From Arthrobacter sp. UM1 (GTDB lineage Bacteria > Actinomycetota > Actinomycetes > Actinomycetales > Micrococcaceae): 64,000 bases of DNA. The stretch spans positions 1 to 64,000 of the forward strand of contig NZ_JACWAB010000004.1 in the NCBI RefSeq assembly GCF_020483305.1. Direction: 5' to 3'. The notes under the pieces are model-generated. The model was not told the DNA's origin. It worked only from the letters and a program-made list of their open reading frames with translations, and searched no databases. The position numbers were made by a program, and so were the translations under genes. Positions 1 to 64,000 of the stretch are shown piece by piece. Every line of letters starts with the position of its first letter. Positions within the stretch are counted from its first letter, which is position 1.

Positions 1-744
1 GCCTCCAAGGCGTACGTGGACGCCAGCGCCCCCGCCCAGTGGTGGAACTACTGGGGCGGCAACGGCGCCAAGGGCACCTACTACGGCACCGGCAAGCAGG
101 CCAACGCGTACCTCAACGTCCTGTTCTCCACCGGCAGCAAGGAGCAGGCCCAGGCCGCGGCAGACAAGCTCAGCCCGGCCCAGACCCCGCCCTCGCAGAC
201 CGCTCCCTCGCAGACCGGAGGCGGCCAGACGGCTCCCTCGAACGCCGGGGACACCAACACCAACCGGAACTACACCTACACGGTGGGCCAGAGCGCGGCC
301 ACGGGAGCGTACGGGGTCGCCACTCCCTCCCTCATGCAGCAGACACGCCTCGCGCGGCCGATCGCCACGGACAACATCACGTCCTGGTACGGCCCCCGCT
401 GCTTCCCGGGCCTCCCGTCCTGCGACAACCACTCCGGCATCGACTTCGCCGGTCCGGACGGCGCCAGCATCCAGGCTGCGCAGTCGGGCCGCGTCATCTT
501 CGCCGGGTGGCACGCGTACGGCGGCGGCTACCGCGTGGAGATCGACCACGGCAACGGCGTGGTGACCACCTACAACCACCTCTCGCGGATCGACGTCCAG
601 GTCGGCCAGTACGTGACCCAGGGGCAGCACATCGCCGCCGAGGGCACCACCGGCAACTCGACCGGACCGCACCTGCACTTCGAGGTCATCGTGAACGGCG
701 CCTGGACCAACCCGGCTCCGTGGCTCGGGTACACAGCGGCCTGA
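1..744 (+). CDS. M23 family metallopeptidase (LytM domain), 5' end outside window
   Basis: Probable peptidoglycan endopeptidase. The frame is open from base 1, so the N-terminus, including any signal peptide, lies outside the window. The C-terminal ~125 residues form an M23/LytM domain with the zinc-ligand motif HSGID (residues 144-148 of the visible part) and the catalytic motif HLHFE (224-228). A conserved YGPR/CDNH segment precedes the first motif. Before the domain is a Gln/Pro/Ser/Thr-rich linker typical of exported wall hydrolases, and upstream of that a Trp/Tyr-rich stretch that could be the end of another domain. The family cleaves peptide cross-bridges outside the membrane. A strong hairpin terminator follows 46 bp after the stop. 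Family assignment is secure; the substrate is not. Confidence 0.9.
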   Translation, partial: ASKAYVDASAPAQWWNYWGGNGAKGTYYGTGKQANAYLNVLFSTGSKEQAQAAADKLSPAQTPPSQTAPSQTGGGQTAPSNAGDTNTNRNYTYTVGQSAATGAYGVATPSLMQQTRLARPIATDNITSWYGPRCFPGLPSCDNHSGIDFAGPDGASIQAAQSGRVIFAGWHAYGGGYRVEIDHGNGVVTTYNHLSRIDVQVGQYVTQGQHIAAEGTTGNSTGPHLHFEVIVNGAWTNPAPWLGYTAA

Positions 745-790
745 CGCCCACAGACTTCGGTTCGTTGGGGAAGACGGACTGAATGAAGGA

Positions 791-826
791 GAACCCCGCC
801 TGCGACTCACCGCGCAGGCGGGGTTC
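791..826 (+). terminator. Intrinsic terminator after the M23 gene
   Basis: Perfect 14-bp stem (791-804 with 813-826) and an 8-nt loop, followed by TCTCTG. It ends the M23 transcript. With a poor T-tract it could also serve the convergent yccF gene, whose stop is at 941. Nothing else is visible in 745-940. Confidence 0.8.
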
Positions 827-940
827 TCTGCATCCGGGCGCGCCTCGGAACGGGCGCGCCTCGGCACGGCCGCACGGATCAGCACGACGACGCGGCTCCA
901 CATGCCGTGACAGGACTCGCGGCAGAGCCCCGGGCAGGGC

Positions 941-1333
941 TCAGAGGAACGCGTTGCGGTCCGAGGGCACGATCACGGTGCCGAGCGGCGTCAGCGAGAC
1001 CGGGATGAGCTTGAGGTTGGCGAGCGCCAGCGGGATGCCCACGATGGTGACGGCCTGGGCCAGCGCCGTCGAGATGTGCGCGATCACAAGGGGCACGCCC
1101 GCCACGATGATCCAGACGATGTTGCCCACCACCGAGAACGGGCCCATGACCGGGTCCCGGTTGACGATGGTGCGCCCGAACGGCCACAGCGCGAACGAGC
1201 CGATGCGGATCGCGGCGAGCCCCCACGGCAGCAGGACCACCGTGCAGCACAGCAGCGCGCCGATGAGCCAGTAGCTCAGCGCGAGCCAGAGGCCGCCGAA
1301 GAGGAACCAGATGAGATTGAGAAGGAGCTTCAT
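941..1333 (-). CDS. YccF domain-containing inner membrane protein
   Basis: A 130-aa membrane protein of the YccF (DUF307) family, whose function is unknown. The sequence has the family's tandem pattern: an N-terminal MKLLLNLIWFLFGG-like segment, a PWG...R.....WPFGR motif, and a second copy-like half with GIPLA and L.P.G. About four hydrophobic segments are visible and the length is close to the E. coli homologue. The frame can be extended six codons to 1351, but the ATG at 1333 starts exactly at the family N-terminus and is preferred. It stands alone and converges on the M23 gene. Confidence 0.85.
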   Translation of the reverse strand: MKLLLNLIWFLFGGLWLALSYWLIGALLCCTVVLLPWGLAAIRIGSFALWPFGRTIVNRDPVMGPFSVVGNIVWIIVAGVPLVIAHISTALAQAVTIVGIPLALANLKLIPVSLTPLGTVIVPSDRNAFL

Positions 1334-1409
1334 GACTCCATGGTGGGCCACGAACCTCGGAGGACGCCTGGCGGGAAAAAAGTTTTCGGGGCTTCTTCCC
1401 CGTCATTCC

Positions 1410-1720
1410 GGGGCAGAACGGCCCCTGACGGGATCTCGGAAAAAAATTTCTGCGAAGTCGCGTCACGATCCCGTCATCTGCCCCTCTTAACAGGTGACAG
1501 CGGCTCGCAGACCACTTCATCCCCTGCGCCGCCGTCGAGGGTCCGCCTTCCCCGAGGCGGAATTGCAGATCGGACCGCGGCGTGCGCCGCGAACCCGGTA
1601 CTCCCCCGGTTCGTGCTTCCCCGGCACGGAACCCCGGAGGGCTCCCCCGCTCTCCGGCAAGAGCAAGGTCCGACCTTGCAAGTCCCCCGAAGGAGGGCCC
1701 GCACCCTGGCGCGGGCCCTC
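1410..1720 (+). other. Gene-free, strongly folded region before trmB; candidate structured RNA
   Basis: The 476 bp between yccF and trmB hold no convincing gene on either strand. The stretch is a series of stem-loops: 1410-1416 with 1478-1484 enclosing 1426-1435 with 1467-1476; 1543-1548 with 1555-1560; 1576-1581 with 1586-1591; a GCAAGGT/ACCTTGC hairpin near 1672-1688; and a terminator-like hairpin at 1693-1720. A run of A and T at 1440-1449 sits in the loop of the first structure. The order (stems ending in a terminator) suits a small RNA read on the plus strand. I do not recognise a known RNA family: tmRNA, SRP RNA and RNase P signatures are absent. Confidence 0.4.
1693..1720 (+). terminator. 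Hairpin terminator before trmB
   Basis: 10-bp stem GAGGGCCCGC/GCGGGCCCTC with an 8-nt loop, followed by TTCT. It lies upstream of the trmB promoter, so it ends a transcript coming from the gene-free stretch rather than trmB. Confidence 0.6.
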
Positions 1721-1796
1721 TTCTGCATCCCGGGCACCTCAGGGCTGCACCGGGTCCGAGGGCGGAAGCGACGGGCGGAGGCCCTCCGCACCCCAG

Positions 1797-1802
1797 TACC
1801 CT
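1797..1802 (+). promoter_or_regulatory. -10 box TACCCT of trmB (leaderless arrangement)
   Basis: TACCCT ends 7 nt before the GTG at 1810, the distance expected when transcription starts at the start codon. The GGAGGG in between is too close to the GTG to act as a normal ribosome-binding site. Confidence 0.5.
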
Positions 1803-1809
1803 GGAGGGC

Positions 1810-2724
1810 GTGACTGACGATCTCCCGAACCCTGACTCGCACCCCGGATCCGACTCCGACGCCAACAGCCCCTCCGGTCTCCCCTCGCGGCACCGGACGC
1901 AGCCCGTCTCCTTCGTGCGGCGCGGATCCCGTCTCCAGGGCCGGCGCAAAGAGGCCTGGGAGGAGCTCGCGGACACGTACCTCATCGACGTGCCCCGCAG
2001 CGTCGCGGACACCTCGGTCGACCCGGGCTTCGTGCTCGACGTCGAGGCGGCGTTCGGGCGGGCCGCGGAGCTCGTCGTCGAGATCGGCTCGGGGCTCGGC
2101 GAGGCCATCACGCACGCCGCCGCCGAGCACCCCGAGCGGGACTTCCTGGCGCTCGAGGTCTACAAGCCGGGGCTCGCCAACACGATGCTCAAGATCCGGC
2201 AGGCCGGGCTGACCAACGTGCGCGTGGCGCAGGTCAACGCCCCCGAGGCCCTCGCGACCATGCTCCCCGAGGGATCCGCGAGCGAGGTCTGGGTCTTCTT
2301 CCCGGACCCGTGGCCCAAGACCAAGCACCACAAGCGCCGGCTCGTGCAGCCGAGCCTCGCACCGCTGGTGCGCCGGGCCCTCCGCCCGGGCGGGGTGTGG
2401 CGGCTCGCCACGGACTGGTCCGAGTACGCCCAGCACATGCGCCAGGTGCTCGACGACGCCGAGGGCTTCCGCAACCTGCACGCCGGCGAGCGCGCCGGGT
2501 CCGAGTCTCCGCTGACGCGCGTCTGGCAGGAGGGGCTGGAGAACGTGGCTGGTGTGACCGCCCGCGCGGGCCGCAAGGCCGTCCTCACCGAGGAGGGGCG
2601 GGATGAGACGGACGAGCTCGGCGGATGGGCGCCCCGATTCGAGGGGCGCGTCCTCACGAGCTTCGAGGCCAAGGGGCACTCGGCCGGGCGGGAGGTCTTC
2701 GACCTCGCGTACGAGGCCGTCTGA
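1810..2724 (+). CDS. trmB: tRNA (guanine-N7)-methyltransferase TrmB
   Basis: Forms m7G at position 46 of tRNAs using S-adenosylmethionine. The 304-aa product has the SAM-binding motif EIGSGLGE (about 91-98), an acidic residue ending the next strand (ALEVYKPG), and the TrmB signature FFPDPWPKTKHHKRRL (about 163-178). The first ~35 residues are a disordered Ser/Asp/Pro-rich extension and the C-terminal ~50 residues run past the usual bacterial core (~210-240 aa), both common in actinobacterial homologues. The frame is open far upstream (to 1582), but the GTG at 1810 is correctly placed behind a -10 box and starts the extension seen in relatives. It forms a single-gene unit. Confidence 0.93.
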   Translation: MTDDLPNPDSHPGSDSDANSPSGLPSRHRTQPVSFVRRGSRLQGRRKEAWEELADTYLIDVPRSVADTSVDPGFVLDVEAAFGRAAELVVEIGSGLGEAITHAAAEHPERDFLALEVYKPGLANTMLKIRQAGLTNVRVAQVNAPEALATMLPEGSASEVWVFFPDPWPKTKHHKRRLVQPSLAPLVRRALRPGGVWRLATDWSEYAQHMRQVLDDAEGFRNLHAGERAGSESPLTRVWQEGLENVAGVTARAGRKAVLTEEGRDETDELGGWAPRFEGRVLTSFEAKGHSAGREVFDLAYEAV

Positions 2725-2785
2725 ATCGACTACGGGGCCGTCCGGCTCGCGTACGTGACCGTCTGAGCGGGGCGGCGACGCCGGC

Positions 2786-2824
2786 CTGACCTGGCCTGGC
2801 CTGGCCTGGCCTGGCCTGGCCTGA
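2786..2824. repeat. Short tandem repeat of CTGGC
   Basis: Six perfect head-to-tail copies of the pentamer CTGGC occupy 2791-2820, with degraded copies on both sides. It lies between the converging trmB and DUF4375 genes. This is a simple-sequence tract likely to vary in copy number by slippage. Confidence 0.9.
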
Positions 2825-2830
2825 GGGACG

Positions 2831-3841
2831 CTACTCCTCCTCGAACTCCAGCTCGGCGACGGCCTCGTTCGTCTCGAGGCTGACCATGAGCGCGTGGTCG
2901 TCGTCGTCCACCATGATGAAGGCGCCCTCGTTGGTGGTGAAGCGCCAGCCGCCCTTCATGCCCTCCCAGGCGAAGTCAGAGTCGCGGCCCTGGATCTCCT
3001 CGAGGTCCTGCCCGGCGACGTCCACAAGCTCCATGATGAGGGCCTCGTGCTCGGGGAGCTCCTCGATGTCGGCCTCGGCGGCGGAGCGCCGCTCGTCGAT
3101 GCCGGGGACCTCGCTGGCGAGGCGGGAGACCTCGTCGTCGATCTGCTCGGCCGGCAGCGGGCGCAGGTCCGGGCGGCTCTTCAGCCAGGCGGCGTTGAGG
3201 ACCGTGAGATCGCGGGTCTCACTGAGCTCCTCGTAGGCCTCGTCGAGCTCGTCGAAGGCGCCCTCGTAGAGGCCCTTGAGGTCTTCCTCGTAGATGTTGC
3301 CGAGTTCCGCGCCCTCGTCCTCGCCGGTCTCCGCGTAGGTGACCTCGTCGTCCTCGTCCATCATGCGGCGGCCGGCCTCGTAGGCGCCCTGGGTCTCGGC
3401 GTCGGTCTCCTCGTCGTCGTCGGAGTAGTCGTCCTCGACGGCGTCGTCGGTGATCTCGTCGTCGTCGGTCTCCTCCTCGGTGAGGAAGTACTCCTGGCCG
3501 TCCTCGCCGAGGTTCTCGTAGGCGCCCACGAACTTCTTGAAGAGTTCGAGGTGGTCCTCGGCGCCCATCTCGTCGAGGCCGTCGGCGATGTACTGGAGGA
3601 CGTCCTCGTCCATCGCGGACGTGAAGACAAGGTGGCCGAAGCCGCCCGCCGCGAGCTGCGTGGCGTAGAAGTCCACGTAGTAGGACTCGAGGGCGGCGTC
3701 CGCGATCTCGTCGGCGGCGATGTGCTCGTCGAACATCGTGTTGACCACGTTCATGTTGGAGAGCAGGACCGCGTCCGCGTCCTCCGTGAGGCTCTCCTCC
3801 GAGACGATGACGTGGCGAGCGCTTTCAGGAACCTGGCTCAT
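2831..3841 (-). CDS. DUF4375 (DMP19-like) domain protein, very acidic
   Basis: A 336-aa cytoplasmic protein. Residues ~25-95 match the DUF4375/DMP19 pattern: a helical segment, then ESYYVDFYATQLAAGGFGHL and a helix containing the phrase YIADGLDEMGA. DMP19 of Neisseria is a DNA-mimic protein; whether this relative acts that way is inference. Residues ~110-180 are extremely rich in Asp and Glu (runs such as TDDDEITDDAVEDDYSDDDE), and the remainder is also acidic, with an ordinary folded-looking C-terminal ~100 residues. The ATG at 3841 is preceded by GAGAGG and is preferred over upstream frame extensions, which run through repeat DNA. It is monocistronic. The DUF4375 assignment is by pattern recognition only. 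Confidence 0.75.
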   Translation of the reverse strand: MSQVPESARHVIVSEESLTEDADAVLLSNMNVVNTMFDEHIAADEIADAALESYYVDFYATQLAAGGFGHLVFTSAMDEDVLQYIADGLDEMGAEDHLELFKKFVGAYENLGEDGQEYFLTEEETDDDEITDDAVEDDYSDDDEETDAETQGAYEAGRRMMDEDDEVTYAETGEDEGAELGNIYEEDLKGLYEGAFDELDEAYEELSETRDLTVLNAAWLKSRPDLRPLPAEQIDDEVSRLASEVPGIDERRSAAEADIEELPEHEALIMELVDVAGQDLEEIQGRDSDFAWEGMKGGWRFTTNEGAFIMVDDDDHALMVSLETNEAVAELEFEEE

Positions 3842-4282
3842 GGCTGCCTCTCTGACGGCGGTTGTGGTGTCCGGGTGTGTGTCGGCGGTCTGGCGGTTCG
3901 GGCCGGGGGCCGGGTGTGGCGGCTTGGTCGGGTGCGTTTCTGTCGCGGTTGCGCGGGTGCGTCGCTGTTGCGGCTGCGCGGGTGCGGTGGCGTTTCGGCT
4001 GCGCGGGTGCGGTGGCATTGCGGGACTGGGTGGCGTCGGCGTCCTTCGGGCCCGAACCGAGTCGAAGTGAACCGATGCGGCTCCGAGCCTTCCAGGCTGA
4101 CGCCTGCTGGCACCCCTCACGCTACTCCGTCCGAGGCCATCCGTCAGGAGTGGTCTGATCTGCACCCGTTTCCGCTCACTCCGCCGCCCTCCCCCGCCTC
4201 GTCTCTTTCCCCTCCCCCTCCTGCCCTGTCCCACTCGCACCCGTTTCCGAGCGCCTCCGCCCGGGCACCCCCGGTTCCGAGC
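3842..4282. repeat. Gene-free, repeat-rich region with GGGTGCG-type motifs
   Basis: No gene is supported. From 3935 to 4020 the unit GGCTGCGCGGGTGCG and variants recur in direct orientation. From 4150 on, the opposite-strand form (GCACCCGTTTCCGAGCGCCTC) appears several times. The section is lower in GC around 4060-4150. It carries the same GGGTGC/GCACCC caps as the palindromes elsewhere in the window. The DUF4375 promoter must lie near 3842-3900, but no clear boxes are seen. Confidence 0.6.
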
Positions 4283-4406
4283 GCCTCTGCGGACCACACC
4301 CGTTTCTGCTCAAAAACCCGCTCGGAAACGGGTGTATTCGCCTGAAACCGGGTGTGGTGGCGAAAACGGGTGTGGAACAAGAGCTGCGGCACGCACGGTC
4401 CGCGTC

Positions 4407-4436
4407 TTGATGGCCCGAACGCAGCCGTTGGATACT
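4407..4436 (+). promoter_or_regulatory. Promoter of 78-aa gene, copy 1
   Basis: TTGATG (4407-4412), an 18-bp spacer and GATACT (4431-4436). The ATG follows 9 nt later without a ribosome-binding site, consistent with a leaderless or nearly leaderless mRNA. Confidence 0.6.
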
Positions 4437-4445
4437 TAGGGCGAC

Positions 4446-4682
4446 ATGTTTGCGCTGAATCTGCCTGAAGTCCTCGCCCTCCTTGTGTGGGCAATCGGCG
4501 TCGGCTTCATGGCGCACCGATTCGCCCAGGCCAGGAACGGCTGGAACCTCGCAGCACTGGTCGTAGCGGTCCTCGTGCCCCTCGCCGGTGCGGCTGCGGC
4601 CGTCGTCGTCGGGTGCCGGAGGGCCATCCGTGCCGTGAGAGCCGCCCGGGACGACGCAAACCGGACAGTGGCACCTCGCTAG
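4446..4682 (+). CDS. Small hypothetical membrane protein, copy 1
   Basis: A 78-aa protein with two predicted membrane helices (residues ~6-24 and ~33-56) separated by the short polar turn HRFAQARNGWN, and a basic C-terminal tail (CRRAIRAVRAARDDANR) likely in the cytoplasm. I do not recognise the family. Coding status is supported by its own promoter, codon use like the genome (G/C in third positions) and perfect conservation of the protein in the second copy. No catalytic motif is visible. Confidence 0.65.
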   Translation: MFALNLPEVLALLVWAIGVGFMAHRFAQARNGWNLAALVVAVLVPLAGAAAAVVVGCRRAIRAVRAARDDANRTVAPR

Positions 4683-4992
4683 CAGGCCCAAGGCAGCCGA
4701 AGCGCGTCTGCACCCGCTTATCGGCTTGACCGCACCCGCTTCCGCTCACGCCCGCCAATCGGAACCCGTTTCCGAGCGCCTCCGCAGAACCGCACCCGAT
4801 GCTGACGTGCCTCCGCCCAGCCACACCCAGTTCCGAGCACCGCCGCCCTGGCACACCCGGTTCCGAGCACCTCTGCGGACCACACCCGTTTCTGCTCAAA
4901 AACCCGCTCGGAAACGGGTGTATTCGCCTGAAACCGGGTGTGGTGGCGAAAACGGGTGTGGAACGAGAGCTGCGGCACGCACGGTCCGCGTC

Positions 4993-5022
4993 TTGATGGC
5001 CCGAACGCAGCCGTTGGATACT
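4993..5022 (+). promoter_or_regulatory. Promoter of 78-aa gene, copy 2
   Basis: Same boxes as copy 1 (TTGATG, 18 bp, GATACT). The bases between the -10 box and the ATG differ slightly (TAGAGCGTC instead of TAGGGCGAC). Confidence 0.6.
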
Positions 5023-5031
5023 TAGAGCGTC

Positions 5032-5268
5032 ATGTTTGCGCTGAATCTGCCTGAAGTCCTCGCCCTCCTTGTGTGGGCAATCGGCGTCGGCTTCATGGCG
5101 CACCGATTCGCCCAGGCCAGGAACGGCTGGAACCTCGCAGCACTGGTCGTAGCGGTCCTCGTGCCCCTCGCCGGTGCGGCTGCGGCCGTCGTCGTCGGGT
5201 GCCGGAGGGCCATCCGTGCCGTGAGAGCCGCCCGGGACGACGCAAACCGGACAGTGGCACCTCGCTAG
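5032..5268 (+). CDS. Small hypothetical membrane protein, copy 2
   Basis: Encodes exactly the same 78 residues as the gene at 4446-4682, in the second unit of the tandem duplication. Two membrane helices and a basic tail are predicted; the function is unknown. Both copies keep their promoter, so both are probably expressed. Identity at the DNA level as well as the protein level means the duplication is young, and by itself says nothing about selection. Confidence 0.65.
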   Translation: MFALNLPEVLALLVWAIGVGFMAHRFAQARNGWNLAALVVAVLVPLAGAAAAVVVGCRRAIRAVRAARDDANRTVAPR

Positions 5269-5525
5269 CAGGCCCAAGGCAGCCGAAGCGCGTCTGCACC
5301 CGCTTTTCGGCTTGACCCGCACCCGCTTCCGCTCACGCCCGCCAATCGGAACCCGTTTCCGAGCGCCTCCGCAGAACCGCACCCGATTCTGACGTGCCTC
5401 CGCCCAGCCGCACCCAGTTCCGAGCACCGCCGCCCTGGCACACCCGGTTCCGAGCACCTCTGCGGACCACACCCGTTCCTGCTCAAAAACCCGCTCGGAA
5501 ACGGGTGTATTCGCCTGAAACCGGG

Positions 5526-5857
5526 TGCGATGGCGAAAACGGGTGCTGCGGCGAATGCGGGTGCTGCGGTGAACGACGAGGGGTACGGATAACCGTTGAA
5601 GGACGGCACCTCTGGGCGGGGATCGCCACAGGGCAGCACGGGCTGGGCCCGTCACGTCCGGCTTACGGCAGATCGCGACGACGGTGGCCCGCCGGACCGC
5701 CCCGCGCCCGTCCCAAAACCCATCCCCCAGCCTCCTCAATTACTTGAAGGTTGAAATAAATCAGGGGACACTCTTGTTAGGGTCAGTGAAAGACGCGGCA
5801 GGCCGTGCCAGGACGGCGCGCATTCCCACCGCCGCGACGACGACGAAAGGTCTTGAC
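5526..5857 (+). other. Intergenic leader of the gene at 5858
   Basis: No gene is seen. Bases 5526-5580 hold the degraded tail of the third repeat copy (GCGAAAACGGGTGC, GCGAATGCGGGTGC). Around 5740-5785 the DNA becomes AT-rich with TTGAAA at 5751 and TAGGGT at 5778, a possible promoter with an overlong 21-bp spacer. A ribosome-binding site GAAAGG lies 5845-5850, before the ATG at 5858. Confidence 0.45.
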
Positions 5858-6265
5858 ATGAACCTCGGAAACATCGCGATGCGCGGCATCACCGGCGCCT
5901 GGATCCTCAACTCCGGCCTCGGCAAGCTCCAGATGGACAACGCGACCGCGGGCCACCTCCGCGGCATGGCCTCCTCGGGCATCCCCGCGCTCGGCAAGCT
6001 CACGGACGAGCAGTTCAAGCAGTTCCTCGTCGGCGGCGAGCTCGCGGTCGGCGGCGCGCTCCTCGCACCGTTCGTGCCGAACCGCCTCGCCGGTCTCGCG
6101 CTCGGCGGCTTCGCGGCGGGCATGCTCTCCATGTACTTCCGCAACGACTCCATGACTCAGGACGACGGCATCCGCCCGACCCAGGACGGCACCCCGATGG
6201 CCAAGGACATGTGGCTCGCGGCGATCGCCCTCGGCCTCGTCTTCGGCCGCGGCAAGAAGAACTGA
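5858..6265 (+). CDS. Actinobacterial DoxX-like/hypothetical membrane protein
   Basis: A 135-aa protein I recognise only as a type common in Micrococcaceae and often annotated as a hypothetical membrane protein. It starts MNLGNIAMRGITGAWILNSG and has four hydrophobic segments, including LAVGGALLAPFVPNRLAGLALGG and a C-terminal AAIALGLVFGRGKKN. A polar GIRPTQDGTPMAKDMW loop lies before the last helix. The ATG at 5858 has a well-placed GAAAGG; the frame is open upstream to 5684 but that part is not family-like. It is monocistronic, with two hairpin terminators downstream. The DoxX resemblance (GxxK...GlxGmA...P) is weak. Confidence 0.8.
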   Translation: MNLGNIAMRGITGAWILNSGLGKLQMDNATAGHLRGMASSGIPALGKLTDEQFKQFLVGGELAVGGALLAPFVPNRLAGLALGGFAAGMLSMYFRNDSMTQDDGIRPTQDGTPMAKDMWLAAIALGLVFGRGKKN

Positions 6266-6281
6266 TCCCCGACGTCAGACT

Positions 6282-6329
6282 CCGGACCCTGGAAGCGGCG
6301 CCCGTTTGAAGCGCCGCGCACGGGTCCGG
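6282..6329 (+). terminator. Cruciform-like terminator after 5858 gene
   Basis: Outer stem CCGGACCC/GGGTCCGG (6282-6289 with 6322-6329) encloses an inner stem GCGGCGC/GCGCCGC (6295-6301 with 6311-6317). It starts 16 bp after the stop codon. Confidence 0.65.
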
Positions 6330-6424
6330 CGTTCTGACGACGCACACCAGCCGGCCCGGCGCCAAAAGCCTTGACCGGCACCCCGCGGCGCGGCCTCTCA
6401 CCAGCGCCGGCGCGCAACCCCCTC

Positions 6425-6459
6425 AGGCCCCGGCCCGCTCCCCCAGCGGGTCGGGGCCT
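6425..6459 (+). terminator. Second terminator before the 6531 gene
   Basis: AGGCCCC(GG)CCCGCT pairs with AGCGGG(TC)GGGGCCT around a 5-C loop. It insulates the leaderless gene at 6531 from upstream reading. Confidence 0.65.
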
Positions 6460-6518
6460 CGCGTGCTTCCGGATGAAGGCGCCCCGACGCCCCCCCTGAC
6501 TCCCGGCAGCGCCGCCGG

Positions 6519-6524
6519 TAGTCT
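6519..6524 (+). promoter_or_regulatory. -10 box TAGTCT, leaderless start at 6531
   Basis: TAGTCT followed by six bases and the ATG. No Shine-Dalgarno sequence is present. Confidence 0.5.
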
Positions 6525-6530
6525 GAACCC

Positions 6531-7607
6531 ATGCGAGTTCTGGTGACCGGCGGAACCGGTGTGATCGGCAGCTTCCTCGTCCCCGCCCTGCGCTCTCGCG
6601 GGCATGAGGTCCTCGTCCTGACCCGCCGCGAAGGCGTCTACGGCGGCATCGCCGGGGACATCAGCACGGGCGCGGGGCTCGAGGAGGCGATGGCCGGCGT
6701 GCAGCTCGTCGTCCACCTCGCCTCCACGCAGGATCGCAAGCAGTGGCAGGACCTCGACGTCGGCGGCACCGCACGTCTCGCCGCGGCCGCCCGCCGCGCC
6801 GGCGTGCGCCACTTCGTCTACGTCTCGATCATCGGCGTAGACCGGATCGCCTACGCCTACTACCGCGCCAAGCTCGAGGCCGAGGCGCAGGTGCGCCAGT
6901 CCGGTGTGCCCTTCACGATCATCCGGATCTCCCAGTTCCACGAGCTCCTCGACTCGGCCCTGGCCGCCCTCCCCCGGATCGGTCTGGGGCGATTCGCCCG
7001 GCTCCCCCTCCCCACCCGGATGCTCGTCCAGCCGATCGCCGCCGCAGACGCCGCGAACGTCCTGGCCGAGCGCACCGAATACGGCCCCTCGGGCAAGATC
7101 GAGACGCTCGCCGGGCCGGAGGTCCGCACGAGCGGCGAGTTCGCCGAGACCTGGCTCGAGGAGACGGGCCGCACCGCCAAGGTGGCGGACCTCGCCCTCG
7201 GCGGCGCCTTACGCCACGGTTTCGAGCGCGGCCTCGGCATCTCCCGGGACCACGCGTGGCCCGGCCAGACCTTCGCCGAGTTCGTCCGCGAGCGCGTCGC
7301 CGAGGGCCGCCCGCCCGCCTACGACCTCCGCGGCTCCCGCCCCGAGGCGAAAGAGGCCAAGAAGACCGCCCGCGCCGAGGCGCGCGCTGCCAGGCGGACC
7401 GCCACGCAGGAGAAGGCCGCAAAGCGAGGCTCCGCGGTCTCGCAGGGACCGACGGCGGAAGGCACCGCGGGCGGCACCGCGGCGGAGGGCACGACGACGA
7501 CGGACGGCACAGCGGCCACCGGCATGTCCGCCAAGACCGTCGCACCCAGCGGCCCCGTCTCCCGGCTCCGCTCCCTGCTCGGGAAGCCCTTCAGGAAGTC
7601 CCGATGA
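6531..7607 (+). CDS. NAD(P)-binding SDR/NmrA-like epimerase family protein
   Basis: A 358-aa atypical short-chain dehydrogenase with an N-terminal Rossmann motif GGTGVIG (residues 7-13), VVHLAS at strand 4, and RHFVYVSI...YAYYRAKLEAE, the position of the usual Tyr-x3-Lys (here YYRAK). The layout fits NmrA/complex-I-assembly type SDRs that often bind the nucleotide without a defined substrate. Residues ~265-358 are a low-complexity tail, first Lys/Arg/Ala-rich and then Gly/Thr-rich, unlike the family core of ~250-290 aa. It overlaps the next gene by 4 bp (ATGA), so the two are co-translated. The substrate is unknown. Confidence 0.85.
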   Translation: MRVLVTGGTGVIGSFLVPALRSRGHEVLVLTRREGVYGGIAGDISTGAGLEEAMAGVQLVVHLASTQDRKQWQDLDVGGTARLAAAARRAGVRHFVYVSIIGVDRIAYAYYRAKLEAEAQVRQSGVPFTIIRISQFHELLDSALAALPRIGLGRFARLPLPTRMLVQPIAAADAANVLAERTEYGPSGKIETLAGPEVRTSGEFAETWLEETGRTAKVADLALGGALRHGFERGLGISRDHAWPGQTFAEFVRERVAEGRPPAYDLRGSRPEAKEAKKTARAEARAARRTATQEKAAKRGSAVSQGPTAEGTAGGTAAEGTTTTDGTAATGMSAKTVAPSGPVSRLRSLLGKPFRKSR

Positions 7608-8239
7608 CCCCGGCCCCGCACAGCGCGAACGCGCACGGCCTCAACGCCGGGTTCCCGGACCCGGGGAGGCCGCTCGAGGGGGATCTCGTCCGCCTCGAGC
7701 CCCTAGACCGCTCCCACCTCGGCGGACTCCAGGACGCCGTGGAGGACGGCCGCATCTGGGACCGCTGGTTCACGAGCGTCCCGCCGGCCGAGGGCATGGA
7801 GGCGGAGATCGAGCGGCGACTCGCCCTGAAGGAACAGGGCGCCATGATGCCCTTCACCGCCGTCCGACAGAGCGACGACGAGGTCCTCGGCATGACGAGC
7901 TTCTATGACATCGCGCCCGAGGTCCCGCGGCTGGAGATCGGCTTCACGTGGAACCGGGCGAGCGCCCACCGGACCGGGACCAACACCGAGTCCAAGCTGC
8001 TGCTCCTCACCTACGCGTTCGAGCTGTGGCGGGCGGAGACCGTCAGCTTCCGGACGAGTTGGAGCAACAACCAGTCCCGAGCCGCGATCGCCCGCCTCGG
8101 CGCACGTCAGGACGGGGTGCTCCGCGGCGCTCGCCGCCTGCGCGGGGGCCAGCTGGACGACGTCGTCGTCTTCTCCCTCCTCAAGCACGAGTGGCCGAGC
8201 GTCCGGACGAACCTCACCTGGATGCTGCGGGAGCGCTGA
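7604..8239 (+). CDS. GNAT family N-acetyltransferase (RimJ/RimL type)
   Basis: A 211-aa protein of the GNAT fold. It has an N-terminal strand LVRLEPLDRSHL, the GMTSFYDIAPEVPRLEIGFTW strand pair, a cofactor-loop region HRTGTNTESKLLLLTYAFE in place of the canonical R/Q-x-x-G-x-G/A, and VSFRTSWSNNQSRAAIARLGA, the typical late motif of RimJ/RimL-like enzymes that acetylate protein N-termini or small amines. It is translationally coupled to the SDR gene. Its last 26 bp overlap the end of the convergent permease gene. The acceptor is unknown. Confidence 0.87.
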   Translation: MTPAPHSANAHGLNAGFPDPGRPLEGDLVRLEPLDRSHLGGLQDAVEDGRIWDRWFTSVPPAEGMEAEIERRLALKEQGAMMPFTAVRQSDDEVLGMTSFYDIAPEVPRLEIGFTWNRASAHRTGTNTESKLLLLTYAFELWRAETVSFRTSWSNNQSRAAIARLGARQDGVLRGARRLRGGQLDDVVVFSLLKHEWPSVRTNLTWMLRER

Positions 8240-9140
8240 GCTCCCGCGGAGGCGGCCCGGAAGCGCTGTCCTCGCCGGCCGGCCGCGAGCCGCGCGGGAG
8301 CATCGTCCGCCAGAGGCCGTGCCGGGGCGCCGCGAACCGCGCGAGGAGGAAGCCGGCGGTGCAGGCGAGAACGACGGTCGCGCCGACGGGCAGGTCCAGC
8401 GTCCACGCCGCCCAGAGGCCCGCGAACGCCTCGACCGCGCCGATGACCGGCGCGAGCAGGAGCATCCGCCCCATCTGGTCCGTGAGGAGCCGCGCGGACG
8501 CCGCCGGGGCGATGAGCAGCGCCACCACGAGCACGTTGCCCACGATGTGCAGGGACAAGACGATCGCGAGGGTGACGAGCACGTTGAGCGCGGCGTCCAG
8601 CGCGAGGACCGGAAGGCCGAGGGCGCGGGCGGACTCGCGGTCCAGCGTCACGGCGAGGAAGGACCGCGTGAGCAGCAGGCACACGCCCACGAGCAGCGCG
8701 CCGAGCCCGGCAAGCACGGGGATCTCCTCCCCCGAGACCGCCGCGATGGAGCCGAAGAGGAACGATTCCAGCGATCCCGTGTAGCCCGGCGAGCGGCTGA
8801 TGACGATGAGCCCCACCGCGAACGCCGCCACGAACACGACGCCGATGGCGCTGTCCTCCTTGAGCAGCCGGCCGCGGCCGAGCAGCGTGATGAGCAGCGC
8901 GGACACCACGCCCGCCACGGCTCCGCCCACGAGCACGTTCCCGCCGAGGACGAACGCCACCGCGACGCCCGGGAAGACGGCATGGGAGACCGCGTCCCCG
9001 ATGAACGCCGTGCCGCGCAGGACCACGTGGCATCCCACCACCGCGCAGACCGCAGCGCTGAGCACGGCCGCCACAAGCGCCCGCGGCAGGAAGCCGAGCT
9101 GCGGGTTGACGAGGTCCGCGAAGAAGTCAAAGGCCTGCAT
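8214..9140 (-). CDS. Anchored-repeat-type metal ABC transporter, permease
   Basis: A 308-aa integral membrane protein of the ABC-3 (ZnuB/MntB) family with eight to nine hydrophobic segments, and the family sequences VLRGTAFIGDAVSHAVFPGVA near the start and ALGLPVLALDAALNVLVTLAIV in the cytoplasmic coupling region. NCBIfam distinguishes an anchored-repeat subgroup (TIGR03770) that co-occurs with surface proteins carrying the TIGR03769 wall domain, which is the context here. It is the last gene of the five-gene operon and its ATG overlaps the ATPase stop by 14 bp. A Pro/Ser-rich tail follows the last helix. The metal is probably zinc, given the Zur-like box at 14061. Confidence 0.9.
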   Translation of the reverse strand: MQAFDFFADLVNPQLGFLPRALVAAVLSAAVCAVVGCHVVLRGTAFIGDAVSHAVFPGVAVAFVLGGNVLVGGAVAGVVSALLITLLGRGRLLKEDSAIGVVFVAAFAVGLIVISRSPGYTGSLESFLFGSIAAVSGEEIPVLAGLGALLVGVCLLLTRSFLAVTLDRESARALGLPVLALDAALNVLVTLAIVLSLHIVGNVLVVALLIAPAASARLLTDQMGRMLLLAPVIGAVEAFAGLWAAWTLDLPVGATVVLACTAGFLLARFAAPRHGLWRTMLPRGSRPAGEDSASGPPPRELSAPAASR

Positions 9141-9987
9141 GGGCTCCCCTTCCGAGAGTGAGGGCGAGCCGCTCGGCGGTCCGCTCGCCGAAGACCTCCG
9201 CGAGCGCGGGGTGGCCGATGGCGGCCCGCGGGGCGTCGTCCACGAGGACCGCGCCCTTGACCACGCAGAGGCGAGTGGAGTGCTCGGCGGCGTGGTGGAG
9301 GTCGTGGGTGGTCATGACGATCGCGGTCCCCTCGCCCGCGAGCGAGTGCAGCAGCTCCGTGACGAGCTCCTGCGTGGGCACGTCGACGCCCGTGTAGGGC
9401 TCGTCGAGGAGCAGGAGCGCCGGCTCCAGGCACAGCGCCCTCGCGATGAGCGCCCGCTGCCGCTGCCCGCCGGAGAGCTCCGCGATGGGCCGGCGGCGCA
9501 GGGAGGCGAGCCCCACCCGCTCCAGGGCGGACGCCGCGGCCCGCACGTCCTCCGGCTGCGTGCGGCCGAACACGCCCCAGCGGGGAATGCGCCCGGTGAG
9601 CACGAGATCGCGGACGGTCATGGGGACGTTCCAGTCGACGTCGTGCTTCTGCGGGACGTACCCCACGCGGCGGCGGGCTCGGCGCGGCTCGAGGCCCTCG
9701 ATGCGCACGCGGCCGCGCTCCGGGGCGATCAGCCCGAGCGCGGTGCGCAGGAGCGTGGTCTTCCCCGCGCCGTTCGGGCCGACCAGTCCCAGCACCTCGC
9801 CGGCCTCCAACGCGAGGTCCACGCCGTCCAGCACGCGGCGCCCGCCGAGGCTCACGGAGACGCCCTCGACGTCGAGGACGGAACGCGGCTCGGCCGCCGG
9901 GCGGGGGCTCGGCCGGGCGGCCGCGTTCTGGGGACCTGCGTTCTGGGCGGCCTCGTTCTGAGCGCCCGCGTTCTGAGCGCCCGTCAC
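9127..9987 (-). CDS. Anchored-repeat-type metal ABC transporter, ATP-binding protein
   Basis: A 286-aa ABC ATPase. Walker A GPNGAGKTT (~70-78), the metal-transporter Q-loop sequence VGYVPQKHDVDWN, signature LSGGQRQRA, Walker B LLLLDEPYTG and the switch H in VMTTHDLHHAAEHS are all present. The N-terminal ~35 residues are an unusual tract of imperfect repeats (AQN/PQN with Ala). The GTG at 9987 has a strong GAGGAGGGG site and overlaps the preceding gene by four bases (GTGA). It energises the permease encoded next. Confidence 0.92.
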   Translation of the reverse strand: MTGAQNAGAQNEAAQNAGPQNAAARPSPRPAAEPRSVLDVEGVSVSLGGRRVLDGVDLALEAGEVLGLVGPNGAGKTTLLRTALGLIAPERGRVRIEGLEPRRARRRVGYVPQKHDVDWNVPMTVRDLVLTGRIPRWGVFGRTQPEDVRAAASALERVGLASLRRRPIAELSGGQRQRALIARALCLEPALLLLDEPYTGVDVPTQELVTELLHSLAGEGTAIVMTTHDLHHAAEHSTRLCVVKGAVLVDDAPRAAIGHPALAEVFGERTAERLALTLGRGAHAGL

Positions 9988-11036
9988 GAGCGCCCCTCCT
10001 CTGCCTCGAGGAGCCTCCGGCGGCGCCGGACGCCGACGACGACGGCCGCGCCCACCAGCAGGACCACGCTCCCGGCCACGGCCCAGGCGACCGCGGTGGC
10101 GGGGACGGTCTCGGCCTGCTCGGAGTCCGCGGCCTGCGCCTGCCCGTGGAACGGGTCCGCCGCGAAGCCGGGTGCCGGGTCCGTGGCCGAGCCGACCGCG
10201 AAGCGCAGCACCTGCGTGTCCTTGACCGTCTTGCCGTCCTTCGTCTTGGCGGAGGAGGTCACCTGCAGGGCGTAGACGCCCGGCTTGGTGAAGACCCAGT
10301 TGGCGTGGGTGTGGGAGTTGGCCTCGGCGAAGATGTTCTGCCGTTCCTTCTTGCGGCTGTCCCAGAGGACCTGGGGCTTCTCGAGCGTGCCGTTCTCGAG
10401 GTACATGAGGACGTCGCCCGGCCCGGAGACGCGGTCCAGGGTGAAGTCCGCGCCCTTGCCCATCGTCTTGAGGGCGCCGGGGCTCTGCGTGTTCCAGCCG
10501 GGCCACGGGACGCCCTGCTTCTCGGTCTGCGGCAGGACGTAGACCGAGGTGCCGGGCGGCTGGCCGATGAACCGGTACGTCTCGTCCTCCGGCACGGTCA
10601 GTCGCGTCTCGTCCTTGACGAGCACCACCGTGTCGCTGAGCCGCCGCCACACGGGCTTGTCCCCGGAGTCGTCCCGGATCTGCAGCGTCCAGCGGCCGTC
10701 CGCGATCCGCGGGCCGATGTCGAGGTGCCCTTGGTGGAACAGCACCTGGTCCGTGCTCGCGGGTTCCGAGTCGGAGACGGTCTGCTCGAGGTCGTCCTTC
10801 TTGTCCTGGGAGAGGGCCCCGGGGACGAGCGCGTGCCGGCCGGCCGTCGTCGTGCTCCCGGCGCCGGGGAGAGACAGGGCCTGCCGGGCAGAAGAGGCCG
10901 CGGGAGCGGACGCCGGAACTGAGGCCGGAACGGCCGCGGCAGCCGGGGCAGCCGGGGCAGCCGGGGCGAGGAGCCCCGCGGACACGACGAGGGCCGCTGC
11001 AGAGGAGGTCGCGGCGGCGAGGAGACGGTGGGCCAT
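9984..11036 (-). CDS. Anchored-repeat ABC locus surface protein (choice-of-anchor M domain)
   Basis: A 350-aa exported protein. It has an Ala-rich signal peptide (residues 1-~40) and a TIGR03769-type wall domain (~80-280) with the hallmarks HQGHLDIGPRI, VPEDETYRFIGQPP, SVYVLPQTEKQGVPWPGWNTQ and HTHANWVFTKPGVY. A single membrane helix (~315-338) is followed by a basic tail RRRRR. There is no LPxTG motif, so it is held by the helix. NCBIfam groups such proteins with the adjacent transporter (TIGR03773 type). It probably helps capture or relay the metal at the surface, but this is untested. It lies 74 bp after the substrate-binding gene. Confidence 0.88.
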   Translation of the reverse strand: MAHRLLAAATSSAAALVVSAGLLAPAAPAAPAAAAVPASVPASAPAASSARQALSLPGAGSTTTAGRHALVPGALSQDKKDDLEQTVSDSEPASTDQVLFHQGHLDIGPRIADGRWTLQIRDDSGDKPVWRRLSDTVVLVKDETRLTVPEDETYRFIGQPPGTSVYVLPQTEKQGVPWPGWNTQSPGALKTMGKGADFTLDRVSGPGDVLMYLENGTLEKPQVLWDSRKKERQNIFAEANSHTHANWVFTKPGVYALQVTSSAKTKDGKTVKDTQVLRFAVGSATDPAPGFAADPFHGQAQAADSEQAETVPATAVAWAVAGSVVLLVGAAVVVGVRRRRRLLEAEEGRS

Positions 11037-11110
11037 GGCGGTGCTTTCTGGGTCGGAGATCGGTGAGCGTGAGTCGGAGTCGGATGAGAGCGAGTCGCGG
11101 CCGGCGGCCG

Positions 11111-12670
11111 TCAGCCCAGGCAGCGGAGGACTTCCTCGGCGTTGGAGCGCAGGAGGGCCTCGTAGGAGGGGACGGCGTCGTCGAGGGTGTCGGAGCGCAG
11201 CTCGCACACGCGCACCCCCTGTTCGGCAGCGGCCTGGCGGAGGGCCTGGCCGGGAGCGCCGTCCCGCGGCTGTGCGAAGACGGCCCTCACCCGGAGGTCC
11301 CGGATGGCTCCGGCGAGGCGGGCGCGCTCGCGCGGCCCGGGCTCGGCCCCCGTGGCGGGGACCGCGAACCCGGCGGTCTTGAGGCCGTACGCGCGGGCGA
11401 AGTACGCGAACGCGTCGTGCGTGGTCACGAGGTGGCGGCGTTCGGGCGGGATGCTCCGAAGCTTCCCGCGCAGCTCCTCGTCCAGGGCGTCCACCCTCTG
11501 CGTGTAGGCGGCGGCGCGGGCCCGGTAGCCCTCCGCGTGCTCCGGGTCCTTGGCGATGAACGCGTCCCGGATGCGCACCGTCCAGGCCTTGACGTTGGCG
11601 GGGTCGAGCCAGACGTGCGGGTCGATGGACCCGTGCACGTGCTTGCCGAGCACGGCCTGCGGCAGGATGTAGACCTCCGAGTCGGGGCGCCCGAGGAAGC
11701 GGTGGCTCTGGCCGGAGGGCACCGTGGTGAGGGCCTTGGACCCCACAGCCACCACGACGGACTCCGCCTCGTGCCGCTCGAGAGCCTGCCGCCGGCCGCC
11801 GCCGCGCGAGCCGTCCCCGCCTCCGCGGACGCTCTGCTGCCCCGTGGCCTCGGCGGAGACCGCCACGGCGCCCCGGTCCAGATCGAGGGTGACGTCCGCG
11901 TGCCCCGCGTCCAGCACCGTGCGCCCCTTCGCGGAGGGCGAGCTCCCCGCGTCCTGGCCGACGACGAACCGGACCGGCGCCGCCGGCGCGATCCGCCGGT
12001 CCCCGCTGTAGCCCGCGAAGCGCAGCGTGTACTCGCCGGGCCGCGTGAACCCCCAGGACAGGTGCGTGTGCGAGCGCGGCGGAAGGCCCATGCCGCCCTG
12101 CCCCGGCCTGGTCGAGTCGAAGACCCGCTCCACGCGTCCGAACGTCTGGGTGACGTAGCCGAAGGCGTCTCCCGGGCCCTCGGCGCTCTCGAGGCGCAGC
12201 GTGACGGACTCGGGGGCGGGCTGGCCCGCCGGCGCTCCCCGTCCGGTGACGCGGGCGCCGAGCCACAGCTGGTCCAGCGCCTGGTCCTCCACCACGGGCA
12301 GGAGGTCCGCGCCGTGCCGCTCCGACTCCTCCGAGAGCTCCACATGAGAGGAGTCCTCCGGCAGCGTGGCCGCCACGGAGCGCATGATCCGCTGCTCTTC
12401 CAGGAGGAGGTGGTTGCTCAGGGCCACGTCCGCATAGGCGAGGTCACGGCTGTCCCGCAGGCTCGGCTCGTACGAGTGGGGATCCGCGCCGGGCGGCACG
12501 ATCGAGGTCACGTCCCCGTCCGGCCCCGCCACCTGCCGCGCCACGTCCGCGATGATCGGCGTGGTGGCCACGGCCTTCAGCCGTCCGTCCTCCGCGGGGG
12601 CCTTCCCCGAGCACCCCGCGAGCGCCAGCGCGGCCGCGAGAACGACGACGACGGCGCGCCGGCCCCTCAC
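11111..12670 (-). CDS. Anchored-repeat ABC transporter substrate-binding lipoprotein with inserted wall domain
   Basis: A 519-aa cluster A-I (ZnuA/TroA-like) binding protein interrupted by a wall domain. Lipobox ALAGC sits at the signal-peptide end (Cys about 20). The first lobe has ATTPIIADVARQV and the metal-ligand context DPHSYEPS. Residues ~130-340 hold a TIGR03769-like insertion (GADLLPVVEDQALDQLWLG ... HTHLSWGFTRPGEYTL ... YILPQAVLGKHVHG). The second lobe resumes with GSIDPHVWLDPANVKAW, HLVTTHDAFAYFARAYGL and the C-terminal AVFAQPRDGA. The architecture equals NCBIfam TIGR03772, so the insertion is a family trait and not an artefact. The GTG at 12670 overlaps the upstream stop (GTGA). 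Confidence 0.92.
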   Translation of the reverse strand: MRGRRAVVVVLAAALALAGCSGKAPAEDGRLKAVATTPIIADVARQVAGPDGDVTSIVPPGADPHSYEPSLRDSRDLAYADVALSNHLLLEEQRIMRSVAATLPEDSSHVELSEESERHGADLLPVVEDQALDQLWLGARVTGRGAPAGQPAPESVTLRLESAEGPGDAFGYVTQTFGRVERVFDSTRPGQGGMGLPPRSHTHLSWGFTRPGEYTLRFAGYSGDRRIAPAAPVRFVVGQDAGSSPSAKGRTVLDAGHADVTLDLDRGAVAVSAEATGQQSVRGGGDGSRGGGRRQALERHEAESVVVAVGSKALTTVPSGQSHRFLGRPDSEVYILPQAVLGKHVHGSIDPHVWLDPANVKAWTVRIRDAFIAKDPEHAEGYRARAAAYTQRVDALDEELRGKLRSIPPERRHLVTTHDAFAYFARAYGLKTAGFAVPATGAEPGPRERARLAGAIRDLRVRAVFAQPRDGAPGQALRQAAAEQGVRVCELRSDTLDDAVPSYEALLRSNAEEVLRCLG

Positions 12671-14010
12671 TGTTCAGGACCGGATCCGCCGGGCTCGCCG
12701 TCGGACCCGCTGCCGGACCCGCGGCCCGGACGCCCGAGCGCCAGCCGGTAGACGCCGCCGCCGAGCAGAAGGAAGAACACCACGGCTCCCGCGCCGAACG
12801 CGGCCGAGGGCCAGGAGATCCCCTCGATGAAACCTGTCACGCCGGAGGCCCGTGCAGCCGTGGCGGTCCCCGGTGCCGAGCCCGGCTGGCCGCCGGCCTG
12901 AGCTGCTCCCGCAGACGGGCCCTCTCCCGGGGCTCCGCCCTGTCCGACCTCGCCGGGCGGAGGGCCGATCTCGGTCTGCCCCGCTGCGCCGGCACCGGCG
13001 TCTCCAGCGGAGGTTCCCGCTGCCCCGGCCGACGAGCCGCCCGCGGAGCCGCCCTGCGCAGAGCCCGCGCCCCCGGCCGAGCCTCCCTGCGCCCCAGCGG
13101 CTCCCCCGGCCTGACCGCGGCGGGCGGGTGCGGCTGCGCCGTCGTTCCCTGATCCGGAGCGCGAGCCGCCCGAGGAGGCGCACCCGGAGAACGCCGCATC
13201 CGGGGTGTCCGCCCCGGCGGCGACGTTGAGGGTGGACGCGCCGCTCGCCGTCCGGCCGTCCTTGAGGCGGACCGCGAAGCCGATGGTGACCTGGTAGGCG
13301 CCGGGGCGAGTGAAGACCCAGTTGCCGTGCGCGTGCGTGTTGAGGGGGACGGTGGCGGAGCGGGGGCCTCCGACCGTGTCGAAGATCCGCTGCCCCACCG
13401 GGCGGCCGAAGCTGCCGCTCGTGAACACGGCGAGCTGGCCGGGGCCCTTGACGGAGACCAGTGTCATGCGGACGTCCGAGGCGGCGCGGGCCAAGAGCTC
13501 GGGGTGCTGGGTGTTCCAGCCGAGCCACGGGACGCCGGCCTGCTGGATGCCGCCGATCATGTAGACCGGGCTGCCCGCGGGGGCGATGAACTCGAGGCCT
13601 GCGGGGGCGGCCCGGCGCGCCGGAGCGCCGAGGGTGAGCACCGATCCGCCGGGCGCCTTCCAGACGGGCGGCTGGGTGCGGTCGTCCTTGAGCAGCGGGG
13701 CGAGGCCGGCGCCGGAGGGAACGGGCCCGAAGTCGAGGTGGCCGGAGGAGATGCGCTCGAAGGAGCGGGGACGGCACTGCGGCAGAGCGTGCGGGAGGCC
13801 GGCGCGGGCGGTGAGGGACGCGGGCGCGGCGAGGGCCGATGACGCCCGCGCAAGCGAGGGCGCGGACGCCTCCGCTCGGGGTGCCGGAACCGCCGCGAGA
13901 GTACTCGCGCACACGGCGGCTCCGAGGAGCACCGCACCGGCCCGAGACCCCCGGAGAAGCGCTCCGGCCCGGCCCGCGAGGCCGCGTTCCGCCCTGTTCC
14001 AACGGGCCAT
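12667..14010 (-). CDS. Choice-of-anchor M domain surface protein (first gene of operon)
   Basis: A 447-aa exported protein. Signal peptide ~1-45; one wall domain (~80-270) with SGHLDFGPVPSG, a GVPWLGWNTQHPEL motif and NTHAHGNWVFTRPGAY. A ~120-residue Gly/Ala/Ser/Gln-rich low-complexity spacer follows, suited to crossing the wall, then a membrane helix (~405-428) and a short basic tail. It is anchored by the helix and not by sortase. The ATG at 14010 has GAAGGAG seven bases upstream and lies ~30 nt after the predicted transcription start; frame extension to 14076 would run into the promoter. It leads the five-gene operon. Confidence 0.88.
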   Translation of the reverse strand: MARWNRAERGLAGRAGALLRGSRAGAVLLGAAVCASTLAAVPAPRAEASAPSLARASSALAAPASLTARAGLPHALPQCRPRSFERISSGHLDFGPVPSGAGLAPLLKDDRTQPPVWKAPGGSVLTLGAPARRAAPAGLEFIAPAGSPVYMIGGIQQAGVPWLGWNTQHPELLARAASDVRMTLVSVKGPGQLAVFTSGSFGRPVGQRIFDTVGGPRSATVPLNTHAHGNWVFTRPGAYQVTIGFAVRLKDGRTASGASTLNVAAGADTPDAAFSGCASSGGSRSGSGNDGAAAPARRGQAGGAAGAQGGSAGGAGSAQGGSAGGSSAGAAGTSAGDAGAGAAGQTEIGPPPGEVGQGGAPGEGPSAGAAQAGGQPGSAPGTATAARASGVTGFIEGISWPSAAFGAGAVVFFLLLGGGVYRLALGRPGRGSGSGSDGEPGGSGPEQ

Positions 14011-14047
14011 GCTCCAGCTCCTTCTCCCCCGGCATCGAGACCCGCTT

Positions 14048-14076
14048 ATCCTACCCTTTTTGAGAATGAGTATCAA
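14048..14076 (-). promoter_or_regulatory. Promoter of the anchored-repeat transporter operon
   Basis: On the minus strand: -35 TTGATA (14071-14076), 17-bp spacer, -10 TAGGAT (14048-14053). Spacing and boxes are close to the sigma-70-type consensus, and transcription would begin near 14041. The Zur-like box occupies the -35 edge and spacer. Confidence 0.75.
14061..14075. promoter_or_regulatory. Zur-box-like operator
   Basis: TGAGAATGAGTATCA is an imperfect 7-1-7 palindrome close to the actinobacterial Zur consensus TGAAAATNATTTTCA. It overlaps the -35 box and the upstream spacer of the operon promoter, where a bound repressor blocks RNA polymerase. It predicts derepression under zinc limitation. 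Fur-family boxes look alike, so Fur or an Mn regulator is not excluded. Confidence 0.6.
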
Positions 14077-14227
14077 TTAGATAGGACCCCTCCATTTCCG
14101 GGCCCGCCCGGGCATCCGTACACTGTGCAAGAAGAGGCCCTGCGGCGTGCGTCACAGCCAGCAGAGGCCTCGCGGGCGCTGGAGCCCCGGCCCGGCGCCC
14201 CGTCCCTGACCCCCACCGAAGGACGCA

Positions 14228-16180
14228 ATGGCCCCGTCACCCCGCCGAGTCATCTCCGAGGTCAACTCGAGCTACCCCCACGACATCCACCCCGCGCTCG
14301 TGCCCGGGCTCAACGTCGAGGACGTGAAGCTGAGGTACCGGACGGACCGGGTGGTGTTCGGCGTGGCCGCGGCGTTCATCATCGCGTTCATCGCCTGGGG
14401 CCTCCTCGACACCGCCGGCCTCACCGCCGCCTCGAACGCGGCCCTCACCTGGGTGGTCAAGAACACGGGCTGGATGTTCAACCTCCTCGCCGCGATGCTC
14501 GTGCTCTTCATGCTCTACATCGGCTTCAGCCGGTTCGGGCGCATCCCCCTGGGGCGCGACGGCGAGAAGCCCGAGTACTCGACCTTCGCGTGGATCTCGA
14601 TGATGTTTTCGGCCGGCGTGGGCATCGGGCTGTTCTTCTTTGGCCCGTTCGAGCCGCTCACGTACTACCTCTCGCCCAACCCGGGCATGGCCAAGGCCGA
14701 GACCGCCGAGGCGATGCACCGCGCCATGGCGCAGACCCTCTTCCACTGGGGGTTCAACGCGTGGGCCATCTACGCCGTCGTCGGCGTTGCGGTGGCGTAC
14801 GGGTGCTACCGCCGCGGGCGGGTGCCGCTCATGTCCAGCGTGTTCGCGCCTCTGCTCGGCCACCGGGCGAGCCAGACGGTTCTGGGACGCATCATCGACA
14901 TGCTCGCGATCGTCGCCACGCTCTTCGGCACCGCCGCCTCCCTCGGCCTCGGCGCCCTCCAGATCGGCCGCGGCGTCGAGATCGTCGGCGGGATCGGCAA
15001 GCTCCCCAACGCGGCGCTGCTCGTCATCATCGCGGTGCTCACCGCCGCCTTCATCGCCTCGGCCGTCTCCGGCGTCTCGCGCGGCATCCGCTACCTCTCC
15101 AACATCAACATGATCGCGGCGTTCTGCCTCGGCGTCTTCGTCTTCCTCGCCGGCCCCACGCTCTTCCTGCTCAACTTCATCCCCTCGGGCGTGGCCCAGT
15201 ACATCGGGGACATCCCCGCGATGCTCGGCCGCTCGTCGTCGTGGGGCCCCGAGTCGGAGAAGTTCCAGTCCACGTGGACCGTCTTCTACTGGGCGTGGTG
15301 GGTCTCCTGGGCGCCGTTCGTGGGCATCTTCCTGGCGCGCATCTCCCGCGGACGCACCATCCGCGAGTTCGTGACGGTGGTCCTGCTGGCCCCGATGGGC
15401 GTCTGCATCGCGGCCTTCGGCGTGTTCGGCGGCACCACGATGTGGATGAAGCGCAACGGGATGGACCTCGGCGATGCCTCCAACCCGCAGAACCTCTTCT
15501 TCCACGTCCTCCACAACCTGCCGTTCGCGCAGATCACGGTGTACGTGGCCATGTTCTGCATCGCGGTCTTCTTCGTCACGAGCGCGGACTCGGCCTCCGT
15601 GGTCATGGGCATCCTCTCCCAGCGCGGCAAGCCGAATCCGGACAAGGGCGTGACGGTCTTCTGGGGCCTCGCGATGATGGGCATCGCGATCATCATGCTC
15701 CTCATCGGCGGCAACAAGGCGCTCGAGGGGCTGCAGAACCTCATCATCGTCTCTGCGCTGCCGTTCGCGTTCGTGCTCATCGGCATGGTCTTCGCCTTCA
15801 TGAAGGACCTCCGCACGGACCCCATGACCCTGCGCTACAACTACGCCCGCGCGGCGATCCGCCAGGCCGTGGTCACCGGCATCGAGCGGCACGGGGACGA
15901 CTTCCAGTTCCACGTCTCCGAGGCGCCCCAGGGCGGGGGCGCCGGAGCCGGGTTCGACTCCCACGCGGAGGAGGTCACCGGCTGGTACCAGCTCCGCGAC
16001 GAGGAGGGCGAGCTCACCCCGGACGCCGACTTCCCCCGCCCGGAGAGCGACTCCCCCGCCGAGGACCTCGCCTCTGAGGACAGCGCCTCGAAGGAGACGA
16101 CGACGGCGGAGGCCTCTCCGGACAGCAGGCCCGCCGGTGACACCCAGCCCGGGTCTCACGCAGTCCACGCGAAGGACTGA
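14228..16180 (+). CDS. BCCT family betaine/choline-type transporter
   Basis: A 650-aa secondary transporter with twelve membrane helices. The family signature lies around residues 350-385 (WAWWVSWAPFVGIFLARISR followed by GRTIREF), with the substrate-site glycine/aromatic stretch SAGVGIGLFFFGPFEPL earlier. Such carriers import betaine, carnitine or choline with Na+ or H+ for osmoprotection. The last ~110 residues after the final helix are hydrophilic and Ser/Asp/Glu-rich, a region that senses osmotic state in BetP-like proteins; here it is acidic and not the Lys/Arg-rich kind, so sensing is uncertain. The ATG has GAAGGA eight bases upstream. A possible -10 TACACT lies near 14118. Confidence 0.92.
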   Translation: MAPSPRRVISEVNSSYPHDIHPALVPGLNVEDVKLRYRTDRVVFGVAAAFIIAFIAWGLLDTAGLTAASNAALTWVVKNTGWMFNLLAAMLVLFMLYIGFSRFGRIPLGRDGEKPEYSTFAWISMMFSAGVGIGLFFFGPFEPLTYYLSPNPGMAKAETAEAMHRAMAQTLFHWGFNAWAIYAVVGVAVAYGCYRRGRVPLMSSVFAPLLGHRASQTVLGRIIDMLAIVATLFGTAASLGLGALQIGRGVEIVGGIGKLPNAALLVIIAVLTAAFIASAVSGVSRGIRYLSNINMIAAFCLGVFVFLAGPTLFLLNFIPSGVAQYIGDIPAMLGRSSSWGPESEKFQSTWTVFYWAWWVSWAPFVGIFLARISRGRTIREFVTVVLLAPMGVCIAAFGVFGGTTMWMKRNGMDLGDASNPQNLFFHVLHNLPFAQITVYVAMFCIAVFFVTSADSASVVMGILSQRGKPNPDKGVTVFWGLAMMGIAIIMLLIGGNKALEGLQNLIIVSALPFAFVLIGMVFAFMKDLRTDPMTLRYNYARAAIRQAVVTGIERHGDDFQFHVSEAPQGGGAGAGFDSHAEEVTGWYQLRDEEGELTPDADFPRPESDSPAEDLASEDSASKETTTAEASPDSRPAGDTQPGSHAVHAKD

Positions 16181-16204
16181 CGCCGCCCGATACGGCCCGC
16201 CCCC

Positions 16205-16330
16205 GCTTGCGCACCCGGTACCCCCGCTTGCGCACCCGGTACCCCCGCTTGCGCACCCGGTACCCGCGCTTGCACACCCGGTACCCGCGCTTGCGCACCC
16301 GGTACCCGCGCTTGCGCACCCTCTCTTGTC
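16205..16330 (+). repeat. Six 21-bp tandem repeats
   Basis: Units begin with GCTTGCGCACCCGGTACCC at 16205, 16226, 16247, 16268, 16289 and 16310, exactly 21 bp apart. The first units end in CC and later ones in GC. The last unit loses the GGTACCC part and turns directly into the left arm of a long palindrome. There are no spacers, so this is not a CRISPR array. Confidence 0.95.
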
Positions 16331-16369
16331 AGGATTTCGTCCGAATCCTGACAAGAGAGGGTGCGCAAG
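16311..16369. repeat. Perfect 26-bp inverted repeat with 7-nt loop
   Basis: 16311-16336 is the exact reverse complement of 16344-16369, with a loop TCGTCCG. The arms begin CTTGCGCACCC and end CAGGATT. It could terminate the BCCT transcript from the plus strand, but it lacks a T-run. A diverged sister copy lies at 63836-63894. Confidence 0.95.
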
Positions 16370-16592
16370 GAGTCGAGGGGGCGAGAGCTCATCACAAGGC
16401 CGATTTCGTGCTGCGCGCCCGGAAGTGGGACTGAGCCCCGCTGCAACGCACCCTCCTGCCGGGTGTTCTCTCAGGCCGGAAAAATGCGTAGGGTGATATT
16501 CGGGAGTTCTTTTCAAACCTCTCCCGAATAACTTGAGAGAATGTATTTTCATTCATCTGGTTTACATTTCCTCCACCCGCTGAAAGGCCGCC
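16370..16592 (+). other. AT-rich intergenic region with inverted repeat
   Basis: No gene is seen. The section 16480-16575 is far more AT-rich than its surroundings. It holds the inverted repeat TATTCGGGAG/CTCCCGAATA (16497-16506 with 16521-16530, 14-nt gap), a candidate operator or weak terminator, and a smaller GAATG/CATTC pair near 16540-16555. A GAAAGG ribosome-binding site lies before the ATG at 16593. Confidence 0.5.
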
Positions 16593-18002
16593 ATGCCGAG
16601 CTTCACCTGGTCGCACTCGCTCCCCCAGAGCCCTGAGACGGTCTACACGTGGATGTCGCGGCCCGGGGCGTTCACCAGACTCGTCCCCGATTTCATGGGC
16701 ACGCCCGTCCAGGAGCCCACGGACGGACTGCGCACTGGCTGCGAGAGCCGCCTGGCGCTCTCCCCGTCTTTCCTCCCGTTCGGCGGCGGCCTGCCCTGGA
16801 CCGCGCGACACGTCCAGTACAGCTTCGCCCCCTCGGGCCAGGGCACGTTCACGGACGTCCAGGAGTCAGGCCCGTTCGCCTCGTGGGAGCACCGCCACCG
16901 GATCGAGGAGGACGGACACGGCGGAACCCGCATGCTCGACGAAGTCACCTACTCCCTCCCCCTCGGCGCTGAGCGGATCCCGAGCGTGCAGTCACTCGTC
17001 GAGGCCAGCCTCCGCCGCACGTTCGAGTTCCGCTCGCGGCGCCTCACCGAGGACCTGGCGTTCCATGAGCAGCACCCGGAGAAGAAGACCTTTCTCCTCA
17101 CAGGCAGCACCGGACTCGTGGGCACGCAGCTGGCCGCGTTCCTCCGCTCCGGCGGGCACCGTGTCATCACGCTGCACCGCCGCGACGGGGAGTCCGAGCA
17201 GATCTCCGAGGACGCCTGGTCCTGGGATCCCTCCTCGGGGACTCTGGACACCGCGGTGTTCGGCCCCGTGGACGCCGTCGTGCACCTTGGCGGCGCGCCG
17301 CTCATGGGGCGCTTCACGGAGAAGCACAAGGAAGAGGTGCGCAGCTCCCGCGTGGAGTCCACGCGGACTCTGACGTCCGCGCTCAGCCGGCACCGGGGCC
17401 GCAACCGCTCCAACCCGGAGGTGCTCGTCACCGCCTCGGCGAGCGGGTACTACGGAGCCGCGGCGGGGCTGGTCGACGAGGAGAGCCCAGCCGGAGAGGA
17501 CTTCCTCGCCTCCGTCTGCAAGGAGTGGGAAGGCGAAGGCCGCAAGGCCGAGTTCGTGGGGGTCCGGACGGTCCAGGTCCGCACGGGGATCGTGCTCAGC
17601 GCCCGCGGAGGCATGCTCGCGCTGCAGTCCCCGCAGTTCGCTGCGGGCGCCGGCGGGCCGATCGGAGACGGCTCGATGCGGCTGCCGTGGGTCTCCCTCG
17701 ACGACCTCGTCCGGATCTACGCGTTCTCAGCGCTTGACCGCAGCGTGCACGGACCGGTCAACGCAGCCGGACCGGAGCAGGCGACGCAGAAGGAGTATGC
17801 CGCGACGCTCGGCTCCGTCCTCCACCGCCCTGCTGTCATTCCGACGCCGAAGGCCGCCATGGCCGCCGTCCTCGGCCGCGAGGGCGCGGAGCAGACGGTC
17901 CTCGCGGACACGGGACTCGAGACGGACAAGCTGCGCGGCCTGGGATTCGAATTCACCTCGCCCACGCTGGAGGACGCGCTGCGCCGTACGCTGGGGCGGT
18001 AG
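16593..18002 (+). CDS. TIGR01777 family epimerase with N-terminal SRPBCC domain
   Basis: A 469-aa two-domain protein. Residues 1-~150 resemble the SRPBCC/cyclase-like domain (SPETVYTWMSRPGAFTRLVPDF). Residues ~160-469 are the TIGR01777/YfcH SDR domain: GSTGLVGTQLA nucleotide motif, VDAVVHLGGAPLMGRFT, TASASGYYG with the conserved Tyr, LPWVSLDDLVRIYAF, and a C-terminal DUF1731 region. Fusion with SRPBCC is usual in actinobacteria. The reaction is unknown. The stop codon is the left edge of a 16-bp direct repeat that reappears at the end of the ceramidase gene. Confidence 0.92.
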   Translation: MPSFTWSHSLPQSPETVYTWMSRPGAFTRLVPDFMGTPVQEPTDGLRTGCESRLALSPSFLPFGGGLPWTARHVQYSFAPSGQGTFTDVQESGPFASWEHRHRIEEDGHGGTRMLDEVTYSLPLGAERIPSVQSLVEASLRRTFEFRSRRLTEDLAFHEQHPEKKTFLLTGSTGLVGTQLAAFLRSGGHRVITLHRRDGESEQISEDAWSWDPSSGTLDTAVFGPVDAVVHLGGAPLMGRFTEKHKEEVRSSRVESTRTLTSALSRHRGRNRSNPEVLVTASASGYYGAAAGLVDEESPAGEDFLASVCKEWEGEGRKAEFVGVRTVQVRTGIVLSARGGMLALQSPQFAAGAGGPIGDGSMRLPWVSLDDLVRIYAFSALDRSVHGPVNAAGPEQATQKEYAATLGSVLHRPAVIPTPKAAMAAVLGREGAEQTVLADTGLETDKLRGLGFEFTSPTLEDALRRTLGR

Positions 18003-18016
18003 ACCCCCTACGCCCC
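18001..18016 (+). repeat. 16-bp direct repeat, left copy
   Basis: AGACCCCCTACGCCCC, including the last two bases of the epimerase stop. The identical 16 bases recur at 18919-18934. Together they bound a 902-bp insert. Confidence 0.85.
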
Positions 18017-18095
18017 AGGGCTGAAGCCCTTCCGCTGGACGGCAGCGAACCAGTCAGGCAGCGCGGGGCCCTACCGGGGCTCCACCAGATCGAGA

Positions 18096-18467
18096 TCACG
18101 TCAAGAGCACGTGGGCGATCAGCTGATCCAACCGCCTCACGTCGACTCCTTTGCCGACCTTGATCTTCATACGACCGGCGCGCGTCCACAGTTCCAGCTC
18201 GGCATTCAAGTCAAGCGTCCCCGCGTTCTCGCTCGACCACATGTTGATCGAGGAGTAAGGGACTGAATACATTTCGACCTTTTTGCCGGTGAGCCCTTGT
18301 GCGTCCCTCACGATGAGGCGCTTGTTCGTGAAGACAGCGGTGTCACGGAAGGTCTTGAAGGCCGCGATCGGCTCTTCTCCGCGAACCAGGACAGTTCCGA
18401 TGTCTGGGGGAATCGGCGCCTCAGACACGAAGGTCCATGCAACAACGTGAGACAGTTCTGCGGTCAT
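18096..18467 (-). CDS. PH domain-containing protein
   Basis: A 123-aa protein that is essentially one bacterial PH-like domain (bPH). It shows the strand series RGEEPIAAFKTFRDTAVFTNKRLIVRD, then KVEMYSVPYSSINMWSSEN, LDLNAELELWTRAGRMKIKVGKG and a C-terminal helix VRRLDQLIAHVLL. The FTNKRLIVRD motif is the family hallmark. The function of these proteins is unknown. Start at 18467: the -10 box TAACAT ends six bases upstream, giving a leaderless mRNA. It lies inside the direct-repeat-bounded, lower-GC cassette, 44 bp after the RHH gene. Confidence 0.85.
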   Translation of the reverse strand: MTAELSHVVAWTFVSEAPIPPDIGTVLVRGEEPIAAFKTFRDTAVFTNKRLIVRDAQGLTGKKVEMYSVPYSSINMWSSENAGTLDLNAELELWTRAGRMKIKVGKGVDVRRLDQLIAHVLLT

Positions 18468-18473
18468 GGACTC

Positions 18474-18479
18474 ATGTTA
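18474..18479 (-). promoter_or_regulatory. -10 box TAACAT of the PH-domain gene
   Basis: TAACAT on the minus strand, six bases before the ATG at 18467. No ribosome-binding site is present. Confidence 0.45.
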
Positions 18480-18511
18480 GGACGCTCGCGGTTCAGAGTC
18501 ACTCGCCACAT

Positions 18512-18856
18512 TCAGTCTGCGTGGCGCAGACCGGCGAGGATGAGTTCGCGGACGGTCTCCGACTTCTGCTTGCCCCTGGAGTCAGCCAGTTCTTGAATAG
18601 CCCGATCCATCTCCTGCGGGACACGCACGCGAAGCATCGGCGAGGCCCCCTTGCCCCTGTCCCGCGAACGCTCTTTGCTGGGACGCCCCTGTCGGATCAG
18701 CTTCTCAGGGTCTGCAGTGCCGAACCACTCCATGAATTGGGCTTCCGTCACACGTCGGGCTTCTTCTCCGACAAGCGCCGGACCTGTTTCCGTGAATTCA
18801 CCCCGTTCGGCCGAATCGGCCATCTCGGCGAAGTACTGCTCGTCCCAGCTGCTCAT
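18512..18856 (-). CDS. Ribbon-helix-helix protein, antitoxin-like
   Basis: A 114-aa protein. The C-terminal ~45 residues (PMLRVRVPQEMDRAIQELADSRGKQKSETVRELILAGL) are a ribbon-helix-helix DNA-binding domain of the CopG/Arc type. The N-terminal ~60 residues are acidic and helical, with VTEAQFMEWFG and a basic RQGRPSKERSRDRGKG hinge, a layout common in antitoxins. No toxin gene is recognisable next to it unless the PH-domain protein plays that part, which would be unprecedented. The ATG at 18856 has no clear ribosome-binding site; a -10-like TACACT lies ~25 bases upstream. Confidence 0.75.
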   Translation of the reverse strand: MSSWDEQYFAEMADSAERGEFTETGPALVGEEARRVTEAQFMEWFGTADPEKLIRQGRPSKERSRDRGKGASPMLRVRVPQEMDRAIQELADSRGKQKSETVRELILAGLRHAD

Positions 18857-18918
18857 CGAATTCGTTTGAGACACCCGTAAAGTGTACCCCACTTTTCAGG
18901 CGCAGGGGGGCAGCGGCA

Positions 18919-18934
18919 AGACCCCCTACGCCCC
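18919..18934 (+). repeat. 16-bp direct repeat, right copy
   Basis: AGACCCCCTACGCCCC, identical to 18001-18016. It contains the ceramidase stop codon (minus strand, 18926-18928). The left copy holds the same CTA trinucleotide at the same place. Confidence 0.85.
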
Positions 18935-21097
18935 CACCGTGAACGGCCGCGAGGTGCCGGTGTACGCCGTGACCTTGCCGTTCCAGCCGTTCTTCCAGTC
19001 GCCGGTCTGGACCAGTCGGTACGTGCCCGCGGGCGTGCCGGGCCGGATGCGCCACTCCACGGTGCAGCGGGAGAAGGAGGCGCCCTCGCGCTCCCACCGG
19101 TAGACCGTGTCCCAGTCGTGGTCGTCGAGGACGTCCTTCCAGGCGCCGCCCTCCTGTTTCTGGACCTTGAGGAAGGTGCCCATCGTCCGGAAGTCGTTCT
19201 TCGGGTGTCCGCCGCGGAACACCGCCGTGGCGATGCCGCCCGGCCGGTAGGAGGCCTTCGGCTGTTCGAGCACCTGGCCGAACGTCTGCCCTGCCGGCTT
19301 GTCGTCGAGCACCACGCCCGGGCGCGAGGGCGGCCGCTTCCCCGAGTCCCGCGGGGTGACGCCCGGCGTCGCGGCGCCGCTCGCGAGGCCCTTGGCCAGC
19401 GCGTCGTACTCCTGGAGCAGCGCGCCGAGCTGGTGCGGCCCGAACTCGGTCGAGGCGCCCTCGTAGTACTGCTTTCCGTACTCCTCCGGCGTCGTGATGT
19501 ACCCCATGTACTGGTTGGAGAGGCCGGCGACGACGGCGTGCGTCACCCCCGTCCCCTTGAGGGCGTCGAGGACCTGCTTGCGGATGCGGCGGCCGGACAT
19601 CGTCGTCGCCTCCCCGGGCACCGCAATGACGGCGAGCTGGCCGATCCGCATGACCTGCACGGGAATCTGGAGGGGCGCCCAGCCGAACTTGCCGTCCGGG
19701 AGGAGGATCGCCTTGGCGCCGTGGGCCGGGTCGTCCGCGCCGACGAGCTTGCCGACCGCGGAGAAGGCCAGCCGCACGAGTGTGCCCTCGGCAGCCGGGG
19801 CCGGCTTGTTGCCCGCGTTGGTGGCGTTGCCGAGGGAGTCGCCGGCGTCGATGACGGAGAACGAGCCCTTGGTCATGCCGTACCCGATGCCGGGGATGTT
19901 CGAGGGGCCGTTCGGGGCGCCGGCGGCGAAGCTCCAGCCGCGGGCCGGCACAGGCAGCCTCTGGTCCCCTGCACCGCCGGTGAAGGGTGCCTTGACCGTG
20001 TAGCTGCCGAAGTCCGCCCAGCGGCCGCGGACCGCCACCGGACCGGAGAGAGGGGTCCCGGGCGCGTTGAAGAGCTCCACCGCCTTGCCGAGCTGCGCGC
20101 GGCCGTCCACCTCCACGTTGATCCACTCGTCCGCCGAGCCCTGGAACCCCGGCGAGGAGAAGGAGTTGCCCTGGACGCTGACCACGTCCCCCTCGTCGGC
20201 CTGGGCGAACGCCGCCACGAAGCCCTTGGGGTCCTTGGGGTGGGCGCCCATGCGCTGCTCGAAGAAGTACTGGGCGTACCCCTTGTTGTCGCCGCTGAGG
20301 AGGGTGTTCTTGAGGGAGAAGCTCGTGCCGTGGATGGCGAACCAGTTGATGAGTCCCCAGGGCGTGCCGTCCGCGGCGGTCAGCTTGAGCTGGACCACCT
20401 CCTCGTTGACCGTGGTGGGGAAGCTCGCGGCGTCCTTGTTGGCACGGTACGCGGGCAGCGCGCGGTTCTTCGTCACGCCGGACAGGGTGCCGGTCTGCAG
20501 CTCCATGCGACCCGGCTCGAGGTTGGCGTGCGCCAGGGCGATCGCCTCGACGATCCCGGTCACGGCCGCCTGCAGGTTGCGCTCCTCGTAGCCGTACCCG
20601 GCGGCGTCCGCGCCGGCGATCTGGTACAGGGTGTCGTGCGACTGCCCCGCGTTGGCGCTGTGGGTGTGCGTGGCGGAGATGCAGACGTTCTCGTCCGTGT
20701 AGAGCCCGCCGAACCTGGTCTGGAGGGCGGCGACGACGCCCAGCTTCACCGACTGGAAGACGGCGCCGAGGTCCACGCTCACGAAGACCACGCGGTCCTT
20801 GCCGCCGTTCGAGCCGATGACGAACGCGTGGGCGAAGAGCCTCTCCTGCAGGCCGGTCATCGACTGGCCGGCGGCGTAGCCGAAGGACCCGGTCTCGGCG
20901 ACGGCGCCCGTGATGTCGTACAGGCCGCAGCCGATGAGGTACTCGTCCCCGGCGCCCCCGGCCGTCGCGGGCGCCTCCGGACCGCGGCTCGGCGAGGCGA
21001 GGGCCGGTGCGCCCTGGGCGAGCTGGGCTCCGGCGGCGAGGGCCGAAGCCCCGGCGAACTGGCCGAAGCGGCGGCGGGAGAATGAGGAGCGGGCCAT
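18926..21097 (-). CDS. Neutral/alkaline non-lysosomal ceramidase, Tat-exported
   Basis: A 723-aa enzyme that hydrolyses the N-acyl bond of ceramide to sphingosine and fatty acid. The Tat signal SRRRFGQFAGASALA is at residues 6-20. The catalytic domain follows: GCGLYDITGAVAE near the N-terminus, the zinc-ligand segment ISATHTHSANAG, LINWFAIHGTSF, and the nucleophile region LSGDNKGYAQ. The C-terminal ~160 residues are an immunoglobulin-like domain ending in TSRPFTVGA. Length and order match secreted bacterial ceramidases. The ATG has a GAAAGG site. It is divergent from the acyl-CoA ligase, which could use the released fatty acid; that link is inferred. The stop lies inside a direct repeat. Confidence 0.93.
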   Translation of the reverse strand: MARSSFSRRRFGQFAGASALAAGAQLAQGAPALASPSRGPEAPATAGGAGDEYLIGCGLYDITGAVAETGSFGYAAGQSMTGLQERLFAHAFVIGSNGGKDRVVFVSVDLGAVFQSVKLGVVAALQTRFGGLYTDENVCISATHTHSANAGQSHDTLYQIAGADAAGYGYEERNLQAAVTGIVEAIALAHANLEPGRMELQTGTLSGVTKNRALPAYRANKDAASFPTTVNEEVVQLKLTAADGTPWGLINWFAIHGTSFSLKNTLLSGDNKGYAQYFFEQRMGAHPKDPKGFVAAFAQADEGDVVSVQGNSFSSPGFQGSADEWINVEVDGRAQLGKAVELFNAPGTPLSGPVAVRGRWADFGSYTVKAPFTGGAGDQRLPVPARGWSFAAGAPNGPSNIPGIGYGMTKGSFSVIDAGDSLGNATNAGNKPAPAAEGTLVRLAFSAVGKLVGADDPAHGAKAILLPDGKFGWAPLQIPVQVMRIGQLAVIAVPGEATTMSGRRIRKQVLDALKGTGVTHAVVAGLSNQYMGYITTPEEYGKQYYEGASTEFGPHQLGALLQEYDALAKGLASGAATPGVTPRDSGKRPPSRPGVVLDDKPAGQTFGQVLEQPKASYRPGGIATAVFRGGHPKNDFRTMGTFLKVQKQEGGAWKDVLDDHDWDTVYRWEREGASFSRCTVEWRIRPGTPAGTYRLVQTGDWKNGWNGKVTAYTGTSRPFTVGA

Positions 21098-21288
21098 GGG
21101 GATCTGCCTTTCGAGCCGGTGAGCGTCGATGAAACCCTACCGAAGCGTCACCTGAGATGTGAAGCCAGTCACATCGCCCGCTCCGCGGAACGCCCGCATG
21201 GCTTCTCGGGTGCCCGGGAGTAGCGTGAGAGGCAGACCCCCGTCGGCGCGCAGCGTGCCGCGCGGCTTCCGACCCCGAGGAGCACCCC

Positions 21289-22920
21289 ATGAGCGAATCC
21301 GAGCACGAGACCGCCGCCCGCCAGAGCGGATTGAACGGTGTTCAGTCCGGCGGCACGGGCTCGAGCTCGCCGGAGGACGTCATGGCCGCCGTCGAGCGCT
21401 GGGCCGAGCTGTACGGAGGCGAGGACGCATGCGCAGCCGAGTTCCTCTGCGACGCGCACGACCCGGACGCGACCGCCTTCACCCTCGTGGACACGGACCT
21501 CAACGCCGCGGCCCTCACCTACGGCGAGCTGAAGGACCGCTCCCGGCGGCTCGCCGCCTACCTGGCGCGGGAGCACGGCATCGGCGAGGGCAGCCGCGTG
21601 GGCGTCCTGCTCACCAAGCGGGCCGAGCTGCCCGTGACGCTCATCGCCCTCGCACGGCTCGGAGCCGTCTACATCCCGCTGTTCACGGCGTTCGCCACGG
21701 GCGCCATCGAGATGCGGACCTCGGCCTCGGGAGCGCGGCTCATCGTCACGGAGCCGTCCCAGGCCCCCAAGACGGAGGGGATCGAGGGGGTGCGGACGCT
21801 CGTCGTCGGGCCCGAGTTCCGCCGCGCGGAGACGGAGACGGAACCGCTCGAGGCCTCCGCCCGCCTGGGCGGGAATGCGCCGTTCCTCCAGCTCTACACG
21901 TCCGGCACCACGGGCAAGCCGAAGGGCGTGCCGGTGCCGCTCTTCGCGATGGCCGCGTTCCGCGCCTACCTCGAGCTGAGCCTCGAGGTCACGGCCGAGG
22001 ACGTCTACTGGGACGCCGCGGACCCGGGCTGGGCCTACGGGCTCTACTACGGCGTGGTGGCCCCGCTCGTCTCCGGCCGCCCGAACATCCTCTACGCGGG
22101 CGGGTTCACGCCGGCGTCCACGTTCGCGGTGATCGAGCGGCTCGGGGTGACCAATTTCGCCGGCGCCCCGACGATGTACCGCGCCATGAGCAAGGCCTCC
22201 GGCATGCCCCGGGTGGCCCTGCGCCGGGCCTCCTCCGCCGGGGAGCCGCTCACCGCGGACGTGGTCCAGTGGGCCGAGACCGCCCTCGGCACCGAGGTCC
22301 GCGACCACTACGGGCAGACCGAGCTCGGCATGATGATCTGCAACCACTGGCACCCCGCGGTGCGGCAGCCCCTCAAGCCGAGCTCGATGGGCCGGCCGCT
22401 CGCCGGCTACGCCGCCGAGATCCGGGACGGGATCATCGCCCTCGACGTCCCCGCCTCTCCCCTCTTCTGGTTCCCGGGCTACCTCGGCGAGCCGGAGAAG
22501 ACCGCCGAGCGCTTCTCCGACGACGGCCGCTGGTACCTCACCGGAGACGAGGGACGGCGCGACGACGACGGCGACTTCTTCTTCACCGCCCGCGAGGACG
22601 ACCTGATTCTGAGCGCCGGGTACAGGATCGGCCCGTTCGACGTGGAGTCCGTGCTCATCACCCACCCGTCCGTGGCAGACGTGGCCGTGGTGGGGAGGCC
22701 GGACCCGGCCGGCGTGCGCGGCGAGCTCGTCGAGGCGTTCGCAGTGCTCGTCCCCGGCGCGGAGGGGACCCCGGAGCTCGTGCGGGAGCTGCAGATGCTC
22801 GTGCGGACGCAGTACTCGGCGCACGCCTATCCGCGGCACGTGCACTTCGTCCCCGAGCTGCCCAAGACCCCGAGCGGCAAGGTGCAGCGGTTCGTGCTCC
22901 GGAAGGCCGAGCAGGCCTAG
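21289..22920 (+). CDS. AMP-binding acyl-CoA/acetyl-CoA synthetase
   Basis: A 543-aa ANL-superfamily enzyme activating a carboxylic acid with ATP to the CoA thioester. Motifs: phosphate-binding LYTSGTTGKPKGV (~202-214), the A5-type motif DHYGQTELG (~339-347), the adenylate aspartate in YLTGDEGRRD (~417-426), the hinge and A10 lysine in PKTPSGKVQRF (~526-536). The overall pattern (DPGWAYGLYYG, NFAGAPTMYR) is that of medium-chain acyl-CoA or acetyl-CoA synthetases of the PrpE/AcsM kind. The ATG has a GAGGAG site eight bases upstream. The substrate chain length cannot be read from sequence. Confidence 0.88.
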   Translation: MSESEHETAARQSGLNGVQSGGTGSSSPEDVMAAVERWAELYGGEDACAAEFLCDAHDPDATAFTLVDTDLNAAALTYGELKDRSRRLAAYLAREHGIGEGSRVGVLLTKRAELPVTLIALARLGAVYIPLFTAFATGAIEMRTSASGARLIVTEPSQAPKTEGIEGVRTLVVGPEFRRAETETEPLEASARLGGNAPFLQLYTSGTTGKPKGVPVPLFAMAAFRAYLELSLEVTAEDVYWDAADPGWAYGLYYGVVAPLVSGRPNILYAGGFTPASTFAVIERLGVTNFAGAPTMYRAMSKASGMPRVALRRASSAGEPLTADVVQWAETALGTEVRDHYGQTELGMMICNHWHPAVRQPLKPSSMGRPLAGYAAEIRDGIIALDVPASPLFWFPGYLGEPEKTAERFSDDGRWYLTGDEGRRDDDGDFFFTAREDDLILSAGYRIGPFDVESVLITHPSVADVAVVGRPDPAGVRGELVEAFAVLVPGAEGTPELVRELQMLVRTQYSAHAYPRHVHFVPELPKTPSGKVQRFVLRKAEQA

Positions 22921-23059
22921 CGGAGGGCCGCTGCAGGGCCCGCCTGCCCCGGGCCGCCTGGGTGCCGCCTGCCCCGGGCCTACAGCAAGCCCGCCCGGGT
23001 CCGGCCCGCCGCAAGCCCCTCCGTCCCTGGCCTGCAGCAAGCCCGCCCGCCGCAAACCG
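22921..23059. other. Gene-free low-complexity stretch
   Basis: C/G-rich with short direct repeats (CGCCTGCCCCGGGCC twice, CAGCAAGCCCGCC twice). No gene or clear terminator with a T-run is visible; CCCGGGCC segments can pair and may end the ligase transcript. Confidence 0.5.
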
Positions 23060-23061
23060 CC

Positions 23062-23116
23062 TGTGCACCCGGATCGTTCGGTTTCAGGCCCTGATTCCGA
23101 ACGATCCGGGTGCACA
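23062..23116. repeat. Palindromic element, 20-bp perfect arms
   Basis: Arms 23062-23081 and 23097-23116 are exact reverse complements (core GTGCACCCGGATCGTTCGG) around a 15-nt loop starting TTTCAGGCCC. A second copy with the same arms and loop start is at 63703-63755, 40 kb away. Confidence 0.93.
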
Positions 23117-23259
23117 AGCCGGAGGAGGCTGCCTGCGCGAGCACGGCCCGTCCTCACGCGCCGGGAGGCACCTGACTGCGCCGGAGGAAGCATCCGCCGT
23201 CTCAGCCCCGCCCTTCTGCCAGCGCACCGGCTTCCGCCGCCACACCTCTTTTCGCTGCT

Positions 23260-23338
23260 GCACCCGTTTCTGCCACCGCACCCTGAAAGTAGCGAATACA
23301 CCCGGAAACGACGCCCTTTTTGAGCAGAAGCGGGTGTG
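23260..23338 (-). repeat. Diverged inverted copy of the 4283-type repeat
   Basis: Read on the minus strand this resembles 4294-4375: CACACCCGCTTCTGCTCAAA near the start, a GGGTGTATTCGC core, and an end in GAAACGGGTGC. The palindrome arms are partly decayed. Its presence here shows the repeat is dispersed and not only tandem. Confidence 0.75.
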
Positions 23339-23380
23339 AACGAGCCGCCAGCGTGCGCAGGCCAGGCCGGACAGGCCGAC

Positions 23381-23800
23381 CTACTGTTCCGGCTGCCAGA
23401 GCACCACGGCGCGGCTCGAGCGGATGCGGGCTCCGCGGCGAGACGGGATGACGTCCCCGCGGGTGCCGGCCGCGAACACTCGCTGCTCGTCGCGGCGGAG
23501 CATGCGCTCCTGCTCGACTTCCTGCGTGAGCTCCCGCACGCGGGACTGCAATGCTGAGACCTGGTGCTCCAGCTCCATGACCCGCTTGATGCCGGCCAGC
23601 GAGACGCCATCCTTGGACAGCCGCTGGACCTCGCGCAGGAGCTCCACGTCCCGCTGGGAGTAGCGGCGCTGCTTGCCGCCCTGTCGCTTCGGGGTGACGA
23701 GCCCCATCCTGTCGTACTGCCGAAGCGTCTGCGGATGCATGTCGGCCAGCTCGGCTGCCACCGAGATGACGAAGACAGGAGCGTGCTGTTCCTCGAACAT
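23381..23800 (-). CDS. hspR: Heat shock transcriptional repressor HspR (MerR family)
   Basis: A 139-aa repressor of the dnaK operon. The N-terminal MerR-type winged helix spans ~10-80 (ISVAAELADMHPQTLRQYD, GLVTPKR, GGKQRRYSQRDVELL), then a coiled coil of ~30 residues (LEHQVSALQSRVRELTQEVEQ) and a basic tail. HspR binds HAIR boxes with DnaK as co-repressor; two HAIR-like boxes precede dnaK here. Last gene of the dnaK-grpE-dnaJ-hspR cluster; the ATG has a near-perfect AGGAGG six bases upstream, suggesting independent strong translation. Confidence 0.95.
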   Translation of the reverse strand: MFEEQHAPVFVISVAAELADMHPQTLRQYDRMGLVTPKRQGGKQRRYSQRDVELLREVQRLSKDGVSLAGIKRVMELEHQVSALQSRVRELTQEVEQERMLRRDEQRVFAAGTRGDVIPSRRGARIRSSRAVVLWQPEQ

Positions 23801-23877
23801 TCCTAGTCCTCCTGAATGCTGAAGATGAGGTGATGGGGCTCTCGCCGCCTGCCGGGCGGCGGCGCGCGTCCCGCGGC

Positions 23878-24936
23878 CTAGAGCTGGGCCTGCTGGGACA
23901 GGTCCTTGCGCGGGTTCTGGTCCTTCGTGGCCTCGGCGAACTGCTCGACGGCGGCCTTGGCCTCCTCCGAGAGCTCGTCCGGCACCGCGATCTCGAAGGT
24001 GACGTACATGTTGCCCGTCCCCTTCTTCGTCTCGACGCCGCGCTCCTTGACGCGCACGGTCTTGCCGCTCGACGTGCCCGGCGCCACGCGCAGTGTCACG
24101 GGCTTGCCGCTGACGGTCGGAACCTGGACCTTGCCGCCCAGCGCAGCCTCCCCCACCGTGATGGGGACGGTCACGCGGATGTCGTCGCCGTCGCGCGAGA
24201 AGAACGGGTGCTTGCGAACGTGGACGGTGACCATGAGGTCACCCGCGCCGCCCGGACCCTGCTGGCCCTTGCCCTTGACGCGGACCTTCTGGCCGTCCTT
24301 GATGCCGGCGGGGATGCGGACCTCGATGGTCTCCCCGCTCGGCTCGCGCAGGCTGATGCGGGTGCCCTTGAGGGAGGAGCCGAAGCCGATGGTCGTGCTC
24401 GCGGTCCGGTCCGCGCCCTTCTCCGGGGCGCCGTATCCGCCGCCGGGGTATCCGCCGCCCGGGAAGCCGCCGCCGTAGCCGCCGGTCCCGTATCCCGGGA
24501 ACCCGCCCGAGCCGCCGGCTCCCGCGCCGGCCGCCCCGAAGAGGTCCTCGAAGCTGATGTTCTGGCCGCCGAAGCCGCCGCCCGCGCCGCCGGTGCGGAA
24601 CGTGGTGCGGCCGCCGCCTCCGCCGAAGAGGTTCGAGAAGACGTCCTCGAAGCCCTCTCCGCCGCCGGGGCCTCCGGCGCCTGCGGTGAACCTCGCGCCC
24701 GAGCCCATCGCCCGGATCGCGTCATACTGCTTCCGCTCCTCCGGGTCTCCGATGACGCTGTTCGCCTCAGAGATCTCCTTGAAGCGCTTCTCGGCTTCCG
24801 GGTCATTCGCGTTCGTATCGGGATGGTATTTCCGGGCGAGCTTCCGGTATGCCTTCTTGATCTCGTCTTGGGAGGCGTCCTTGCTGACGCCGAGCATCGC
24901 GTAGAAATCCTTTTCCACCCAGTCCTGACTAGCCAT
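23878..24936 (-). CDS. dnaJ: DnaJ-type co-chaperone without zinc finger
   Basis: A 352-aa J-domain protein stimulating DnaK ATPase. The J domain covers ~9-72 with HPD in ARKYHPDTN. A Gly/Phe-rich linker runs from ~85 to ~185, with GGGFPGYGTGGYGGG-type repeats. The C-terminal peptide-binding domains follow (RISLREPSGETIEVRIPAGIKDG, VQVPTVSGKPVTLRVAPGTSSGKTVRVKERG). No CxxCxGxG zinc-finger repeats are present, so it is the CbpA/DnaJ type II form even though it sits in the dnaK operon. The ATG has a GGAGAG site. A 122-bp gap with a hairpin separates it from grpE. Confidence 0.93.
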   Translation of the reverse strand: MASQDWVEKDFYAMLGVSKDASQDEIKKAYRKLARKYHPDTNANDPEAEKRFKEISEANSVIGDPEERKQYDAIRAMGSGARFTAGAGGPGGGEGFEDVFSNLFGGGGGRTTFRTGGAGGGFGGQNISFEDLFGAAGAGAGGSGGFPGYGTGGYGGGFPGGGYPGGGYGAPEKGADRTASTTIGFGSSLKGTRISLREPSGETIEVRIPAGIKDGQKVRVKGKGQQGPGGAGDLMVTVHVRKHPFFSRDGDDIRVTVPITVGEAALGGKVQVPTVSGKPVTLRVAPGTSSGKTVRVKERGVETKKGTGNMYVTFEIAVPDELSEEAKAAVEQFAEATKDQNPRKDLSQQAQL

Positions 24937-25001
24937 GGGCGCTCTCCTTTTCTGCTCTCGTAATCCTGTTTGTTCCTGTGTTCTCTATGTCATCAGTTAG
25001 A

Positions 25002-25040
25002 CGTGTGGCCCGCCTGCACTGCGGCAGAGCGGGCCACACG
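25002..25040 (-). terminator. Hairpin between grpE and dnaJ
   Basis: 12-bp perfect stem (25002-25013 with 25029-25040), 15-nt loop, beginning 18 bases after the grpE stop on the minus strand. The following bases (TCTAACTG) lack a T-run, so it likely acts as a partial terminator or RNA-processing/stability element that lowers dnaJ relative to dnaK-grpE. Confidence 0.6.
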
Positions 25041-25058
25041 GTCACCAGCGGGCGCTCA

Positions 25059-25718
25059 TCACTCGCCGGTGGAGACGATCACCTGAGCCGCGCGGAGAAC
25101 GCGCTCGCCCTTGCGATAGCCGTTGCGCAGAACCTGCGCCACGTGGTCCTCGGGAACCTCGGCGCTCGGCTGCTGCATGAGCGTCTCGTGGACGTTCGGG
25201 TCGAACGGCACGCCGGTCTCGTCGATCACCTCGAGCCCCAGGCCCTTGAGGGCGCTGTAGAGCTTCGTGGCGATCGCCGCGAACGGGCCTCCCTCGAGAT
25301 CGCCGTGCTGGCGGGCGGCCTCGATGTCGTCGAGCACCGGCAGGAGCGAGCTGATCGCCGCAATCGTGGCGTTCTCGCCCGCAACCGCCCGGTCCCGCTC
25401 AACGCGGCGGCGGTAGTTCACGTACTCGGCCTGGAGCCGCAGGAGGTCGTTGCGGAGCTCGGCCGCTTCGTCCGACGACGGCGCCTGAGCCTCGTCCGGA
25501 TTCACGTCCTCGCCCTTCTCTGCCGCGTTGATGATCTCCTCGGCCTGGGAGAGCGCGTCCCCGTCCGGGGCCTGGCCCTGCCCGGGGGCGCCGGCCTGGC
25601 CGGCGCCCTCCTGGCCGCTCTGACCGGTCGCCTCGCCGCTCGCGGACTCCTCCGCCGAGCCAGCGGCGTCCGGGTTCACCGGATCGTTGTGTTCGGCTTC
25701 GTTTCCGTGATGTGGCAT
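25059..25718 (-). CDS. grpE: Nucleotide exchange factor GrpE
   Basis: A 219-aa exchange factor of DnaK. The first ~65 residues are a disordered Gly/Gln/Ala/Glu-rich region. Then comes the long coiled coil (AAELRNDLLRLQAEYVNYRRRVERDR) and the C-terminal beta wing with the family signature VLDDIEAARQHGDLEGGPFAAIATKL and ending NPNVHETLMQ... (here PFDPNVHETLMQQPS), VLRNGYRKGERVLRAAQVIVS. Spacing to dnaK is 9 bp with a ribosome-binding site inside the dnaK end, so the two are co-translated at matched levels. Confidence 0.95.
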   Translation of the reverse strand: MPHHGNEAEHNDPVNPDAAGSAEESASGEATGQSGQEGAGQAGAPGQGQAPDGDALSQAEEIINAAEKGEDVNPDEAQAPSSDEAAELRNDLLRLQAEYVNYRRRVERDRAVAGENATIAAISSLLPVLDDIEAARQHGDLEGGPFAAIATKLYSALKGLGLEVIDETGVPFDPNVHETLMQQPSAEVPEDHVAQVLRNGYRKGERVLRAAQVIVSTGE

Positions 25719-25727
25719 GGCGTCCCC

Positions 25728-27605
<1,878 letters not shown>

Positions 27606-27654
27606 TCAGTGTCTGATTGCTTATGTGCTCCTCCGGAACTGCATCCCAGCCCGG

Positions 27655-27675
27655 GTTGAGCGTTCTGGACTCAAC
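27655..27675. promoter_or_regulatory. HAIR-like box proximal to dnaK
   Basis: GTTGAGC-N7-ACTCAAC, close to the HAIR consensus CTTGAGT-N7-ACTCAAG. It covers the -10 edge and predicted transcription start of dnaK, so bound HspR would occlude the promoter. Confidence 0.75.
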
Positions 27676-27701
27676 TTTACTCAGTCCTGCGCACTTGTCA
27701 A
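27674..27701 (-). promoter_or_regulatory. dnaK promoter
   Basis: On the minus strand: TTGACA (27696-27701), 16-bp spacer, TAAAGT (27674-27679). It lies between two HAIR-like boxes. Confidence 0.8.
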
Positions 27702-27706
27702 GCAGA

Positions 27707-27727
27707 CTTGAGTCGAAGTCGCTCAAC
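27707..27727. promoter_or_regulatory. HAIR-like box distal to dnaK
   Basis: CTTGAGT-N7-GCTCAAC; the left half is a perfect consensus half-site. It lies just upstream of the -35 box, 52 bp (about five helical turns) from the other box, which would allow same-face cooperative HspR binding. Confidence 0.75.
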
Positions 27728-27966
27728 TTTTTTCCAGACCGCCTCACATCCCCTCCTCGGAGCCCCATTGCGCCTCGCCACAGCGGAGTCCGGCGGGATC
27801 TCGGCGGAGATCCCTCCCATTCGGAAGGTTCCCTTCCAAATTCCTGTGTGCTCGCGCACACTGTTTGACACGGCACCCGGCCGCACCAGCCGCCTCCGGA
27901 GTCAACGGGAGGCGGTGCGAGGAGAAAGTCTCACGCCGGATGCCGGGTTCAGACAGGGGATTCCTC
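27728..27966 (+). other. Structured leader upstream of the secreted protease
   Basis: No gene is visible. It holds consecutive perfect hairpins: GGGATCTC/GAGATCCC with a GGCG tetraloop (27795-27814), GGAAGG/CCTTCC with a TTC loop (27823-27837), GTGTGC/GCACAC nearby, and pairing GC-rich segments around 27878-27950. A TTGACA lies at 27864, but no matching -10 is clear. I compared it with the c-di-AMP (ydaO) riboswitch and did not find its conserved core. Confidence 0.45.
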
Positions 27967-28983
27967 ATGAAGAACACCACATCCGCTCTCGCCGGCGCCT
28001 TCGCCGCCGTGTCCCTCAGCGCAGCGGCGCTGACGGGCGCAGCGGCGAACGCGTCCACCGCACCCGCCAAGGCCCCGGACGCCGTCGGAAGCGTCCCGAT
28101 GGCCCATGCCGTCAGCGCCCAGGAGAAGACCCGCGCGGCCTCCTACTGGACGCCGGAGCGCATGAAGACCGCCACGGACGGCGAGGCCCTCGCCCAGCAG
28201 GCCTCCAAGACCCGCCCGTACGGCCCGCTCACCTCCGCCCAGAAGGCGCCGGACGCGCCCACCTCGCGCGTGGCCGGCAAGGCCCCGAACGCGGCCGCCC
28301 AGCAGCAGGCCAAGGCGGCGTACCGTGCGGCCAGCGAGTCGCCCGTCCGCCATATCGGCAAGGTGTTCTTCACCCAGGGCGGCAAGAACTACGTCTGCTC
28401 CGCCAACTCGGTCTCCAGCGAGAACGGCAACACCGTCTCCACCGCCGGCCACTGCGTCCACTACCTGAAGCAGGGCGGCTTCGCCACGAACTTCGTGTTC
28501 GTCCCGGCGTACGAGAACGGCAACGCCCCCTACGGCAAGTGGGTGGCCCGCGGCCTCTACGCCTCGAGCGCCTGGACGCAGACGAACGACATGAACGCCG
28601 ACACGGCCTTCGTCGTCGTCGACCAGCAGCGCGGACGGAACCTCGGGGACGTCGTCGGCCAGTCCGGCCTGACGTTCAACGAGCCGCGCGGCCAGGTCTA
28701 CAAGGCCTTCGGCTACCCGGCCGCCCCGCCGTTCAACGGCGAGACGCTCAAGTCCTGCACCGGCTCCGCCAAGGACGACACCATCAACCGCTCCAGCCGC
28801 TCCCAGGGCATCCCGTGTGACATGACGGGCGGCTCCTCGGGCGGCCCGTGGTTCCTCGGGGCGGACGTGGACGGCTACCAGAACTCCGTCAACTCGTACG
28901 GCTACCCGGGCGAGAACGTGATGTACGGCCCGTACTGGGACTCGGCCACGGAGGACGTCTGGAACACCGCGCAGACGGCGTAG
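27967..28983 (+). CDS. Secreted trypsin-like serine peptidase (PA clan)
   Basis: A 338-aa exported protease. Signal peptide ~1-30 (LAGAFAAVSLSAAALTGAAANA), a ~90-residue Ala/Lys-rich propeptide, then the peptidase domain. Catalytic residues by motif: His in TAGHC (His162), Asp in NADTAF (Asp213), Ser in GGSSGGPW (Ser291). Single cysteines are arranged as in V8/glutamyl-endopeptidase-like and actinobacterial trypsin-like enzymes (CSANSVSS...TAGHC; SCTGS...IPCDMTGG). The ATG at 27967 follows a GGGG stretch; longer frame extensions have no signal peptide. It is monocistronic, with a hairpin directly after the stop. Specificity is unknown. Confidence 0.92.
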   Translation: MKNTTSALAGAFAAVSLSAAALTGAAANASTAPAKAPDAVGSVPMAHAVSAQEKTRAASYWTPERMKTATDGEALAQQASKTRPYGPLTSAQKAPDAPTSRVAGKAPNAAAQQQAKAAYRAASESPVRHIGKVFFTQGGKNYVCSANSVSSENGNTVSTAGHCVHYLKQGGFATNFVFVPAYENGNAPYGKWVARGLYASSAWTQTNDMNADTAFVVVDQQRGRNLGDVVGQSGLTFNEPRGQVYKAFGYPAAPPFNGETLKSCTGSAKDDTINRSSRSQGIPCDMTGGSSGGPWFLGADVDGYQNSVNSYGYPGENVMYGPYWDSATEDVWNTAQTA

Positions 28984-29020
28984 TCCCAGACGGACTGGCC
29001 CCAGGCGCCCGCGTCTGGGA
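28984..29020 (+). terminator. Hairpin after the protease gene
   Basis: TCCCAGACG (28984-28992) pairs with CGTCTGGGA (29012-29020); 19-nt loop, no T-run. Confidence 0.55.
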
Positions 29021-29073
29021 GCCTTCCCTCCAGAAGGCGAGAACCGGCCAGCCGGCCGGGGAGAGGAGAGGCC

Positions 29074-29259
29074 ATGAGCCGGAACAGCCCGCATGAGGGC
29101 GCTGAGCGCTCGGAGCGCGAGGACGGCGAGACCGTCGTCGAGCACCGCATCGACCCGCGCGAGAAGCGGATCCCCTCCGCCGAGGAGATCCGCCGGGCCG
29201 AGCCGGCCCAGCTGGTGCGCGAGCCGGAGGACAGCCCGGCTCGCAGCCCGGAGGACTGA
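29074..29259 (+). CDS. Small hydrophilic hypothetical protein
   Basis: A 61-aa, highly charged protein (Glu/Arg/Pro-rich, e.g. HRIDPREKRIPSAEEIRRAEP) predicted to be disordered. I do not recognise a family. Coding is supported by a strong ribosome-binding site (GGAGAGGAGAGG five bases before the ATG) and by G/C in third positions. It lies between the protease terminator and the lysE promoter, without an obvious own promoter. Confidence 0.55.
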   Translation: MSRNSPHEGAERSEREDGETVVEHRIDPREKRIPSAEEIRRAEPAQLVREPEDSPARSPED

Positions 29260-29327
29260 CTCCGCGGCTGGCCTTCCCCGCACCCGCACCGTTTCTTCCC
29301 CGGCCGCAGAGGGCCGCGGGCGCCTGG

Positions 29328-29333
29328 CAGAAT
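29328..29333 (+). promoter_or_regulatory. -10-like box CAGAAT before lysE
   Basis: CAGAAT ends seven bases before the GTG at 29341, the leaderless spacing used by other genes here. An in-frame ATG (29332) lies inside this box and is therefore unlikely as the start. Confidence 0.4.
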
Positions 29334-29340
29334 GGCGCCC

Positions 29341-29967
29341 GTGGCCCTCTCCGTGTTCTTCGCCCTGCTCGGCGCGTGCGCCGTCATCGCCCTCACGCCC
29401 GGCGCAGGCGCCGTGAACACCATGTCCACGTCTCTCCGGGCGGGCTGGACGCGCACCGTCTGGACCGTCCTCGGCCAGGAGGCGGCGCTCGCGCTCCAGC
29501 TGCTCGTCACGGCCCTCGGGCTGGGGCTCCTCATCGCCTCGCATCCCGGCGTCCTGCTCGTCATCCGCATCCTCGGGGCTCTCTATCTCGCCTATCTGGG
29601 CATCCGCCTCCTTCTCGAGCGGCCGGAGGCCGACGACGACGGCGCCGCCGCCGTCCCCCATTCCGCCCGGCAGCTGCTGCTGAGGGGGTTCGCCGTCAAC
29701 ATGACCAACCCCAAGGCGATCCTCTTCTTCCTGGCGTTCGTGCCGCAGTTCATCGACCCCTCGCGGAATCTGCCCGTGCAGTACGGGATCGTCATGGCCA
29801 CGATCCTCGTCGTGGACATCATCGTCATGTGGGGGTTCTTCGCCACGGCCGCGAAGGCCATGAACCGCCTCACCCACTCCGCGCGGGGGCTGCGGAGGCT
29901 CAACCTGGTCTTCGGGTGCCTCTTCCTCCTCATGGCCGCGCTTGTGGCCCTCATGCCGGCGCGCTGA
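29341..29967 (+). CDS. LysE family translocator (amino acid exporter)
   Basis: A 208-aa inner-membrane exporter of the LysE/RhtB superfamily with six hydrophobic segments. The conserved N-terminal TPGAGAVNT motif sits in the first helix (PGP/PGA...N signature), the second third has GALYLAYLGIRLL, and GFAVNMTNPKAILFFLAFVPQFI marks the family's N-x-x-NPK loop. Substrates are amino acids or derivatives; which one is unknown. Start chosen at GTG 29341 (leaderless); ATG 29332 would add three residues. Confidence 0.92.
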   Translation: MALSVFFALLGACAVIALTPGAGAVNTMSTSLRAGWTRTVWTVLGQEAALALQLLVTALGLGLLIASHPGVLLVIRILGALYLAYLGIRLLLERPEADDDGAAAVPHSARQLLLRGFAVNMTNPKAILFFLAFVPQFIDPSRNLPVQYGIVMATILVVDIIVMWGFFATAAKAMNRLTHSARGLRRLNLVFGCLFLLMAALVALMPAR

Positions 29968-30045
29968 GCCCTCGGAGCCGCCGGGCCGCCGCGATAGGCT
30001 GACTGGGTCGTCCCGCCTGGTCCGCCGCCGTGAGGAGAACTGCCG

Positions 30046-30585
30046 ATGTACAAGGTCGCCACCGTCTGCACGGGCAACATCTGCCGCTCGCCGATCGCCG
30101 AGTTCCTGCTCCGCGAGGCCCTGGAGGAGGCCGGGCTGGCCAGCCACGTCCAGGTGGAGTCCTTCGCCGTCTCGGACTGGGAGGAGGGCAACGCGATGGA
30201 CCGCCGCGCCCGCGCCTGGCTCCGGGACCACGAGGTGGGCGAGCAGGAGGACGTCGAGGCGCACGTCTCCCGCCCCATCACGGCCGAGCAGCTCGGGGCG
30301 CTGCAGCTGGCGCTCGCGCTCGACGTCGAGCACCTCGACTTCCTCGAGGACCTCGCCCAGGACCTGCCGGACGACGAGGAGAACACCCCCGAGATCAGCA
30401 TGATCGGCTCCTTCAACCCGGAGCTCGCGGACGCGTCTCCGAAGGAGCAGGGCATCTACGACCCCTGGTACGGCGGCCCCGAGGACTTCGAGAAGATCGC
30501 CGGGATGATCCGGCCGTGCATCCCCGGGCTCGTGGAGCACATCCGCCGGGACGCGGCCGCGCGCGCCATGCTCAACGTCGAGTAG
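30046..30585 (+). CDS. Low molecular weight protein-tyrosine-phosphatase
   Basis: A 179-aa cytoplasmic phosphatase. The phosphate loop C-x5-R is CTGNICRS at residues 8-15 (nucleophile Cys8, Arg14), and the general-acid aspartate lies in the YDPWYGGPEDFE motif near residue 142. Slightly longer than the usual 150-160 aa owing to an acidic insertion around 90-120. The ATG has a GAGGAGAA site. Three bases separate it from the next gene, so they form an operon. In actinobacteria such enzymes act on protein phosphotyrosine or, less often, on arsenate. Confidence 0.93.
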   Translation: MYKVATVCTGNICRSPIAEFLLREALEEAGLASHVQVESFAVSDWEEGNAMDRRARAWLRDHEVGEQEDVEAHVSRPITAEQLGALQLALALDVEHLDFLEDLAQDLPDDEENTPEISMIGSFNPELADASPKEQGIYDPWYGGPEDFEKIAGMIRPCIPGLVEHIRRDAAARAMLNVE

Positions 30586-30588
30586 GCG

Positions 30589-32670
30589 ATGGCCGCCGCT
30601 CCTCCCCCACCGCTCTTCCTCCTCCTCGACGGGCGCTCCGGCTCGGGCAAGTCCTCCCTGGCCGCCGCGCTGCTCGCTGAGCTCGGCCGTGCCGGCGTTC
30701 ACGCCGTCCGCGCCGACCTCGAGGACGTCTACCCCGGCTGGCACGGCCTGCAGCCGGCCGTGGCCACCACCGCAGGAGAGATCGTGCCCGCCCTGGCCGC
30801 GCGCCGCCCCGCGTCCTTCCGCCTCTGGGACTGGGAGACCTCCCGGCCGTCTGCGGACACGCGCACCGTGGAGCCGGCGGACGTGGTCCTCCTCGAGGGC
30901 GTGGGCGCCTCGAGCCGTCCCCTGGTCCGCGCAGCCGCGGCCGCCGGGGCGGAGGCGCTCACGGTGTGGATCGGCCTGGACCCCGAGGCGCGGAAGGCCC
31001 GGGCCCTTGAGCGCGACGGCGATACCTTCGCCCCCTATTGGGACCTCTGGGCCGCCGAGGAGGACGCCTGGCTCGCGAGCCCCGATGCACCCGGACCCGC
31101 GGACGTCGAGGTCGAAGGCGGTGCTCCCTCCGCGGCGGACCTCGCCGCGGTGCTCGCAGCCCTGCGCCCGTCCGGCCCTCTGGGCCCGGTGCTCCGCGAG
31201 GCCTGGCGGGAGACGGGCTCCGGGACCGTCAGCCCTTCAGACGGGGCGGCGCTGAGCGGGCTCTTCGCGGAGCTCTCCGCGGGCACGCCGCACGCGGCGT
31301 GGCTCGACTCCTCCCTCGCTGAGCCCGGCCCCCGGAACCGGCGGACGGTCATGGCGGCCGGCCGGCTCGGCGTGGACTTCGCCCGAGAGCCGGGGGCGCC
31401 GGGACGGCTCCACGCGAGCGCCGCCGGCGTCCGGGGCCGGCGCACGGGCGACTTCTTCCCGTGGCTCTCGGAGGCCTGGGCCGGGCCGTGGGGTGGAAGC
31501 GGGCCGTCGGCCGTGCCGCAGGGCAGAGGGGGCGCCGAAGCCGGAGGGGGCTTGCGCTCGTCCGCGCCGGCTCCGCTGGACGTCGCGTGGATCGCCCAGC
31601 TCGGCTACGAGCTCCGGGCCGAGTGCGGAACGCCGGACATCCCTCGGCCCGAATCCGCGGACCGGGACGCCCGCCTCTTCTGGCCCTCGAGGCTGCTCGT
31701 GCTCGACGTGGCCACAGGCGCGTGGCAGAGGTTCGAGCGAGGCGCCGCCTCTGGGCCCGCGGGTCCCTCGGTTGCCTCTCCAGCCCCCTCCCGGTGCTCC
31801 ACCGCGACGGCGCCGTCGTCGTCGTTCACCGCCGCCGACCCGAGGGAGGGCTACCTCGCGAAGATCGAGGCGGCCCAGCGGGAGATCCGCGCGGGGAACT
31901 CGTACGAGGTGTGTCTGACCACGGCGCTCGAAGCCGAGGCGCACCCGGATCCGCTCGAGCTGTTCGGGGCGCTGCGCGCGGCCTCGCCGGCGCCGTTCGG
32001 CGCGCTGCTGCGCATGGGACGCGGGTCTGCGGAGGAGTTCTCGCTCGTCTCGAGCAGCCCGGAGCGGTTCCTCTCTGTGGACGCGGACGGGGTCGCGACC
32101 GCCGAGCCGATCAAGGGGACCCGGCCCCGCGGCGCGGACGCAGCAGAGGACGCGCGGCTGCGGGCCGAGCTCGCGGGCAGCGCGAAGGACCGGGCCGAGA
32201 ACATCATGATCGTGGACCTGCTCCGCAACGACCTCGGGGCGGCGGCAGAGACGGGATCGGTGCGCGTGAGCCGGCTGTGCGACATCGAGGAGTACGCCAC
32301 CGTCTTCCAGATGGTCTCCACCGTGACCGCCCGGGTGCGGCCGGAGCTGCCGCGCGGCGAGCTGCTGCGGGCGGCGTTTCCGCCGGGCTCGATGACCGGC
32401 TGCCCCAAGATCAGCACGATGGACATCCTCCACAGCCTTGAGGGACGCCGGCGCGGGGCCTATTCGGGGGCCGTCGGCTTCCTCGCGTGGGACGGGTCCG
32501 CGGATCTCAGCGTGGTCATCCGCAGCCTGGAGGTCTCGGGCGGCCGGATGCGGCTGGGACTCGGCGGGGCGATCACCGTGGACTCGGAGCCGGCGGCCGA
32601 GTGGGACGAGGTGCGGGCCAAGTCCCGGGGCGTGTTGCGGGCGCTGGGAGCGGAGTTCCCGGAGGCGTGA
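30589..32670 (+). CDS. P-loop kinase-like domain fused to aminodeoxychorismate synthase component I (PabB type)
   Basis: A 693-aa fusion. Residues ~8-195 are a small P-loop NTPase resembling uridine kinase/adenylate-kinase-like domains, with Walker A GRSGSGKS (15-22) and VVLLEGVGA. Residues ~210-400 look like the N-terminal half of anthranilate/aminodeoxychorismate synthases (WIAQLGYELRAECG). The chorismate-binding domain runs ~419-693: YLAKIEAAQREIRAGNSYEVCLTT, PIKGTRPRG (~508-516, the lysine and context used by PabB), ENIMIVDLLRNDLG, GSMTGCPKISTMDIL and YSGAVGF. The PIKGTRPRG and GSMTGCPK motifs favour PabB over TrpE. pabC lies 2 kb downstream. The role of the kinase domain is unknown; this frame has no stop or shift. 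Confidence 0.87.
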   Translation: MAAAPPPPLFLLLDGRSGSGKSSLAAALLAELGRAGVHAVRADLEDVYPGWHGLQPAVATTAGEIVPALAARRPASFRLWDWETSRPSADTRTVEPADVVLLEGVGASSRPLVRAAAAAGAEALTVWIGLDPEARKARALERDGDTFAPYWDLWAAEEDAWLASPDAPGPADVEVEGGAPSAADLAAVLAALRPSGPLGPVLREAWRETGSGTVSPSDGAALSGLFAELSAGTPHAAWLDSSLAEPGPRNRRTVMAAGRLGVDFAREPGAPGRLHASAAGVRGRRTGDFFPWLSEAWAGPWGGSGPSAVPQGRGGAEAGGGLRSSAPAPLDVAWIAQLGYELRAECGTPDIPRPESADRDARLFWPSRLLVLDVATGAWQRFERGAASGPAGPSVASPAPSRCSTATAPSSSFTAADPREGYLAKIEAAQREIRAGNSYEVCLTTALEAEAHPDPLELFGALRAASPAPFGALLRMGRGSAEEFSLVSSSPERFLSVDADGVATAEPIKGTRPRGADAAEDARLRAELAGSAKDRAENIMIVDLLRNDLGAAAETGSVRVSRLCDIEEYATVFQMVSTVTARVRPELPRGELLRAAFPPGSMTGCPKISTMDILHSLEGRRRGAYSGAVGFLAWDGSADLSVVIRSLEVSGGRMRLGLGGAITVDSEPAAEWDEVRAKSRGVLRALGAEFPEA

Positions 32671-32710
32671 GGGGCCGGGCAGGGGCGGCAGCAGCGAGAC
32701 AGACGGCCTC

Positions 32711-32950
32711 TCAGCGCAGCAGATCGAGGTAGCGGGATCGTGCTTTCATCGCATGAATGACGAGCTGATTGCCGCTGTCGAAGGTGAGAACAACCAATTC
32801 GAGAACTCGTCCGTGAGTATCGAATCCGAGGATGAACTGTTTGGCGGGCATGTCCTCATCGGGTTCGCTCTCGAAGACGCGGTGCTCGGCGGCGCAGAGG
32901 ATGTCCGCTTCACTGAGGCCGTGCTTGAGCGCCGAGTGATTGATCTTCAC
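32711..32950 (-). CDS. Putative toxin of a toxin-antitoxin pair (BrnT-like small protein)
   Basis: A 79-aa protein of a type often found next to RHH antitoxins and annotated as a toxin. It has MKINHSALKHGLSEADI, an acidic middle with DEDMPAKQFILGFDTHGR, LELVVLTFD, then VIHAMKARSRYLDLL. The His-rich start, the GFD...GRVLE strand and the terminal HAMKAR helix recall BrnT-type RNases of the RelE fold. The ATG overlaps the antitoxin stop by four bases. Lower GC than neighbours suggests recent arrival. Toxic activity is not shown. Confidence 0.75.
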   Translation of the reverse strand: MKINHSALKHGLSEADILCAAEHRVFESEPDEDMPAKQFILGFDTHGRVLELVVLTFDSGNQLVIHAMKARSRYLDLLR

Positions 32951-33195
32951 GCCGTGTAGGAGTAAAGAGCAGCGCGAATTGCGCCAGAGCGGGTCAGGTG
33001 CTCCCGTGCAGCACGCTCGTCTACTGCGGCAAGCAGGGCCGCATCGATTCGCACCGGCACAATCCGCGTACCCCCAGTCCCCAGGGGTTTGCGGCCGCGC
33101 TTGCGCACCTGTTCGGGGTCATAGCCGTGCTCGGCTTCCTCGGCCCACTTCTGGATCATCTCGTCGGTGACGGGGGTCCCGTTGATTCTCTCCAT
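32947..33195 (-). CDS. Ribbon-helix-helix antitoxin
   Basis: An 82-aa protein. The N-terminal ~40 residues (PVTDEMIQKWAEEAEHGYDPEQ) form an acidic arm that in such proteins wraps the toxin. The C-terminal ~40 (IVPVRIDAALLAAVDERAAREHLTRSGAIRAALYSY) are a CopG-type RHH DNA-binding domain. Start taken at ATG 33195, six bases after the -10 box TACGAT; an in-frame TTG at 33201 is less likely. It is probably autoregulated through the palindrome in its promoter. Confidence 0.82.
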   Translation of the reverse strand: MERINGTPVTDEMIQKWAEEAEHGYDPEQVRKRGRKPLGTGGTRIVPVRIDAALLAAVDERAAREHLTRSGAIRAALYSYTA

Positions 33196-33201
33196 GCCCA
33201 A

Positions 33202-33212
33202 ATCGTAATACG
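33202..33212 (-). promoter_or_regulatory. Promoter/operator of the TA pair
   Basis: The -10 box TACGAT (33202-33207, minus strand) overlaps the palindrome CGTATTACG/CGTAATACG (33204-33212). Overlap of a small palindrome and the -10 box is the usual arrangement for RHH autoregulators. Confidence 0.55.
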
Positions 33213-33692
33213 TTTTAGAAGCAAGGGGAACCCTGCAACGTCAGACTCATCCGTCGCTTCGTCTGGTGCCGTTGCGAAGACGCCCCCGTTGACGCGCGCC
33301 GTTTCTTCTCCTTCTCCCCACCGGACTGTTAGGTCTTCCTGCCCGCCAGCGTGCTGTCGGCGGCGTTGACTGATGCGCTGGATCACCTCGCAGATGTAGG
33401 GGTGCTCAACGGGGATTGATTCTTCCGGGGGTCCCCTCACAGCTCTCGGCGGGCCATCTCAATGGCGTCGCCCTTCTGTGACGCCCGCGCGTCCGTCTCC
33501 GCATCTGTCCTCAAGGCCGAACTTGCAGCGGCAGCGCCATTGCCGGTCGGACTTCAAGAGAATGTCATTGACACGGACACGGGGGCCTCCTCAGAAGGTG
33601 CGCGAGTGCACGGCGCGCTCACTTCGGATTCTAGGCACCGGATTGGTGCCTCTGCCCCGGCTCGCACGCCCCGCAGCCAGGCCCCACGATGT
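33213..33692. other. 480-bp gene-free region, reduced GC
   Basis: No convincing gene. A minus-strand frame (stop inside the antitoxin gene, opening near 33440) gives a peptide with VEHPYICEVIQRISQRRRQH that might be the remnant of a lost gene, but it has no family match I recognise and overlaps the TA promoter. Codon-position GC bias is weak. It is probably the left-over border of the horizontally acquired TA segment. Confidence 0.4.
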
Positions 33693-34706
33693 CTACGCGT
33701 GCGAGTGCGGCTCGACGCTCGCGTGCCCGGGCGGCTCCAGCTGGAAGGTCGAGTGCTCCACGGCGATCTCGAAGTGCTCGGCCACGCACCGCTGGAGCTC
33801 GAGCAGCATGCTGGCGCTGTGGCCGTCCCGGAAGCACGAGTCCTCCACCACCACATGCGCAGTGAGCACGGTCAGGCCGGTGTTGATGCGGGAGGCGTGG
33901 AGGTCGTGCACCGCAAGGACGTGCCCGCGGGAGAGGATGTGCTCCCGCACCGCGTCCAGATCCAGCCCCGGCGGGGCGGCCTCGAGGAGCACGTCCCCGG
34001 CCTCCCGCAGAATCGCGATGGCCCGCGGCAGAATGAGCGCCGCGATGAGCATGCCCGCGATCGCGTCCGCTTGGGCCCATCCCGTGGCCATGACGACGAC
34101 GGCGCCGGCGATGACCGCCGCAGAGCCGAGGGCGTCCGCCATGACCTCCGCGAAAGCGGCCCGCATGTTGAGGGAGGCGCCCCGGCCGCCGGAGAGCACC
34201 GCCATGGAGACGAGGTTTCCCACGAGGCCGATCACGCCGAACACGAGCAGGCCCAGAGGAGGGACCTCCGCAGGGCTGCCGAGGCGCTGGAGGCCTTCGA
34301 TGAGCGCATAGACGGCCACGCCGACGAGCACGGTGGCCTGGGCTCCGGCGGCGAGGACCTCGGCACGCTGGAACCCCCAGGTGCGCCGCCCCTGCGCGGG
34401 CCGGGCGGCAACAGTGGCCGCGACGAGCGCGAGCAGGAGCCCACCGGCGTCCGTCAGCATGTGGCCCGCGTCCACGAGCAGCGCGAGCGATCCGGTCAGC
34501 CACGCTCCGACCACCTCTGCGGCCAGGATGGCCAGGGTGATCCCGAAGGCCACGGCGAGGCGTCCGCGAGAGGCTCCCGCACCGTGCTGGTGGGGTGCGC
34601 CTTGCTGGTGAGCTGCGCCAGGCTGATGGGCTGCCCCGTGAGCGTGGCCTACCCCGTGCTGGTGCCCGGCCCTGTGGGTGTGGCCCTTGTGTTCCGTGGT
34701 GCCCAT
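33693..34706 (-). CDS. Cation diffusion facilitator (CDF) metal exporter
   Basis: A 337-aa ZitB/CzcD-like antiporter exporting Zn2+ (or Co2+/Cd2+) for H+. A His-rich N-terminus (about eleven His in the first 45 residues) precedes six membrane helices. The transport-site residues appear in helix 2 as LVDAGHMLTDAGG (HxxxD) and helix 5 as VMADALGSAAVIAG (second aspartate pair). The C-terminal cytoplasmic domain (~245-337) has VLAVHDLHASRINTGLTVLTAHVVVED. It complements the Zur-type uptake locus at 8.2-14 kb. It is separated by 15 bp from pabC and is probably co-transcribed. Confidence 0.93.
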   Translation of the reverse strand: MGTTEHKGHTHRAGHQHGVGHAHGAAHQPGAAHQQGAPHQHGAGASRGRLAVAFGITLAILAAEVVGAWLTGSLALLVDAGHMLTDAGGLLLALVAATVAARPAQGRRTWGFQRAEVLAAGAQATVLVGVAVYALIEGLQRLGSPAEVPPLGLLVFGVIGLVGNLVSMAVLSGGRGASLNMRAAFAEVMADALGSAAVIAGAVVVMATGWAQADAIAGMLIAALILPRAIAILREAGDVLLEAAPPGLDLDAVREHILSRGHVLAVHDLHASRINTGLTVLTAHVVVEDSCFRDGHSASMLLELQRCVAEHFEIAVEHSTFQLEPPGHASVEPHSHA

Positions 34707-34721
34707 GAACGGAGCCGCCGC

Positions 34722-35660
34722 CTAGCTGATGCGCTCGGCGAAATCCCAGAGCTCGTCGGTCAGCCGCGCCGCGAGCTCCGGATCCTGCCCGATGGCCGTG
34801 CCGTCCACGGTCTCCACCTGCGCCACAAGGCGCACGGAGGACGCCAGCCAGACGGCGTCTGCTGTGAAGAGGGCGTCCGATTCAAGCGGCCCATAGCCGA
34901 GCTTCCATCCAGCCTGCTCCGCCAGCTCGAAGATGGCCGACTGCGTGGTGCCCGGAAGGATGCCCGTCTTCCGCTCCGGCGTGTAGAGCGTCTTGGTCCC
35001 GTCCTCGGCCACCCTGGCGAGCAGGACGGTGGACGTGGGCCCCTCCAGGAGGCGGCCGTCGCTCGTGGTGAAGATGACGTCATCCGCACCGTTCTTCTTG
35101 GCATGGCGCAGGGCAGCCATGTTGACCGCATAGGACAGAGTCTTGGCCCCGAGCAGCAGCCACGGCGCACGGGCGGCGGCGCCCGAGTCATAGCCGCGGT
35201 CCAGCAGAAGCACCTTGATGGGCTTGGCGTCCGCCTTGGAGGGCAGGCTCGAGGGGGTGACCTGGACCCAGCATGTGGGCTGCAGCCCGGCCTTGGCGTT
35301 CTCGGCCGGCGCATGGACCGCCTCGTTCCCGCGCGTGGCCACGAGGCGCACTGCCAGGCGGCTCCTCTCCTGCGCGCCGAAGGTCTCGCCGTGCTCCGCA
35401 ATCGCATGGTCCACGGCTTCAGCCCAGGCCTCACGGCCCGGGATCTCGAGGTCCATGGCCTCCGCGCTCGTGGCCAGGCGGCTGAGGTGGGCGGACAGCT
35501 TCCGCGGCTGGCCGTCCACGGCGAGCAGAGTCTCGAAGATGCCGTCTCCACGGGCCGGTCCGAGGTCCGTCACGAAGAGCTGGGGCGCGCCGGCGTCCAC
35601 CACGCGGCCACGCGGGAATTCGGGATCCAGGAACACGAGAGTCACGTCTGCGGAGGCCAT
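34722..35660 (-). CDS. pabC: Aminotransferase class IV, probable aminodeoxychorismate lyase PabC
   Basis: A 312-aa PLP fold-type IV enzyme. The PLP lysine lies in the segment LLGAKTLSYAVNMAALRHAKKNGADDVIF (Lys ~180). GPTSTVLLARV and GILPGTTQSAIFELAEQ are the phosphate-binding turns. The N-terminal GDGIFETLLAVDG is typical for PabC/DAAT. It converts 4-amino-4-deoxychorismate to p-aminobenzoate plus pyruvate in folate synthesis; a D-amino-acid or branched-chain aminotransferase is an alternative. A PabB-type gene 2 kb away supports PabC. It is leaderless: TAGGCT ends six bases before the ATG. Confidence 0.82.
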   Translation of the reverse strand: MASADVTLVFLDPEFPRGRVVDAGAPQLFVTDLGPARGDGIFETLLAVDGQPRKLSAHLSRLATSAEAMDLEIPGREAWAEAVDHAIAEHGETFGAQERSRLAVRLVATRGNEAVHAPAENAKAGLQPTCWVQVTPSSLPSKADAKPIKVLLLDRGYDSGAAARAPWLLLGAKTLSYAVNMAALRHAKKNGADDVIFTTSDGRLLEGPTSTVLLARVAEDGTKTLYTPERKTGILPGTTQSAIFELAEQAGWKLGYGPLESDALFTADAVWLASSVRLVAQVETVDGTAIGQDPELAARLTDELWDFAERIS

Positions 35661-35666
35661 GCGACC

Positions 35667-35672
35667 AGCCTA
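35667..35672 (-). promoter_or_regulatory. -10 box TAGGCT of pabC (leaderless)
   Basis: Minus-strand TAGGCT followed by six bases and the ATG at 35660. Confidence 0.5.
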
Positions 35673-35795
35673 CTCCGGCGAAGCCCAGGCCCTCAGGCGG
35701 CAGCCGGGCCACTGTGGATAACTCCGCCGCCCGCTTGGATAAGGGGCTTACGATGGACAGGAGCCGCGCGTGCGGCATGTGAGAGGAGTCGCCGG

Positions 35796-37274
35796 ATGCA
35801 GTGGTTCGTGCCTTTGTTCGACGGTCTTCCGGACTGGGTCCGGATCACCCTGATCGTCATCGACTACGCGATCAGGATCATCGCCGTCGGCATCATCCCC
35901 GGACGCCGCAAGCCGGCCTCCGCCATGGCATGGCTGCTCGCGATCTTCTTCATCCCGGTCCTCGGACTGGCTCTCTTCCTCCTCATCGGCACCAACCGCC
36001 TCAATGAGAAGCGGATGAAGGAGCAGAAGGAGATCACCAAGTTCATCATGGACCGCTCCCAGGGCTTCGACCTGCACTGGACGCAGTTCGACTACCCCGA
36101 GTGGGTCAAGACCACCGCGGAGCTCAACCGGAACCTCTCCGGCTTCCCCATCGCGGACGGCAACAAGGTGGACCTCCTGCCGGACTACATCGAGGCCATC
36201 CAGGCCATGGCGGACGAGGTGGACAAGGCCCAGGAGTCCGTGAACGTGGAGTTCTACATCATCTCGGTGGACCCCACCACGCAGCCCTTCTTCGACGCGC
36301 TCGTGCGCGCCCATGACCGGGGCGTCAAGGTCCGCGTGCTCTACGACCACATCGGCTCGGGCCGCGTGACCGGCTACATGAAGACCAAGAAGTTCCTCGT
36401 CCAGAGCGGGATCGACTTCCGCCGCATGCTTCCCATCAACCCGTTCCGCAACGAGTGGCGGCGGCCTGACCTGCGCAACCACCGCAAGATCCTCGTCATC
36501 GACCAGCGGGTGGCGTTCTCCGGCAGTCTCAACATGGTCGAGCGCGAGTACCGGAAGAAGGCGAACCACAAGATCGGCCGCAAGTGGGTGGAGCTGTTCG
36601 CCCGCTTCGAGGGCCCCAACGTCCCCGAGCTCATGATGGTCTTCGCCACGGACTGGTACTCGGAGACCGGCGAGTCCCTGGCCGAGAACGTCACGCTGAG
36701 CAGCGAGATGGACACCCCGGGCGACGTCACCTGCCAGGTCATCCCCTCGGGCCCCGGCTACGCGAACGAGAACAACCTCAAGTTCTTCAACTCGCTCCTC
36801 TACAACGCGACGGAGCGGGTCACGCTCGTCAGCCCCTATTTCGTGCCGGACGACTCGCTCCTCAGCGCGCTGACCACGGCGGCGCAGCGAGGCGTGGACG
36901 TGGAGCTCTTCGTCTCGGAGAAGGGCGACCAGTTCATGGTGGACCACGCCCAGCGCTCCTACTACGAGGCCATCCTCGAGGCCGGCGTCCGCATCAACCT
37001 CTACCCCGCGCCGTACGTCCTCCACGCCAAGCACATCACCGTGGACGACGACGTCGCGGTCCTCGGCTCCTCGAACATGGACCAGCGCTCCTTCACCCTC
37101 AACAACGAGTGCATCGTGTTCATGATGGGCGGGGACATCGTCCAGCGCGTCCGCGAGGTCCAGGACAGCTACCGAGACATCTCGAAGCCTTTGGACCTCG
37201 AGGAGTGGAAGCAGCGCCCGCGGCTCGGACGCTACTGGGACAACGTCTGCCGCCTCGCGTCCGGTCTGGCCTGA
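35796..37274 (+). CDS. cls: Cardiolipin synthase (phospholipase D family)
   Basis: A 492-aa membrane enzyme making cardiolipin. Two N-terminal helices (~15-35 and ~45-65, the PLDc_N domain) are followed by two phospholipase D motifs: NHRKILVID (~229-237) and LHAKHITVDD (~409-418), each with the H-x-K-x4-D active site and the GSxN partner (SGSLNM, GSSNMD). The phrase VNVEFYIIS in the first half is typical of Cls. The ATG at 35796 has GAGAGGAG nine bases upstream; the frame stays open for 2.3 kb upstream, but that is GC-driven shadow of the minus-strand genes. It is monocistronic. Confidence 0.94.
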   Translation: MQWFVPLFDGLPDWVRITLIVIDYAIRIIAVGIIPGRRKPASAMAWLLAIFFIPVLGLALFLLIGTNRLNEKRMKEQKEITKFIMDRSQGFDLHWTQFDYPEWVKTTAELNRNLSGFPIADGNKVDLLPDYIEAIQAMADEVDKAQESVNVEFYIISVDPTTQPFFDALVRAHDRGVKVRVLYDHIGSGRVTGYMKTKKFLVQSGIDFRRMLPINPFRNEWRRPDLRNHRKILVIDQRVAFSGSLNMVEREYRKKANHKIGRKWVELFARFEGPNVPELMMVFATDWYSETGESLAENVTLSSEMDTPGDVTCQVIPSGPGYANENNLKFFNSLLYNATERVTLVSPYFVPDDSLLSALTTAAQRGVDVELFVSEKGDQFMVDHAQRSYYEAILEAGVRINLYPAPYVLHAKHITVDDDVAVLGSSNMDQRSFTLNNECIVFMMGGDIVQRVREVQDSYRDISKPLDLEEWKQRPRLGRYWDNVCRLASGLA

Positions 37275-37294
37275 CCGGCTCAGGCCTGACTGAC

Positions 37295-37313
37295 TCGGGC
37301 CGCGCGGGCCCGA
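37295..37313 (+). terminator. Hairpin after cls
   Basis: TCGGGCC (37295-37301) pairs with GGCCCGA (37307-37313), loop GCGCG; 20 bp after the stop. No T-run. Confidence 0.5.
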
Positions 37314-37350
37314 ACCCCTCAGCCCCAATGCCCGTCAGACCCCGTGCCCG

Positions 37351-38139
37351 TCAGGCCCAGACGATGTCGAGCAGGCCCGTCAGGCTCGCCGCCGTCCACA
37401 CAGCCGCCGAGAACACGGCGCAGAAGCCGAGCGCGGCCCAGTCTCGGCCCGCGAGCCGAGAAGGCCGGGCCCACGTCCGTGCGGACGCGGAGAACCCGCG
37501 GGCGTCCATCGTCGTCGCCATGCGGGAGCCGCGGCGGACCACCTGGACGAGCAGCGCGAATGTCAGCCCCGCGTTCGCCCTGAGCCGGGCCCACGGGCTG
37601 CCGAAGGAGCCCACCCCTCGGGCCCGGCGGGCCAGGCGCAGGGTCTGCATGTCCTCGATCATGAGGCCGACGACGCGCATCGCCGCCACCGCGCCCAGCA
37701 CAAACCGCTGGGGCATCCGAAGGATCTGCGCGAGGCCGTCGCCCAGCTCGGAGGAGTCCGTCGTCGCCATGACGATCACCGCGGGGAGCGCCAGCGCGAA
37801 CGAGCGCAGCAGCATGGAGACCGCCGTGCCGAGTGAGCCCTCCGAGACGGTCAGCCACCCGGCGTCGAGCAGCAGCCGCCCGGAGTCGTGGGAGCCCACG
37901 GCCACCGCCCACGTGGCCCCCAGCGCTCCCACGAGCACGGGCCAGGCGCGGACGGCGAGCGCGGCCAGGCTGACCCGGGCCAGCGGCGCGAGGACGAGCA
38001 CCGTGAGCGCGAGCACCGCCCCGCTCGTGAGGCGGTCGATGCTGAGGGTGGGCGGCAGGGCGAGCAGGATGAGCCCGAGCACGCGTGTCACGGGGTTGAG
38101 GCGCTCGATCGGCGCGAGGCGGCCGGCGACGGCGCTCAC
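37351..38139 (-). CDS. ECF transporter transmembrane component EcfT
   Basis: A 262-aa membrane protein coupling the ATPase to the S component. It has five to six hydrophobic segments, and the cytoplasmic coupling helices carry the family signature motifs with conserved Ala-Arg-Gly (LARRARGVGSFG and TMDARGFSA). Start at GTG 38139 with GGAGG nine bases upstream and a GTGA overlap with the ATPase stop; the longer frame upstream is a shadow. It is the last gene of the riboswitch-controlled operon. Confidence 0.9.
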   Translation of the reverse strand: MSAVAGRLAPIERLNPVTRVLGLILLALPPTLSIDRLTSGAVLALTVLVLAPLARVSLAALAVRAWPVLVGALGATWAVAVGSHDSGRLLLDAGWLTVSEGSLGTAVSMLLRSFALALPAVIVMATTDSSELGDGLAQILRMPQRFVLGAVAAMRVVGLMIEDMQTLRLARRARGVGSFGSPWARLRANAGLTFALLVQVVRRGSRMATTMDARGFSASARTWARPSRLAGRDWAALGFCAVFSAAVWTAASLTGLLDIVWA

Positions 38140-39710
38140 GGCTGCACCTCCATCCGCACGATCCGGGCGTTGACGGCCTCGGCGAACTCCTCGTCGTGGG
38201 TCACGGCGACCACGGCCCGGCCGTCCAGAAGCAGCTCGTTGACGAGGCTCGCGAGCTCGCCCCACGTGAGGGCGTCCTGGCCGAAGGTCGGCTCGTCGAT
38301 GACGAGCACGTCCGGGGCCGCCGCGAGCGCAGAGGCCACGGAGAGGCGGCGCTTCTGGCCGCCGGAGAGGGTGAACGGCTGCTGGTCCGCGCGGTCGGCG
38401 AGCCCGAGAGAGGCGAGGAGCGCGTCCGTTCGCCGGCCTACCTCGTCCTCGTCAAGGCCCGCGAGCCGGGGCCCATGCTCGAGCTCCTCGCGGACGCTCG
38501 AGGTGACGAACTGGTGCTCGGGGTTCTGGAAGACGGTGCCGATGCGCCGGATGAGCTGAGGGGCCCGCCACGCGTGGGGACTGAGCTCCCGGAGGCCTGC
38601 CGCGAGCTCAGGTCCTGCGGTCACCTCCCCCTCCAGGGGGTCCAGGAGCCCGGCGAGCGTGAGGGCGAGCGTCGTCTTGCCCGCGCCGTTCGGCCCCATG
38701 ACGGCCAGCGCCTCGCCGGGCCGCACCTCGAGGTCCACGCCGCTCTGCACGGCGCGCCGCGGTGCACGGTCCGTCCTCCGCAGCGTCCACCGCCGCTTGG
38801 GGTCCCGCGTCACCGCGAGGCCGCGCGCTTCGAGCAAGGGCGCGGCCGCACGAGGGCCGGATGGCTCGGCCGGGGACGATTCCGGCGGCCCGACCCGGAC
38901 CCGCGGCGTCTCCCCCGGAAGCCACACTCCGGCCTCGCGCAGCCGCGGACGCAGCGGCGACTCCTCTGCGAGGACCTCCTCCACGGGCCCGTCCGCGAGC
39001 ACGCCGCCGCCGGGCGCCAGGACCACGCAACGCTCGCACACGGCCGCCCACGCCTCGAGCCGGTGCTCGACGACGACGAGGCCCGCCCCCGTCCGCCGGC
39101 ACGACTCGTCCACGGCGGCCACGACTTCGGCGGCGCCCGCCGGGTCGAGGTTCGCCGTCGGCTCGTCGAGGAGGATGAGGCCCGGCTCCATCGCGAGCAG
39201 GCCGGCGAGGCCCACGCGCTGCTTCTGTCCCCCGGACAGCTGTCCCGTGGGGCGCTCGGGGCTGAGCCTGCCGAGCCCCACCGCGTCGAGAGCCGCCGTC
39301 ACGCGGCGCGCGATCTCCTCCCGCGGCACGGCGAGGTTCTCCGGGCCGAACGCCACGTCCCGCCCCACCGTGGCCATGATGACCTGCGCCTCCGGATCCT
39401 GCTGCATGAGGCCGGCGCGGCCCTTCGCCTCGGCGGGATGCAGGCCGTCCAGGCGGACGCTGCCGGACTCGTGGACGCCGTCGTCGGCCTCCGGGGAGGT
39501 GAGCACCCCCGCGAGCGAGGCGAGCAGCGTGGACTTCCCCGATCCCGAGGGGCCGAGGAGCAGCACGCGCTCCCCCGGCTCGATCCGCAGGGTGACTGGG
39601 CCGAGCGAGGGCGCCGCCGCGCCCTCGTGGAGTACGGCGTAGTCCTCGAGCTCGACGGCGGCCGCGGGGACCGCCGCGCCCGGGCCGGAGTCCGCGCGTC
39701 CGCTAGGCAA
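38136..39710 (-). CDS. ECF transporter ATPase, two ABC domains fused (EcfA-EcfA')
   Basis: A 524-aa energy-coupling ATPase with both nucleotide-binding domains on one chain. First: Walker A GPSGSGKS (53-60), Q-loop LMQQDPEAQ, signature LSGGQKQR, Walker B LILLDEPTANLD. Second: Walker A GPNGAGKT (~346), FQNPEHQF, signature LSGGQKRR, Walker B VLVIDEPTFGQD and the switch VTHDEEF. The FQNPxxQ and QQDPEAQ motifs are characteristic of ECF ATPases. The only possible start near the N-terminus is the TTG at 39710, which overlaps the EcfS stop by 8 bp, indicating translational coupling. Confidence 0.92.
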   Translation of the reverse strand: MPSGRADSGPGAAVPAAAVELEDYAVLHEGAAAPSLGPVTLRIEPGERVLLLGPSGSGKSTLLASLAGVLTSPEADDGVHESGSVRLDGLHPAEAKGRAGLMQQDPEAQVIMATVGRDVAFGPENLAVPREEIARRVTAALDAVGLGRLSPERPTGQLSGGQKQRVGLAGLLAMEPGLILLDEPTANLDPAGAAEVVAAVDESCRRTGAGLVVVEHRLEAWAAVCERCVVLAPGGGVLADGPVEEVLAEESPLRPRLREAGVWLPGETPRVRVGPPESSPAEPSGPRAAAPLLEARGLAVTRDPKRRWTLRRTDRAPRRAVQSGVDLEVRPGEALAVMGPNGAGKTTLALTLAGLLDPLEGEVTAGPELAAGLRELSPHAWRAPQLIRRIGTVFQNPEHQFVTSSVREELEHGPRLAGLDEDEVGRRTDALLASLGLADRADQQPFTLSGGQKRRLSVASALAAAPDVLVIDEPTFGQDALTWGELASLVNELLLDGRAVVAVTHDEEFAEAVNARIVRMEVQP

Positions 39711-40395
39711 CGGGCTCGCGGTGGGCGTTCCGGGAGGAGAGGCCGGAGAGGGCGCCCGTGGCGGCGACGGCGCGCGTGAGCAGCCACGAGACGAGGCCGG
39801 CCAGCAGCGCGCCGGAGACCGCGCCGCAGAGGACGTAGACGAGCTTCCAGCCGATGACCCACTCGGCGTAGGAGCCGGAGATGAACGCGTCGTTCACCGT
39901 GCCGAAGACGCCCGAGAGGGCCCCCGAGATGATCGCGACGGACACCCCGAAACGGCGGTACCCGAAGAGGGCGATCCCGATCTCGGCCCCGATGCCCTGC
40001 AGGATGCCCGAGATGAGGACGGCGATGCCCCAGACCGAGCCGACCAGCGCCTCGCCGACGGCCGCGAGCACCTCGCAGAAGATCGCGGCACCCGGGCGGC
40101 GGACGATGAGCGCCCCGAGGACGCCCGGGATGAGCCACGCCCCGATGACGAGGCCGCCCGCCGGCGGGTAGGCGGCGAAGCCGGCGCTGATGACGCCGTA
40201 GAGCGCGTTCCACGCCCAGAAGAGCACGCCGCCGAACACGGCCACGAGGGCCGCGATGACGATGTCCACGGTCCGCCAGGCCATGCGCCGGCGCGGGCGC
40301 TCCGGGGCGCGACCGGCTTCCCGGCGCTCCTGCGGACCTTCTGCGCCCGGGCGGTCCTCGCGGACGGAGGTGTCGGTGGTGTGAGCAGTGTTCAC
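39703..40395 (-). CDS. ECF transporter S component, YkoE family (thiamine/HMP)
   Basis: A 230-aa substrate-binding membrane protein. After a ~40-residue charged tail come RTVDIVIAALVAVFGGVLFWAWN and five or six helices with GIGAEIGIALFGYRRF and ISGSYAEWVIGWKLVYVLCG, as in YkoE. YkoE systems import thiamine or its hydroxymethylpyrimidine precursor, and the TPP riboswitch just upstream agrees. Start taken at GTG 40395 (GGAAGG seven bases upstream); ATG 40416 would add seven residues but has no ribosome-binding site and follows directly on a hairpin. The GTG site is thus the point controlled by the riboswitch. Confidence 0.9.
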   Translation of the reverse strand: MNTAHTTDTSVREDRPGAEGPQERREAGRAPERPRRRMAWRTVDIVIAALVAVFGGVLFWAWNALYGVISAGFAAYPPAGGLVIGAWLIPGVLGALIVRRPGAAIFCEVLAAVGEALVGSVWGIAVLISGILQGIGAEIGIALFGYRRFGVSVAIISGALSGVFGTVNDAFISGSYAEWVIGWKLVYVLCGAVSGALLAGLVSWLLTRAVAATGALSGLSSRNAHREPVA

Positions 40396-40424
40396 GGTGG
40401 GTCCTTCCACGGTCATGGAAGGGG

Positions 40425-40440
40425 GCCGGCCTCAGCCGGC
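40425..40440 (-). promoter_or_regulatory. Hairpin between TPP aptamer and ecfS start
   Basis: GCCGGC-TGAG-GCCGGC on the minus strand followed by CCCCCTTCC. Its place directly after the aptamer suggests it is the expression platform (terminator-like or sequestering stem). Confidence 0.5.
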
Positions 40441-40449
40441 GAGAAACTC

Positions 40450-40547
40450 GACTCCCTGCCGCCGGTCCTAACCGGATCAGGTTCGAGGGTCTGCTTTCGC
40501 ACTCTCAGCGCCCTGTTCTCAGGCCTTGCGGCCGGCGCTCCCCTGTC
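40450..40547 (-). promoter_or_regulatory. TPP riboswitch (THI element)
   Basis: The minus-strand transcript has the aptamer in order: GACAGGGGAGCGCC at the 5' end, a GGCCGCAAGGCC hairpin, GCGCTGAGAGTG (the conserved TGAGA), GACCCTCGAACCTGATCC, GGTTAGGACCGGCGGCAGGG and GTC closing the first stem. These conserved cores are diagnostic for the TPP aptamer. With TPP bound it represses the downstream ykoE-type ECF operon. Confidence 0.95.
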
Positions 40548-40696
40548 GTTGTCTTGCCGTGCCCCGCACTCGCGGCGCACAGCTGAACAGCCTACCGCAG
40601 ACCGGCCCATCGGCCCCAGAGTCCCCGCTATGCTGGCCGTAGAGCAATCGGGCCCGTCCGAGGGCGCGATCATCCCCAACACCGCAAGGAGTCAGC

Positions 40697-40960
40697 GTGG
40701 AAACGATCATCAAGCTCATCGGCACCGGCGCCAGCATCGGCGCCGGCTTCGCCAGCACGAAGCTCGTCAACGTCATCTGGGAGAAGACCACGGGCAACCG
40801 TGCGCCGAAGAAGGGCCAGGACGCGGAGCAGTCCTTCGTGCAGGCCGTCACCTTCGCCGTCGTGTCCGCGGCGGTCACCGCCGTCTTCACGCAGCTCGTG
40901 CGCCGCGGCGAGGCCAAGGCCATCCGCACCTTCAACAAGTCCCAGAAGGAAGTCTCCTAA
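40697..40960 (+). CDS. DUF4235 domain-containing small membrane protein
   Basis: An 87-aa protein with the DUF4235 pattern: a first hydrophobic segment (IIKLIGTGASIGAGFAST) followed by LVNVIWEKTTGNRAPKK, a second segment (VQAVTFAVVSAAVTAVFTQLVRRG) and a basic tail. The GTG start has an excellent AAGGAG six bases upstream. Widespread and short in actinobacteria; function unknown. Followed by a strong terminator. Confidence 0.88.
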   Translation: METIIKLIGTGASIGAGFASTKLVNVIWEKTTGNRAPKKGQDAEQSFVQAVTFAVVSAAVTAVFTQLVRRGEAKAIRTFNKSQKEVS

Positions 40961-40977
40961 GACTCTCCCCTCGCGCT

Positions 40978-41010
40978 GCGGCCGCCGTCCTCGTCGGGGA
41001 CGGCGGCCGC
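40978..41010 (+). terminator. Terminator after DUF4235 gene
   Basis: 13-bp perfect stem (40978-40990 with 40998-41010), 7-nt loop, followed by TCGCGTCT. Confidence 0.75.
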
Positions 41011-41018
41011 TCGCGTCT

Positions 41019-41043
41019 GAGGCGGAATCCGCCTCGTTATACT
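41019..41043 (+). promoter_or_regulatory. trkH promoter with palindrome
   Basis: The -10 box TATACT (41038-41043) lies seven bases before the ATG (leaderless). Directly upstream the perfect palindrome GAGGCGG-AAT-CCGCCTC (41019-41035) fills the -35 to -10 spacer, a position suited to a repressor; a plain terminator hairpin is the alternative. Confidence 0.5.
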
Positions 41044-41050
41044 CGGAGCC

Positions 41051-42544
41051 ATGCATCAGGCTCCCCGGCCTCAGCGTCCCCCGCGCGGGCCCGCGCGCCG
41101 CGGCCCAGACCCCGTCCAGAGCGAGCGGGTGGCCCAGCGCCAGCTCTCCCAGCGCACCTCCGCGCGGCGGCACCTGCGGGACGCCCAGCAGTCTGACGCC
41201 GGGCAGCCGCACCGCCGCCCGCGCCTGCTCTCCCCCACGCGGCCCATGTTCCTCGGCTTCCTCGCCGCCCTCGCGGCGGGCACCGGCCTCCTCATGCTCC
41301 CCGCCGCCTCGCGGGCGCCGGGCGGGGCGGACCTGCTCGACGCCGCGTTCACCGCCGTCTCCGCCCTCTGCGTGACAGGCCTGTCCACGGTGGACACGGC
41401 GACTTACTGGACGCCGTTCGGCCAGATCGTCATCCTCGTGCTCATCCAGCTCGGAGGGCTCGGGGTCATGACGTTCGCCTCGCTCCTCGGCTTCTTCGTC
41501 ATGCACCGAGTCTCGCTCAAGGACCGCATTTCCGCGGCGGCCGAGCACGGCAGCCAGGACTTCGCCCACGTGCGCCAGGCCGTCATCAGCGTCATCGCCG
41601 TCAGCCTCACGGTCGAGGCCCTCGTGGCCGTGGCCCTGGCCCTGCGGTTCTGGCTGCACGACCACATCTCGCTCGGCCGTGCTCTCGAGCTCGGCGGCTT
41701 CCACGCCGTCTCGTCCTTCAACAACGCGGGCTTCGCGCTCTTCTCCGACAACCTCTCGGGCTTCGCGGGAGACCCCTTCATCCTCGTCCCGATCAGCGTC
41801 TCCATCGTCATCGGCGGCCTCGGCTTCCCCGTCATCATGCAGCTCGTGCGGCATCGGGGGAACCAGAGGCTGTGGTCCATGAACACGCGGCTCGTGCTCG
41901 TGGGCACGGTCGTGCTGCTCGCCGCCGGCACCGTCGTCGTCACCGCGCTCGAGTGGGGGAACCCGAAGACGCTGGGGACGATGCCGCCGGCCGACCGTGT
42001 GCTCAACGGCTTCTTCCAGGCCGTGCAGACGCGCACCGCGGGCTTCAGCAGCGTGGACATCGGCTCGCTCCACCCGGTGACCTGGATGGCGATGGACGTT
42101 CTCATGTTCATCGGCGCCGGACCGGCCGGCACGGGCGGCGGCATCAAGATCACCACGTTCACGGTGCTGTTCTTCATCATCGTCTCGGAGATCAGGGGCA
42201 CGCAGGACGTCAACATCTTCGGCAAGAGGCTGGCCCTCAGCGTCCACCGGCAGGCCATCACGGTGGCGCTGCTCTCGGTGGCGCTCGTGGTCGGCTCAAC
42301 CGCCCTCCTCATGCTCCTCTCCTCCGAGAGCACGGACCGCCTCTTCTTCGAGGTGGTCTCGGCGTTCGCGACGGCGGGGCTGAGCACGGGCATCACCGCC
42401 TCGCTCCCGGCCGCGGCGAAGGCCGTCCTCATGGCCCTCATGTTCATCGGGCGCCTCGGCCCCATCACGTTCGCGACGGCGCTCGCGCTGCGCGTGCGCC
42501 CAGTCCAGTACGAGCTCCCCACGGAAAGGCCGATCATTGGCTGA
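41051..42544 (+). CDS. trkH: TrkH/KtrB-type potassium uptake protein
   Basis: A 497-aa K+-translocating subunit. A ~60-residue basic, Arg/Gln-rich cytoplasmic N-terminus precedes the four membrane-pore-membrane repeats. Selectivity-filter glycine loops appear as SALCVTGLSTVD, HAVSSFNNAGFAL, TRTAGFSSVD and AFATAGLSTG. The intramembrane gate is GAGPAGTGGGIK. The arrangement is of the KtrB type. A leaderless start follows TATACT. Its stop overlaps the trkA start by 8 bp, so channel and regulator are co-translated. Confidence 0.95.
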   Translation: MHQAPRPQRPPRGPARRGPDPVQSERVAQRQLSQRTSARRHLRDAQQSDAGQPHRRPRLLSPTRPMFLGFLAALAAGTGLLMLPAASRAPGGADLLDAAFTAVSALCVTGLSTVDTATYWTPFGQIVILVLIQLGGLGVMTFASLLGFFVMHRVSLKDRISAAAEHGSQDFAHVRQAVISVIAVSLTVEALVAVALALRFWLHDHISLGRALELGGFHAVSSFNNAGFALFSDNLSGFAGDPFILVPISVSIVIGGLGFPVIMQLVRHRGNQRLWSMNTRLVLVGTVVLLAAGTVVVTALEWGNPKTLGTMPPADRVLNGFFQAVQTRTAGFSSVDIGSLHPVTWMAMDVLMFIGAGPAGTGGGIKITTFTVLFFIIVSEIRGTQDVNIFGKRLALSVHRQAITVALLSVALVVGSTALLMLLSSESTDRLFFEVVSAFATAGLSTGITASLPAAAKAVLMALMFIGRLGPITFATALALRVRPVQYELPTERPIIG

Positions 42545-43235
42545 CTTCAAGCTCTTCGGCGGAACCAGCCCGAAGCACATCGACAAGGACGACTCGGTGG
42601 CGGTCATCGGCCTCGGCCGGTTCGGCCAGGCGCTCGCGCTCGAGCTCATGGCGGCGGGCGCCGAGGTCCTCGCGGTCGAGGAGAACGGCGAGATCGTCCA
42701 GCAGTTCAACGGACTCGTGACCCACGTGGTCCGGGCGGACGCCACGAACGAGGAGTCCATGCGGGAGCTCGGCATCAACGACTTCTCCCGGGTCGTGGTC
42801 TGCGTGGGCACCGACATCGAGTCCTCGATCCTCATCACCTCGATGCTCGTGAAGTTCGGGGTGACGCGGATCTGGGCCAAGGCCGTCTCGGACGCCCACG
42901 GGACCATCCTGGACCAGCTCGGGATCCGCAACGTCATCCACCCGGAACAGGCCATGGGGCGCCGCGTGGCGCACATGGTTCGCGGGGACATGCTGGACTA
43001 CATCGAGATCGCGGACGGCTACTCGGTCATCAAGACCCGCCCCCACAGGGCGATGGCAGGCCGCTCCTTCTCCGAGATCTGCTCTGACGACCCTCACGGC
43101 GTCCGGGTGGCCGCCTTCCAGCGCGACGGCGGCGAGTGGGAGTACCCCACGGACTCAACGGTCTTCCACGACGACGACGTCCTCATCATCACCGGCCCCA
43201 CGAAGGCCGCGGAGCGGTTCGCCGGGGAGGGCTGA
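42537..43235 (+). CDS. trkA: TrkA/KtrA-type regulatory NAD-binding protein
   Basis: A 232-aa RCK protein gating the TrkH channel on the cytoplasmic side. RCK_N: VAVIGLGRFGQALA (GxGxxG at 25-30) with the acidic end of the second strand (VLAVEENGE), then VRADATNEESMRELGI. RCK_C from ~150: GYSVIKTRPHRAMAGRSFSEI, VAAFQRDGGEW, DDDVLIITGPTKAAERF. RCK_C domains of this kind often bind c-di-AMP. TTG start with AAAGG seven bases upstream, overlapping trkH. Confidence 0.94.
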   Translation: MADFKLFGGTSPKHIDKDDSVAVIGLGRFGQALALELMAAGAEVLAVEENGEIVQQFNGLVTHVVRADATNEESMRELGINDFSRVVVCVGTDIESSILITSMLVKFGVTRIWAKAVSDAHGTILDQLGIRNVIHPEQAMGRRVAHMVRGDMLDYIEIADGYSVIKTRPHRAMAGRSFSEICSDDPHGVRVAAFQRDGGEWEYPTDSTVFHDDDVLIITGPTKAAERFAGEG

Positions 43236-43254
43236 CCGGGCTCAGCGGCCCAGC

Positions 43255-43821
43255 TCAGCGGGGCGGCTCGCCGCTCCCCCGCTCCTGTTCCGGCTCCGGC
43301 TCCTGCTCGGCCTCGGCCTCCAGCTCGCCCTCCACCGTCTCCGGACGCGCGTGCCGCGGCACGGGGCCGTCTTCCGCGGCCGTGCCGCCCTCAGGCGGCT
43401 GTCCGCCCTGGCGTGCCGCGTCCTCCGCCCCGCGGCCCGGTTCCGCTGGCTCGTCTTCAGAGCCTTCGCCCTCCGCAGCCGCCGCGAGGTCGTCCTCGAG
43501 CTCGTCCCGCATGAGGTCCCGCGTCCGGCCGTTCGCCGTGCGGTGGGCGGTCCGGGCCACGATGTGCGCGGTGATGGGGACGGTCACGAGCTGAAGGGCC
43601 CAGACGAGAGCGAGGAAGGGGACGATCTCCCACCGGCGGACGGCCAGGCCCACCGCAACGAGGGTCATGAGCAGGCCGATGACCTGGGGCTTCGACGCGG
43701 CGTGGAGCCGGGTGAGCACGCTCGGGAAGCGCACGATGCCGATCGCCGCGGCCAGCACCCAGAAGGTGCCGGCCACGAGCAGAAGCCCTGCAACGGCGTC
43801 GAAGACGAGGCCGCCGGTCAT
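43255..43821 (-). CDS. mnhG: Mrp Na+/H+ antiporter subunit G
   Basis: A 188-aa membrane subunit. Three helices occupy the first ~75 residues with the family motif IGIVRFPSVLTRLHAASKPQVIG. The remaining ~110 residues are an unusually long acidic, Pro/Glu-rich cytoplasmic tail ending EAEQEPEPEQERGSGEPPR; MnhG proteins are usually 90-130 aa. The ATG overlaps the mnhF stop (ATGA). It ends the Mrp operon and converges on trkA. Confidence 0.92.
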   Translation of the reverse strand: MTGGLVFDAVAGLLLVAGTFWVLAAAIGIVRFPSVLTRLHAASKPQVIGLLMTLVAVGLAVRRWEIVPFLALVWALQLVTVPITAHIVARTAHRTANGRTRDLMRDELEDDLAAAAEGEGSEDEPAEPGRGAEDAARQGGQPPEGGTAAEDGPVPRHARPETVEGELEAEAEQEPEPEQERGSGEPPR

Positions 43822-44099
43822 GAGCCCTGCCCTTCCTTGCGGGCCGCCAGGAAGATGGCGAAGGACAGCGAGGACACCCACGCCACGAGCGAGAGCACGA
43901 TGAGCAGGGTGAGGTGGTCCACGCTCTTCGTGGAGACCATGTAAACGGCCAGGGCGCCGCTGAACGCCGTGACGAGCACGTCCACGGCGATGACGCGGTC
44001 GAGGAGCAGCGGCCCCTTCTGCAGGCGGACGATGGTCACGAGCGAGGCGACGCCGAGCAGCGCGCCCGCGATCACGGTGCAGATCTCGAGGAAGCTCAT
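43818..44099 (-). CDS. mnhF: Mrp Na+/H+ antiporter subunit F
   Basis: A 93-aa subunit with three membrane helices and the MnhF signature GPLLLDRVIAVDVL (R-x-x-A-x-D). Overlaps mnhE and mnhG by four bases each. Confidence 0.93.
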   Translation of the reverse strand: MSFLEICTVIAGALLGVASLVTIVRLQKGPLLLDRVIAVDVLVTAFSGALAVYMVSTKSVDHLTLLIVLSLVAWVSSLSFAIFLAARKEGQGS

Positions 44100-44875
44100 A
44101 CGGCTGATCCCTTCGGGGCGGCGTGGTCGGCATGGTGCGCGCGGGCGGCGGCCTCGCGCTCCTCGGCCCTCTCCCGGGCCAGCCCGACCTCGTCCTCACG
44201 GCCCATGATGTCGAGGATGCGGTACTCGGTCTCGTGCGCCTCGGCGATGAAGGCCTCCGCCTCGGCGTCCGTGGAGACCCCGAGCACGTGGACGTAGAGG
44301 ACGGACTCGTCCCGGTAGACCTCGCAGACGATCGAGCCGGGGACGATCGCGAGCGCGTGGGAGACCGCGGTGATGATGAGGTCGTCATGGGTCACGAGGT
44401 CCACGCGCAGGATGGAGGACTTCACCCGCGGGCCCTGGGCCACCGCCAGCATGAACACCCGCAGGGACGCCTTGAGGGAGAGCCACGTGATCCGCACGAG
44501 CATGGCCAGCGCCTTGAGGGGGCGGAAGCGGCCGGCCAGCTCCACGGGCGGGAGGCGGAACACGTGGGCGATCACCCACACGAGCACGAGCCCGAACAGC
44601 AGGCTCGCGGGCCGCACGTCCTGGCTCAGGGCGAGCCACACGACGATCAGCCACGCCAGGAGCGGCAGCTCCTTGCGCAGCGGCACGGGCCTGCGCCGCC
44701 GGGCAGCGGTGGGGACGTCGCTCGCCTCCGGGTCCACGTCCGGGTTCTCGTGCGGGTGGTGGCCGTCCTCGTCGGGACGGCCGAGGTCGTCGAGGTGCCG
44801 GTCCCCGTGGTCGGCGAACACCTCGTCCGCGGGCGGAGCCTCGAGGGGCTGCTCCTCGTCCGGGCGCTGCGTCAT
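44096..44875 (-). CDS. mnhE: Mrp Na+/H+ antiporter subunit E
   Basis: A 259-aa subunit. The first ~68 residues are a charged Asp/His/Pro-rich extension not found in classic MnhE (~160 aa). Then two or three helices (LLAWLIVVWLALS, LLFGLVLVWVIA) and the cytoplasmic domain with PGSIVCEVYRDESVLYVHVLGV, the family hallmark. The C-terminus has a further Glu/Ala/His-rich tail. It overlaps mnhD and mnhF by four bases. Confidence 0.92.
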   Translation of the reverse strand: MTQRPDEEQPLEAPPADEVFADHGDRHLDDLGRPDEDGHHPHENPDVDPEASDVPTAARRRRPVPLRKELPLLAWLIVVWLALSQDVRPASLLFGLVLVWVIAHVFRLPPVELAGRFRPLKALAMLVRITWLSLKASLRVFMLAVAQGPRVKSSILRVDLVTHDDLIITAVSHALAIVPGSIVCEVYRDESVLYVHVLGVSTDAEAEAFIAEAHETEYRILDIMGREDEVGLARERAEEREAAARAHHADHAAPKGSAV

Positions 44876-46488
44876 CGGCTGCCTCCCTTCCCGCTCGGCG
44901 CCGCCTTCGGCGCGCTGCCTCCGTGGTCCTGAGGGATCTTCTGGAGACGGTCATGCCCCAGAACGGCCTCGATGTACGGCGTGCGCGCGTTCATCTGGCG
45001 GGCCGCGTTCTCCGAGAGCGCGTAGAGCGGGCCCGCTCCGACGGTCAGGGCGAGGCCTGCGACGACGAGAGCCGTCGTCGCCCCCAGCATCGAGGCCGTG
45101 GCGGGACGGCCTGGGACGTCCTCCTCCACGCCGATCTCCGCCTCCGCGGCCGTGGACTGGCCGTGCTCGCGCCAGAACGCGCGGTTCCATACGCGCGCCA
45201 CCGTGAGGAGCGTGAGCAGGGACGTGACGACGGAGACCGCCACGAGCACCCAGCCGAGCGGCGAGTCCAGGGCGATGCCCGCGTTGAGGAGCCCCACCTT
45301 GCCCAGGAAGCCGGAGAGCGGCGGGATGCCTGCCAGGTTCATCGCCGGGATGAAGAAGAGCAGGGAGATGAACGGCACGGACTTGGCGAGGCCGCCGAGG
45401 CGCTCGATGTTGGTCACGCCCCGGACCCGCTCGATCAGGCCCACCACGAGGAAGAGCGAGGTCTGGACGATGATGTGGTGCGCCACGTAGTAGACCGCCG
45501 CCCCGAGGCCGACGACGGACCCCGTCCCCACGCCGAACACAAGGTAGCCGATGTGGCTGACGAGGGTGAAGGAGAGCATGCGCTTGATGTCGAACTGCGC
45601 GAGCGCGCCGAGGATGCCGACGAGCATCGTCACGCCGCCGACGGCCATGAGGATCGCGTCGAAGTCCTGGCCGGGGAAGAGCACCGTCTCCGTCCGGATG
45701 ATGGCGTAGACGCCCACCTTGGTGAGCAGGCCCGCGAACACGGCCGTGACCGGCGCGGGCGCCGTGGGGTACGAGTCTGGCAGCCAGAAGGAGAGCGGGA
45801 AGACCGCGGCCTTGATGCCGAACGCCACGAGGAGCAGGGCGTGCAGGGCCAGGTTGGTCGAGTGCGGCAGGGCGTCCAGCTTGCCCGCGACGTCCGCCAT
45901 GGTCACGCTGCCCGTGGCCCCGTAGACGAGCGCGATGGCGATGAGGAACAGGACCGAGGACACCACGGAGACCACCACGTATGTGAGGGCCGCGCGGATG
46001 CGGGAGTCCGTGGCACCGAGGGTCATGAGCACGTAGCTCGCGGTGAGCAGGATCTCGAAGCCCACATAGAGGTTGAAGAGGTCCCCCGCGAGGAATGCGT
46101 TGGAGACGCCCGCCACGAGGATGAGGTAGGTGGGGTGGAAGATCGAGACCGGTCCGTCCGATTCCTCCTCCTCCGCGTTCTGCCCGGTGGCGAAGACGAG
46201 GACGGCCAGGGACACGAGGCTCGAGACCACGAGCATGAAGCTGGAGAACTGGTCCACCACCATCGTGATGCCGAACGGCGGGGCCCATCCTCCGAGGTAC
46301 ACGGCGGTGGGGCGTCCGCTCGCGGCGGTGGAGACGAGCAACGAGGACTCGAGCAGCAGCGTCATCGAGAGCGTGATGATCGCGATGAGCCGCTGGACCC
46401 GCGGGTGGCGGGCCACGAGGAACGCGACGGCGGCGCCGAGGAACGGCAGGGCGATGGCGAACGGAGCGGCGGCGGTGGTGTCGATCAT
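44872..46488 (-). CDS. mnhD: Mrp Na+/H+ antiporter subunit D
   Basis: A 538-aa NuoN/NuoL-like subunit with ~14 helices. It keeps the proton-channel elements: NLYVGFEILLTASYVLMT (helix 5 glutamate), KAAVFPLSFWLPDSYPTAPAPVTAVFAGLLTKVGVYAI (lysine helices 7-8), FDIKRMLSFTLVSHIGYLVFG, and MNLAGIPPLSGFLGKVGLL (helix 12). The tail is hydrophilic and His/Lys/Gly-rich. One of two antiporter-like proton paths in the complex. Confidence 0.95.
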   Translation of the reverse strand: MIDTTAAAPFAIALPFLGAAVAFLVARHPRVQRLIAIITLSMTLLLESSLLVSTAASGRPTAVYLGGWAPPFGITMVVDQFSSFMLVVSSLVSLAVLVFATGQNAEEEESDGPVSIFHPTYLILVAGVSNAFLAGDLFNLYVGFEILLTASYVLMTLGATDSRIRAALTYVVVSVVSSVLFLIAIALVYGATGSVTMADVAGKLDALPHSTNLALHALLLVAFGIKAAVFPLSFWLPDSYPTAPAPVTAVFAGLLTKVGVYAIIRTETVLFPGQDFDAILMAVGGVTMLVGILGALAQFDIKRMLSFTLVSHIGYLVFGVGTGSVVGLGAAVYYVAHHIIVQTSLFLVVGLIERVRGVTNIERLGGLAKSVPFISLLFFIPAMNLAGIPPLSGFLGKVGLLNAGIALDSPLGWVLVAVSVVTSLLTLLTVARVWNRAFWREHGQSTAAEAEIGVEEDVPGRPATASMLGATTALVVAGLALTVGAGPLYALSENAARQMNARTPYIEAVLGHDRLQKIPQDHGGSAPKAAPSGKGGSR

Positions 46489-46913
46489 CCCTCGTGCTCC
46501 TCCGTGAACTCGGTGCCCTCGTGGCGGACGTCCGCGTCCTCCTCCGCGTCATAGGAGGGCTTGGCCGCGACGGCGGCGTCCTCCGCGTCCCGCTCCAGCT
46601 CGTCCCGGCGCCGGATGACCCAGGTCCGGTACGTGATGCCGAGCATGAACGCCGTCAGCGCGAAGCTGATGACGATCGACGTCAGGATGAACGCCTGCGG
46701 CAGCGGATCGTTGTAGTCCTGCGGCGCCACGCCCTCCTCCACGAGCGGGGCGACCCCCGCGTACCCGCCGGTGGCGAGGATGAGGATGTTCGTAGCGTTC
46801 GTGAGCAGGATGAGGGCCAGGAGGATCCGCGTGAGCGAACGGTCCAGCAGCAGGTAGATGCCCGCCGCGTAGAGCGCGCCCATGAGGAGCAGCAGAGTGA
46901 GGTTGGCGCTCAT
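46485..46913 (-). CDS. mnhC: Mrp Na+/H+ antiporter subunit C
   Basis: A 142-aa NuoK-like subunit with three helices; the family segment ILLALILLTNATNILIL and PLPQAFILTSIVISFALTAFMLGI contain the conserved membrane residues. The C-terminal ~40 residues are a charged extension. Start at ATG 46913, overlapping the mnhA stop by four bases. Confidence 0.94.
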   Translation of the reverse strand: MSANLTLLLLMGALYAAGIYLLLDRSLTRILLALILLTNATNILILATGGYAGVAPLVEEGVAPQDYNDPLPQAFILTSIVISFALTAFMLGITYRTWVIRRRDELERDAEDAAVAAKPSYDAEEDADVRHEGTEFTEEHEG

Positions 46914-49900
46914 GCGCTCACCCCCGCCCGGTGCTCGCCCGGCTCGTGAGCCGCGTCCTGGTCGCCGTCCGCCTGGTGGTCCCCGCCGGCGTCCTCCAGG
47001 GCCTTGCGGGCCGCGAGCCAGTCGAGTCGCGAGCCGAAGCTGCGGAGCACGTCCGAGACGAGGCCGACGACGATGAGGAAGACGCCGATGTCGAACACCG
47101 TGCTCGTGGTCAGCTTGACCTTGCCGAGCACCGGGACGTCTGCCGAGACCATGACGGCCTCGAGCACGTGCCCGCCGAAGAAGAGAGGGACGATGGCGCA
47201 GAGCGCGATCACGCCGAGCCCCCAGCCCAGCATGGTGCCCGCCGAGACCGGCATGGCCTCGTAAAGCTCGTACCGGCCGCCCGCGAAGTAGCGGACCGCG
47301 AGCGCCATGCCCGCCATGAGGCCGGCCGCGAAGCCGCCGCCCGGCTCGTTGTGCCCTGCGACGAGCAGGAAGACGGAGACCACGATGAGCGTGTGGAAGA
47401 GGAGGCGGACCACCACCTCGAGCATGACGGACCGCGAGCCCGCGTCCAGCGTGTGGCCGGCCGTGATCCAGGGGTTCTTGGTGGCCTCGCCGAAGCGGTC
47501 CGCCCCGGAGACGGTCCCGCGGTGCACGGCCCCGCTGGCCACGGAGGAGGAGAACCCGGCGTGGAGCTGCTGGTCTCCGCGGCTGTTGACGAAGATGAGG
47601 CTCGCGACGCCCGTGGCCGCGATGGCGAGCACCGAGACCTCCCCGAACGTGTCCCACGCGCGGATGTCCACGAGCGTCACGTTGACGATGTTCGCGCCCC
47701 CTCCGCCCTGATAGCTGAGGAACGGGAAGTCGAGGGAGACGGGCTTGGCGCTGCGGGCGTTCATGGCCAGCGCGGCGAGGAAGACCATGCCGGCCCCGAA
47801 CCCCAGTCCCAGGACGGCGCGGACGGTCTTGTGCCGCCCCTGGCCCGCCTCGCCCATCCGGGCGGGCATGACGCGCAGGGCGAGCACCACGGCGACGGTC
47901 ACCACCGTCTCCACGAGGACCTGCGTCAGCGCCAGGTCCGGAGCGCCCTGGAGGGCGAAGACCACGGCCACGCCGTACCCGCCCACGGAGACGAGCAGCA
48001 CGGCAAGGAAGCGCTTGTCGGCCCCGAGCGCCGCGATCGCCGCGACGACGACGGCCGCGGCCACGACGATCTGCGCCCCGGAGTCCGCCGTGTGCCAGTG
48101 CAGCGCGGGCAGCCCGCCCCGAGGGGCTCCCGCGAGCGCCGCCGCGACGGGGGCCGCCACGGCCACCGCGAGGATGATGGACACGTAGAACGCCACGGAG
48201 CCCCGCTGGGTGCGTCCGGTGAGCCAGATCGCGAGGTCGTCCAGAAGACCGATCCCCTGCCGGTAGGCCCGCTCCGCGTCGAGGCGCCGAAGGCCCCGCA
48301 GGCGGTCCGAATCCACCGGGGCGCCGAGGGCGTCCTGGAGGCGGGAGACGGGCCGGCGGCCGAGCACGAGGAGCGCCCCGAGCGCCCAGGCGACGGCCGA
48401 GAGCCCGAGCGCGGGCGTGATGCCGTGGAAGAAGGCGAGGTGGGCGAGCGCCGGCTCCTCCCCCTGGAGCGCCCCGGCCGAGACGCCCACCCCGTGGGCG
48501 AGGACGTCCACCGGCTCGGGCAGCAGACCGAAGACGAGCGTGAGCGCCGCGAGCGCGGCGGGCGGCAGGATGAACGCGGCGCTGATCCGCTGGATGATCC
48601 GCGAGCCGTCCACGTCGAAGAACCGCCCGTCCCCGAACGCTCCCATCATGAACCGGGCGCTGTAGGCCACGGTGAGGACGGAGCCGAGCACGGCGGCGAC
48701 GAGGGCGGCGAGGGCGTGGAGCTCGTGCGCCTCGTGGAGGAGCGCCTCGAGGACACCCTCCTTGGCGGCGAACCCGAGCGTGAGCGGCAGGCCCGCCATG
48801 GACGCTGCGGAGACGAGCGCCGTCCAGAAGAGCACCGGCGCGCGGCGCCCCAGGCCGGCGAGCTCGCGGATGTCACGGGTGCCCGAGCGCTGGTCGATGA
48901 CGCCGACCACGAGGAACAGGGCCGCCTTGAAGAGCGCGTGCGCCACGAGCAGAGCGATGCCCGCGTGCAGGAGCTCCGGGGTGCCGAAGCCCACCGCGAG
49001 CGTGAGGAAGCCGAGCTGGCTGACCGTGCCGTAGGCGAGGATGAGCTTGAGGTCGAACTGCCGCAGCGCCCGGTATCCGCCGAGGAGCATGGTTCCGGCC
49101 CCGAGGGCCACCACGAGCCAGCGCCAGGCCTCCGTGTCCCCGAACGCCGGGGCGAACCGCGCGAGCAGGTAGACGCCGGCCTTGACCATGGCCGCGGCGT
49201 GCAGGTACGCGGAGACCGGCGTGGGCGCGGCCATGGCGCCCGGCAGCCAGAAGTGCCCCGGGACGAGCGCGGACTTCGAGGCGGCCCCGAGGAAGACGAG
49301 CACCCCCGCGGCCGTGAGGAAGGGGCTGTGGGCGTCCGCTCGTCCGCTCGCGACGGCCTCGAGCACCCCCGAGATCCGCATGGTGCCTGCGGACTGCGCG
49401 AGCATGAGCAGGCCCACGAGCATGGCGAGCCCGCCTGCTGTGGTCACGAAGAGCGCCTGCAGCGCCGCCCGGCGGGCCGTGAGGCGTGTCCGGGCGAAGC
49501 CGATCATGAGGTAGGAGAGGATCGTGGTGGCTTCCCACGCGATGAACAGCACCATGAGGTCATCCGCCGTGACCAGCAGGAACATGGCCGCCGCGAACGC
49601 CGTGAGCTGGCCCGCGAACATGGCCTGCCCCACGGCCGTGCGGCTCGCCTTGAGGAAGTACTGCGCGCAGTACGCGAGCACCAGCGATCCCACGCCGGTC
49701 ACGAGCAGCGCGAGCGTGAGGGAGAGGGAGTCCATGCGGAAGGCCAGGCTGATGCCGAGCTGCGGGATCCACGCGAAGGACTGCTCCCGGACGCTCTCCG
49801 GGTCCGAGGCCCAGAGCCACGCGAGCCAGCCGAAGACGAGCGCCGGCGCCCCCGCCAGCCCGTAGAACGCGCGGCGGCCGAACGCCCTGTAGGCGAGCGG

Positions 49901-49945
49901 CGCCGCCAGGGCGTTCGCAGAGAGCAGGGCGAGGGCGATGAGCAA
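46910..49945 (-). CDS. mnhA: Mrp Na+/H+ antiporter subunit A (MnhA with fused MnhB domain)
   Basis: An ~1011-aa NuoL-like subunit. The N-terminal ~500 residues have the antiporter core (IAWEATTILSYLMIGF with the key glutamate, KSALVPGHFWLPGAMAAPTPVSAYLHAAAMVKAGVYLLARF, FDLKLILAYGTVSQLGFL). From ~610 come the MbhD/MbhE-like helices (QGAPDLALTQVLVETVVTVAVVL; DFPFLSYQGG). The last ~190 residues are an MnhB domain (FHTLIVVSVFLLVAGHNEPGGGFAAGLMAGMALAVRYFAGGRYELYE), hence no separate mnhB gene. Start: TTG 49945 has AAGGA five bases upstream and fits the first helix; the frame is open to a GTG at 50020. Confidence 0.93.
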   Translation of the reverse strand: MLIALALLSANALAAPLAYRAFGRRAFYGLAGAPALVFGWLAWLWASDPESVREQSFAWIPQLGISLAFRMDSLSLTLALLVTGVGSLVLAYCAQYFLKASRTAVGQAMFAGQLTAFAAAMFLLVTADDLMVLFIAWEATTILSYLMIGFARTRLTARRAALQALFVTTAGGLAMLVGLLMLAQSAGTMRISGVLEAVASGRADAHSPFLTAAGVLVFLGAASKSALVPGHFWLPGAMAAPTPVSAYLHAAAMVKAGVYLLARFAPAFGDTEAWRWLVVALGAGTMLLGGYRALRQFDLKLILAYGTVSQLGFLTLAVGFGTPELLHAGIALLVAHALFKAALFLVVGVIDQRSGTRDIRELAGLGRRAPVLFWTALVSAASMAGLPLTLGFAAKEGVLEALLHEAHELHALAALVAAVLGSVLTVAYSARFMMGAFGDGRFFDVDGSRIIQRISAAFILPPAALAALTLVFGLLPEPVDVLAHGVGVSAGALQGEEPALAHLAFFHGITPALGLSAVAWALGALLVLGRRPVSRLQDALGAPVDSDRLRGLRRLDAERAYRQGIGLLDDLAIWLTGRTQRGSVAFYVSIILAVAVAAPVAAALAGAPRGGLPALHWHTADSGAQIVVAAAVVVAAIAALGADKRFLAVLLVSVGGYGVAVVFALQGAPDLALTQVLVETVVTVAVVLALRVMPARMGEAGQGRHKTVRAVLGLGFGAGMVFLAALAMNARSAKPVSLDFPFLSYQGGGGANIVNVTLVDIRAWDTFGEVSVLAIAATGVASLIFVNSRGDQQLHAGFSSSVASGAVHRGTVSGADRFGEATKNPWITAGHTLDAGSRSVMLEVVVRLLFHTLIVVSVFLLVAGHNEPGGGFAAGLMAGMALAVRYFAGGRYELYEAMPVSAGTMLGWGLGVIALCAIVPLFFGGHVLEAVMVSADVPVLGKVKLTTSTVFDIGVFLIVVGLVSDVLRSFGSRLDWLAARKALEDAGGDHQADGDQDAAHEPGEHRAGVSA

Positions 49946-49998
49946 CGCGCGGTCCTTACTGACCGCGGGGGCGGCCGGATCGTTGGCGTGGAGAGTCC

Positions 49999-50004
49999 AT
50001 TCTA
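49999..50004 (-). promoter_or_regulatory. -10 box TAGAAT of the Mrp operon
   Basis: Minus-strand TAGAAT; transcription would begin near 49992, giving a ~47-nt leader before the TTG at 49945. This argues against the GTG at 50020 as start. Confidence 0.45.
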
Positions 50005-50058
50005 CCGGTCCGGGTCTCACGGGGCCCTGCGCTGTCCACAGGCTGAGCGCAGACCGCG

Positions 50059-50064
50059 TATCCT
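50059..50064 (+). promoter_or_regulatory. -10 box TATCCT of the MFS gene (leaderless)
   Basis: TATCCT followed by six bases and the ATG at 50071. It lies about 55 bp from the divergent Mrp promoter box. Confidence 0.5.
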
Positions 50065-50070
50065 CAGCCC

Positions 50071-51417
50071 ATGAGCCACATCGCCCCCGGTCGCCCGCGC
50101 TCGCAGGCCTCCCCCGTCCCCCGCCGGCGCGTCCTCGCCTGGGGAGCGTGGGACTGGGGGTCCAGCGCCTTCAACGCGGTCATGACCACGTTCGTCTTCA
50201 CCGTCTGGCTCGTCTCCCCGCAGTTCGGAGATCCAGACCGGTCCTCGGCCGTGCTCGGCTGGGCCCTCGGCGCCTCGGGACTCGTCCTCGCGCTCCTCGC
50301 GCCCGTGCTGGGCCAGCGCTCGGACGCGGGCGGACGGCGCAAGCTGTGGCTCGTGGCGACCACGCTCGTCGTCGTCGCGCTCTGCGCCGCCGGAGCCTTC
50401 GTGCGCCCGGCGCCCGAGTACCTCCTGCTCGGGGTGGGGCTCATCGCGGCGGCCACCCTCTTCTTCGAGCTCGCCTCGGTCAACTACAACGCGATGCTCG
50501 CGGACGTCTCCACGCCGGCCACGGCCGGAAAGGTCTCAGGCTTCGGCTGGTCGCTCGGGTACTTCGGCGGGATCGCGGCGCTCGTCATCGTGCTCTTCGG
50601 GTTCGTCAAGCCGGTCCTCGGGCTGCCCGTCCCCACGGAGGACGGCTGGCCCTTCCGCCTCACAGCGGTGTTCTCCGCCCTCTGGTTCCTCGTCTTCGCG
50701 CTGCCGCTCTTCTTCCTCGTCCCCGAGACACGGGCGGACGAGCCCCGGGCCGCGAAAGTCTCCGTCCTCGAGTCCTACCGCATCCTCGGGCGACGCCTCG
50801 CGGGCCTCTGGAGGACCGACCGCCACGCGATCTGGTTCCTCGCCGCCTCCGCCGTCTTCCGGGACGGGCTCGCCGCCGTCTTCACGCTCGGCGGCGCCAT
50901 CGCCACGGTCACCTTCGGCTTCACCCAGCCGCAGGTCATCGTCTTCGCCATCGCGGGCAACATCGTCGCCGCCCTCGGCGCCCTCCTCGGCGGCCGGCTC
51001 GACGACCGCCTCGGCCCCAAGCGCGTCATCCTCGGCGCCCTCGCGGGCCTGCTCGTCGCGGCGGGCTTCATCCTGGCGCTCAACACCCGGACCCTCTCGC
51101 TCGGCTCCTTCACATGGTCGGCGACGACGACGTTCTGGGTGTTCGGCCTCTTCCTCTGCCTGTTCGTGGGCCCCGCCCAGTCCGCGAGCCGCTCGTACCT
51201 CCTGCGCCTGGCCCCGGAGGGCAAGGAGTCCGAGTTCTTCGGCCTCTACGCCACAACGGGCCGTGCCGTCAGCTTCCTGGCGCCGAGCCTCTTCAGCCTC
51301 TGCATCGCGATCGGCGGGCGGCAGATCCACGGCGTCGTCGGCATCGCGCTCGTGCTCGCGGCGGGGCTCCTCGCGCTCCTGCCGGTCCGGGAGCCGACGG
51401 TCCGTCCGGAGACCTGA
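50071..51417 (+). CDS. MFS transporter, UMF1/Atg22 family
   Basis: A 448-aa major facilitator with twelve helices. Family-typical sequences are AWGAWDWGSSAFNAVMTTFVF at the start, LAPVLGQRSDAGGRRK in the helix 2-3 loop, LASVNYNAMLADVSTPATAGKVSGFGWSLGYFGG in the middle, DGLAAVFTLGG, and SYLLRLAPEGKESEFFGLYATTGRAVSFLAP near helix 11. Bacterial UMF1 proteins have unknown substrates; the fungal relative Atg22 exports amino acids from the vacuole. Monocistronic. Confidence 0.92.
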   Translation: MSHIAPGRPRSQASPVPRRRVLAWGAWDWGSSAFNAVMTTFVFTVWLVSPQFGDPDRSSAVLGWALGASGLVLALLAPVLGQRSDAGGRRKLWLVATTLVVVALCAAGAFVRPAPEYLLLGVGLIAAATLFFELASVNYNAMLADVSTPATAGKVSGFGWSLGYFGGIAALVIVLFGFVKPVLGLPVPTEDGWPFRLTAVFSALWFLVFALPLFFLVPETRADEPRAAKVSVLESYRILGRRLAGLWRTDRHAIWFLAASAVFRDGLAAVFTLGGAIATVTFGFTQPQVIVFAIAGNIVAALGALLGGRLDDRLGPKRVILGALAGLLVAAGFILALNTRTLSLGSFTWSATTTFWVFGLFLCLFVGPAQSASRSYLLRLAPEGKESEFFGLYATTGRAVSFLAPSLFSLCIAIGGRQIHGVVGIALVLAAGLLALLPVREPTVRPET

Positions 51418-51481
51418 GGCCGCGGGGTCCTGAGCCGCCCGGAGCGCCTGCCCCGAGCCCTGAGCCGTCCCGGACAGCGGA

Positions 51482-51520
51482 AGAGGGCCTGTCCAAACCC
51501 CCACGTTGGACAGACCCTCT
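51482..51520 (+). terminator. Terminator after the MFS gene
   Basis: AGAGGG(C)CTGTCCAA pairs with TTGGACAG(A)CCCTCT around a 9-nt loop. It lies 64 bp after the stop and may serve both this gene and the convergent response regulator. Confidence 0.65.
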
Positions 51521-51670
51521 GAAACCCCCGCTCGGGGCGACCTCTCGAAACCCCTGCGGTGTCCCGGTCTCCCGGGCACATCTCCATCCAACCCCACCCC
51601 GCCTCGGAGGGGGTGACATCAATTCAGGTGAAAAAGCAAGCCCTCTGTCACCCAAACGGATGACACGGCG

Positions 51671-52408
51671 TCAGCGGATGGGCGGGATGATGCCCAGTTT
51701 GATCGCGGCCGTGCGGATGTCGTGCTTGGTCCCGGCCTGGAAGCCCTCCTGGATGAGCTTGTCCTTAGCACGGCGGAGGTACGTCTTCACCGTGGCCTCC
51801 GAGAGGTGCATGACCTGGGCCACGTGCCGCCCGGCCATGCCCGAGGCGTAGAGCCGCACCACCTCGAGCTCCTGCGCGGTGAGGTTAGCGTTGGGCGCGC
51901 GGTGGATGAGGATCTCGAGCGCCTGCGCGAGCCGCCGGGACACGTGCTGACCGGGCCGCCGCTCGCCCCGGCCGTCCGCGGTGATGCGGAACTCGTCCGT
52001 GGTCACGATCCGGACGGCCTCGACGAGCTCGTCCACCGGGTCCTGCTTGTGGACCACCCCGGACGCGCCGGCCTGGAGGGCGCGGAGGATCTCCTCGTGC
52101 TGGTCCCCCTGCGTGTAGATGAGCACCCGCGTGCCCCAGGCGAGCAGCCGCTTGGTGTTGTCCGTGGGGGTGGACGAGTCCGCGAGCCGGATGTCGAGCA
52201 GCACGGCGCACGGCGGCTCGGCGAGGCTGCGCCGGAGCCCCTCGACCGTGTCCGAGGTGGCGACGACGTCGATCCCCGCGTCCTTCTGCCCCAGGACGGC
52301 CCTGAGGCCGTCGCCGACGAGGGGGTGGTCGTCGACGACGCCGATCCTGATCCGACCGCCGTTCCCCGCGTCGCTGTTCAGGGTGCCGCTGCTGCCGTTG
52401 AGTGTCAT
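51671..52408 (-). CDS. LuxR/NarL family response regulator
   Basis: A 245-aa two-component regulator. The receiver domain (~19-140) has the acidic pair Asp26/Asp27 and the phosphoacceptor Asp72 in VLLDIRLADSS, with Lys near 126 in GVVHKQDP (K-x-D instead of K-P). The C-terminal LuxR helix-turn-helix (~175-235) reads LTAQELEVVRLYASGMAGRHV, then VMHLSEATVKTYLRRAKDKL. The target genes are not evident. The ATG overlaps the stop of the middle gene (ATGA), so all three genes of the locus are co-translated. Confidence 0.92.
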   Translation of the reverse strand: MTLNGSSGTLNSDAGNGGRIRIGVVDDHPLVGDGLRAVLGQKDAGIDVVATSDTVEGLRRSLAEPPCAVLLDIRLADSSTPTDNTKRLLAWGTRVLIYTQGDQHEEILRALQAGASGVVHKQDPVDELVEAVRIVTTDEFRITADGRGERRPGQHVSRRLAQALEILIHRAPNANLTAQELEVVRLYASGMAGRHVAQVMHLSEATVKTYLRRAKDKLIQEGFQAGTKHDIRTAAIKLGIIPPIR

Positions 52409-53526
52409 CGTGCCTGCCCGTCCTCCCGGACCCGGTTCTGCGGGGACTCCGCAGGCGCCTTCGCCTGCTCGAAGAGGCCCTGCTCAAATGTTAGGTGCGC
52501 CACGCCGTCGTCGCGAAGCACGGCCGTGCCATCTGGAAGGGTTCCGAGAGAGTCGAGCCAGGCCCCGGCGCTCGGCCCGAGGAACGCGACCGAGAGCTGG
52601 CCCACGCCCGGCTGGCGGCGCAGGGAGAGGCTGTCCTCCGCTGTCAGACGGCGCACCGCCGAGGCCATGACCCGGCGCGCGCTGAGCGGTACCTCGCCCT
52701 GCTCCGGGCGGCCGTCCTGGAGCTCGACGACAGCTCCCCGGCGCCGCGCCAGTCGGACGGCCCTGCGCAGGGTGTCGTCGAGGAGGGCGCGCGAGGCGAG
52801 CTCGTCCCGCAGCGTCAGGGCGCCGAGGTCCCAGCGGCGCCGCTGGGCGGGCGTGATCTCCGCCCCGTGCCGGAGACCGGCGATCTCCGCCAGGTGCACG
52901 GCCGACTCCGAGCGCATCACCTCCACGTCCCGGCGCTGCCGCTCGGCCGCCTCGCGGCTCAGCTCCGCCTCGAGGTCCTGCTGCATGGTGAGGCTCGCGA
53001 GCCCCAGCTGGCGGTCCGAGATGTGCCCGAGCAGGGAGAGGGTCCACGCGACAGCGGCCGTCCAGACCACCGGCGTCGCCACAGAGCTGAGCGCGTACCC
53101 GAAGCCCATGGCGAATCCCCCGTGCCGCAGGGCCCCGAACCCGAAGGCCGCGGCCGCCGCGACCGCGAGGGCGCCGGCCGCCTGCCGGCGCTTGCCGTAG
53201 ACCACGAGGAGCGAGGCGAGCACCGAGGCGTGCCCCGGCCACCAGTTGGCGTAGGAGTTGAGGTCCTGCGGGCCCAGGGCGAAGACGTTGACCGCGGCTC
53301 CGACGAGCACCGAGGCGACGGCCGCCGCATTGGCCCACGGCAGCGAGGCCCCGGTCATGCGCACCACGGCGATCCAGAGGCACGGTCCCGCGATGGCCGC
53401 GAGCCAGATGCCCGGCCCCCAGTCGGAGCGGCCCGTGTTGGCCAGCCCGAAGACGACGTGCAGGCCCAGGTACCCCCAGAGGAACGCGAGGATCGGGCGG
53501 ATGGCGGCACGGAAGATCGGGGTCAC
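52405..53526 (-). CDS. Membrane protein of the two-component locus, kinase-like remnant or partner
   Basis: A 373-aa protein. Six hydrophobic segments fill residues ~8-165. A coiled coil follows (~170-205, TMQQDLEAELSREAAERQRRD), then a ~165-residue cytoplasmic part with helical MRSESAVHLAEIAGLRHG and LRDELASRALLDDTLRRAVRLARRRGAVVEL and a beta-rich end (GVGQLSVAFLGPSAGAWLDSL). No phospho-histidine box or ATP-binding N/G boxes are visible, so it is not an active kinase. It sits between kinase and regulator with GTGA and ATGA overlaps, arguing for a fixed stoichiometric role such as co-sensor. GTG start at 53526 (GGAGG upstream). Confidence 0.75.
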   Translation of the reverse strand: MTPIFRAAIRPILAFLWGYLGLHVVFGLANTGRSDWGPGIWLAAIAGPCLWIAVVRMTGASLPWANAAAVASVLVGAAVNVFALGPQDLNSYANWWPGHASVLASLLVVYGKRRQAAGALAVAAAAAFGFGALRHGGFAMGFGYALSSVATPVVWTAAVAWTLSLLGHISDRQLGLASLTMQQDLEAELSREAAERQRRDVEVMRSESAVHLAEIAGLRHGAEITPAQRRRWDLGALTLRDELASRALLDDTLRRAVRLARRRGAVVELQDGRPEQGEVPLSARRVMASAVRRLTAEDSLSLRRQPGVGQLSVAFLGPSAGAWLDSLGTLPDGTAVLRDDGVAHLTFEQGLFEQAKAPAESPQNRVREDGQAR

Positions 53527-54731
53527 GGCCGCGCCCCCTCCTCCGGGACGGCCCATTCGAGCCGCACCGACGTGCCGCCGCCCTCGCGCGAGGAGATCGC
53601 CGCACGGCCGCCCGCTCCGGCCATGCGGCCCGTGATCGATCCGCGGATGCCCATCGCGCTCGGCCGGACGTGGCGCTGGTCGAAGCCGATCCCGTCGTCG
53701 GTCACGGTCACCGCGATCCCCTCCTGCGTGAGCAGCGCCGCGGCCTCGATCTTCTCCGCGCCCGAGTGGCGCACCGCGTTGCGCAGGGCCTCGCCGCAGG
53801 CGGCGACGATCGCGGTGACGGCGGTCGAGTCGTAGTCCTCGCGGGCGGAGCCGGACTCGACGCTGAGCACGGCGCCCGGCGCGATGCCCTGGACCACGGC
53901 CGAGAGGCGGCGGGCCACCTCGCTCGCCGTCGTCGTCGAGGCGGATTCCACCGGCGCGTTCATGAGGGCGAGCGTGCGCCGGGACTCGGCGCGCAGCCAC
54001 GGGCTGCTCTCACCGTGCGTGTTGGCGGCGGAGCGCAGGACGTTGATGACGTGGTCGTGGACCAGGGTGTCCCAGTGCGTCCGCTCGAGGAGGGCTACGG
54101 ACTCGCCCTGGACGGCCACGGTCCTCGCCCGCGCTTCCGCTTCGGCCTCCTCGACGGCGCGCTCGTGGCGCTGGATGGCCCGCACGACGAACCGAAACCC
54201 GATGCCGTGGAAGCCGAGGGCCAGGACGGCGCAGAGGATGTCGAGCGGCGACTGCTCCGACGCGAGCAGCGGCACCGCCACGGCGTACACACCCACGAAG
54301 ACGAGAGGCCACGCGAGCTGCCACTCCGTGCTGATGCAGAGGACGAGGAAGAAGATGACCGGGCCGAACGCCGCCCCGGGCAGGTCCACGCGGACGCCCA
54401 CCCAGGCCATGAGCACGGTGAGCGCGGCGAGAAGCACCGCCGCGAGCGGCGGAACGACCCGCACACGGATCCTCTCGAGAGACTGGAGGACGCACAGCAC
54501 GAGCATCCCGACGCCGACGGCGAGGACCGCCGCAGCCGTGGCCCCGCGGGCCGGTGTGGAGGGCCAGGCGCGCATGAGCCCGGAGACCTGCAGGCCGAGG
54601 AGCGGGAGCCCCACGAACGCGCAGATGAGGGCGGTGACGCGGTCGATCGAGTTGACGCGGCGGAAGACGCGGCCGCCGGGCTCGTCCGGGTCGAGGGGGC
54701 CGAAGCGCGGGCCGATGGCCCAGTCCGCCAT
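53523..54731 (-). CDS. Sensor histidine kinase (NarL-type, HATPase)
   Basis: A 402-aa membrane kinase. About five or six helices occupy ~33-180; a coiled coil AVEEAEAEARARTVAVQGESVALL leads to the dimerisation region LLERTHWDTLVHDHVINVLRSA, where one of the histidines is the likely phosphate site. The ATP-binding domain (~290-395) has CGEALRNAVRHSG (N box), VTVTDDGIGFD (G1), MGIRGSITGRMAGAGG (G2 region) and GGGTSVRLEW. It pairs with the response regulator at 51671. The signal is unknown. Confidence 0.87.
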   Translation of the reverse strand: MADWAIGPRFGPLDPDEPGGRVFRRVNSIDRVTALICAFVGLPLLGLQVSGLMRAWPSTPARGATAAAVLAVGVGMLVLCVLQSLERIRVRVVPPLAAVLLAALTVLMAWVGVRVDLPGAAFGPVIFFLVLCISTEWQLAWPLVFVGVYAVAVPLLASEQSPLDILCAVLALGFHGIGFRFVVRAIQRHERAVEEAEAEARARTVAVQGESVALLERTHWDTLVHDHVINVLRSAANTHGESSPWLRAESRRTLALMNAPVESASTTTASEVARRLSAVVQGIAPGAVLSVESGSAREDYDSTAVTAIVAACGEALRNAVRHSGAEKIEAAALLTQEGIAVTVTDDGIGFDQRHVRPSAMGIRGSITGRMAGAGGRAAISSREGGGTSVRLEWAVPEEGARP

Positions 54732-54742
54732 GCGGCGCTGCC

Positions 54743-55387
54743 CTAGCGCTCTCCGGCCGGCTCGGCCTCCGCGGTCCGCCCGGAGCCCCCGGCCGAACCG
54801 GAGCCGACGGCCGAGACGTCCGTGCGGTGGAACCCGAGGTGCGAGCGCGAGGCCGTGGGCCCCCGCTGCCCCTGGTAGCGGTTGCCGTAGGCGCCCGAGC
54901 CGTAGGGGGTCTCGGCGGCGCTCGAGAGCTGGAAGAAGCAGAGCTGGCCGATCTTCGATCCCGGCCAGAGCTTGATCGGCAGGGTGGCCATGTTGGAGAG
55001 CTCGAGCGTGACGTGGCCGGAGAAGCCCGGGTCGATGAAGCCTGCGGTCGAGTGCGTGAGCAGGCCGAGGCGTCCGAGCGAGGACTTGCCCTCGAGGCGG
55101 GCCGCGACGTCGGTCCCGAGCGTCACCACCTCGAACGTGGAGCCGAGGACGAACTCCCCCGGGTGCAGGATGAACGGCTCGTCCGGATCCACCTCGACGA
55201 GGCGGGTGAGCTGGTCCTGGTCCTGGGCCGGGTCGATGTGCGCGTACTTGTGGTTGTCGAAGAGCCGGAAGAAGCGGTCCAGGCGCACGTCGACGCTCGA
55301 GGGCTGGACCATCTCCGGGTCGAGCGGATCAAGGCCCACGCGCCCGTCCGCGAGCGCCGCGCGGATATCACGATCTGAGAGCAACAC
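54743..55387 (-). CDS. dcd: dCTP deaminase (bifunctional dCTP deaminase/dUTPase type)
   Basis: A 214-aa enzyme forming dUMP from dCTP. It has [12 protein letters not shown]-like start, [15 protein letters not shown], and the active-site segment [36 protein letters not shown], whose Ser/Arg/Glu pattern and HSTAG are those of the bifunctional actinobacterial enzymes. The common core (~190 aa) is followed by a ~20-residue Gly/Ser-rich tail. GTG 55387 is chosen because TAGGTT ends seven bases upstream (leaderless); the frame extends to 55639 through the terminator region, which excludes longer starts. Confidence 0.94.
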
Positions 55388-55394
55388 GGTGCTC

Positions 55395-55400
55395 AACCTA
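55395..55400 (-). promoter_or_regulatory. -10 box TAGGTT of dcd (leaderless)
   Basis: Minus-strand TAGGTT seven bases before the GTG at 55387. Confidence 0.5.
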
Positions 55401-55443
55401 TCAGGAGGGGCTGGAGACGCTGTTGCGGTCCTCCTCTCGCCCG

Positions 55444-55473
55444 TTGACGGCCAACTCCCGACCCCGGTATACT
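55444..55473 (+). promoter_or_regulatory. Strong plus-strand promoter upstream of a short hairpin
   Basis: TTGACG (55444-55449), 18-bp spacer, TATACT (55468-55473). The predicted transcription start is near 55480, only a few bases before a terminator. Confidence 0.7.
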
Positions 55474-55485
55474 GAGTGCATTCTG

Positions 55486-55519
55486 CCCCGCCTCCCGCAA
55501 GGGATTGGCGGGGTTTTTT
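55486..55519 (+). terminator. Intrinsic terminator directly after a promoter
   Basis: CCCCGCC+TCCC pairs with GGGA+(TT)+GGCGGGG, closed by a GCAA tetraloop and followed by six T. It begins about 6 nt after the predicted transcription start, so most transcripts would be ~40 nt. It may be an attenuator for the downstream genes or make a tiny RNA. Confidence 0.8.
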
Positions 55520-55534
55520 GTGAGGGGAGTCCTG

Positions 55535-55758
55535 TTGGGCGTGAAGCCAGGTCCCGCCGTCGAGAGCGTGACAGTCCTGATCGACTATGAGAACGTCCAC
55601 CCTCAGCGGGGATGACTTCGCCGAAGCCCGGGACCACACGGACTACACCCGAGGCTGAGTGGGAACAGCTCCCTCAACGGACGATCCTCGGGCTGTCGCT
55701 CCCGTCCGACGCTGTTGCGGTCCGCCCGCGGATCGTGATGTTCTCGGAGCATGACTGA
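55535..55758 (+). other. Possible overlapping mini-ORFs leading to sseB
   Basis: After the terminator, GAGGGGAG lies five bases before a TTG (55535) opening a 26-codon frame that contains [13 protein letters not shown], reminiscent of the N-terminus of NYN/PIN-like nucleases, and stops at 55615. Its last bases overlap an ATG (55612) opening a 48-codon frame that ends at 55758, overlapping the sseB ATG (55751). Both overlaps suit translational coupling. Too short to be proven coding; the first could be the stump of a lost gene. Confidence 0.35.
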
Positions 55759-56311
55759 AAACCTCGGCCAGAACGACGCCCAGAACGAGTCCGCCAGCGA
55801 GGCTCCCACCACCCTCAACCCGCTGGAGGAGGCTCTGGCCAAGGGCCAGACCGGCGAGATGGAGCAGACGGACGTCATCCTGGCGTTCCTCAACTCCAAC
55901 GTCCTCCTCCTCTCCGCCAAGGACCCGGAGCAGGATCCGGAGGCCAACCTCGAGCCCATCGCCCTCGAGAGCCCTGACGGACAGCCCATGATCGCCGTCT
56001 TCTCGGAGATGTCCCGCGTTCCCGCCGAGCTCGGCGAGCAGGCCCCCTACGGCGTCACCGTCCAGGGCGCCACCGTGGTCAACTCGGTCACGGACAACAC
56101 GGGCATCATGCTCAACCCCGGGTTCGAGCTCGGCTTCATGATCGAGCCGTCCGGCGTCCAGATGATCCGCAACGACTTCCGCCCGGCCTCCGAGGTGGAC
56201 GCGATGAACGCGCAGGGCGGACCGGCCTCCCAGGGCGGCCAGGGCCCGGCGGGCACCGGCTCGGACGAGGCGCACCCCGTGCGGCCGACGAACGATCCGG
56301 CCGGCTTCTGA
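55751..56311 (+). CDS. SseB family protein, copy 1
   Basis: A 186-aa cytoplasmic protein with one SseB N-terminal domain (~20-145): NPLEEALAKGQTGEMEQTDVILAFLNSNVLLLS, a strand with PMIAVFSEMSRVP, GVTVQGATVVNSV, and NTGIMLNPGFELGFMIEPSGV. The tail is Gly/Gln/Pro-rich and disordered. SseB-domain proteins have no firm function in actinobacteria. Its stop shares one base with the ATG of the paralogous next gene, so they are co-translated. Confidence 0.85.
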   Translation: MTENLGQNDAQNESASEAPTTLNPLEEALAKGQTGEMEQTDVILAFLNSNVLLLSAKDPEQDPEANLEPIALESPDGQPMIAVFSEMSRVPAELGEQAPYGVTVQGATVVNSVTDNTGIMLNPGFELGFMIEPSGVQMIRNDFRPASEVDAMNAQGGPASQGGQGPAGTGSDEAHPVRPTNDPAGF

Positions 56312-56757
56312 TGAACCTCGAGCCGGCCATCGACGCCGCGCGCTCCGGCCTCATGGAGGACGTGGAGCTGATCGGCGTCTTCGCCGACGCCCCGATGTTC
56401 TACGTGGGGCAGCTCGCGGACGAGGACGACCTCTCCAGCTTCCAGCCGCTCGTCCTCGCTCCCCCGGCCGAGGCCGGCGCCGAGGCCCAACAGATGGTGG
56501 TCCTCTTCACGGATCCCAACCGCATTCCGGAGGAGGCCCGCGAGCGCGGCTCCATGATGCTCCAGGTCACCGGGCGGCAGGTCCTTGAGACGCTGCCTGA
56601 GGGCCTCGGCATCGCCATCAACCCCGGCGGGGATCCGAGCATGGAGCTTCCGGCGTCGTCGATCCCGGCGGTGCGGCAGGCCATTCCGGAGCCGCCTGAG
56701 GACGAGGGCCCGGGCGCAGAGGGGCCGCAGACGGAGGGACCGGGCTCCCAGGGCTGA
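56311..56757 (+). CDS. SseB family protein, copy 2
   Basis: A 148-aa paralogue of the preceding protein: LEPAIDAARSGLMEDVELIGVFADAPMFYVGQL, QMVVLFTDPNRIPEEARE, MMLQVTGRQVLETLPEGLGIAINPGGDPSMELPASSI. The two share the domain order but are clearly diverged, so the duplication is old. It ends in an acidic Gly/Pro tail. The pair may form a heteromer. Function unknown. Confidence 0.82.
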   Translation: MNLEPAIDAARSGLMEDVELIGVFADAPMFYVGQLADEDDLSSFQPLVLAPPAEAGAEAQQMVVLFTDPNRIPEEARERGSMMLQVTGRQVLETLPEGLGIAINPGGDPSMELPASSIPAVRQAIPEPPEDEGPGAEGPQTEGPGSQG

Positions 56758-56831
56758 TCCCCTGGGCCGCCCGGCCCCGCTGCCGTTCTTCGGCTGTCCC
56801 CGTGCGGGCAGACGCCCCGGCCCGCCAGCCC

Positions 56832-57455
56832 TCAGCTGACGAGCACCACGTCCAGGGTGCGCGGTCCGTGCACGCCCTCGACGCGCTCGAGCTCGATGTC
56901 ACTCGTGGCGCTCGGGCCCGAGATCCACGTGAGCGGACGCCGGTGGTCCAGCGTGGCCAGGGTCTCCGGGAGCAGGCCCCGCACGTTCTCCATGCGCACG
57001 ATGCAGACGTGGTGGTCCGGCACGAGCGTGATGGCGCGCCGGCCCTGGTCCTCGGAGCCGTCCAGCACGATGGTCCCCGTCTCGGCGCAAGCGGCGGCCG
57101 ACTCCGTGACCACGGCGCTCATCGCATCCAGCTGCTCGATGCCGAGCCCGTGCTCGCGGGAGTCCCGGTGGACCTCGGCGTTGAGCCCGTCCATGTACGC
57201 GGGGTTCAGGCCCTCGGGGACCACCACGCGGGTGGCGAGCGTGAGCCGCTCCCCCACGATCCGGGCCACGTCCTCCTCCGAGGACGCGTTGAAGACGTTG
57301 GCCTTGTAGTCCACGAGCCGGTCCACGAGCTGCTCGTGGAGCTCCTCGCGGCTCTTCCCGGAGGAGAAGCGGTAGGACCGCTCCGGGACGGGGACGGCGG
57401 GCGCGTCCCGCAGGGCCGTCCGGACGTTCCTCAGAATGCTCTCGCGTGCGTTCAC
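56832..57455 (-). CDS. lutC: L-lactate oxidation complex subunit LutC
   Basis: A 207-aa LUD-domain protein. It begins NARESILRNVRTAL and has the family stretches VVVPEGLNPAYMDGL, SAVVTESAAACAETGTIVLDGSEDQGRRAITLVPDHHVCIV and the C-terminal LTWISGPSATSDIELERVEGVHGPRTLDVVL. Third gene of the lutABC operon; GTG start at 57455 overlaps the lutB stop (GTGA). Confidence 0.94.
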   Translation of the reverse strand: MNARESILRNVRTALRDAPAVPVPERSYRFSSGKSREELHEQLVDRLVDYKANVFNASSEEDVARIVGERLTLATRVVVPEGLNPAYMDGLNAEVHRDSREHGLGIEQLDAMSAVVTESAAACAETGTIVLDGSEDQGRRAITLVPDHHVCIVRMENVRGLLPETLATLDHRRPLTWISGPSATSDIELERVEGVHGPRTLDVVLVS

Positions 57456-59032
57456 TGGGCCTCTCCCTGCTTCGCGGCGGCGGAGCCGCCCGTCGTCGTA
57501 CCGGAACCCCGGCCGCGTCCGTACGGCGAGCGGCCCGCGGCGAAATCCTGCCGGAAGGAGTGGCGCGGCGGCTGCGGGATGTCGCGGGAGGACGTCCACT
57601 TGCCGGCCACTCCGGGCAGCTTGGAGATCGAGCCGCCCGAGCCGGGCAGGACGCTCGCGGCCACGCGGGCCAGGCCGATGCCCTTCTGGGCGGCGGCGAA
57701 CCGGCGGCCGTCGGCGAAGAGCCACGAGGCAGCGGCGAGTCCCGCGTCCAGCTGGGTGGCGTGCTCGCGCAGGCCCTTGCCCTCCTCGGAGCGGCCGCGG
57801 AGGTGCACCAGGATGTCCGGGATGTTGATCTTGACCGGGCACGCGTCGTAGCAGGCGCCGCAGAGGGTGGAGGCGAACGGCAGCGAGTCGTTCTCCGCCA
57901 CGTTCTCGCCCGTGAGCAGCGGCGAGAGGATCGCGCCGATGGGCCCCGGGTACGTGGAGCCGTAGGCGTGGCCGCCCGTGCGCTCGTAGACCGGGCACAC
58001 GTTCATGCACGCCGAGCAGCGGATGCAGTGCAGGGCCGAGCGACCGTGCTCGTCCGCGAGCGCCCGCGTTCGCCCGTTGTCCAGGAGCACGATGTGCACG
58101 TTCTGCGGCCCGTCCCCCGGCGTGACGCCCGTCCACATGGACGTGTACGGGTTCATGCGCTCGCCCGTGGAGGAGCGCGGGAGCAGCTGGAGCATGGCGT
58201 GGAGGTCCTCGACGTCGTGCAGCACCTTCTCGATGCCCACGAGCGAGATGAGCGTCTCCGGGAGCGTGAGGCACATGCGGCCGTTGCCCTCGGACTCCAC
58301 GACGCCGAGCGTGCCGGACTCCGCCAGCGCGAAGTTGGCACCCGAGACCGCCACCTTCGTGGAGAGGAACTTGCGGCGCAGGTGCGCGCGGGCCGCGGCG
58401 GCGAGCTCGGCCGGGCTGTTGGAGAGGGCCTTCGGCGCGCTCGGCATCTCACGGAGGAAGATGTCCCGGATCTGGTCCCGGTTCTTGTGGATCGCGGGGA
58501 CCAGGATGTGGGACGGGAGGTCGTCGTCGAGCTGGACGATGAGCTCCGCGAGGTCCGTCTCCACCGCCGAGATCCCGTGCTCCTCGAGGTACTCGTTGAG
58601 CCCGATCTCCTGGGTGGCCATCGACTTGACCTTGATGACCTCCTCGACCCCCTCGGCGAGGATGACGCCGCGGATGATCTCGTTGGCCTCCCGAGCGTCC
58701 CTGGCCCAGTGGACCGTGGCGCCGGCGGCGGTGGCGTTCTTCTCGAACGTCTCGAGCAGCTCGGGCAGGTTCCGCATCGCGTGCGCCTTGATCTGGCTTC
58801 CCGCCTCGCGGAGGTCCTCCCAGTCCGGCAGCTCGGAGACCACGCGGAGCCGCTTGTCGCGGATCGTGTGGGTCGCGTGCCGCAGGTTGGCGCGCAGCTG
58901 CCCGTCCGCGAGGTGCTGCGGCGCGGCGTGCGGAAAGTCCTCGAGCGCGACGACGCGGCCGACCTGCTCCGGGTCCCAGCCCGCGGACGGCGAGGCCGTC
59001 CGGGCGCGGGGCATGCCGAGGAACGTGCTCAT
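57452..59032 (-). CDS. lutB: L-lactate oxidation complex iron-sulfur subunit LutB
   Basis: A 526-aa fusion-type iron-sulfur protein. The N-terminal LUD domain (~80-310) has VKVKSMATQEIGLNEYLEEHG and SGTLGVVESEGNGRM. Two 4Fe-4S sites follow, CIRCSACMNVCPVYE and CGACYDACPVKINIPD. The C-terminal ~100 residues are the LutB tail with HSFRQDFAAGRSPYG. It oxidises L-lactate to pyruvate together with LutA and LutC. It overlaps both neighbours by four bases. Confidence 0.95.
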   Translation of the reverse strand: MSTFLGMPRARTASPSAGWDPEQVGRVVALEDFPHAAPQHLADGQLRANLRHATHTIRDKRLRVVSELPDWEDLREAGSQIKAHAMRNLPELLETFEKNATAAGATVHWARDAREANEIIRGVILAEGVEEVIKVKSMATQEIGLNEYLEEHGISAVETDLAELIVQLDDDLPSHILVPAIHKNRDQIRDIFLREMPSAPKALSNSPAELAAAARAHLRRKFLSTKVAVSGANFALAESGTLGVVESEGNGRMCLTLPETLISLVGIEKVLHDVEDLHAMLQLLPRSSTGERMNPYTSMWTGVTPGDGPQNVHIVLLDNGRTRALADEHGRSALHCIRCSACMNVCPVYERTGGHAYGSTYPGPIGAILSPLLTGENVAENDSLPFASTLCGACYDACPVKINIPDILVHLRGRSEEGKGLREHATQLDAGLAAASWLFADGRRFAAAQKGIGLARVAASVLPGSGGSISKLPGVAGKWTSSRDIPQPPRHSFRQDFAAGRSPYGRGRGSGTTTGGSAAAKQGEAQ

Positions 59033-59865
59033 GCGTTGACCTCCTCGTGGGGGTTGAGCGGCTGCTCCCGCGTGCTCGCGAGGATCTCAGCCAGGTGGTA
59101 GGTGTGCAGGCCGGTGCCCTGGCGGGCCAGGCCGCCGCCGATGTGCATGAGGCAGGAGGCGTCTCCGCCGGAGCACCCCATGGCGCCGGTCTCCGCGATG
59201 CGGGCGGTCTTGTCCGCGAGCATCGCCGTCGAGACGGCCGAGTTCTTCACGGAGAACGTGCCGCCGAAGCCGCAGCACTGGTCCGACTCTCCGAGCGGCC
59301 GGTAGTCGATGCCGCCCACGGACTTGAGCAGGCGCTCCTGGCGGTCCCCGAGGCGGAGGAGCCGGGCGCCGTGGCAGCTCGGGTGGTAGGTGAGCGAGTG
59401 GGGGAACCAGGAGCCGAGCTGCTCCTCGGCGTCCGTGATGCCGAGGACGTCCACGAGCAGCTGGGACAGCTCCAGCGTCTTGCTGCCGATGCAGCTCGCC
59501 CGCTCCGCGAGGTCCGCGTCCCCGAACCGCTCGGCGATCATCGGCTGCTGGTGGCGCACGGAGGCGGTGCAGGAGCCGGAGGGGGCCACTGCGACGTCGT
59601 ACTCCTCGGACTCGAAGGCCCTCACGTGGTTCTCGATGACCTTCCGCCCCTCGGAGAAGTGGCCCGAGTTGACGTGCATCTGGCCGCAGCAGGCCTGGCC
59701 TTCCGGGAAGACGACCGTATGGCCGAGGCGCTCGAGAACGGCGACCGTCGCATGGGCCACGCGCGGGTACATCGCGTCCACGATGCAGGTGGCGAAGAGG
59801 GCGATCCGCAGGGGTCTCTCGCGCGCGAGCGCGGCCAGTGCGGGGATGGAGGGGGTGGTGTTCAC
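59029..59865 (-). CDS. lutA: L-lactate oxidation complex subunit LutA
   Basis: A 278-aa protein with two CCG (DUF3400/heterodisulfide reductase-like) domains: QACCGQMHVNSGH (first) and ESDQCCGFGGTFSVKN (second), with PSGSCTASVRHQ and YHPSCHGARLLRLGDRQ as additional Cys sites. First gene of lutABC. GTG start at 59865. Its promoter overlaps a TGGTCAGACCT operator, indicating control by the GntR regulator at 62639. Confidence 0.94.
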   Translation of the reverse strand: MNTTPSIPALAALARERPLRIALFATCIVDAMYPRVAHATVAVLERLGHTVVFPEGQACCGQMHVNSGHFSEGRKVIENHVRAFESEEYDVAVAPSGSCTASVRHQQPMIAERFGDADLAERASCIGSKTLELSQLLVDVLGITDAEEQLGSWFPHSLTYHPSCHGARLLRLGDRQERLLKSVGGIDYRPLGESDQCCGFGGTFSVKNSAVSTAMLADKTARIAETGAMGCSGGDASCLMHIGGGLARQGTGLHTYHLAEILASTREQPLNPHEEVNA

Positions 59866-59900
59866 GGTGTTCCGGCTTTCTCCCGAACGGTGTGGTGCTG

Positions 59901-59911
59901 TGGTCAGACCT
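59901..59911. promoter_or_regulatory. LldR-type operator 1 (lutA side)
   Basis: TGGTCAGACCT, the FadR/LldR-type core TGGTCNGACCA with one mismatch. It overlaps the minus-strand -10 box TAAGGT (59908-59913) of lutABC. Confidence 0.7.
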
Positions 59912-59960
59912 TACCAGAACGGCCATTTCGTCATTGTGCGTAACATCACGCCGCGTGGGG

Positions 59961-59966
59961 TATCCT
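59961..59966 (+). promoter_or_regulatory. -10 box TATCCT of lctP
   Basis: TATCCT, with transcription expected near 59973, inside operator 2. No convincing -35 box; the leader to the ATG is ~53 nt. Confidence 0.5.
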
Positions 59967-59969
59967 GCA

Positions 59970-59980
59970 TGGTCAGACCT
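59970..59980. promoter_or_regulatory. LldR-type operator 2 (lctP start site)
   Basis: TGGTCAGACCT, identical to operator 1, covering the predicted lctP transcription start. Confidence 0.7.
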
Positions 59981-59983
59981 CAG

Positions 59984-59994
59984 TGGTCCGACCA
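59984..59994. promoter_or_regulatory. LldR-type operator 3
   Basis: TGGTCCGACCA, a perfect palindrome with a central C, three bases after operator 2. The tandem placement suggests cooperative binding of two dimers on the lctP side. Confidence 0.72.
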
Positions 59995-60025
59995 CACTGC
60001 ACTCCCCTCCTGTCAGGAGCCTCGC

Positions 60026-61714
60026 ATGACCTCGTTCACTCCGCAGACCGATGCCCTCGGGGGCTCGGTCGCGCTGACCGCGCTCGTCGCGTTCATCCCC
60101 CTCGTCACCTTCTTCATCCTCCTGGCCGTGGTGAAGCTCAAGGCGTGGGCCGCCGGCCTCGCGAGCCTCGCCGCGGCGCTCATCGTGGCCGTCGCCGTCA
60201 TGAAGATGCCGGCACTCCTGGCCCTCCTCTCCGCGACGCAGGGCGCGGTGTTCGGCGCCTTCCCGGTCTTCTGGATCGTGGTCATGGCGGTCTGGCTCTA
60301 CCAGGTCACGGTGCTCTCCGGGCGGTTCGAGGACCTCCGCCGCATCTTCGACTCCATCGGCGGCGGGGACATCCGCATCCAGGCCGTCCTCATCGCCTTC
60401 TGCTTCGGCGGACTGCTCGAGGCGCTCGCCGGATTCGGCGCCCCGGTGGCCATCACGGCCACGATGCTCATGGCGCTCGGCCTCAAGCCTCTCAAGGCCG
60501 CCACGGCCGTGCTGCTCGCCAACACCGCGCCGGTCGCCTTCGGCGCCATCGCCATCCCGATCACGACGGCGGGCAACCTCACCGGGCTCAGCTCAGACCA
60601 CATCGGCGCGATCGTGGGACGCCAGGCCCCGCTGCTCGCCGTCGTCGTCCCCGTCATCCTGCTGTTCATCATCGACGGCAGGAAGGGCGTCAAGGACGCG
60701 TGGGCCCCGGCGCTCGCCACGGGCGTCTCGTTCGGCATCGCCCAGTTCCTCTGCGCCAACTTCTTCTCCTACGAGCTCACGGACATCGTGGCGGCCCTCG
60801 CCGGACTCGGCGGCGCCGTGCTGTTCCTGCGCTTCTGGCGGACCCCGGCCCGCGCCGCGCAGGCGGAGGCCGCCCGCGAACGCCTCGGCATCGCCGCCCC
60901 GGCCGCCGGCTCCGAGGCCGAGCGCCTCACGGGCTCCCGGACGTTCATGGCGCTGCTGCCGTACCTGCTCGTGATCGTGCTCTTCGGCGCGGCCAAGCTG
61001 TGGACACTCGGCGTGAACATGCCGAAGACCCTGGCCTCCACGGACGTCAAGATCCCGTGGCCGGGCCTGGACGGACACCTCCTCACGGCGGCCGGCACCG
61101 CGTCCAAGTCCACGGTCTACACGTTCCAGTGGCTGTCGAGCCCCGGCACGCTCCTGCTCATCACGGGCCTCATCGTGGCGGTCATCTACAGCGTCAAGGA
61201 CGACGGCGGGCGCTTCCGCCTCTCCGTGGGGAACTCCGTCGCGGAGATCGGGCGGACCGTGTGGCGGATGCGCATGGCGGGCGTGACCATCATGTCCGTG
61301 CTCGCGCTGGCCTACGTCATGAACTTCTCGGGCCAGACCATCTCGATCGGCATGTGGCTCGCGGGCGCCGGAGGGTTCTTCGCCTTCCTCTCCCCGATCC
61401 TCGGCTGGATCGGCACGGCCGTGACCGGCTCGGACACCTCGGCGAACGCCCTGTTCGCCAAGCTGCAGCAGACGGCGGCCTCGCATGCTGGCATCGACCC
61501 GAACCTGCTCGTGGCGGCCAACACCACGGGCGGCGTCGTCGGCAAGCTCATCTCCCCGCAGAACCTGGCCATCGCGGCCACGAGCGTGGACATGGAGGGC
61601 AAGGAGTCGGAGATCCTCAAGACCGTCATCGGCTGGTCCGTGGGCATGCTCCTCTTCCTCTGCTGCCTCGTCTACCTGCAGTCCACGCCGATCCTCGGGT
61701 GGATGCTGCCGTAG
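60026..61714 (+). CDS. lctP: L-lactate permease
   Basis: A 562-aa lactate:proton symporter of the LctP family with about 12-14 helices. Family sequences include FGAFPVFWIVVMAVWLYQVTVLSG, ACFGGLLEALAGFGAPVAITATML-like (here FCFGGLLEALAGFGAP), NTAPVAFGAIAIPI, a SSPGTLLLITGLI segment, GWIGTAVTGSDTSANALF and GVVGKLISPQNLAIAATSV. The ATG at 60026 has AGGAG five bases upstream; the longer open frame crosses the operators and is excluded. It is divergent from lutABC with shared operators. Confidence 0.96.
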   Translation: MTSFTPQTDALGGSVALTALVAFIPLVTFFILLAVVKLKAWAAGLASLAAALIVAVAVMKMPALLALLSATQGAVFGAFPVFWIVVMAVWLYQVTVLSGRFEDLRRIFDSIGGGDIRIQAVLIAFCFGGLLEALAGFGAPVAITATMLMALGLKPLKAATAVLLANTAPVAFGAIAIPITTAGNLTGLSSDHIGAIVGRQAPLLAVVVPVILLFIIDGRKGVKDAWAPALATGVSFGIAQFLCANFFSYELTDIVAALAGLGGAVLFLRFWRTPARAAQAEAARERLGIAAPAAGSEAERLTGSRTFMALLPYLLVIVLFGAAKLWTLGVNMPKTLASTDVKIPWPGLDGHLLTAAGTASKSTVYTFQWLSSPGTLLLITGLIVAVIYSVKDDGGRFRLSVGNSVAEIGRTVWRMRMAGVTIMSVLALAYVMNFSGQTISIGMWLAGAGGFFAFLSPILGWIGTAVTGSDTSANALFAKLQQTAASHAGIDPNLLVAANTTGGVVGKLISPQNLAIAATSVDMEGKESEILKTVIGWSVGMLLFLCCLVYLQSTPILGWMLP

Positions 61715-61729
61715 CGGCGGCCCTTCCGC

Positions 61730-61755
61730 GCGGGCGGCAGAATCCTGCCGCCCGC
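61730..61755 (+). terminator. Terminator after lctP
   Basis: 11-bp stem GCGGGCGGCAG/CTGCCGCCCGC with an AATC loop, 15 bp after the stop. Confidence 0.75.
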
Positions 61756-61776
61756 CCGGCGCTGGTGGAGCTGCGC

Positions 61777-61782
61777 TAGCGT
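61777..61782 (+). promoter_or_regulatory. -10 box TAGCGT of DUF4287 gene (leaderless)
   Basis: TAGCGT followed by seven bases and the ATG at 61790. Confidence 0.5.
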
Positions 61783-61789
61783 TGCCCGC

Positions 61790-62398
61790 ATGAGCGGGGA
61801 ACAGCAGGCCACGGGCGCCAAGCCCACCAGCACGGACGCCATCGCGGCGGCCACCGGAACGCCCTGGGACACCTGGCTCGAACGCCTGGAGTCCCAGGGC
61901 GCTTCGCGTCTCGGGCACACGGAGCTCGCGCGGGGCATCGCGGACCAGCTCGAGGGAGCGGTCTCCAACAACGGCTGGTGGGGGCAGATGATCGCCGTCG
62001 CCTACGAGCAGCACATCGGGCGGCGGAGGCCCGGGCAGTCCTGTGCGGGCGACTTCCAGGTCTCCGCCTCCGCCACCGTCTCCATGCCGAGGGCGCAGGC
62101 GGCGGAGGCGTTCGCGGCGCACATGGCGCAGTCCGGGGTGAAGGAGGGAGCTGTGGACGGCGTCCCCCTCGAACGGGAGCCCGCGCTCACAGGGACCGAG
62201 CGGGCCCACTACTGGCGAGCCGCTCTCGCGGACGGGACGCGGATCAACGTCTCCATCACGGACAAGGCGCCCGCGAAGGACGGGACGCCCAAGACCGTCG
62301 TGGGCCTGGGCCACGAGAAGATCGAGACCGAGAAGGACGCCGACCGCTGGCGGGCGTTCTGGAAGCCGCTCATGAAGGCCATGCCGCGCACCGCCTGA
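61790..62398 (+). CDS. DUF4287-type protein, SRPBCC-like C-terminal part
   Basis: A 202-aa cytoplasmic protein. The first half matches DUF4287-like sequences: ATGTPWDTWLERLESQGASRLGHTELARGIADQL, NNGWWGQMIAVAYEQHIGRRRPGQ. The second half (GDFQVSASATVSMPRAQAAEAFAAH ... ALADGTRINVSITDKAPAKDGTPKTVVGLGHEKIE ... WRAFWKPLMKAM) resembles activator-of-Hsp90/SRPBCC proteins, which often carry this N-terminal part. Function unknown. Leaderless start. It separates lctP from the lactate regulator but has its own promoter. Confidence 0.82.
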   Translation: MSGEQQATGAKPTSTDAIAAATGTPWDTWLERLESQGASRLGHTELARGIADQLEGAVSNNGWWGQMIAVAYEQHIGRRRPGQSCAGDFQVSASATVSMPRAQAAEAFAAHMAQSGVKEGAVDGVPLEREPALTGTERAHYWRAALADGTRINVSITDKAPAKDGTPKTVVGLGHEKIETEKDADRWRAFWKPLMKAMPRTA

Positions 62399-62638
62399 CG
62401 GGGCGGGCGGTGCGACGGCCGACAGGACGGCAGCGAGCCTCGCGGCCGCCGGGGCAGCAGCACGGCGGGGACAGGCAGGCGGCGCGGCCGTCGTCGCAGG
62501 CTGACGCGCAGCGTCCCCGTCCGTTTCCGAGGTCACACGCCCCGCACTCCCCTCGCCGCGGTTCGCCCTGCCAGAATGGTTGTTCGGCGCCCTAGGGGTG
62601 CTCCTCGTGCGAGACGACAACGAAAAAGGGGTAGACGG

Positions 62639-63361
62639 GTGGAGTCGACCGGCAAGTCCTACGATGCCGTGCTCCAGGACATCGAGCGGCAGCTGAGGTC
62701 CGGAGAGCTCAAGCTCGGCGACCGCCTCCCCGGCGAACGCGCTCTGGCCGAGCAGTACGCGATCTCGCGCGCGTCCGTGCGCGACGCGGTGCGCATCCTC
62801 GGCGTCCTCGGCGTGGTCCGCTCCAACCCCGGCTCCGGGCCGGAGGCCGGGACGCAGATCATCGCGGAGCCGAGCGTCGGGCTCACGAACGCCCTGCGGC
62901 TGCACATGGCCTCCTCCTCGCTTCCGGCGAAGGACGTCATCGAGACCCGCGTCCTCCTCGAGTGCTGGGGCGCGCGCGAGGCAGCCCGGAAGGCGCGGGG
63001 GAAGCACGGAGCCGATCTCGCTCATCTGCGCGAGCTGCTCTGGCGGATGGACGCGCCGGGCATCAGCGCGGAGGAGTTCCACCTCCTCGACACCCAGTTC
63101 CACACCGAGCTGACGGCGCTGGCCGGCAACGCCGTGGTCGAGAGCGTCATGGGGTCCCTGCGCGGCGCCATCCGCACCTACGTCATGGAGGCGGTGGAGC
63201 GCCTCGAGTCCTGGACCGCCGTGGCCGACGGTCTCCGGGCAGAGCACCGCGCCATCCTCGAGGCCGTGTCTGCGGGCGACGGCGACGAGGCCGCCCGGCT
63301 CGTCGAGTCCCACATCCGCGGCTTCTACGCGATCCGCCGGGCCGCCATGGGCCTGGACTGA
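62639..63361 (+). CDS. GntR/FadR-family regulator, probable lactate regulator
   Basis: A 240-aa repressor. The winged helix covers ~5-75 (SYDAVLQDIERQLRSGELKLGDRLPGERALAEQY, ISRASVRDAVRILGVLGVV). The all-helical FadR ligand domain (~95-235) has ETRVLLECWGAREAA, EFHLLDTQFHTELTALAGN (the D/H metal or ligand pocket), and EHRAILEAVSAGDGDEAARLVESHI. By position and by the TGGTCNGACC operators 3 kb away it is probably the LldR/LutR of this locus. GTG start at 62639 with AAAGGGG upstream; frame extension to 62576 lacks a ribosome-binding site. Confidence 0.88.
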   Translation: MESTGKSYDAVLQDIERQLRSGELKLGDRLPGERALAEQYAISRASVRDAVRILGVLGVVRSNPGSGPEAGTQIIAEPSVGLTNALRLHMASSSLPAKDVIETRVLLECWGAREAARKARGKHGADLAHLRELLWRMDAPGISAEEFHLLDTQFHTELTALAGNAVVESVMGSLRGAIRTYVMEAVERLESWTAVADGLRAEHRAILEAVSAGDGDEAARLVESHIRGFYAIRRAAMGLD

Positions 63362-63411
63362 GGAGCGGGGCAGGTTTCTGGAGGGCGGTTCTGGAGACAG
63401 ACGGCCCCGAT

Positions 63412-63441
63412 TTGCACCGCTCCCGCGGGGCCGTGTAGAGT
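63412..63441 (+). promoter_or_regulatory. Promoter of tRNA-Gly
   Basis: TTGCAC (63412-63417), 18-bp spacer, TAGAGT (63436-63441), 11 nt before the mature 5' end. Confidence 0.6.
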
Positions 63442-63452
63442 CTTTTCTGTTC

Positions 63453-63523
63453 GCGGCTATAGCTCAATGGTAGAGCGCCTGCTTCCCAAGCAGGATACGT
63501 CAGTTCGATTCTGTCTAGCCGCT
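63453..63523 (+). tRNA. tRNA-Gly (anticodon CCC)
   Basis: A 71-nt cloverleaf. Acceptor GCGGCTA (63453-63459) pairs with TAGCCGC (63516-63522), discriminator T. D-stem GCTC/GAGC, anticodon stem CCTGC/GCAGG, loop TTCCCAA with anticodon CCC at 63485-63487, T-loop TTCGATT. The T-stem GTCAG/CTGTC has one T-T mismatch (positions 50-64). CCA is not encoded. It reads GGG codons. Confidence 0.95.
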
Positions 63524-63531
63524 CTGATGAG

Positions 63532-63561
63532 AAAGAGGCCCGCTTCGGCGGGCCTCTTTTT
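63532..63561 (+). terminator. Intrinsic terminator of tRNA-Gly
   Basis: 12-bp perfect stem (63532-63543 with 63548-63559) with a TTCG tetraloop; the 3' arm ends in a run of five T (63557-63561). Confidence 0.93.
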
Positions 63562-63702
63562 GTGTGGCTGCGCCTCTCTGCGCCGCTCACGCTTCCGCCG
63601 GAGCCGCTCACAGGTGTGCCTGCGCCGCACACGTGCGTGCCGGTGCCGCCCGGGCGTCCCTGGTCCCGGAGCGGGCCCGGTCTGAGGGCCTGCGGAGCGC
63701 TA

Positions 63703-63755
63703 GTGCACCCGGATCGTTCGGTTTCAGGCCCAAAATCCGAACGATCCGGGTGCAC
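63703..63755. repeat. Palindromic element, second copy of 23062 type
   Basis: Arms GTGCACCCGGATCGTTCGG (63703-63721) and its exact reverse complement (63737-63755); loop starts TTTCAGGCCC as at 23082 but ends CAAAAT. Confidence 0.93.
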
Positions 63756-63835
63756 AAGCCGGGGAACAGGCTGCCCGGAGCTGCCGCCTCGCCCGCGCCG
63801 CCCACCCGCCCGCGCTTGTGCACCCGCTTCTCCCA

Positions 63836-63894
63836 CTTGCGCACCCTCTGGTGTCAGGATTCCGCCCGAATACTGACACCAGAGGGTGCTCAAG
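63836..63894. repeat. Palindromic element, second copy of 16311 type
   Basis: Imperfect palindrome with the same ends (CTTGCGCACCCTCT ... AGAGGGTGCTCAAG) and CAGGATT-like inner arm as 16311-16369. Three arm bases differ from that copy and are matched by complementary changes in the other arm (CTT/AAG there, GGT/ACC here); two positions are unpaired. Confidence 0.88.
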
Positions 63895-64000
63895 CCCAGG
63901 AACAGGGTGCGCAAGCCTCGCGGACGGACCGCTGAGCCCAGGAACAGGGTGCGCAAGCTCAGCGGACGGACGCACAGTCCGGGAACAGGCTGCTCAGCCC
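63893..64000 (+). repeat. ~44-bp tandem repeats at window end
   Basis: AGCCCAGGAACAGGGTGCGC occurs at 63893 and 63937, each followed by AAGC, a TCGCGG- or TCAGCGG-type stretch and GACGGAC; a degraded third copy (AGTCCGGGAACAGGCTGCTC) follows. The array continues past the window edge. No gene is seen from 63562 to 64000. Confidence 0.8.

Follow-up and report, generated by a model that had tools for sequence, protein, structure and literature searches.

How did two genes of low GC content come to lie between a complete epimerase gene and a complete ceramidase gene of Arthrobacter sp. UM1, and what do the identical short repeats at their two ends record? We examined the locus within a window of 64,000 nucleotides (positions 1 to 64,000 of contig NZ_JACWAB010000004.1, assembly GCF_020483305.1), starting from a preliminary description that had proposed a 918-bp mobile or captured cassette at this site. 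The analysis points to a small islet of foreign DNA, perhaps one end of an integrated virus that has since been trimmed, and not to an active mobile element of a new kind.

Composition and flanks of the islet

The features of the locus are collected in Table 1. As had been described, the insert carries a PH-domain gene of the bPH_1 family (PF08000) and an RHH gene and nothing else; both are on the minus strand. Neither of them is a recombinase, in agreement with the preliminary description, and no integrase, repressor, structural or other phage gene was found in the islet. A PADLOC search gave no match. The low GC content of the insert was also borne out, set against 70.6 ± 4.0% (sd) for 918-bp stretches, and falls within the lowest 2.5% of such stretches in a 373-kb genome sample. 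The third codon positions follow the same trend, with a GC3 of 74% in the PH gene and 70% in the RHH gene compared with 91% in the epimerase gene and 97% in the ceramidase gene, both of which are complete. No inverted repeat links the two ends of the islet and there are no long terminal inverted repeats. In this the islet differs from an IS element or MITE.

Table 1. Features of the islet and its flanks, in window coordinates.
Feature	Position	Strand	Remarks
Left flank, Epimerase/DUF1731 gene	16593..18002	+	3' end intact
Left 16-bp repeat	18001..18016	.	Begins with the final two bases of the epimerase stop codon
Small hairpin GGGC-TGAA-GCCC	18012..18045	+	Just within the left repeat; no T run; putative terminator
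Lower-GC insert	18017..18918	.	60.6% GC, against 70.6% in the genome sample
bPH_1 (PF08000) gene, 123 aa	18096..18467	-	PHROG family phrog_7115; 79 bp separate its stop from the left repeat
RHH (CopG-type) orphan antitoxin ORF	18512..18892	-	Longest reading starts at 18892
Promoter/operator-like stretch	18876..18895	-	Palindrome AAAGTG-GGGTA-CACTTT overlapping a -10-like TACACT
Right 16-bp repeat	18919..18934	.	Includes the final two ceramidase codons and the stop
Right flank, neutral/alkaline ceramidase gene	18926..21097	-	3' end intact

A unique direct repeat at two gene ends

The 16-bp direct repeat AGACCCCCTACGCCCC is real, with exact copies starting at 18001 and 18919, a spacing of 918 bp and 902 bp of DNA between them. 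It has no further exact copy in the 2.39-Mb assembly (the reversed-pattern control also gave none) and is not itself a long palindrome. Phage collections searched with it returned three matches, all of them unrelated. Its relation to the flanking genes differs in two details from what had been claimed. The right copy does contain the entire stop codon of the ceramidase gene (CTA, 18926-18928), whereas on the left the T of the epimerase TAG (18000-18002) falls outside the repeat. Removal of the insert and one copy would leave five bases between the convergent stops (ACCCC, 18003-18007), not seven.

Other repeats occur in the window. A 586-bp tandem duplication at 4239-5530 is rich in ACCCGTTTCCGAGC-type repeats, and the assembly holds similar ones at C12:83611 and C12:162366. 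Short intergenic tandem repeats of about 21 bp (CGCTTGCGCACCCGGTACCC) are present at 16200-16310, with a similar-looking repeat at 63893-63960.

The junction and the gene pair in other genomes

Searches for the epimerase–ceramidase junction elsewhere were negative. At the DNA level it was found in none of three genomes of the genus. A ceramidase gene is present in 25 of 395 family genomes, where no such epimerase was seen adjoining it (most loci were viewed with 1.5 kb of flank), and a search of genome contigs with the epimerase revealed no epimerase–ceramidase neighbourhood. The two islet genes are patchily distributed, the PH gene being found in 37 of 197 family genomes and 72 of 396 in an order sample, and the RHH gene in 16 and 11 of these, respectively. 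Only one other genome, G059, carries both, and there they lie on separate contigs. The suggestion that the same PH/RHH pair might recur at other loci did not hold, and a two-gene cassette as a unit is not supported, the pair having been found nowhere else.

The PH gene has relatives beside phage integrases

The PH protein matches the bPH_1 profile with 124.7 bits (gathering cut-off 27.7) over almost the whole model. Only about six of the 37 carriers in the family have a copy at least 55% identical to it, and its closest homologues (74% identity) belong to another family. A single clade of the PH copies from the window's family was rejected (AU p = 0.0019), which we take as support and not as proof, the tree set including two long rows, or branches.

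In Min1 the PH gene is the last gene, its stop about 50 bp from the end of the record, and the opposite end of the record carries a tRNA-Arg gene (42-117) and an integrase gene (1-771). About 90 bp lie between the PH stop and the att end that it faces in Min1; in the islet the stop faces the left repeat across 79 bp. Integrase and PH genes are adjacent in ul36, and in five IMG/VR proviruses (L183-L187) a tyrosine integrase lies about 0.1-1.4 kb from the PH gene. In a further IMG/VR sequence (L182) the PH gene ends 3 bp before the contig end, and in L188 and L189 about 3 kb separate the PH gene from an integrase-like gene. The presence of PHb in the lysogeny modules of ul36 and Min1 was already noted by Xu et al. 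2010 (PMC2817789). The islet thus holds phage-related cargo in a phage-like position, with relatives beside an integrase or att in Min1, ul36 and IMG/VR proviruses. Within ±10 kb of about 20 chromosomal PH loci, a six-sequence profile detected no integrase, indicating that PH genes live outside prophages too. Temperate phages generally hold their lysogeny genes close to att, and the context of the PH gene is therefore suggestive, not specific.

The PH gene of G059 (L091 5354-6582) lies after a tRNA-Leu gene, and the two end in nearly the same terminator motif. The repeat around this PH gene proved to be the tRNA-Leu terminator motif, with a third copy nearby at 9853.

A parallel PH gene at another convergent junction

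A second case was found in G098, a genome of the window's own family. Here a minus-strand PH gene (73% identity to the window's where the two align) occupies another convergent junction, with a PhoD-like gene on the plus strand to one side and a minus-strand gene to the other, and is bracketed by 94-bp hairpin repeats that are 96% alike. Two sister species, G304 and G255, have these neighbours in convergent orientation about 90-120 bp apart, with no PH gene between them. The PH gene has therefore been gained in G098 or lost in the sisters, and its rarity in that genus favours a gain.

The hairpins need some care. Palindromic hairpins of about 90 bp stand at gene 3' ends in G098 (L089 6028-6646, L132 5170-6409) and are typical of its genus; neighbouring ones are 93-98% alike in G098 compared with about 70% for the two in its sister G304, which suggests local homogenisation. 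A different G098 locus, one with no insertion, also has neighbouring hairpins that have become alike. This weakens the 94-bp repeats as proof of a duplication at insertion, which they may postdate, while the empty site stands. A hairpin pair at 902 kb in G098 was considered as a second cassette and rejected, as hairpins stand on both sides of the gene in G304 too and there is no insertion.

An antitoxin gene without its toxin

The RHH gene of the islet is an antitoxin gene without its toxin. A small related gene lies directly upstream of RHH in 11-12 of 16 relative loci and is missing in the window. These presumed toxins share the pattern KHGI...FIGP.HGQTDR..EV...FHAM and matched no Pfam family. 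In type II toxin–antitoxin (TA) modules the antitoxin adjoins its toxin; at the islet nothing of a toxin remains. Likelier starts than the longest reading are GTG 18874, at the position of the toxin start in relatives, or ATG 18856. No RHH relative was found in phages and IMG/VR, and plasmids gave two distant matches.

The sequence upstream has been kept. The window and L017 have TACACTTTA at the same spacing, 12 bases ahead of the GTG of the RHH frame in the former and of the toxin ATG in the latter. In the window it overlaps the palindrome AAAGTG-N5-CACTTT. RHH probably represses its own gene, and it may neutralise related toxins. A consensus sigma-70 scan gave no match, and there is no good -35, so that self-repression is something we only infer. 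Orphan antitoxins are a familiar phenomenon, for which an anti-addiction role or an origin as remnants has been suggested (PMC7354431).

The window also holds a second, apparently intact TA-like pair on the minus strand (32711-33201), made up of an RHH-like gene (32947-33201) and, after it, a small gene (32711-32950). The small gene is related to the presumed toxins upstream of RHH in the relatives, with the gene order reversed with respect to theirs, and its protein has a weak DUF4258 match only.

Origin of the islet

We favour, with moderate confidence, the reading that the islet is horizontally acquired and degenerate, that the 16-bp repeats are an integration footprint and that the likeliest source is the end of a phage or integrative element. 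A small piece of foreign DNA would have integrated at the junction of the convergent epimerase and ceramidase genes, leaving the repeats as its mark. Both flanking 3' ends would be intact because junction sequence stands on either side, in the manner of an attL/attR core that lies in the 3' end of a gene. A temperate phage, or another integrative element, would have supplied the islet from one of its ends; this source is likeliest because the PH family adjoins att or integrase in phages and has the same facing and a similar distance to the repeat here. The integrase and the interior of the element may have been lost later or may never have arrived, and the RHH antitoxin would have lost its toxin and kept the toxin-type promoter/operator-like sequence. 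Our confidence is only moderate because no relative was found with an empty epimerase–ceramidase junction. What survives of the proposed 918-bp cassette is the idea that a convergent junction gained foreign DNA, which is supported by the low GC and GC3, the patchy PH distribution and the rejection of a single family clade, the parallel in G098 and the phage context; the two-gene mobile unit is not supported.

Capture without any phage, by homology-assisted or illegitimate recombination or by break-repair copying that duplicated the junction meanwhile, is a tenable but rather unlikely alternative, in which convergent 3' junctions would simply tolerate inserts. The parallel in G098 speaks for it, having no phage genes and a genus-typical hairpin duplicated instead, as does a study of REP-targeted insertions in which the space between convergent genes was argued to be a safe target (PMC1525189). 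Against it stands the geometry of PH gene and repeat, which is like that of phage att ends. In addition, Ku was not found in the Arthrobacter sp. UM1 genome, making Ku-dependent end joining unlikely.

A coincidental repeat, with the low-GC genes having come or arisen between the flanks by some unrelated route, is also unlikely. Repeats of this size are certainly no rarity: 16-bp repeats spaced by 200-3000 bp are at background frequency, and the 373-kb genome sample holds 31 exact direct repeats, 16 bp or longer, at distances of 200-1000 bp, mostly from repeat families. Two random points 0.3-3 kb apart had a 16-mer in common in 36 of 400,000 trials, so that it is the placement, not the length, of the repeat that counts as evidence. 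AGACCCCCTACGCCCC is moreover C-rich and was picked by a reader who had gone through the whole window. What coincidence leaves unexplained is a pair that is unique in the genome and placed at both gene ends, for which the chance is about 1e-4 per junction pair; with about 100 junction pairs per window (our estimate) this becomes about 1%, before correction for the reader's selection. The placement is perhaps more than chance.

It seems doubtful that the window and G098 reflect one general process, in which bPH_1 genes are the cargo of a recurrent, integrase-less gain at convergent 3' junctions that leaves junction sequence on both sides (16 bp in the window, 94 bp in G098). Most improbable is an active mini-element, a PH/RHH cassette mobilised in trans by a recombinase encoded elsewhere: direct repeats do flank both ends and tyrosine recombinase-like genes, some of them maybe Xer, occur elsewhere in the genome sample, but the islet is single-copy and lacks long terminal inverted repeats, the pair is absent elsewhere and AGACCCCCTACGCCCC occurs at no other site.

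Significance and comparison with known systems

On the integration reading, the islet illustrates how a phage-associated PH gene can settle between host genes harmlessly. The window and G098 provide two comparable cases for a direct test of junction duplication, and self-repression and anti-addiction by a lone antitoxin can be studied cleanly in an orphan antitoxin that has kept a toxin-type promoter-like sequence.

Among known systems, the islet resembles a prophage or integrative-element remnant (attL/attR) in its direct repeat at gene 3' ends, its two intact flanking genes and a phage-type PH gene facing the repeat. It differs in that no integrase, repressor or structural gene is left and the 16-mer is a putative att. 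With REP-targeted insertions (PMC1525189) it shares a target between convergent genes, although the window site has neither an IS element nor a REP. The PH protein belongs to the same family as the bPH_1/PHb proteins Min1 gp77, to which it is 64% identical, and ul36 ORF124, yet its gene adjoins an RHH gene and not an integrase. The RHH protein is 37-41% identical to those of type II TA modules with an overlapping upstream toxin gene (G146, G034, G159 and the Kocuria plasmid NZ_AP022835.1). Unlike these modules, the islet has no toxin gene; like the module of L017, it has a TACACTTTA-type sequence before its first gene.

What the first reader, a model, noticed from the sequence alone, without database searches (positions are those of the whole stretch)
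55444..55519. Promoter immediately followed by an intrinsic terminator (~40-nt transcript)
Seen: TTGACG-18-TATACT, then about 12 bases later a GCAA-capped hairpin and six T. A full terminator this close to the start would stop nearly all transcription. Inference: a conditional attenuator for the downstream sseB genes, or a tiny regulatory/decoy RNA. The two sseB genes have no other clear promoter.
Basis: partly seen in the sequence, partly recalled or inferred. Interest (0 to 1): 0.6.

Follow-up and report, generated by a model that had tools for sequence, protein, structure and literature searches.

The report
Leftover RNA switch of nuclease gene
A tiny promoter-plus-hairpin gene in this bacterium is the intact front end of a decayed nuclease gene, and it belongs to an RNA family, not found in the libraries searched, that precedes such genes in other actinobacteria and also occurs, without the nuclease, in their viruses.

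Summary
In detail: TTGACG-18-TATACT, a predicted start at 55480, a GCAA-capped hairpin (-23.9 kcal/mol) and six T give a predicted 40-nt RNA. The sseB-attenuator reading is not supported. The unit lies in a 292-bp insert between 16-bp direct repeats; the two other genomes of the genus lack it, and sseB has its own conserved promoter in all three. The insert carries both ends of a NYN-domain (PIN-like RNase) gene whose middle is deleted. A covariance model built without the window finds the window (E about 1e-6) and the same element elsewhere: promoter at fixed distance, leader U[U/A][G/A]CU, hairpin with bulged U, usually a U-run, 11-57 nt before NYN genes at 27 of 80 sites examined. Ten of 11 pairs show compensatory change. 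No Rfam family matched. Actinophage contigs carry leader and hairpin without NYN, some without U-run, so the RNA itself seems selected. Best mechanism (inferred): a ~40-nt RNA that restrains the NYN nuclease and is made in excess because its hairpin is also the terminator. This works like a type III toxin-antitoxin but fails that family's repeat and toxin-fold criteria. Autoregulated attenuation is the main rival.

The parts
55416..55431 (.). Left copy of an exact 16-bp direct repeat GACGCTGTTGCGGTCC (19 nt at 95%); it contains a duplicate of the sseB -35 region
   Evidence: the two other genomes of the genus show one corresponding block
55432..55707 (+). Insert between the repeats, absent in G001 and G002 of the same genus; G+C 0.64 (55416-55707) against 0.71 for the window
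   Evidence: no full-length DNA match in 295 family genomes, plasmids or phages
55444..55473 (+). Promoter TTGACG-18-TATACT
   Evidence: -10 at the 12-nt distance from the stem seen in most relatives
55480..55519 (+). Predicted ~40-nt RNA: leader AUUCUG, hairpin with bulged UU, U6
   Evidence: fold; model R1, built without the window, 32.5 bits, E 1.1e-6 over 430 kb, 6.2e-6 in the genome, its only hit there
55535..55615 (+). 5' end of a NYN-domain gene: [26 protein letters not shown] then stop (GTG 55541 aligns with the relative's start)
   Evidence: 71% DNA identity over 125 nt, hairpin included, to L139
55611..55658 (+). 3' end of the same gene in another frame: [15 protein letters not shown] and stop; about 520 bp of the relative's gene are missing between the two parts
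   Evidence: 73% over 49 nt to the 3' end of the L139 gene
55663..55699 (+). Weak similarity to ABC-transporter ATPase-like DNA (origin of the insert's tail, uncertain)
   Evidence: 66% over 116 nt to L136; gene type read by eye
55708..55723 (.). Right copy of the 16-bp direct repeat
55715..55744 (+). Native sseB promoter-like block TTGCGG-18-(TGA)TGTTCT, 6 nt before the ATG (leaderless mRNA inferred)
   Evidence: conserved in 3 of 3 genomes of the genus
55751..56311 (+). sseB-like gene 1 (PF07179)

Best explanation
Shown: the promoter-hairpin unit is the intact 5' element of a NYN-nuclease cassette that sits between 16-bp direct repeats beside dcd, in the sseB promoter region, and whose nuclease gene has lost its middle. 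The same promoter, leader and hairpin precede this NYN subfamily in many actinobacteria. Inferred: a strong promoter makes mostly a ~40-nt RNA because the hairpin is itself the terminator; occasional read-through makes the NYN RNase; the RNA (leader plus upper stem with bulged U) is bound by the NYN protein and keeps it in check, so that loss of the RNA, for instance when a phage stops host transcription, frees the nuclease. Phages and NYN-less chromosomes that carry the RNA alone would then be protected from NYN. In the window only this solo RNA remains.
For: Insert and decay. Same element before NYN genes in plasmids of Clavibacter, Rhodococcus and Pseudonocardia and in chromosomes: all 27 NYN-linked sites have NYN similarity starting 11-57 nt after the element. 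Of 20 order-level hits of at least 32 bits with a locus, not used to find or build the model, 12 have NYN there by profile. From the other side: 13 full-length NYN relatives in 198 genomes; 10 have a model hit just upstream, 2 a visible sub-threshold version, 1 starts at a contig edge. RNA-level conservation: 99.3% of cells paired, 10 of 11 pairs with compensatory change, 0 of 500 shuffles; 98.9% and 7 of 11 on an alignment not fitted to the model. Leader and hairpin persist in phage contigs without NYN: of 28 non-identical contig hits to the 17-nt core, 25 extend the stem by at least 4 pairs and 17 of those 25 carry the leader (background 0.0027 per position), while only 16 of 25 have a U-run (3 of the 25 carry NYN). 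So the RNA is kept where neither the promoter nor, at times, termination is. NYN frames are broken while the hairpin stays intact in L161, L166, L140 and L180. The protein has the NYN acid residues, models well (pLDDT 90.6), and matches VPA0982 and the MARF1 NYN domain. Phage RNA mimics of a type III antitoxin are known (PMC3475682, abstract and passages).
Against: No binding, toxicity or transcription data. The RNA is a single hairpin, not tandem repeats, and the protein is not of the ToxN fold. Leader type follows the NYN tree (2 changes over 23 rows), but linked inheritance alone explains that. Most orphan copies lack a promoter at the fixed distance (5 of 30 score at least 8, against 16 of 30 NYN-linked), so phage copies probably sit inside longer transcripts and might serve another purpose. 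Two plasmid NYN relatives (M. alvei, M. aubagnense) have no such element. Part of the model's seed was found through NYN genes, so the 27 of 80 is not an unbiased rate.
Confidence: 0.5

Rival explanations
1. Attenuator or autoregulatory leader: the hairpin limits NYN expression and NYN (or a phage or host factor) binds or cuts the leader to set read-through. The RNA is a cis control device, not an antitoxin.
For: Promoter and U-run hairpin directly before the gene at fixed spacing; NYN proteins are RNase-like; conserved bulge and leader fit a protein-binding site.
Against: Orphan leader-hairpins in phages, several without a U-run, are not explained by cis control of NYN. Leader/Shine-Dalgarno complementarity is no better than between mismatched loci (504 of 1000 shuffles as high).
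Confidence: 0.3
2. The hairpin is only a strong terminator with a promoter: a recurring solution, or scrap of the NYN gene, without a role of the RNA.
For: Strong stem, stable tetraloops (UCCG, GCAA) and U-run; the window copy sits in decayed DNA between repeats.
Against: Sequence-specific leader, fixed bulge and covarying stem over several families, and hairpins kept without a U-run.
Confidence: 0.12
3. Conditional attenuator of the sseB genes.
For: It lies about 230 nt upstream of sseB on the same strand.
Against: Insert absent in both other genomes of the genus; sseB has its own conserved promoter-like block after the insert.
Confidence: 0.04
4. Ghost of a lost tRNA-Gly gene: its promoter and terminator left behind next to dcd, where several relatives have tRNA-Gly(CCC).
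For: tRNA-Gly(ccc) close upstream of dcd in 5 of 29 family loci scanned, and further off in one more.
Against: The window's tRNA-Gly at 63453 keeps its own flanks, G001 also has it some kb away, and the insert matches NYN cassettes instead.
Confidence: 0.01

Closest known systems
Type III toxin-antitoxin systems (ToxIN, CptIN, TenpIN; PMC5086642, passages read)
   Same: One promoter, small RNA, Rho-independent terminator, then an RNase gene; RNA conserved by clade; phage-borne RNA mimics (pseudo-ToxI)
   Different: Single hairpin that is itself the terminator instead of tandem repeats plus terminator; NYN/PIN-like protein instead of the ToxN fold; neutralisation untested
AbiF-RCd22 and AvcID RNA-protein modules (PMC12373285, PMC10511110; abstract and passages read)
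   Same: Non-coding RNA upstream of a defence protein that is not ToxN
   Different: Abi_2 family protein with two ~34-nt motifs, or a deoxycytidylate deaminase; I did not compare the RNAs letter by letter
NYN/LabA-like nucleases; PADLOC HEC-09 candidate defence family
   Same: 16 of 16 aligned members match PF01936 and HEC-09
   Different: HEC-09 is a candidate without a description in the library; the match covers only residues 112-155 in L139
VPA0982 (2qip) and MARF1 NYN domain (5yaa)
   Same: Best fold matches of the modelled NYN protein
   Different: 18% and 13% identity; no linked RNA known to me (recall)

Membership tests
NYN domain proteins (PF01936) | Profile match and conserved acid residues | tested here: met
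   16 of 16 members match; invariant D15, N18, D117, D142, D144. The window's own remnant is too short to match
Type III toxin-antitoxin | RNA gene, Rho-independent terminator, then RNase gene behind one promoter | tested here: met
   here RNA and terminator are one hairpin
Type III toxin-antitoxin | Antitoxin RNA built of tandem repeats | tested here: not met
   one hairpin per gene in the 30 NYN-linked sites printed; definition from PMC5086642
Type III toxin-antitoxin | Toxin of the ToxN/AbiQ/CptN/TenpN fold | tested here: not met
   NYN fold
Type III toxin-antitoxin | RNA binds and neutralises the protein | not testable with these tools
   needs bench work
Transcription attenuator | Terminator hairpin between promoter and gene | tested here: met
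Transcription attenuator | Conserved competing structure or ligand site that lifts termination | tested here: inconclusive
   leader/SD complementarity no better than shuffled; protein binding untested
A described Rfam family | Match to a curated model | tested here: not met
   window at gathering scores: only tRNA and TPP; six element loci at E up to 1: none
PADLOC HEC-09 | Profile match | tested here: inconclusive
   16 of 16 at E up to 0.01, best 6.1e-10; no curated cut-off shown

The most novel reading that the evidence does not exclude
A new RNA-protein toxin-antitoxin or defence family in actinobacteria: a NYN nuclease held in check by a ~40-nt hairpin RNA that is at once antitoxin and terminator, with actinophages and NYN-less hosts carrying solo copies of the RNA as decoys; the window is such a solo remnant.
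Probability: 0.4. Interest if true: 0.9.

Novelty: new variant of a known kind. Interest (0 to 1): 0.7.

Why it matters
It turns an odd promoter-terminator pair into the entry point to a compact RNA-nuclease cassette, which I found described nowhere in the libraries searched, spread over actinobacterial chromosomes, plasmids and phages. If the RNA neutralises the nuclease, it would be a very small type III-like system, with natural phage decoys ready to test.

Tried and rejected
Ghost tRNA-Gly: rejected. Known RNA family: none. DNA relatives of the whole insert in 295 family genomes: 33 genomes had matches at E up to 0.01, but apart from the window itself only short pieces; the six loci I read with hits on the hairpin part were terminators or coding DNA by eye. 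Plasmids and phages at DNA level: none. The 26-aa and 48-aa pieces in Pfam: none. The 41-aa query in 295 genomes gave 100 genomes at E up to 1, none convincing beyond the window itself. A general 'cassette inserts with direct repeats' idea: the 16-bp repeat is peculiar to the window; 19 other cassettes showed at most 10 nt, within shuffled range. SD pairing with the leader: negative. Leader type against the NYN tree: clustered, but physical linkage suffices to explain it, so I do not count it as proof of recognition. sseB relatives by degenerate patterns: first scan none, second found one MAG contig of the genus and two distant ones.

Rows dropped: of 88 model matches I carried 80 into (left out: two L138 sites seen again through L133, opposite-strand matches in L200 and L203, and four core-only matches L209, L212, L213, L222). 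For one search seven near-duplicate phage copies and orphans below 33 bits were left out; for the leader counts the same duplicates and orphans below 37 bits. In one search I placed L164 and L169 (contig edge or broken frame, by eye) and the window with the NYN-linked rows, which makes 30 from 27. Of the order-level hits of at least 32 bits outside the seed, two had no locus in that call: G442:C1:84519 (later seen to precede a NYN gene) and G054:C14:182907 (not examined). Literature: searches listed no paper on this RNA in the held library; most subscription papers and preprints are not in it.

Full report
What was reported. The sequence shows exactly that. The hairpin folds at -23.9 kcal/mol, z -4.1. 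In 392 kb of the same genome no other promoter-terminator pair lies within 60 nt, and of 14 genome-wide sites of the promoter pattern only this one is followed by a T-run hairpin. The pairing is unlikely to be chance.

It is an insert. The exact repeat GACGCTGTTGCGGTCC stands at 55416 and 55708. G001 of the same genus runs from dcd to sseB with about 100 bp between them, and G002 has a different gene (VanY-like, read by eye) before sseB; neither has the 292 bp. All three keep the same block before sseB, GTTGC[GA]G, 17-18 nt, TGTTCT, 5-8 nt, ATG, so sseB has its own promoter-like block and the repeat duplicates its -35 region. Whether the repeat arose by insertion, or G001 lost the insert between repeats, cannot be told from three genomes; other NYN cassettes show no such repeat.

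What the insert is. Searching 347 genomes of the order with the insert gave three loci where the same hairpin follows a -10 and a NYN-domain gene starts just after the T-run; the other genomes matched (12 of 347 in all, the window's included) showed short pieces. Against the closest, L139, the insert aligns at 71% over 125 nt (hairpin to gene start) and again at 73% over 49 nt at the gene's 3' end, skipping about 520 bp. The window thus has the NYN gene's first 26 codons and, in another frame, its last 15: a gene with a deleted middle and an intact RNA front.

The element is a conserved RNA. Plasmid NYN relatives in Clavibacter, Rhodococcus and Pseudonocardia have it too: 6 of the 8 plasmid records with a NYN match; the two Mycolicibacterium ones do not. 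A covariance model from 14 copies, without the window, finds the window at 32.5 bits. It hits 47 of 396 genomes of the order at E up to 0.01 and 15 of 396 of the phylum at E up to 0.001, a patchy spread that suits mobile cassettes. Among 80 element sites examined, 27 have NYN similarity starting 11-57 nt downstream; the others are phage copies, chromosomal orphans and, in the lower scores, probably chance. Of 20 order-level hits of at least 32 bits with a locus and outside the model and its finding, 12 have NYN by profile, one (L169) shows it in a broken frame, one (L164) ends at a contig edge, one (L176) lies behind a NYN gene that has its own weak copy, and five (L170, L173, L174, L178, L179) have none. 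Of 13 full-length NYN relatives (E up to 1e-50) in 198 genomes, 10 have a model hit upstream, 2 tandem copies in G442 show a diverged version with the same lower stem and one-base bulge, and 1 starts at a contig edge; four weak NYN matches and one partial one had no element.

Anatomy. In NYN-linked copies the -10 mostly ends 12 nt before the stem and 16 of 30 score at least 8 of 12 for a promoter there, against 2.3% of shuffles. Position 7, the expected start, is A in 28 of 30; then comes U (28 of 30), U or A (30 of 30), G, A or C, C (26 of 30), U (25 of 30). The stem is CCCCGCC or a covarying variant, then GUCC-UCCG-GGAC, a bulged U, the closing strand and a U-run. Pairing holds in 99.3% of cells with compensatory change in 10 of 11 pairs, and in 98.9% with 7 of 11 on an alignment not fitted to the model. 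The window has TCCC-GCAA-GGGA and a UU bulge.

Copies without NYN. Actinophages (Gordonia GAL1, Holliday, Birdsong; Microbacterium Footloose; Mycobacterium Krypton555; an M. abscessus prophage) and IMG/VR contigs carry the hairpin without a NYN gene in the stretch held. The contigs were found by a 17-nt core (21 nt in the first scan) alone, so their flanks are a fair test: of 28 non-identical hits 25 extend the stem by at least 4 pairs, 17 of those 25 carry T[AT][GA][CT]T at the leader position (background 0.0027), and 16 of 25 have a U-run; 3 of the 25 do have NYN. Only 5 of 30 orphans have a promoter at the fixed distance. Leader and hairpin are thus kept where the promoter, and sometimes termination, is not.

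The protein. 16 of 16 aligned members match the NYN domain and PADLOC's candidate defence family HEC-09. The acid residues expected of PIN/NYN nucleases are invariant (their role is recalled, not tested). The model (pLDDT 90.6) is nearest to VPA0982 and the MARF1 NYN domain.

How it most likely works. Shown: cassette architecture, RNA conservation, decay of the gene in the window, RNA-only copies. Inferred: the RNA is made in excess because its hairpin ends most transcripts, and it binds and restrains the NYN nuclease; phage copies act as decoys. This is the logic of type III toxin-antitoxins (PMC5086642, passages) and of the phage pseudo-ToxI mimic (PMC3475682, abstract and passages). Two defining features of type III, tandem repeats and the ToxN fold, were tested and are not met, so I claim 'works like', not 'is'. 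RNA-antitoxin modules outside the ToxN fold exist (AbiF-RCd22, AvcID; passages). Autoregulated attenuation by NYN is the main rival; it accounts less well for the phage copies. I put the identification (decayed NYN cassette with a conserved RNA) at about 0.93 and the restraint mechanism at about 0.45; the single figure of 0.5 covers both.

Noticed in passing
window 55734-55745; L057/L098 upstream of a YraN-like gene in G002; L083, L093: The 12-mer CGTGATGTTCTC just before the ATG of sseB in all three genomes of the genus also stands 5 nt before the ATG of a YraN-like gene (read by eye) in G002: a possible shared leaderless promoter motif.
   Followed up: partly
window ~4239-5512: Long direct repeats with a 586/587-bp period, three copies in part.
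   Followed up: no
window 16200-16300 and 63893-63960: Short tandem repeats with 21/42-bp spacing; the second lies shortly after the tRNA-Gly gene.
   Followed up: no
window 40436-40554 (-): TPP riboswitch just above its gathering score.
   Followed up: no
G442:C1 82812-85195 (L248, L251, L243): Three NYN genes in tandem, each with its own hairpin and -10-like site; two of the hairpins have a diverged seven-pair upper stem.
   Followed up: partly
L138, L140: Two different NYN genes in a row, each with its own element; in L140 both frames are interrupted.
   Followed up: partly
L176 1501-1548 and L150 3164-3554: A second element stands about 264 nt behind the NYN gene in L176, and two elements lie in a row on the IMG/VR contig L150.
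   Followed up: no
L194, L195, L197 (same phylum): Hairpins with a similar lower stem and bulge but another upper stem and no NYN gene seen; scores near 31 bits, so possibly chance.
   Followed up: no
L252 690-750: The NYN relative on the M. aubagnense plasmid lacks the element but has a different long inverted repeat just upstream.
   Followed up: no
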